Source: a candidate division KSB1 bacterium (GTDB lineage Bacteria > Zhuqueibacterota > JdFR-76 > DREG01). From it: a DNA stretch of 12,614 nucleotides. The notes under the pieces were generated by a model. It searched no databases and was not told where the DNA came from. It worked only from the letters and a program-made list of their open reading frames with translations. Made by a program: the position numbers and the translations under genes. Positions 1-12,614 of this stretch are shown piece by piece. Location: NCBI GenBank assembly GCA_022566355.1, contig JADFJB010000127.1:1-12614 (forward strand), written 5' to 3'. How positions within the stretch are numbered: position 1 is the first letter of the stretch; every line of letters starts with the position of its first letter.

Positions 1-154
1 CACCAATTTTCCAATTAAAGAGATGGGGATTGTTTTGTGAAACGGATGGGAATGTGAATAGAAATGTAAGTAAAAATAATGCTGGCTTTTTCATGAATTG
101 ATTCATTCAATCATTTTTTTTTGAACTATCTTTTTTAGTAGACATTATTTTTTT

Positions 155-210
155 GACTGGATTAACAAGATATACTGGATTTTTATCCTGAAAATCCTGT
201 TTATCCTGTC
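155..210. repeat. Imperfect fold-back repeat 3' of thrC
   Basis: The arm at 159-180 pairs with the arm at 185-206 at 17 of 22 positions, with GAC/GTC extending the stem outward. It lies 18 bp beyond the thrC stop codon and could act as a bidirectional terminator or mRNA-end stabiliser. The same words (GGATTAAC, AATCCTGTTAATCCTGT) recur at 3044-3060 and 4874-4890, so it is probably a dispersed intergenic repeat family. The pairing is seen; the function is inferred. The rest of 1-227 shows no recognisable gene. Confidence 0.6.
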
Positions 211-227
211 CAGAAATGTTTGCTGCG

Positions 228-1538
228 TTATGAATAGATCAAGTTAAGTAATAATTCTTTGAATTGTTCGAAATCATTCTCCATGAGAATAGATTGCTTT
301 TCTTTATCCAGAGCTTGTTGAAGTGAATCAGGCATTTGAAGTTGGTCACCAACGATGGGATAAACGTGATCCCAAAATTTAGCCGGATGTGCGGTTGCCA
401 GGAAAATACCGGTTCGGGGAATAGAGCTATTTTTTATAAAATTTATCAATCCCATATAACCGATTGCACCGTGTGGATCTAAAATGGTTCCGGTGGCTTC
501 AAAAACTTCATGAATTGTATCACGAATTTGATCGTCTGTAAAATGAGCACCGCAAATATCCTTTCGAATTTTATCGACTGAGTGATCATACAGTTCCAGT
601 ATCCTGGCGAAGTTACTGGGATTGCCAACATCCATGGCGTTGGCTATCGTCTCAATGGAGGGTTTGGGTTCGTAAATGCCGCTTTCCAGGTACTTTGGGA
701 CAATATCATTGATATTTGTAGCTGCGATAAATTTTTGGATTGACAGCCCCATTTTTTTTGCAAGGATTCCGGCGGTCAGGTTGCCGAAGTTACCACTCGG
801 AACAGAAATAACTAAATTATGGTACTCCTGCTGCAATTGACCCACGCCGCGAAAATAGTAAAATATTTGTGGAATCAACCTTGCTATATTGATCGAGTTG
901 GCTGAAGTTAAATTTAGTTTTTTGAGCACTTCGCTGTTTGTGGCTGCTTGTTTTACCAGTTTCTGACAATCATCAAAGGTACCATCAAGCTCCACAGCCG
1001 TTACATTACCACCCAGGGTTGTCAATTGCTGCTCTTGTATTTTACTTACCCTGCCGCTTGGATAAAGCAGGACAACGCGAATGCCATCGATATCCATAAA
1101 TCCATGGGCAACTGCGCTGCCGGTATCTCCGGATGTGGCGACGAGGACAGTCAACTCTCGATCTAAATTTTGCACAAAGTGGGCCATCAGTCTTGCCATA
1201 AACCGGGCGCCAAAATCCTTAAATGCCAGGGTAGGTCCATGAAAAAGTTCCAATGAGTACACTTCATCTTCAATTTTGGCAAGCGGTGCATCGAACGTGA
1301 TGGCACAATCGATGATTTCTTCAAGAACGGCTTTTGTGATTTCCTGTTTGGTGAATTGTCTTGCCACTTCAAACGCGATTTCTTGAATGGACATTGAATG
1401 CAAATGTTCGATAAAGTTCAAAGAAAAAGAGGGGATTTCCGTTGGCAAATACAAGCCGCCGTCCGGGGCGAGTCCTTGCAGGACGGCATCGTGTAATGAG
1501 GTCAGGGGACTTTTGTGGTTTGTGCTATACCATTTCAT
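228..1538 (-). CDS. thrC: Threonine synthase
   Basis: Threonine synthase is a PLP enzyme that converts O-phospho-L-homoserine and water to L-threonine and phosphate, the last step of threonine synthesis in the cytoplasm. The N-terminus MKWYSTN, the APDGGLYLP segment and the PLP-lysine motif HGPTLAFKDFGARF (Lys about residue 107) are typical of ThrC. SGDTGSAVAHGF and SVPSGNFGN match the PLP-phosphate-binding region. The length of 436 aa fits the family. The ATG at 1538 is preferred because MKWYST is the usual start; an in-frame TTG at 1550 would add four residues. No strong Shine-Dalgarno sequence is visible. It is transcribed in the same direction as thrB, which lies upstream across a 337-bp gap filled with repeats, so co-transcription is uncertain. 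No frameshift or missing key residue is seen. Confidence 0.96.
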   Translation of the reverse strand: MKWYSTNHKSPLTSLHDAVLQGLAPDGGLYLPTEIPSFSLNFIEHLHSMSIQEIAFEVARQFTKQEITKAVLEEIIDCAITFDAPLAKIEDEVYSLELFHGPTLAFKDFGARFMARLMAHFVQNLDRELTVLVATSGDTGSAVAHGFMDIDGIRVVLLYPSGRVSKIQEQQLTTLGGNVTAVELDGTFDDCQKLVKQAATNSEVLKKLNLTSANSINIARLIPQIFYYFRGVGQLQQEYHNLVISVPSGNFGNLTAGILAKKMGLSIQKFIAATNINDIVPKYLESGIYEPKPSIETIANAMDVGNPSNFARILELYDHSVDKIRKDICGAHFTDDQIRDTIHEVFEATGTILDPHGAIGYMGLINFIKNSSIPRTGIFLATAHPAKFWDHVYPIVGDQLQMPDSLQQALDKEKQSILMENDFEQFKELLLNLIYS

Positions 1539-1556
1539 AACAATTTGCAAATCTCA

Positions 1557-1583
1557 AATAATAAATAATAAATAATAAATAAA
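1557..1583. repeat. AT-only tandem repeat
   Basis: Short AATAAAT/AATAATAAAT units are iterated just upstream of thrC in its transcription sense. It is simple-sequence DNA with no evident function, though it would leave the thrC 5' leader unstructured. Confidence 0.6.
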
Positions 1584-1655
1584 TCCCAATTTCAAAAAAC
1601 CATAATCAAACCATCTTAATCATTGTATTAATTTTTCTATGGTCGAATTTATAAA

Positions 1656-1784
1656 TAGTGTCTGAACGAAAACGAGACAACCATGGTTTCCTAATCTGTC
1701 ATTCGGGGATGACATTTTGGTAGTTCTCGGACAGCCTGAAAGCATGCGGGAATGATAGAATGCGTATTATTTGTTCGGACACTA
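1656..1784. repeat. 129-bp element with 12-bp terminal inverted repeats
   Basis: The left end TAGTGTCTGAAC (1656-1667) matches the reverse complement of the right end GTTCGGACACTA (1773-1784) at 11 of 12 positions. There is no coding capacity, and the inside contains further short inverted words such as GTCAT/ATGAC. It resembles a MITE-like or REP-like unit inserted between thrB and thrC. The ends are seen; mobility is inferred. No clear target-site duplication is visible. Confidence 0.5.
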
Positions 1785-1821
1785 AGTATTCTTCAGTTCA
1801 TTTTTGCCTAAAAACTCTTAA

Positions 1822-1867
1822 TGTCATTCTGAGCGTAGAGAAGAATCTCTTGGTGTCAAGAATGACA
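1822..1867. repeat. Stem-loop repeat 3' of thrB
   Basis: TGTCATTCT (1822-1830) and AGAATGACA (1859-1867) form a perfect 9-bp inverted repeat ending 8 bp beyond the thrB stop. The words GTCATTCTGAGCG and GAAGAATCTCTTGG resemble a dispersed intergenic repeat common in environmental genomes. It could serve as the thrB transcript end, which would separate thrB from thrC. Confidence 0.5.
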
Positions 1868-1875
1868 AGAATCTA

Positions 1876-2808
1876 TCATCCAATTACTTTTGCACCTTCA
1901 CAATTTATTTTAGAGATATAAACATCACTTTCAATGTTTTCTTTTGTAAACACATTCTGCATAGCCGATCCTATTTTTTCAGCCACAGCGAATTCGGAAC
2001 TCAAAGCAAACAGGGAAGGGCCGGCGCCTGAAATGCTGCATCCAAGTGCACCTGCTTCCAATGCGGCTTTTTTCACTTTGTAAAAACCGGGGATCAAACT
2101 GGCCCGCACCGGCTCGACAACCACATCCTGCAGGGAACGTCCGATCAGGTCATAATCGGAGTTCAACATTCCGGCAATGAGTCCGGCGGTATTGCCCCAT
2201 TGTTGGATCGCGCTTTTTAATGGGATTTGATGCGGCAAAATTTTGCGCGCTTCTTCCGTACGAATTTCAATTTGGGGATGAACAACCGTGCAGACCAGAT
2301 CTGGTGGCGTCGATATTGGAATGATGTCCAGGGGATCATAGCTTCTGATTAATATGAATCCACCCAGAAGAGATGGCGCCACATTGTCTGCATGTACAGA
2401 ACCACTCGCAACCCGCTCACCTGCAATTGCAAACGGCAGCAACTCCTTTGTCGAAAGGGGATTCCCTAATAGCTCATTGGCTGCTACAACACCAGCGACG
2501 GCGCTTGCAGCGCTTGAACCCAATCCACTACCCAGGGGCATTTTTTTGTGCAATTCAATGTCGATTCCTTGTTTGGAATTGCACTGTTTCAGAAATTGGG
2601 TTATTGCAACACTTGCCGTATTTTTATCGGGATCAAGAGGCAGTTTCCCTTGATCGCCGGAAATTTTGGAAATTGTAACTGAAGGTTTGTCTATAAGTTT
2701 AGCAATGACTTCATCACCGGGTTTATCGATGGCAAATCCGAAAACATCAAATCCACAAGCAACATTACCAACCGATGCAGGTGCAAATACTTTGATACTT
2801 TTATTCAT
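1876..2808 (-). CDS. thrB: Homoserine kinase (GHMP family)
   Basis: Homoserine kinase phosphorylates L-homoserine with ATP to give O-phospho-L-homoserine, the substrate of the ThrC encoded downstream. The 310-aa protein has the GHMP kinase fold: an N-terminal FAPASVGNVACGFDVFG segment, the ATP-binding loop PLGSGLGSSAASA at about residues 91-103, a SVHADNVAPSLLGG segment at about 137-150, and the C-terminal glycine motif SISGAGPSLFAL. Length and motif order are normal for ThrB. The ATG at 2808 lies directly before the conserved FAPAS strand, so the start is secure, although no clear ribosome-binding site is seen. The first pathway genes (aspartokinase/homoserine dehydrogenase) are not in this window. 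Confidence 0.96.
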   Translation of the reverse strand: MNKSIKVFAPASVGNVACGFDVFGFAIDKPGDEVIAKLIDKPSVTISKISGDQGKLPLDPDKNTASVAITQFLKQCNSKQGIDIELHKKMPLGSGLGSSAASAVAGVVAANELLGNPLSTKELLPFAIAGERVASGSVHADNVAPSLLGGFILIRSYDPLDIIPISTPPDLVCTVVHPQIEIRTEEARKILPHQIPLKSAIQQWGNTAGLIAGMLNSDYDLIGRSLQDVVVEPVRASLIPGFYKVKKAALEAGALGCSISGAGPSLFALSSEFAVAEKIGSAMQNVFTKENIESDVYISKINCEGAKVIG

Positions 2809-2861
2809 TAAAACAATTTAGTCGATTAACACAGTGCGGTCTTGGCCGCAACCAAATAATT

Positions 2862-3023
2862 TAGCCACAGATTTTCACTGATTGCCACGGATGAAACCTT
2901 TAGAAAAAAATCAAAAATCATTACATGCAATATGCAATTTGTCGAAATATTTTAAGTTTGAAAAAGTGATTTTGAAGCTCCATTTATTAAAACTTGTGTT
3001 TTATCCATGCGAATCCGTGGCTA
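2862..3023. repeat. 162-bp element with 12-bp inverted ends
   Basis: TAGCCACAGATT (2862-2873) and AATCCGTGGCTA (3012-3023) are inverted repeats matching at 11 of 12 positions. The subterminal GCCACGGATGAAA resembles the end motif. The element fills most of the spacer between thrB and the M28 peptidase gene and has no credible reading frame. GCCACGGATT words of this kind are familiar dispersed repeats in environmental genomes; the assignment here rests on this single copy. Confidence 0.45.
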
Positions 3024-3043
3024 TATTATTTTTTCAAATAACA

Positions 3044-3062
3044 AATCCTGTTAATCCTGTCC
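3044..3062. repeat. Partial copy of the ATCCTGTTAATCCTGT repeat
   Basis: AATCCTGTTAATCCTGTCC lies 2 bp beyond the stop codon of the M28 peptidase gene. It matches the right arm of the fold-back at 155-210 and the reverse complement of 4874-4887. Only one arm is present, so it does not form a hairpin by itself. Confidence 0.55.
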
Positions 3063-3064
3063 TG

Positions 3065-4711
3065 TTATTTCCCTTCTCCTGCCATATCAGCATCACGCTT
3101 GGCTTTGAATTCATTACCCTCACGCCAATTCGGGAAAGTCGATTCATTCGCCAAACGATAACCGACTTTGAACAACAACCTCAAATCGTCGACTGCACCG
3201 GAAAAATCCCATTCCGGATTAAACTCATCCGCCGGTTTATGGTAGCGATTTTCAAGATAGTCATTGAGTTGTTCTTCAGTCCATTCCTTGCCATGTTCAA
3301 CATGATCCATTCCTTGATCGGTATACAAAGCAGGAATGCCTTCTTTGGCGAAACTGAAATGATCGGAGCGATAAAAGTAACCCTTCTCCGGTGAAGGATC
3401 GGGAATGACCGTACGGTTTTGTTCTTTTGCAGCTGCAGCCAGGTAATCATCAAGCTCGGAATTACCATAACCCACGATGGTGATATCCTTCATTTTTCCT
3501 AATACGTTCAATCCGTCCATGTTTAAGGCTGCCACGGTTTTATTGTAAGGATAGATCGGATTCGTTGCATAGAATTTGGAACCCAGCAATCCCTGTTCTT
3601 CTGCAGTGACGGCCAGAAATACAATCGATCGGGATGGCCGACTCGAAAGTTTGGTATAGGCTTCAGCCAATTCGATTAAACCGGCAGTGCCTGTGGCATT
3701 ATCAAAAGCGCCGTTATAGATCTGGTCTCCTTCTAAATTGGGATCTCGTCCCAGGTGGTCCCAGTGCGCCATATAAAACACATATTCATCACTGCGGTCG
3801 CTTCCCGGCCAAACCGCAATTACATTGTTTGATGTTGATTGTTTGATATCATTGCTTAAAGAAAGCGAGGCGGTTAATTCCATAGAAACCGCCTTAAAAC
3901 CAGGTTGGGCAGCTTTAGATTTGAGAGATTCGAAATCCATGCCGGATTGTGCAAAGATCTTTTTTGCCACTTCGATGGTAACCCAGCCTTCGATTGCACA
4001 GCGCGACATGTTATTGTCATCACTCACAAGATCAAATTGCGGACCGGACCAACTGCCACTTACGACTTCCCATGGATATCCTGCAGGTTTGGTTTCATGG
4101 ATTACAATTGCACCGGCAGCTTGTTGGCGGGCAGCTTCTTCATATTTATAAGTCCAGCGGCCATAATAGGTCATGGAATTGCCGTTAAACAATTCGTCGT
4201 TTTGAGTGGCGAAACCAGGGTCGTTGACCAGCATCACCACGGTTTTACCCTTTACATCTATTCCTTCGTAGTCATTCCAATTATATTCGGGTGCAACTGT
4301 ACCATAGCCGACAAAAACCAATTCGGAATTTTTGATTGAAGCGTTGCCGACAACCCTTTTGGTCCAGGCCATATATTCATTTCCATAAGAAAATGAATTC
4401 GTTTGCCCGTTTCCTGTAACCGATAATTTTGCATTTGGACTGGTTGTAATTTCTACCAGGGGAACCTCTTGAAAATAACTATCGCCATTTCCGGGTTCCA
4501 ATCCCAGTTTTTCAAATTCGGCCTTCAAATAATTAATTGTTTTTTCTTCACCGGGGCTTGATGGAGCACGCCCTTCAAATTCATCAGATGAAAGCACCTG
4601 GATATGACGACTAATATCCTCACCGGAAATACTGTCTTCGCCGGCAGTGTCGTAAGAGCTGCAACCAGCCAATGAACTCAGTAAAATCAGCAACCCAAAT
4701 TTTTTAACCAT
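3065..4711 (-). CDS. M28-family zinc metallopeptidase, lipoprotein
   Basis: The protein is probably an exported co-catalytic zinc aminopeptidase or carboxypeptidase anchored in the envelope. The N-terminus has Lys-Lys, a hydrophobic stretch and the lipobox LAGC (Cys17), a lipoprotein signal peptide. Residues about 120-270 resemble the protease-associated (PA) insert. The C-terminal M28 domain shows the expected zinc ligands in order: His316 (MAHWDH), Asp337 (GAFDNATGTAG), Glu371/Glu372 (TAEEQGLLGS), Asp399 (NMDG) and His451 (YRSDHFSFA). The length of 548 aa is usual for PA-containing M28 proteins. The ATG at 4711 has the Shine-Dalgarno GAGGA seven bases upstream. It probably has its own promoter (4760-4788). 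Substrate specificity cannot be read from the sequence. Confidence 0.93.
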   Translation of the reverse strand: MVKKFGLLILLSSLAGCSSYDTAGEDSISGEDISRHIQVLSSDEFEGRAPSSPGEEKTINYLKAEFEKLGLEPGNGDSYFQEVPLVEITTSPNAKLSVTGNGQTNSFSYGNEYMAWTKRVVGNASIKNSELVFVGYGTVAPEYNWNDYEGIDVKGKTVVMLVNDPGFATQNDELFNGNSMTYYGRWTYKYEEAARQQAAGAIVIHETKPAGYPWEVVSGSWSGPQFDLVSDDNNMSRCAIEGWVTIEVAKKIFAQSGMDFESLKSKAAQPGFKAVSMELTASLSLSNDIKQSTSNNVIAVWPGSDRSDEYVFYMAHWDHLGRDPNLEGDQIYNGAFDNATGTAGLIELAEAYTKLSSRPSRSIVFLAVTAEEQGLLGSKFYATNPIYPYNKTVAALNMDGLNVLGKMKDITIVGYGNSELDDYLAAAAKEQNRTVIPDPSPEKGYFYRSDHFSFAKEGIPALYTDQGMDHVEHGKEWTEEQLNDYLENRYHKPADEFNPEWDFSGAVDDLRLLFKVGYRLANESTFPNWREGNEFKAKRDADMAGEGK

Positions 4712-4759
4712 TTTGAATCCTCAAAGATTATTAGTGATAAGTTAGTTGAACTTTCTGGA

Positions 4760-4788
4760 AGTATAAAGATTTACCAGCTTCGTTTCAA
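4760..4788 (-). promoter_or_regulatory. Sigma-70-type promoter of the M28 peptidase gene
   Basis: On the minus strand, TTGAAA (4788-4783) and TATACT (4765-4760) are separated by exactly 17 bp. The start codon lies about 45 bases downstream, leaving a short leader that ends in the GAGGA ribosome-binding site. The motifs are seen; activity is inferred. Confidence 0.6.
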
Positions 4789-4873
4789 GCGAAATATAGG
4801 ATAGCGAATGAATCAAAATATTATTTTTTAGGTTCATCATAATAAACCGGAAATATTCTCAAAAACCTTTAAA

Positions 4874-4890
4874 GACAGGATTAACAAGAT
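4874..4890. repeat. Partial copy of the GGATTAACAAGAT repeat
   Basis: GACAGGATTAACAAGAT matches the left arm of the fold-back at 155-210 with one change and the reverse complement of 3047-3060. It lies about 80 bp 3' of the SDR gene. As with the other copies, it sits at the end of a minus-strand gene. Confidence 0.5.
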
Positions 4891-4970
4891 ACAAAAGATA
4901 ATAAAAAAAAAGAGAAAATGTATCTTTGTTTTGAAACCATTAATAGGGGGTTATAAAATATTAGTGAACC

Positions 4971-5693
4971 TTATTTTCCCGGGTTTGTAGGCCGAATATC
5001 AATTTCACTCACCATTGCTCGTTGCGGCAGTTTAAGCATATGAAGGATGCTTTCGGCTACATCTTCTGACTGCACCATGTTCTGTCGCCGGGTATTAGAA
5101 ATTTCGGATCGATCATCAAAAAAATCGGTATCTACCGAACCTGGACAAATCGCCAGAACCCGAACGCCGTTTTCGCGTTCTTCCAAAAATAAACACCGGC
5201 TAAATGCCAGGACGGCATGCTTTGTAGCCGAATAACCGCCGCCATTCAAAAAGGCATTTTTACCGGCAAGGGAAACAACATTCACAACGGCCGATTCGCC
5301 GGCTTTATGCAAGTGGGGAAGACATTCTCTTGTCGCAATAAATAATCCGCGAACATTTAACTGAAATAGTTCATCCCAATCTTTTGTTGGGAAATCTGCA
5401 ATCCGATGAAAGAGTCCCACGCCCGCATTGTTGATCAGTACATCCAATTGCCCAAACCGATTTATCGTCGCTTCGATGAACCGTTTGATCTCTGCTTCAA
5501 CACTCATATTTCCGGTGAATGAGAAAACATCAACACCTTGTGCCTTGACTTCTGCAGCCGTTCTCTCCAGGGTTTTTCCATCTCTGGCGGAAATTGCAAC
5601 ATTCGTTCCTTCTTTGGCTAAAGCCATTGCTATGGCACGACCGATTCCTTTACTCCCGCCTGTGACAATGGCTACTTTGTTTTTTAATTCCAT
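4971..5693 (-). CDS. Short-chain dehydrogenase/reductase (classical SDR)
   Basis: This is an NAD(P)-dependent oxidoreductase with a Rossmann fold, 240 aa, the usual size of classical SDRs. It has the cofactor-binding motif TGGSKGIG (residues 11-18), NNAG (88-91), an Asn in QLNVRG (113), and the catalytic Ser141, Tyr154 and Lys158 (YSATK). PGSVDTDF near residue 184 is the usual substrate-loop motif. SARD after the second strand suggests NADP preference. The ATG at 5693 has GGAG eight bases upstream. The substrate is unknown: 3-oxoacyl-ACP reductase-like and sepiapterin reductase-like proteins share these motifs. It lies downstream of the VOC gene on the same strand, but the 172-bp gap with a hairpin makes a tight operon doubtful. 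Confidence 0.92.
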   Translation of the reverse strand: MELKNKVAIVTGGSKGIGRAIAMALAKEGTNVAISARDGKTLERTAAEVKAQGVDVFSFTGNMSVEAEIKRFIEATINRFGQLDVLINNAGVGLFHRIADFPTKDWDELFQLNVRGLFIATRECLPHLHKAGESAVVNVVSLAGKNAFLNGGGYSATKHAVLAFSRCLFLEERENGVRVLAICPGSVDTDFFDDRSEISNTRRQNMVQSEDVAESILHMLKLPQRAMVSEIDIRPTNPGK

Positions 5694-5760
5694 ATAATTT
5701 CTCCAATTTATTATTTTGGCTTAAAACGACTGTTTACTCATTGGCTATTTGTCATAAAAT

Positions 5761-5784
5761 AGTTCACTCCTAACGGAGTTAACT
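5761..5784. repeat. Compact hairpin between the VOC and SDR genes
   Basis: AGTTCACTCC (5761-5770) pairs with GGAGTTAACT (5775-5784) at 9 of 10 positions around a 4-base TAAC loop. Either strand forms it. In the minus sense it lies 3' of the VOC gene and 5' of the SDR gene, and only a short T-rich stretch follows. It could be a weak terminator or an operator for the SDR gene. Confidence 0.4.
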
Positions 5785-5865
5785 ACCAACAACTATTTTT
5801 TGGGGTGCTATTTTCTAATAAATTTTCCATCAACACCATTTTCTTGTATTTCTAATTTGTCTAAA

Positions 5866-6258
5866 TTAGCCCCAAATACCAACCGAAGCTAACTCCAGAC
5901 TATTACCTGCCGGATCTCTAAAATAGATGGAATAACCGCCTTTAGGCCAATCAATTTCAGATTCAATTTCGACATCATTTTGTTTCAGATGATCACGCCA
6001 GGCTGAAATTTCAGATGCTTTAATTTGGAAAGCCACGTGACCCGGGCCATTTGCCCCATGAACTGGCACCTCCGTAATCTTTTTAGATGTCTCGCCTGGA
6101 TTGAAAAGTAGTAGCATCTGATTGCCACATCGGAAAAATAGATGTCTATTCTCGGAACGGGAATAAACCTTCAACCCGAGAACAACCGTATAAAAATCCT
6201 TTGCGGCATCCAAATCATCCACGTAGAGGCATGTTTCTAATATTTGATTGACTTTCAT
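5866..6258 (-). CDS. VOC (glyoxalase/dioxygenase fold) family protein
   Basis: This is a 130-aa single-domain vicinal oxygen chelate protein with two beta-alpha-beta-beta-beta repeats. The first runs from ETCLYVDDLDAAKDFYTVVLGL and the second from PGHVAFQI to FRDPAGNSLEL. Likely metal ligands are Glu8, His74 and Glu122; the first position is Glu rather than the His common in glyoxalase I. The ATG at 6258 has AAAGG upstream at good spacing. Such proteins may be lyases, dioxygenases or antibiotic-resistance proteins, and nothing here picks one of these. Confidence 0.88.
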   Translation of the reverse strand: MKVNQILETCLYVDDLDAAKDFYTVVLGLKVYSRSENRHLFFRCGNQMLLLFNPGETSKKITEVPVHGANGPGHVAFQIKASEISAWRDHLKQNDVEIESEIDWPKGGYSIYFRDPAGNSLELASVGIWG

Positions 6259-6291
6259 ACTTACCTTTAAGTTTTTAAAACCTTTTCGCAG

Positions 6292-6320
6292 ATAGTACTG
6301 TGAAAAAAAGTCTGACGCAA
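6292..6320 (-). promoter_or_regulatory. Possible promoter of the VOC gene
   Basis: On the minus strand, TTGCGT (6320-6315) and TACTAT (6297-6292) are 17 bp apart, about 34 bases before the start codon. Spacing is ideal but the hexamers match consensus only in part. Confidence 0.3.
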
Positions 6321-6338
6321 ATAAACGAAAAGTGAGAT

Positions 6339-6580
6339 CTTAAATAACGTGAATTCGACATAACCCGCATTGTTATGTTAGAGGTTTTAAGAAATTACCA
6401 TTTATGCTGTCATTTCGAGAAGTTTACGACGAGAAATCTTTATTATCCGAATAACAAATGATTTGTAAGCTCTAAGATTTCTCCTCGCTTCGCATCGTCG
6501 AAATGACGTTTATTATTTTGCATAGTTCTCATAATGAGTCAATCAAAGAGAAAGCTTATGTCGAACTCATGTTAAATAAG
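6339..6580. repeat. 242-bp concentric fold-back (MITE-like) element
   Basis: The 25-base ends at 6339-6363 and 6556-6580 are inverted repeats matching at 21 of 25 positions, sharing the core TTCGACATAA/TTATGTCGAA. Nested on the same centre are GTCATTTCGA (6409-6418) with TCGAAATGAC (6498-6507), and GAGAAATCTT (6431-6440) with AAGATTTCTC (6474-6483), both perfect. The element is thus one large interrupted palindrome without coding capacity. It lies between the divergent VOC and sigma-factor genes. Inverted ends and non-coding content suggest a non-autonomous mobile element; no target duplication is evident. Confidence 0.6.
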
Positions 6581-6607
6581 TGATTTATTTTGGGTGTAAC
6601 TCCAAGT

Positions 6608-6671
6608 CCTGGCAGGTTTTTTTCTAAAAAAGCTATTATCCATCAAAACATGGAGTTTGAAACCTGCCAGG
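6608..6671. repeat. 12-bp perfect inverted repeat, CCTGGCAGGTTT
   Basis: CCTGGCAGGTTT (6608-6619) and AAACCTGCCAGG (6660-6671) are perfect inverted repeats around 40 bases, with the right arm followed by a T-rich run. This is probably another dispersed fold-back. It is about 300 bp before the sigma gene, so a role in that gene's regulation is not obvious. No further gene or clear promoter is seen in 6672-6973. Confidence 0.5.
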
Positions 6672-6973
6672 TCTTTTCTAATCAAAAATCAAGAGGTGCC
6701 TAAAATGCCTAAAGAAATTTAAGTTAGAAATTAATAATTCTTAACACTTTAGAACACTTGTAAGATTGGATTTCTATTTCACAATTCATATTTTGAGCCG
6801 TGGTAGAGAATATCAATAAAGTAAACTTTTCTTGAATTTAAACACTCGTGATCCTACTATTTCATATCCTCGGATTGTTTCACCATGAATATCGGAAATT
6901 ATTAATAACAGTTACTTACAATCAAAATCCAATTCAATTATTGGTTCGTATTTTAAGAGAAGACTAGGTTTTT

Positions 6974-7567
6974 GTGAAGTTAGAGATTCAAAAAGAACGG
7001 CAGGATTTTCCAGATCAAAAACTGATGCAAGAAATTGCCGATAAACAAAAATGGGCTTTTTCCATAATCTATGACAGGCATTCTGCAATGCTGTTTGGGT
7101 TGGCTTTGAAGATATTGCACGACCGTTCTTCAGCTGAAGATGTTCTCCAGGAATTATTTTTGTCGGTTTGGGAAAAAGCTGATAAATTCAAAACTGAACG
7201 GGGAAATGCGGTTGCATGGATGACAATATTATGCCGAAACAAATGCATAGACAAATTGCGAAAGCTTGAAGTCAATAAACAAAGATCAACCGAATTGGAT
7301 GAGGAGTCTGTGATTCAGGTAAAAGCACATCAATCATCTGATGATCAATTTGATTTGGCACGACAAGCTATTTTACAAAAATCTGTTGCCGAGGCAATGG
7401 CTGAATTGCCGGGCGAGCAAAAGCAGCTTATTGAAATGGCTTTTTTTAGCGGATTTACGCAATCAGAAATTGCCGGCGAATTAAAATTACCTTTAGGTAC
7501 TGTGAAAACAAGAATTCGATCGGGCATGAAAAAATTACACGATATTTTAAAAGAGAAATTGATTTGA
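6974..7567 (+). CDS. ECF RNA polymerase sigma factor (SigK-like)
   Basis: This is an alternative sigma factor that directs RNA polymerase to a small regulon in response to an envelope signal. The 197-aa protein has region 2 at about residues 25-95, including DRSSAEDVLQELFLSVW (50-66) and the DNA-melting helix ending AWMTILCRNKCIDKLRK. Region 4 is at about 138-192, with the helix-turn-helix TQSEIAGELKLPLGTVKTR. It lacks region 3, as ECF factors do. The GTG at 6974 follows AGG by five bases; an in-frame ATG at 7025 (residue 18) also leaves region 2 intact, so the start is moderately sure. The anti-sigma gene follows after 12 bp. Pairing with an RskA-type partner places it near the SigK group; its target genes are not evident here. 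Confidence 0.93.
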   Translation: MKLEIQKERQDFPDQKLMQEIADKQKWAFSIIYDRHSAMLFGLALKILHDRSSAEDVLQELFLSVWEKADKFKTERGNAVAWMTILCRNKCIDKLRKLEVNKQRSTELDEESVIQVKAHQSSDDQFDLARQAILQKSVAEAMAELPGEQKQLIEMAFFSGFTQSEIAGELKLPLGTVKTRIRSGMKKLHDILKEKLI

Positions 7568-7579
7568 GATAGAAGATAA

Positions 7580-8395
7580 ATGGACCATAATGAATTAAAA
7601 GATCTGGCTGCTGCTTATAGTTTGGGCTCCTTGGATCCTGATGAAAAACGGCAGTTTGAAGCCCACCTTCGTCAAGACTGCGAAGAATGTCTAACATTGG
7701 TCAAAGAGATGCAGGAAGTGACAATCTCAATGGGCCAATCTGTACAGCCGGAAACGCCGCCAGCTCACATCAAAGAAAAACTATTTGCAGCCATTGAGGA
7801 TGAAAAATCGACTTCAGCCGAGATACCATCTGTGGGACTTCCCCTGATCGAAAAACTTCGTTCAGCCAAACGCCGATGGCAGTTCACGGCATATGGTTTA
7901 GGCTTTGCCGCCATTTTATTATTTGTTCTGTTTTCAACTTATTCTTCCGGCCTTAAATCCGAACTTGATTTACTGGCAGCGCGAATGGCAGCCGGCGAAA
8001 AACTGATCCAGAATTTGCGCACCGAATTAAACGACAAAGCACGCGTTCTGCAAATTATGCGGGCGCCGCAACTAAAAATGGCAGATCTGAATGGTTTACC
8101 GCCATCACCGGAAGCCAGAGGCAAGGTGATTTGGGACCCGGAAAATGATCAAGCCGTGTTCTTTGGATTTAATCTTGCCGCAATCCCATCGGATAAGGAC
8201 TACCAGTTATGGATGCTAAAAGGCAATCAACCGATCAGCGCCGGGGTGTTTACGCCGGATGCGGACGGCAACGCCATCTCTGAATTTACAACTATTCCCG
8301 ATGATGAAAACATCAGCGCGTTTGCGGTTACACTGGAACCCAAGGGGGGAGTTGCGCAGCCAACCGGGGAAATGTATTTGATAGGGGCGTTGTAG
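7580..8395 (+). CDS. Anti-sigma factor, RskA-like membrane protein
   Basis: The protein is expected to hold the upstream sigma factor inactive at the inner membrane until a signal triggers release. Residues 1-45 form the cytoplasmic anti-sigma domain (AAAYSLGSLDPDEKRQFEAHL) with a zinc-binding-like His29, Cys34, Cys37 cluster. A single membrane helix lies at about 101-119. A charged helical, probably coiled-coil stretch follows to about 160. The C-terminal RskA domain (about 165-271) contains YQLWMLKGNQPISAGVFTPDADG and ends EPKGGVAQPTGEMYLIGAL. Size and layout are normal. The gene begins 12 bp after the sigma gene, so the two are surely co-transcribed. Its last 80 codons, from Val193 to the stop, occur again at 10642-10881, so the present 3' end may have been acquired along with the module downstream. 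Confidence 0.92.
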   Translation: MDHNELKDLAAAYSLGSLDPDEKRQFEAHLRQDCEECLTLVKEMQEVTISMGQSVQPETPPAHIKEKLFAAIEDEKSTSAEIPSVGLPLIEKLRSAKRRWQFTAYGLGFAAILLFVLFSTYSSGLKSELDLLAARMAAGEKLIQNLRTELNDKARVLQIMRAPQLKMADLNGLPPSPEARGKVIWDPENDQAVFFGFNLAAIPSDKDYQLWMLKGNQPISAGVFTPDADGNAISEFTTIPDDENISAFAVTLEPKGGVAQPTGEMYLIGAL

Positions 8396-8667
8396 AAAAC
8401 CAGATCCAACTTTTGGCCTTTAGGAATTGTTAGATTCTTCAAAAATAGTGTTGCATTCTCAAATGTAAAGTCTTTTATTATTTTGTGTGGGAGGTGGTTG
8501 GGTTTTTGAAGATGAAACAAGGATATAAAATATGCACTATAAATTGAACGTTTTTATGTGACAAATTCCCCATATAATATGAATATAATAAGTTTAATAT
8601 GGTTTTTTCAACGGACTATAAGTTTTATGATTAAATAAATGTTAAAACATTTGTTTTCGCGGGTCTA
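8156..8667 (+). repeat. Direct repeat, copy A (anti-sigma 3' end and spacer)
   Basis: The coding part 8156-8395 matches 10642-10881 without gaps at 230 of 240 bases. Beyond the stop the match continues as islands in the same order: TTTTGGCCTTT at 8411 and 10897, ATTCTCAAAT at 8455 and 11013, TGTGTGGGAGGTG at 8485 and 11041, and a 30-base block at 8638-8667 and 11108-11137 with two differences. Spacer lengths differ by indels. The left limit is fuzzy by about 12 bp because both copies have GATC shortly before it. The two copies bracket the ATPase/DUF4276 module. Confidence 0.9.
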
Positions 8668-8741
8668 GTGCAGCGTTTCCTATATATTATTTCAACAGCA
8701 ATCGTATTTGTTGTCCTTAATGTTTGCGCAGCCATTAAAAA

Positions 8742-8775
8742 GTCATTGGTGGTTATCTGTGATTAACCCAATGAC
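8742..8775. repeat. Strong hairpin upstream of the ATPase gene
   Basis: GTCATTGG (8742-8749) pairs with CCAATGAC (8768-8775), and GTTA (8752-8755) pairs with TAAC (8764-8767), giving a 12-bp stem with a 2-base bulge and an 8-base loop. No T-run follows, so it is not a standard terminator. It lies about 135 bp before the ATPase start and could be a regulatory leader, an operator or a dispersed repeat. The rest of 8668-8910 has no recognisable gene or clear promoter. Confidence 0.5.
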
Positions 8776-8910
8776 AATAAGTGACTTAATGACAACTTGA
8801 AGACAGATTTTGTGATTCTTTGTGAGAACACTTAAATACGCACGTTATTTAGGAATCACAATACTTGTTAATAGTTGGGCAACATAATCAGAAGTAAAGG
8901 AAGACAAAGA

Positions 8911-10095
8911 ATGAAAATTACGAAATTGAATATTGAAGGTTTCCGTTCTCTCCGCAATGTTTGCTGGTTACCCGGTGATCTCAATGTTATTATCGGTCCT
9001 AATGGTACGGGTAAATCTAATTTGTTACGTTTTCTGGAATTGATTGCCATATCGGCACAGGGCAAGCTGAGCAAATACATTCAATCTTTAGGTGGAATGG
9101 ATCCGATAGTTTGGGATGGAATTGTTACTTCCATAAAGTTTTCCATGGAGACGACACCTGAAGGTGGGGAGATAGGTCCTGAACAGTACAATCTTGAATT
9201 GGTAAGACTTGGGTCGGGAAGTTCATATAAGGTTGAAAAAGAACTCTTAACAAACTTTCTAAAAGTGAGACGAGGTGAGGAAAAGAATCCATTTAAGTTT
9301 TTGGAACGGCATGCAAAGACGGCAGTAATTTTTGATGAAAAAGCACGTACCTTCACCACACTTGAAGAGTTTATATCGGATGAAGAAAGCCTCCTTTCCA
9401 TAGCATCGGGACCATTTATTAATAACCACTTCATTCCACCTTTCCAAAACGGACTGGCTTCGATAGCTGTTTATCACGATTTGCACACCAATAAGGACGC
9501 ATCTATCCGTCAGCCTGCTATTGCTCGTTTGGAAAAACGCGTTGATCCAGACGGTCAAAACCTTATTTCAGTTATACATACCCTTTACACAAGTGATCGC
9601 GATTTCAAAAACGATATTAATTCAGCTATGCAGGCAGCATTTGGTGACGATTTTGAAGAGTTGGTTTTCCCGCCGGCTTCTGACCAGAGAATTCAATTAC
9701 GGATTCGTTGGAAATCACTGAAACGAGAGCAATCCGCAGCAGAACTCTCTGATGGAACCCTTCGCTTTCTGTTTCTGTTAACTGTTCTGGCAAGCCCATC
9801 GCCAGCCCCCGTTATCGCAATAGATGAGCCCGAAACTGGACTTCATCCCTCGATGCTTCCTATTGTCGCGGAATATGCAATAGAAGCATCAACAAGATCG
9901 CAAGTGATTCTGACTACTCATTCTCCTCAATTTCTAGATGCTTTTGTGACAACCAGACCTACGACAACTATTGCGAAATGGCAAGATGGTGAAACGGTCC
10001 TGAAAACCTTGAGCGGGGATGAGCTTGACTACTGGCTGAAGGAATACTCGCTGGGGGCTCTTTTCAAATCTGGAGAATTGGAGCAGATGGGATGA
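8911..10095 (+). CDS. AAA_21-type ABC/SMC-like ATPase, probable defence protein
   Basis: This is a 394-aa cytoplasmic ATPase of the OLD/RecF-like ABC class. It opens with KITKLNIEGFRSL, the usual first strand of the family, then Walker A GPNGTGKS (29-36). An insert at about 80-260 lacks recognisable motifs. The ABC-like signature LSDGT is at 279-283, Walker B with the catalytic Glu in IDEPETGLHP at 304-313, and the switch histidine in TTHSP at 336-339. The start at ATG 8911 is chosen because AAAGGAAG lies just upstream; the reading frame is open from 8875 but lacks such a site there. It overlaps the DUF4276 gene by ATGA, implying translational coupling. Such ATPases often sense phage or damaged DNA and control a paired nuclease-like subunit. 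That role is inferred from gene pairing. Confidence 0.9.
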   Translation: MKITKLNIEGFRSLRNVCWLPGDLNVIIGPNGTGKSNLLRFLELIAISAQGKLSKYIQSLGGMDPIVWDGIVTSIKFSMETTPEGGEIGPEQYNLELVRLGSGSSYKVEKELLTNFLKVRRGEEKNPFKFLERHAKTAVIFDEKARTFTTLEEFISDEESLLSIASGPFINNHFIPPFQNGLASIAVYHDLHTNKDASIRQPAIARLEKRVDPDGQNLISVIHTLYTSDRDFKNDINSAMQAAFGDDFEELVFPPASDQRIQLRIRWKSLKREQSAAELSDGTLRFLFLLTVLASPSPAPVIAIDEPETGLHPSMLPIVAEYAIEASTRSQVILTTHSPQFLDAFVTTRPTTTIAKWQDGETVLKTLSGDELDYWLKEYSLGALFKSGELEQMG

Positions 10096-10658
10096 GATTT
10101 ATTCTTTTCGTTGAGGGTTATACGGAAAATAAAGCACTGCCTCAATTTCTGAAAAAATGGCTTGATCCTAAATTGCCGAATCCTATCGGGATTAAAACTG
10201 TTCGCTTTGAAGGATGGTCGGAGCTAGTCAAAGACGCTCCCTTGAAAGCAAAAATGCATTTGGACGGCCCTGATAAAAGTGAAATTATTGCTGTCATTTC
10301 TTTATTGGATCTTTATGGACCGACCTTTTATCCCAGTAAGCTGAAAGATAGCAAAGAACGATACGATTGGGCCAAGAAAGATATCGAAGACAAGGTCGAC
10401 CAACCTAAATTTTTTCAATTTTTCGCAGTTTACGAAGTCGAGTCATGGCTTCTAAGTGAACCAAAAATATTCCCTATTGAAGTCAAAAGAGCCTTCTCAA
10501 CTCAAGTTAAATATCCGGAAAAGGTGAACTTTAATGAGCCGCCAGCAAAATTACTGGAACGTCTTTATTCTCTGCACGGCAAGCGTTTATACAAAAAAGT
10601 GGTGAATGGGAAAGCGCTTTTCAGCAAACTCGATCCAGGCGGTGTTCTATGGATTTAA
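10092..10658 (+). CDS. DUF4276 (TOPRIM-like) protein, probably C-terminally truncated
   Basis: The 188-aa partner of the ATPase starts inside that gene's stop codon. The N-terminal FILFVEGYTENKALPQFL carries the acidic VEGxTE motif (Glu8, Glu12), followed by a second acidic motif LLDLYGP (Asp73) and YEVESWLLSEP (Glu115, Glu117). This order matches DUF4276 and resembles a TOPRIM-type metal site. As I recall, family members end with YKK..G..L..K.DP.. and about 20-25 more residues. Here the sequence reaches YKKVVNGKALFSKLDP and then enters the duplicated anti-sigma DNA out of frame, ending GGVLWI. The gene therefore looks cut at its 3' end by the recombination that made copy B. The acidic core is intact, so activity is possible but unproven. 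Confidence 0.8.
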   Translation: MRFILFVEGYTENKALPQFLKKWLDPKLPNPIGIKTVRFEGWSELVKDAPLKAKMHLDGPDKSEIIAVISLLDLYGPTFYPSKLKDSKERYDWAKKDIEDKVDQPKFFQFFAVYEVESWLLSEPKIFPIEVKRAFSTQVKYPEKVNFNEPPAKLLERLYSLHGKRLYKKVVNGKALFSKLDPGGVLWI

Positions 10659-10881
10659 TCTTGCCGCAATCCCATCAGATAAGGACTACCAGTTATGGAT
10701 GCTAAAAGGCAATCAACCGATTAGCGCCGGGGTGTTTACGCCGGATGCTGACGGCAACGCCATCTCTGAATTTACTACTATTCCCGATGATGAAAACATC
10801 AGCGCGTTTGCGGTTACACTGGAACCCAAGGGGGGAGTTTCGCAGCCAACCGGTGAGATGTATTTGATAGGGGCACTGTAG
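10642..10881 (+). pseudogene. Headless 3' fragment of the anti-sigma gene (copy B)
   Basis: This is an 80-codon remnant, 79 residues plus stop, of an RskA-like anti-sigma gene. It differs from copy A at ten bases: eight silent, plus Phe to Tyr and Ala to Ser. It lacks the zinc-binding domain and the membrane helix. An open frame extends back to an ATG at 10606, but those codons are DUF4276 sequence read out of frame and have no ribosome-binding site. It is best read as the displaced end of the original gene or a duplicated scar, not a working gene. Confidence 0.85.
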
Positions 10882-11137
10882 AATACCAAATCATATTTTT
10901 GGCCTTTGTGTTTCAACTTTGTAGTTTATTCTTGAAATTGTAAACCATCATCCTTGAGATCCGTTTAAAAAAACCTCATCTAATATTGTAGTATTGATAA
11001 AAAAAGGGTTGAATTCTCAAATTGGATGTCTTTTATTTCTTGTGTGGGAGGTGAGTGGGTTGTATGTTTAACTGGTTATTTACAAACCAATAAATTTTCA
11101 TAAACTGAATGTTATAACATTTGTTTTCGCAGGTCTA
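10642..11137 (+). repeat. Direct repeat, copy B
   Basis: This is the partner of 8156-8667. After the stop at 10881 the match is patchy, with about 60 extra bases near 10910-11005, and closes with the 30-base block 11108-11137. The region 10882-11193 holds no gene, only this diverged spacer. Confidence 0.88.
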
Positions 11138-11193
11138 ATTAGTAGTTATATACCCTCTTCCATTAGAAAAAAATCCATTCCAATAAAAAAGAC

Positions 11194-11222
11194 TTGACAA
11201 ACAAAATAAATACGTGTATATT
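11194..11222 (+). promoter_or_regulatory. Strong sigma-70-type promoter of the MarR gene
   Basis: TTGACA (11194-11199) is a perfect -35 hexamer. TATATT (11217-11222) is a near-consensus -10, with a 17-bp spacer. It reads toward the MarR gene, whose AAAGGAG ribosome-binding site begins 12 bp beyond the -10 box. Confidence 0.8.
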
Positions 11223-11228
11223 CACGTA
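11211..11228. promoter_or_regulatory. Palindromic operator over the MarR -10 box
   Basis: TACGTG (11211-11216) and CACGTA (11223-11228) are perfect inverted halves flanking the six -10 bases. A dimeric MarR protein bound here would block polymerase, giving autorepression. A related palindrome precedes the next gene (11713-11727). Confidence 0.65.
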
Positions 11229-11245
11229 ATAAGAAAGGAGATATT

Positions 11246-11677
11246 ACGAATTTATTTGAATTACCTAATTGTGCCTGTTTTAACTTGCGAAAAGCAACAC
11301 GGGCGGTTACCCAACTTTATGACCGAATATTAAGCCCGGCCGGTCTGCGGGCAACGCAATTTACCATTTTGGCAATGCTCTCACTTAAAGGGAGTTTGTC
11401 GATTACCCGGATGGCAAACTTTTTAGTCATGGAACGCACAACCTTGACCCGTAACCTGAAACCATTGGAAAAGCAAGGGTATGTAACCATTCTTCCCGGT
11501 GAAGATCAACGTGTGCGAAATGTGGTATTAACAAAAACCGGCCAACAGATGTTTGAGAAAGCGCTCCCCCTTTGGAAACAGGCGCAGACTAAGATTACCG
11601 AAGCGATGGGAAGCCAAAAATATCAGACTTTTTTAGCGCATTTATCGTCCATTATATCCGTGGCTCAGAAAGCATAG
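11246..11677 (+). CDS. MarR-family transcriptional regulator, ACG start likely
   Basis: This is a winged helix-turn-helix repressor of the MarR type, probably dimeric and ligand-responsive. The core runs LRATQFTILAMLSLKGSLSITRMANFLVMERTTLTRNLKPLEKQGYV, with the wing at GEDQRVRNVVLT. No ATG is available at the 5' end. The optimally placed codon, five bases after AAAGGAG (11234-11240), is ACG at 11246. From there the frame reads NLFELPNCACFNLRKATRAVTQLYDRIL, a stretch that looks like conserved family sequence. The first standard start, TTG at 11285, has no ribosome-binding site and would delete 13 residues including both Cys. I call 11246 (143 aa); ATT at 11243 is too close to the ribosome-binding site. 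Either a rare start, an ATG-to-ACG mutation or a sequence error explains this. It is probably autoregulated through 11211-11228. Confidence 0.88.
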   Translation, partial: TNLFELPNCACFNLRKATRAVTQLYDRILSPAGLRATQFTILAMLSLKGSLSITRMANFLVMERTTLTRNLKPLEKQGYVTILPGEDQRVRNVVLTKTGQQMFEKALPLWKQAQTKITEAMGSQKYQTFLAHLSSIISVAQKA

Positions 11678-11705
11678 CAGTCTTACAACGACTGACTCTT
11701 TTTTT
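11678..11705 (+). terminator. Weak intrinsic terminator after the MarR gene
   Basis: CAGTC (11678-11682) and GACTG (11690-11694) form a 5-bp stem with a 7-base loop, followed four bases later by seven T residues (11699-11705). The stem is short, so it may only attenuate transcription into the next gene. Confidence 0.45.
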
Positions 11706-11712
11706 AGATAAT
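11683..11712 (+). promoter_or_regulatory. Possible promoter of the DUF1302-like gene
   Basis: TTACAA (11683-11688) and GATAAT (11707-11712) are 18 bp apart, just before the palindrome at 11713-11727. The -35 match is weak. If real, the operator would overlap the transcription start. Confidence 0.3.
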
Positions 11713-11727
11713 TACGTGTAATTACAC
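11713..11727. promoter_or_regulatory. Second MarR-type operator
   Basis: GTGTAATTACAC (11716-11727) is a perfect 12-bp palindrome. With its left flank it shares the half-site TACGTGTA with the operator at 11211-11228. It lies just upstream of the AAGGAG site of the next gene, so the same MarR protein probably represses both genes. Confidence 0.55.
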
Positions 11728-11748
11728 TAAACTTGTAAGGAGATAATC

Positions 11749-12614
11749 ATGATGTTTATCAGGAAAATTGTAGCTCTGTTTTATCTAATCAGCCTGCCAC
11801 TCCTTTCTCTGGCAGATGCCAGTGCCCAGGATTTAAATTATACGGCTTTCAGGAAATGGTTTACGCAGCATGTTGAGATCAGCGCCCTGGTTGAGCAGCG
11901 CACCGCCTTTGGCACCAATAAATGGAGCGGGCAAAAAGCGGAAGTTTTATTCATGCCCGAACTGGAAATTGCGTTATCCCATGGTCTTGACCTCACTGCC
12001 ATTGGGCGATTGCGTAGCGACGCTTTCGATAAACTTGAACCGGGCGATGGTGCTCAATCCGAGGTGGCACATTTTTCCAGACACGCTGTTCTCGGAGATC
12101 GAATCGATTTTGAATTAAGAGAATTTTACCTGGAAACAACTGTAGGGCGCTCTTTCCTTACCCTGGGCAAACAGCAGATTGTCTGGGGCAAAGCCGATGG
12201 GTTAAAAGTGCTGGATGTGGTCAATCCCCAGGATTTCCGCGAGTTTATTTTGGATGATTTCGATGAATCGCGCATCCCGCTGTGGGCGGTCAATGCGGAA
12301 ATCCCTGTTGGAGCGTTTGTCGCCCAACTGCTCTGGATTTCCGAGCGAACCTATCATGACATTCCGGAAGCCGGCGCTGCTTTCGCATTCACAGCGCCGG
12401 CCCTCGGACCTGTAGCGCCTCCGGGTATTCCTGTGGAGCTGCAGCAAGTAAAACGACCTCACCGCTTCTTCGCCGATTCTGACGCCGGCATTCGTCTTTC
12501 CAAATTCTGGAAAGGGTGGGATCTCACGATCAACTATTTTTATCATTATCAAGATATTCCGGTACTTTTCCGAAGCGTTGCAATTTCTGACGGCAAACCG
12601 CTAATCACCATCCG
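11749..12614 (+). CDS. DUF1302-like exported outer-membrane protein (partial)
   Basis: The frame is open from ATG 11749 to the window end, 288 codons without a stop; the 3' end is missing. AAGGAG lies six bases before the ATG. The N-terminus MMFIRKIVALFYLISLPLLSLADASAQ is a Sec signal peptide, with cleavage near residue 25-27. The mature part alternates polar and aromatic residues, as in a beta-barrel. The motif WGKADGLKVLDVVNPQDFREF (146-166), followed by DESRIPLW, is what I recognise from DUF1302. Members of that family often neighbour DUF1329 proteins and MMPL/RND-type transporters, suggesting a role in moving hydrophobic compounds across the outer membrane. Regulation by the upstream MarR protein fits an inducible efflux or uptake locus. 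The family call is from memory; the transport role is inference. Confidence 0.78.
   Translation, partial: MMFIRKIVALFYLISLPLLSLADASAQDLNYTAFRKWFTQHVEISALVEQRTAFGTNKWSGQKAEVLFMPELEIALSHGLDLTAIGRLRSDAFDKLEPGDGAQSEVAHFSRHAVLGDRIDFELREFYLETTVGRSFLTLGKQQIVWGKADGLKVLDVVNPQDFREFILDDFDESRIPLWAVNAEIPVGAFVAQLLWISERTYHDIPEAGAAFAFTAPALGPVAPPGIPVELQQVKRPHRFFADSDAGIRLSKFWKGWDLTINYFYHYQDIPVLFRSVAISDGKPLITI

Follow-up and report, generated by a model that had tools for sequence, protein, structure and literature searches.

HEC-01 is catalogued in PADLOC-DB as a candidate defense system. HECs as a group are mentioned in the literature (PMC12988326); our literature search uncovered no experimental work on HEC-01 itself, and the PADLOC paper contains no description of it. 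The window analyzed here, an entire contig of 12.6 kb (C127) from a draft genome of candidate division KSB1 (4.62 Mb in 213 contigs, 98.5% complete, 0.21% contamination), likewise carries an overlapping pair of ATPase and DUF4276 genes, but its HEC-01B protein lacks the last 25–26 residues. The pair lies between an intact anti-sigma factor gene and a headless copy of the 3′ end of that gene.

Several described processes leave a comparable layout. Integration of the prophage e14 in icd duplicates 163 bp of the 3′ end of the gene, with the element supplying the working end (PMC6379469). Our locus is similar in that a 3′ gene end is duplicated around cargo and the incoming end appears to complete the gene; however, it has no integrase and no recognizable element end, and its far end truncates a cargo gene. 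Homology-facilitated illegitimate recombination (HFIR) and the integration of ligation-circularized linear DNA by a single crossover were both described by Amarir-Bouhram et al. (PMC3240628). Here too, one side is homologous, the other is an illegitimate join of 2–3 nt, and foreign cargo would have been gained with the host gene kept, although the position of the left crossover cannot be read from the sequence. For T6SS modules that leave former 3′ ends downstream when they insert, the same process has been invoked (PMC5361080). In V. cholerae, the displaced ends and orphan immunity genes of T6SS/Rhs loci share with our locus the anchoring by upstream homology and the headless old end downstream, but the two 3′ ends of our locus, old and new, encode nearly the same protein, and the cargo is an HEC-01-type defense pair with its second gene cut.

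Gene order and extent of the repeat

All features of the window are given on the forward strand. An ECF sigma factor gene (6974–7567; Pfam Sigma70_r2 and r4_2), whose pairing with an anti-sigma gene is retained in distant relatives, precedes the intact anti-sigma factor gene (7580–8395; RskA_C). It is followed by the gene for a full-length AAA_21 ATPase of HEC-01A type (8911–10095; 68% identity to the homolog in genome G081), which begins with ATG at 8911, the open reading frame list also offering TTG at 8875, and by the gene for a HEC-01B-type DUF4276 protein cut at its C-terminus (10092–10658); both were recognized with Pfam and PADLOC. The headless anti-sigma 3′ end (10636–10907; RskA_C fragment) retains its frame and stop codon, and the next gene encodes a MarR-family regulator (11285–11677; Pfam). 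Palindromes flank the MarR gene, one preceding it (ACGTGTATATTCACGT, about 11210–11230) and one between it and the next gene (ACGTGTAATTACACT, about 11708–11728); both are probable MarR operators. No Rfam family was matched between 7500 and 11400 at E up to 1.

The contiguous part of copy A (8150–8421), comprising the coding 3′ end and 26 nt of spacer, aligns with copy B (10636–10907) over 272 nt at 94% identity and at a spacing of 2486 bp; the longest identical run is 63 nt. Copy B is the sole other copy of the repeat in the genome (E 1.2e-115), and the similarity is far beyond chance. After 8421 and 10907 it becomes patchy, with about 70 extra nucleotides in copy B preceding a second orthologous spacer block (8441–8504 and 10999–11061, 84% identity). 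The true duplicated stretch stops at 8504 and 11061, beyond which each side has a different subtype of a dispersed intergenic element and a different gene. The first-pass annotation had described a repeat of about 500 bp on both sides of the module; the repeat is real but not uniform, and its last 50 nt (8620–8669 and 11090–11137) belong to the dispersed family. These positions were considered as a third duplicated block, which was rejected after comparing all copies of the dispersed element; the likeness is that of two family members, which therefore lie outside the duplicated locus.

Other elements of the earlier description held. Copy A completes a working gene, whereas copy B lacks the head, and no integrase or transposase is visible on the contig, which is the whole window. 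The suggestion that recombination between the copies would remove about 2.5 kb agrees with their spacing: such a loop-out would excise 2486 bp, leaving an intact anti-sigma gene.

Divergence of the copies and their relatives

The 80 codons shared by copies A and B differ by nine synonymous and two non-synonymous substitutions, distributed over 54 synonymous and 183 non-synonymous sites, respectively (P = 6e-5 under the equal rates of neutral drift). Jukes–Cantor distances are 0.188 for synonymous sites, 0.191 for the shared spacer and 0.011 for non-synonymous sites. Since synonymous divergence equals that of the spacer and non-synonymous divergence is far lower, both copies appear to have been functional while diverging; judging from this pattern, each must have belonged to a working gene during almost the entire time in which they diverged. 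The two residues replaced in copy B (Y and S) are unremarkable, as Y is present at that position in a distant homolog and the A/S site is variable. The copies may best be read as alleles of two related genomes that were united recently, two working loci in one genome being less likely; no other full anti-sigma paralog that could serve as a source was found in this genome. Copy B is the likelier original host end because it is followed by the MarR gene, the presumed ancestral neighbor of the anti-sigma end in the B lineage.

Neither 59 related genomes nor a genome-contig search yielded an anti-sigma relative closer than 47% identity, the nearest coming from another family of the phylum; among named records, the nearest relatives are metagenome-assembled genomes labeled Caldithrix sp. 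and candidate division KSB1. Same-family genomes gave no match to the anti-sigma factor, and same-order genomes a single marginal one (G005, E 9.6e-4). No close match to the sigma factor (best 30% identity) or to the MarR regulator (one weak match of 20% in G005) was found in either group. In more distant relatives, other genes lie downstream of the anti-sigma gene. Nothing related to the anti-sigma end was found in viral contigs or phages, and a single weak match of 35% came from plasmids. In the distant relative G035 (contig C14, 2919–5297), two tandem anti-sigma-like genes lie behind a sigma factor gene, so neighboring anti-sigma genes do occur in the phylum.

The truncated HEC-01B gene and the right-hand junction

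PADLOC models identified HEC-01A with an E-value of 3.4e-62 (model positions 27–388 of 393) and HEC-01B with 1.6e-10; the ATPase component is present, and a complete DUF4276 partner is absent. The HEC-01B protein is native through residue 182, after which six foreign residues and a stop codon follow. Its homologs in genomes G081 (62% identity), G080 (58%) and G048 (57%) extend 25–26 residues past a shared SKLDP motif (SKLDPNLAYTKCPRLKELLDEMLKLAKEAGL in G081), and the Pfam DUF4276 match in the window protein ends at position 174 of 192. This truncation, located at the right-hand junction, was missed in the first-pass annotation. The clipped partner is probably impaired, with loss of HEC-01B function, and the HEC-01 copy in the window is probably damaged.

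At the DNA level, the window tracks the DUF4276 homologs of G081 and G048 through CTCGATCCA and matches copy A in register from position 10636 onward; the two parental sequences overlap at the junction (10636–10638) by CA or CAG, i.e., by 2–3 nt. Because the DUF4276 gene is cut and the microhomology is confined to these few nucleotides, the sequence comparison marks the right-hand join as illegitimate and internal to a gene, and not as the end of an element.

HEC-01B relatives are patchily distributed, occurring in 4 of 82 genomes of the phylum, and none was found in viral contigs. The three HEC-01 modules elsewhere in the phylum occupy unrelated loci without bracketing repeats. In two of these genomes, which belong to another family (G081, 6736–10364; G048, 6135–9611), the HEC-01 pair is intact and is followed by a gene with a TLCGGHI motif, possibly encoding a thiamine-pyrophosphate enzyme. 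As this third gene is similar in both genomes, it may travel together with the HEC-01 pair.

Origin of the arrangement and the dispersed element

The explanation best supported, which we consider probable, is an ordinary recombinational capture in which the cargo itself was damaged: a chromosomal fragment from a relative would have been acquired at the anti-sigma gene by homologous recombination on one side and illegitimate recombination on the other. From the repeat, its substitution pattern, the truncation and the junction we infer the donor, the direction (that is, which copy was the host's own) and the mechanism as follows. The donor would be a close relative at about 17–19% neutral divergence, and the incoming piece would have consisted of the anti-sigma 3′ end, the spacer, the dispersed element, HEC-01A and most of HEC-01B. 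The left side would result from homologous recombination inside the common anti-sigma sequence, whereas on the right an illegitimate join at the microhomology would have linked codon 182 of HEC-01B to the anti-sigma gene midway along its length. The locus has extended homology on one side (the 272 nt and the spacer block) and 2–3 nt only on the other. The route could have been direct HFIR, or end-to-end circularization followed by a single crossover, with an identical final sequence. As an outcome, the full anti-sigma gene would have been kept, a full ATPase and a clipped DUF4276 gene gained, and the displaced 3′ end left headless before the MarR gene. Measurements show HFIR to be rare (PMC3240628, PMC5361080), which counts against capture; so does the fact that the genomes searched contained neither a donor nor an empty site, i.e., no locus with the A or the B arrangement alone.

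The integration of a circle carrying a 3′ gene end had been proposed before. Circularization with a single crossover is a known process, and such a circle is therefore possible without a dedicated element; the geometry fits, and the substitution pattern places the two ends in different lineages, but the site-specific route is not borne out. Both the original observation and its interpretation are thus upheld in part. Under the capture reading, one sequence would show a defense-type module gained without a mobile element, through recombination with the chromosome of a relative; comparing synonymous with spacer divergence is what distinguishes such a gain from insertion at an att site and from an old duplication. 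The event would otherwise be of an ordinary kind, in a poorly sampled phylum.

A deletion within a former tandem pair can yield the same final sequence, yet we regard it as unlikely. Two diverged anti-sigma loci would have flanked HEC-01, and a single deletion from codon 182 of HEC-01B into the second anti-sigma gene would account for the loss of the HEC-01B tail and of the copy B head at the same base; the purifying pattern is compatible with two functional paralogs. This scenario nevertheless requires a prior tandem arrangement of two orthologue-like loci, and the genome contains neither a second full anti-sigma gene nor a close paralog of the sigma factor, the next one being 28% identical.

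Site-specific integration of the icd/e14 type would involve an element with its own anti-sigma 3′ end, an att core near 8150 and an integrase lost later. The geometry is that of e14 in icd (PMC6379469), and the protein sequence encoded by the anti-sigma 3′ end is conserved. However, the end of the element would fall inside HEC-01B, deleting 25–26 conserved residues, and the orthologous similarity does not end with the stop codon but extends into the spacer, at a neutral rate, as expected for a chromosomal relative. Between the copies there are only the ATPase and DUF4276 genes, the contig has no integrase, and neither the viral searches, with no relative of the anti-sigma end, nor the single weak plasmid match points to a mobile carrier. 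HEC-01 is also unbracketed elsewhere in the phylum. We consider such integration improbable, and the unrecognized insertion site that the first-pass annotation suggested for the 3′ end of the anti-sigma gene is not supported.

Equally improbable is an assembly chimera, in which the anti-sigma copy A and HEC-01 of one strain were fused by the assembler to copy B and the MarR gene of another. The draft consists of 213 contigs, has no same-genus relative, and contains two alleles resembling those of two strains; on the other hand, a k-mer overlap would need far more than the 2–3 nt that the parental sequences share in register (or the 6 that they share at most out of register), the window contains no N, contamination is low, and no alternative contig carries either allele. 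That the gene end was duplicated in place long ago and has decayed since is very hard to credit: although a headless copy cannot work as an anti-sigma factor, a functionless copy drifting in place would have gained both types of change alike and would not give the 9:2 ratio observed, and the frame and stop codon of copy B are intact.

The dispersed element is an intergenic sequence of about 160–250 nt found in 14 places (one being an opposite-strand overlap) on six contigs. In the window, a C15a-like subtype lies just upstream of the HEC-01 module (8521–8676), and the 3′ half of a C102b/C140a-like subtype lies on the B side (11059–11146). The A-side element is 74% identical to C15a and the B-side element 80% identical to C102b/C140a, compared with 62% between the two. 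Other copies occur on contigs C102 (14618–14739, 15694–15849 and 16498–16610), C140 (1702–1855 and 7848–7997), C15 (18053–18206, 25324–25453 and 25926–26040), C115 (9690–9794 and 10539–10626) and C55 (22148–22278). None of the other 81 genomes from the phylum contains the element, and its motif was found in no viral contigs. No integron integrase in the genome exceeded the cut-off (TIGR02249, best 78.5 bits against a cut-off of 265), and sub-cut-off matches were also present in all 14 control genomes; inspection by eye for attC features revealed no regular GTTRRRY end, and the predicted folds were inconsistent between copies.

There is a slim chance that genuine exchange takes place at the position after the anti-sigma gene, where each lineage would hold its own cassette of an element and an accessory gene, and that the element family marks a cassette system for which no recombinase is known. 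The anti-sigma end and spacer would then be common to both lineages, followed in lineage A by its element with HEC-01 and in lineage B by its element with the MarR gene. The element itself may be a MITE-like sequence or a cassette boundary; its copies cluster on few contigs and often immediately precede genes of accessory type (HEC-01A, PRiA4_ORF3, DUF6398 and DUF5677).
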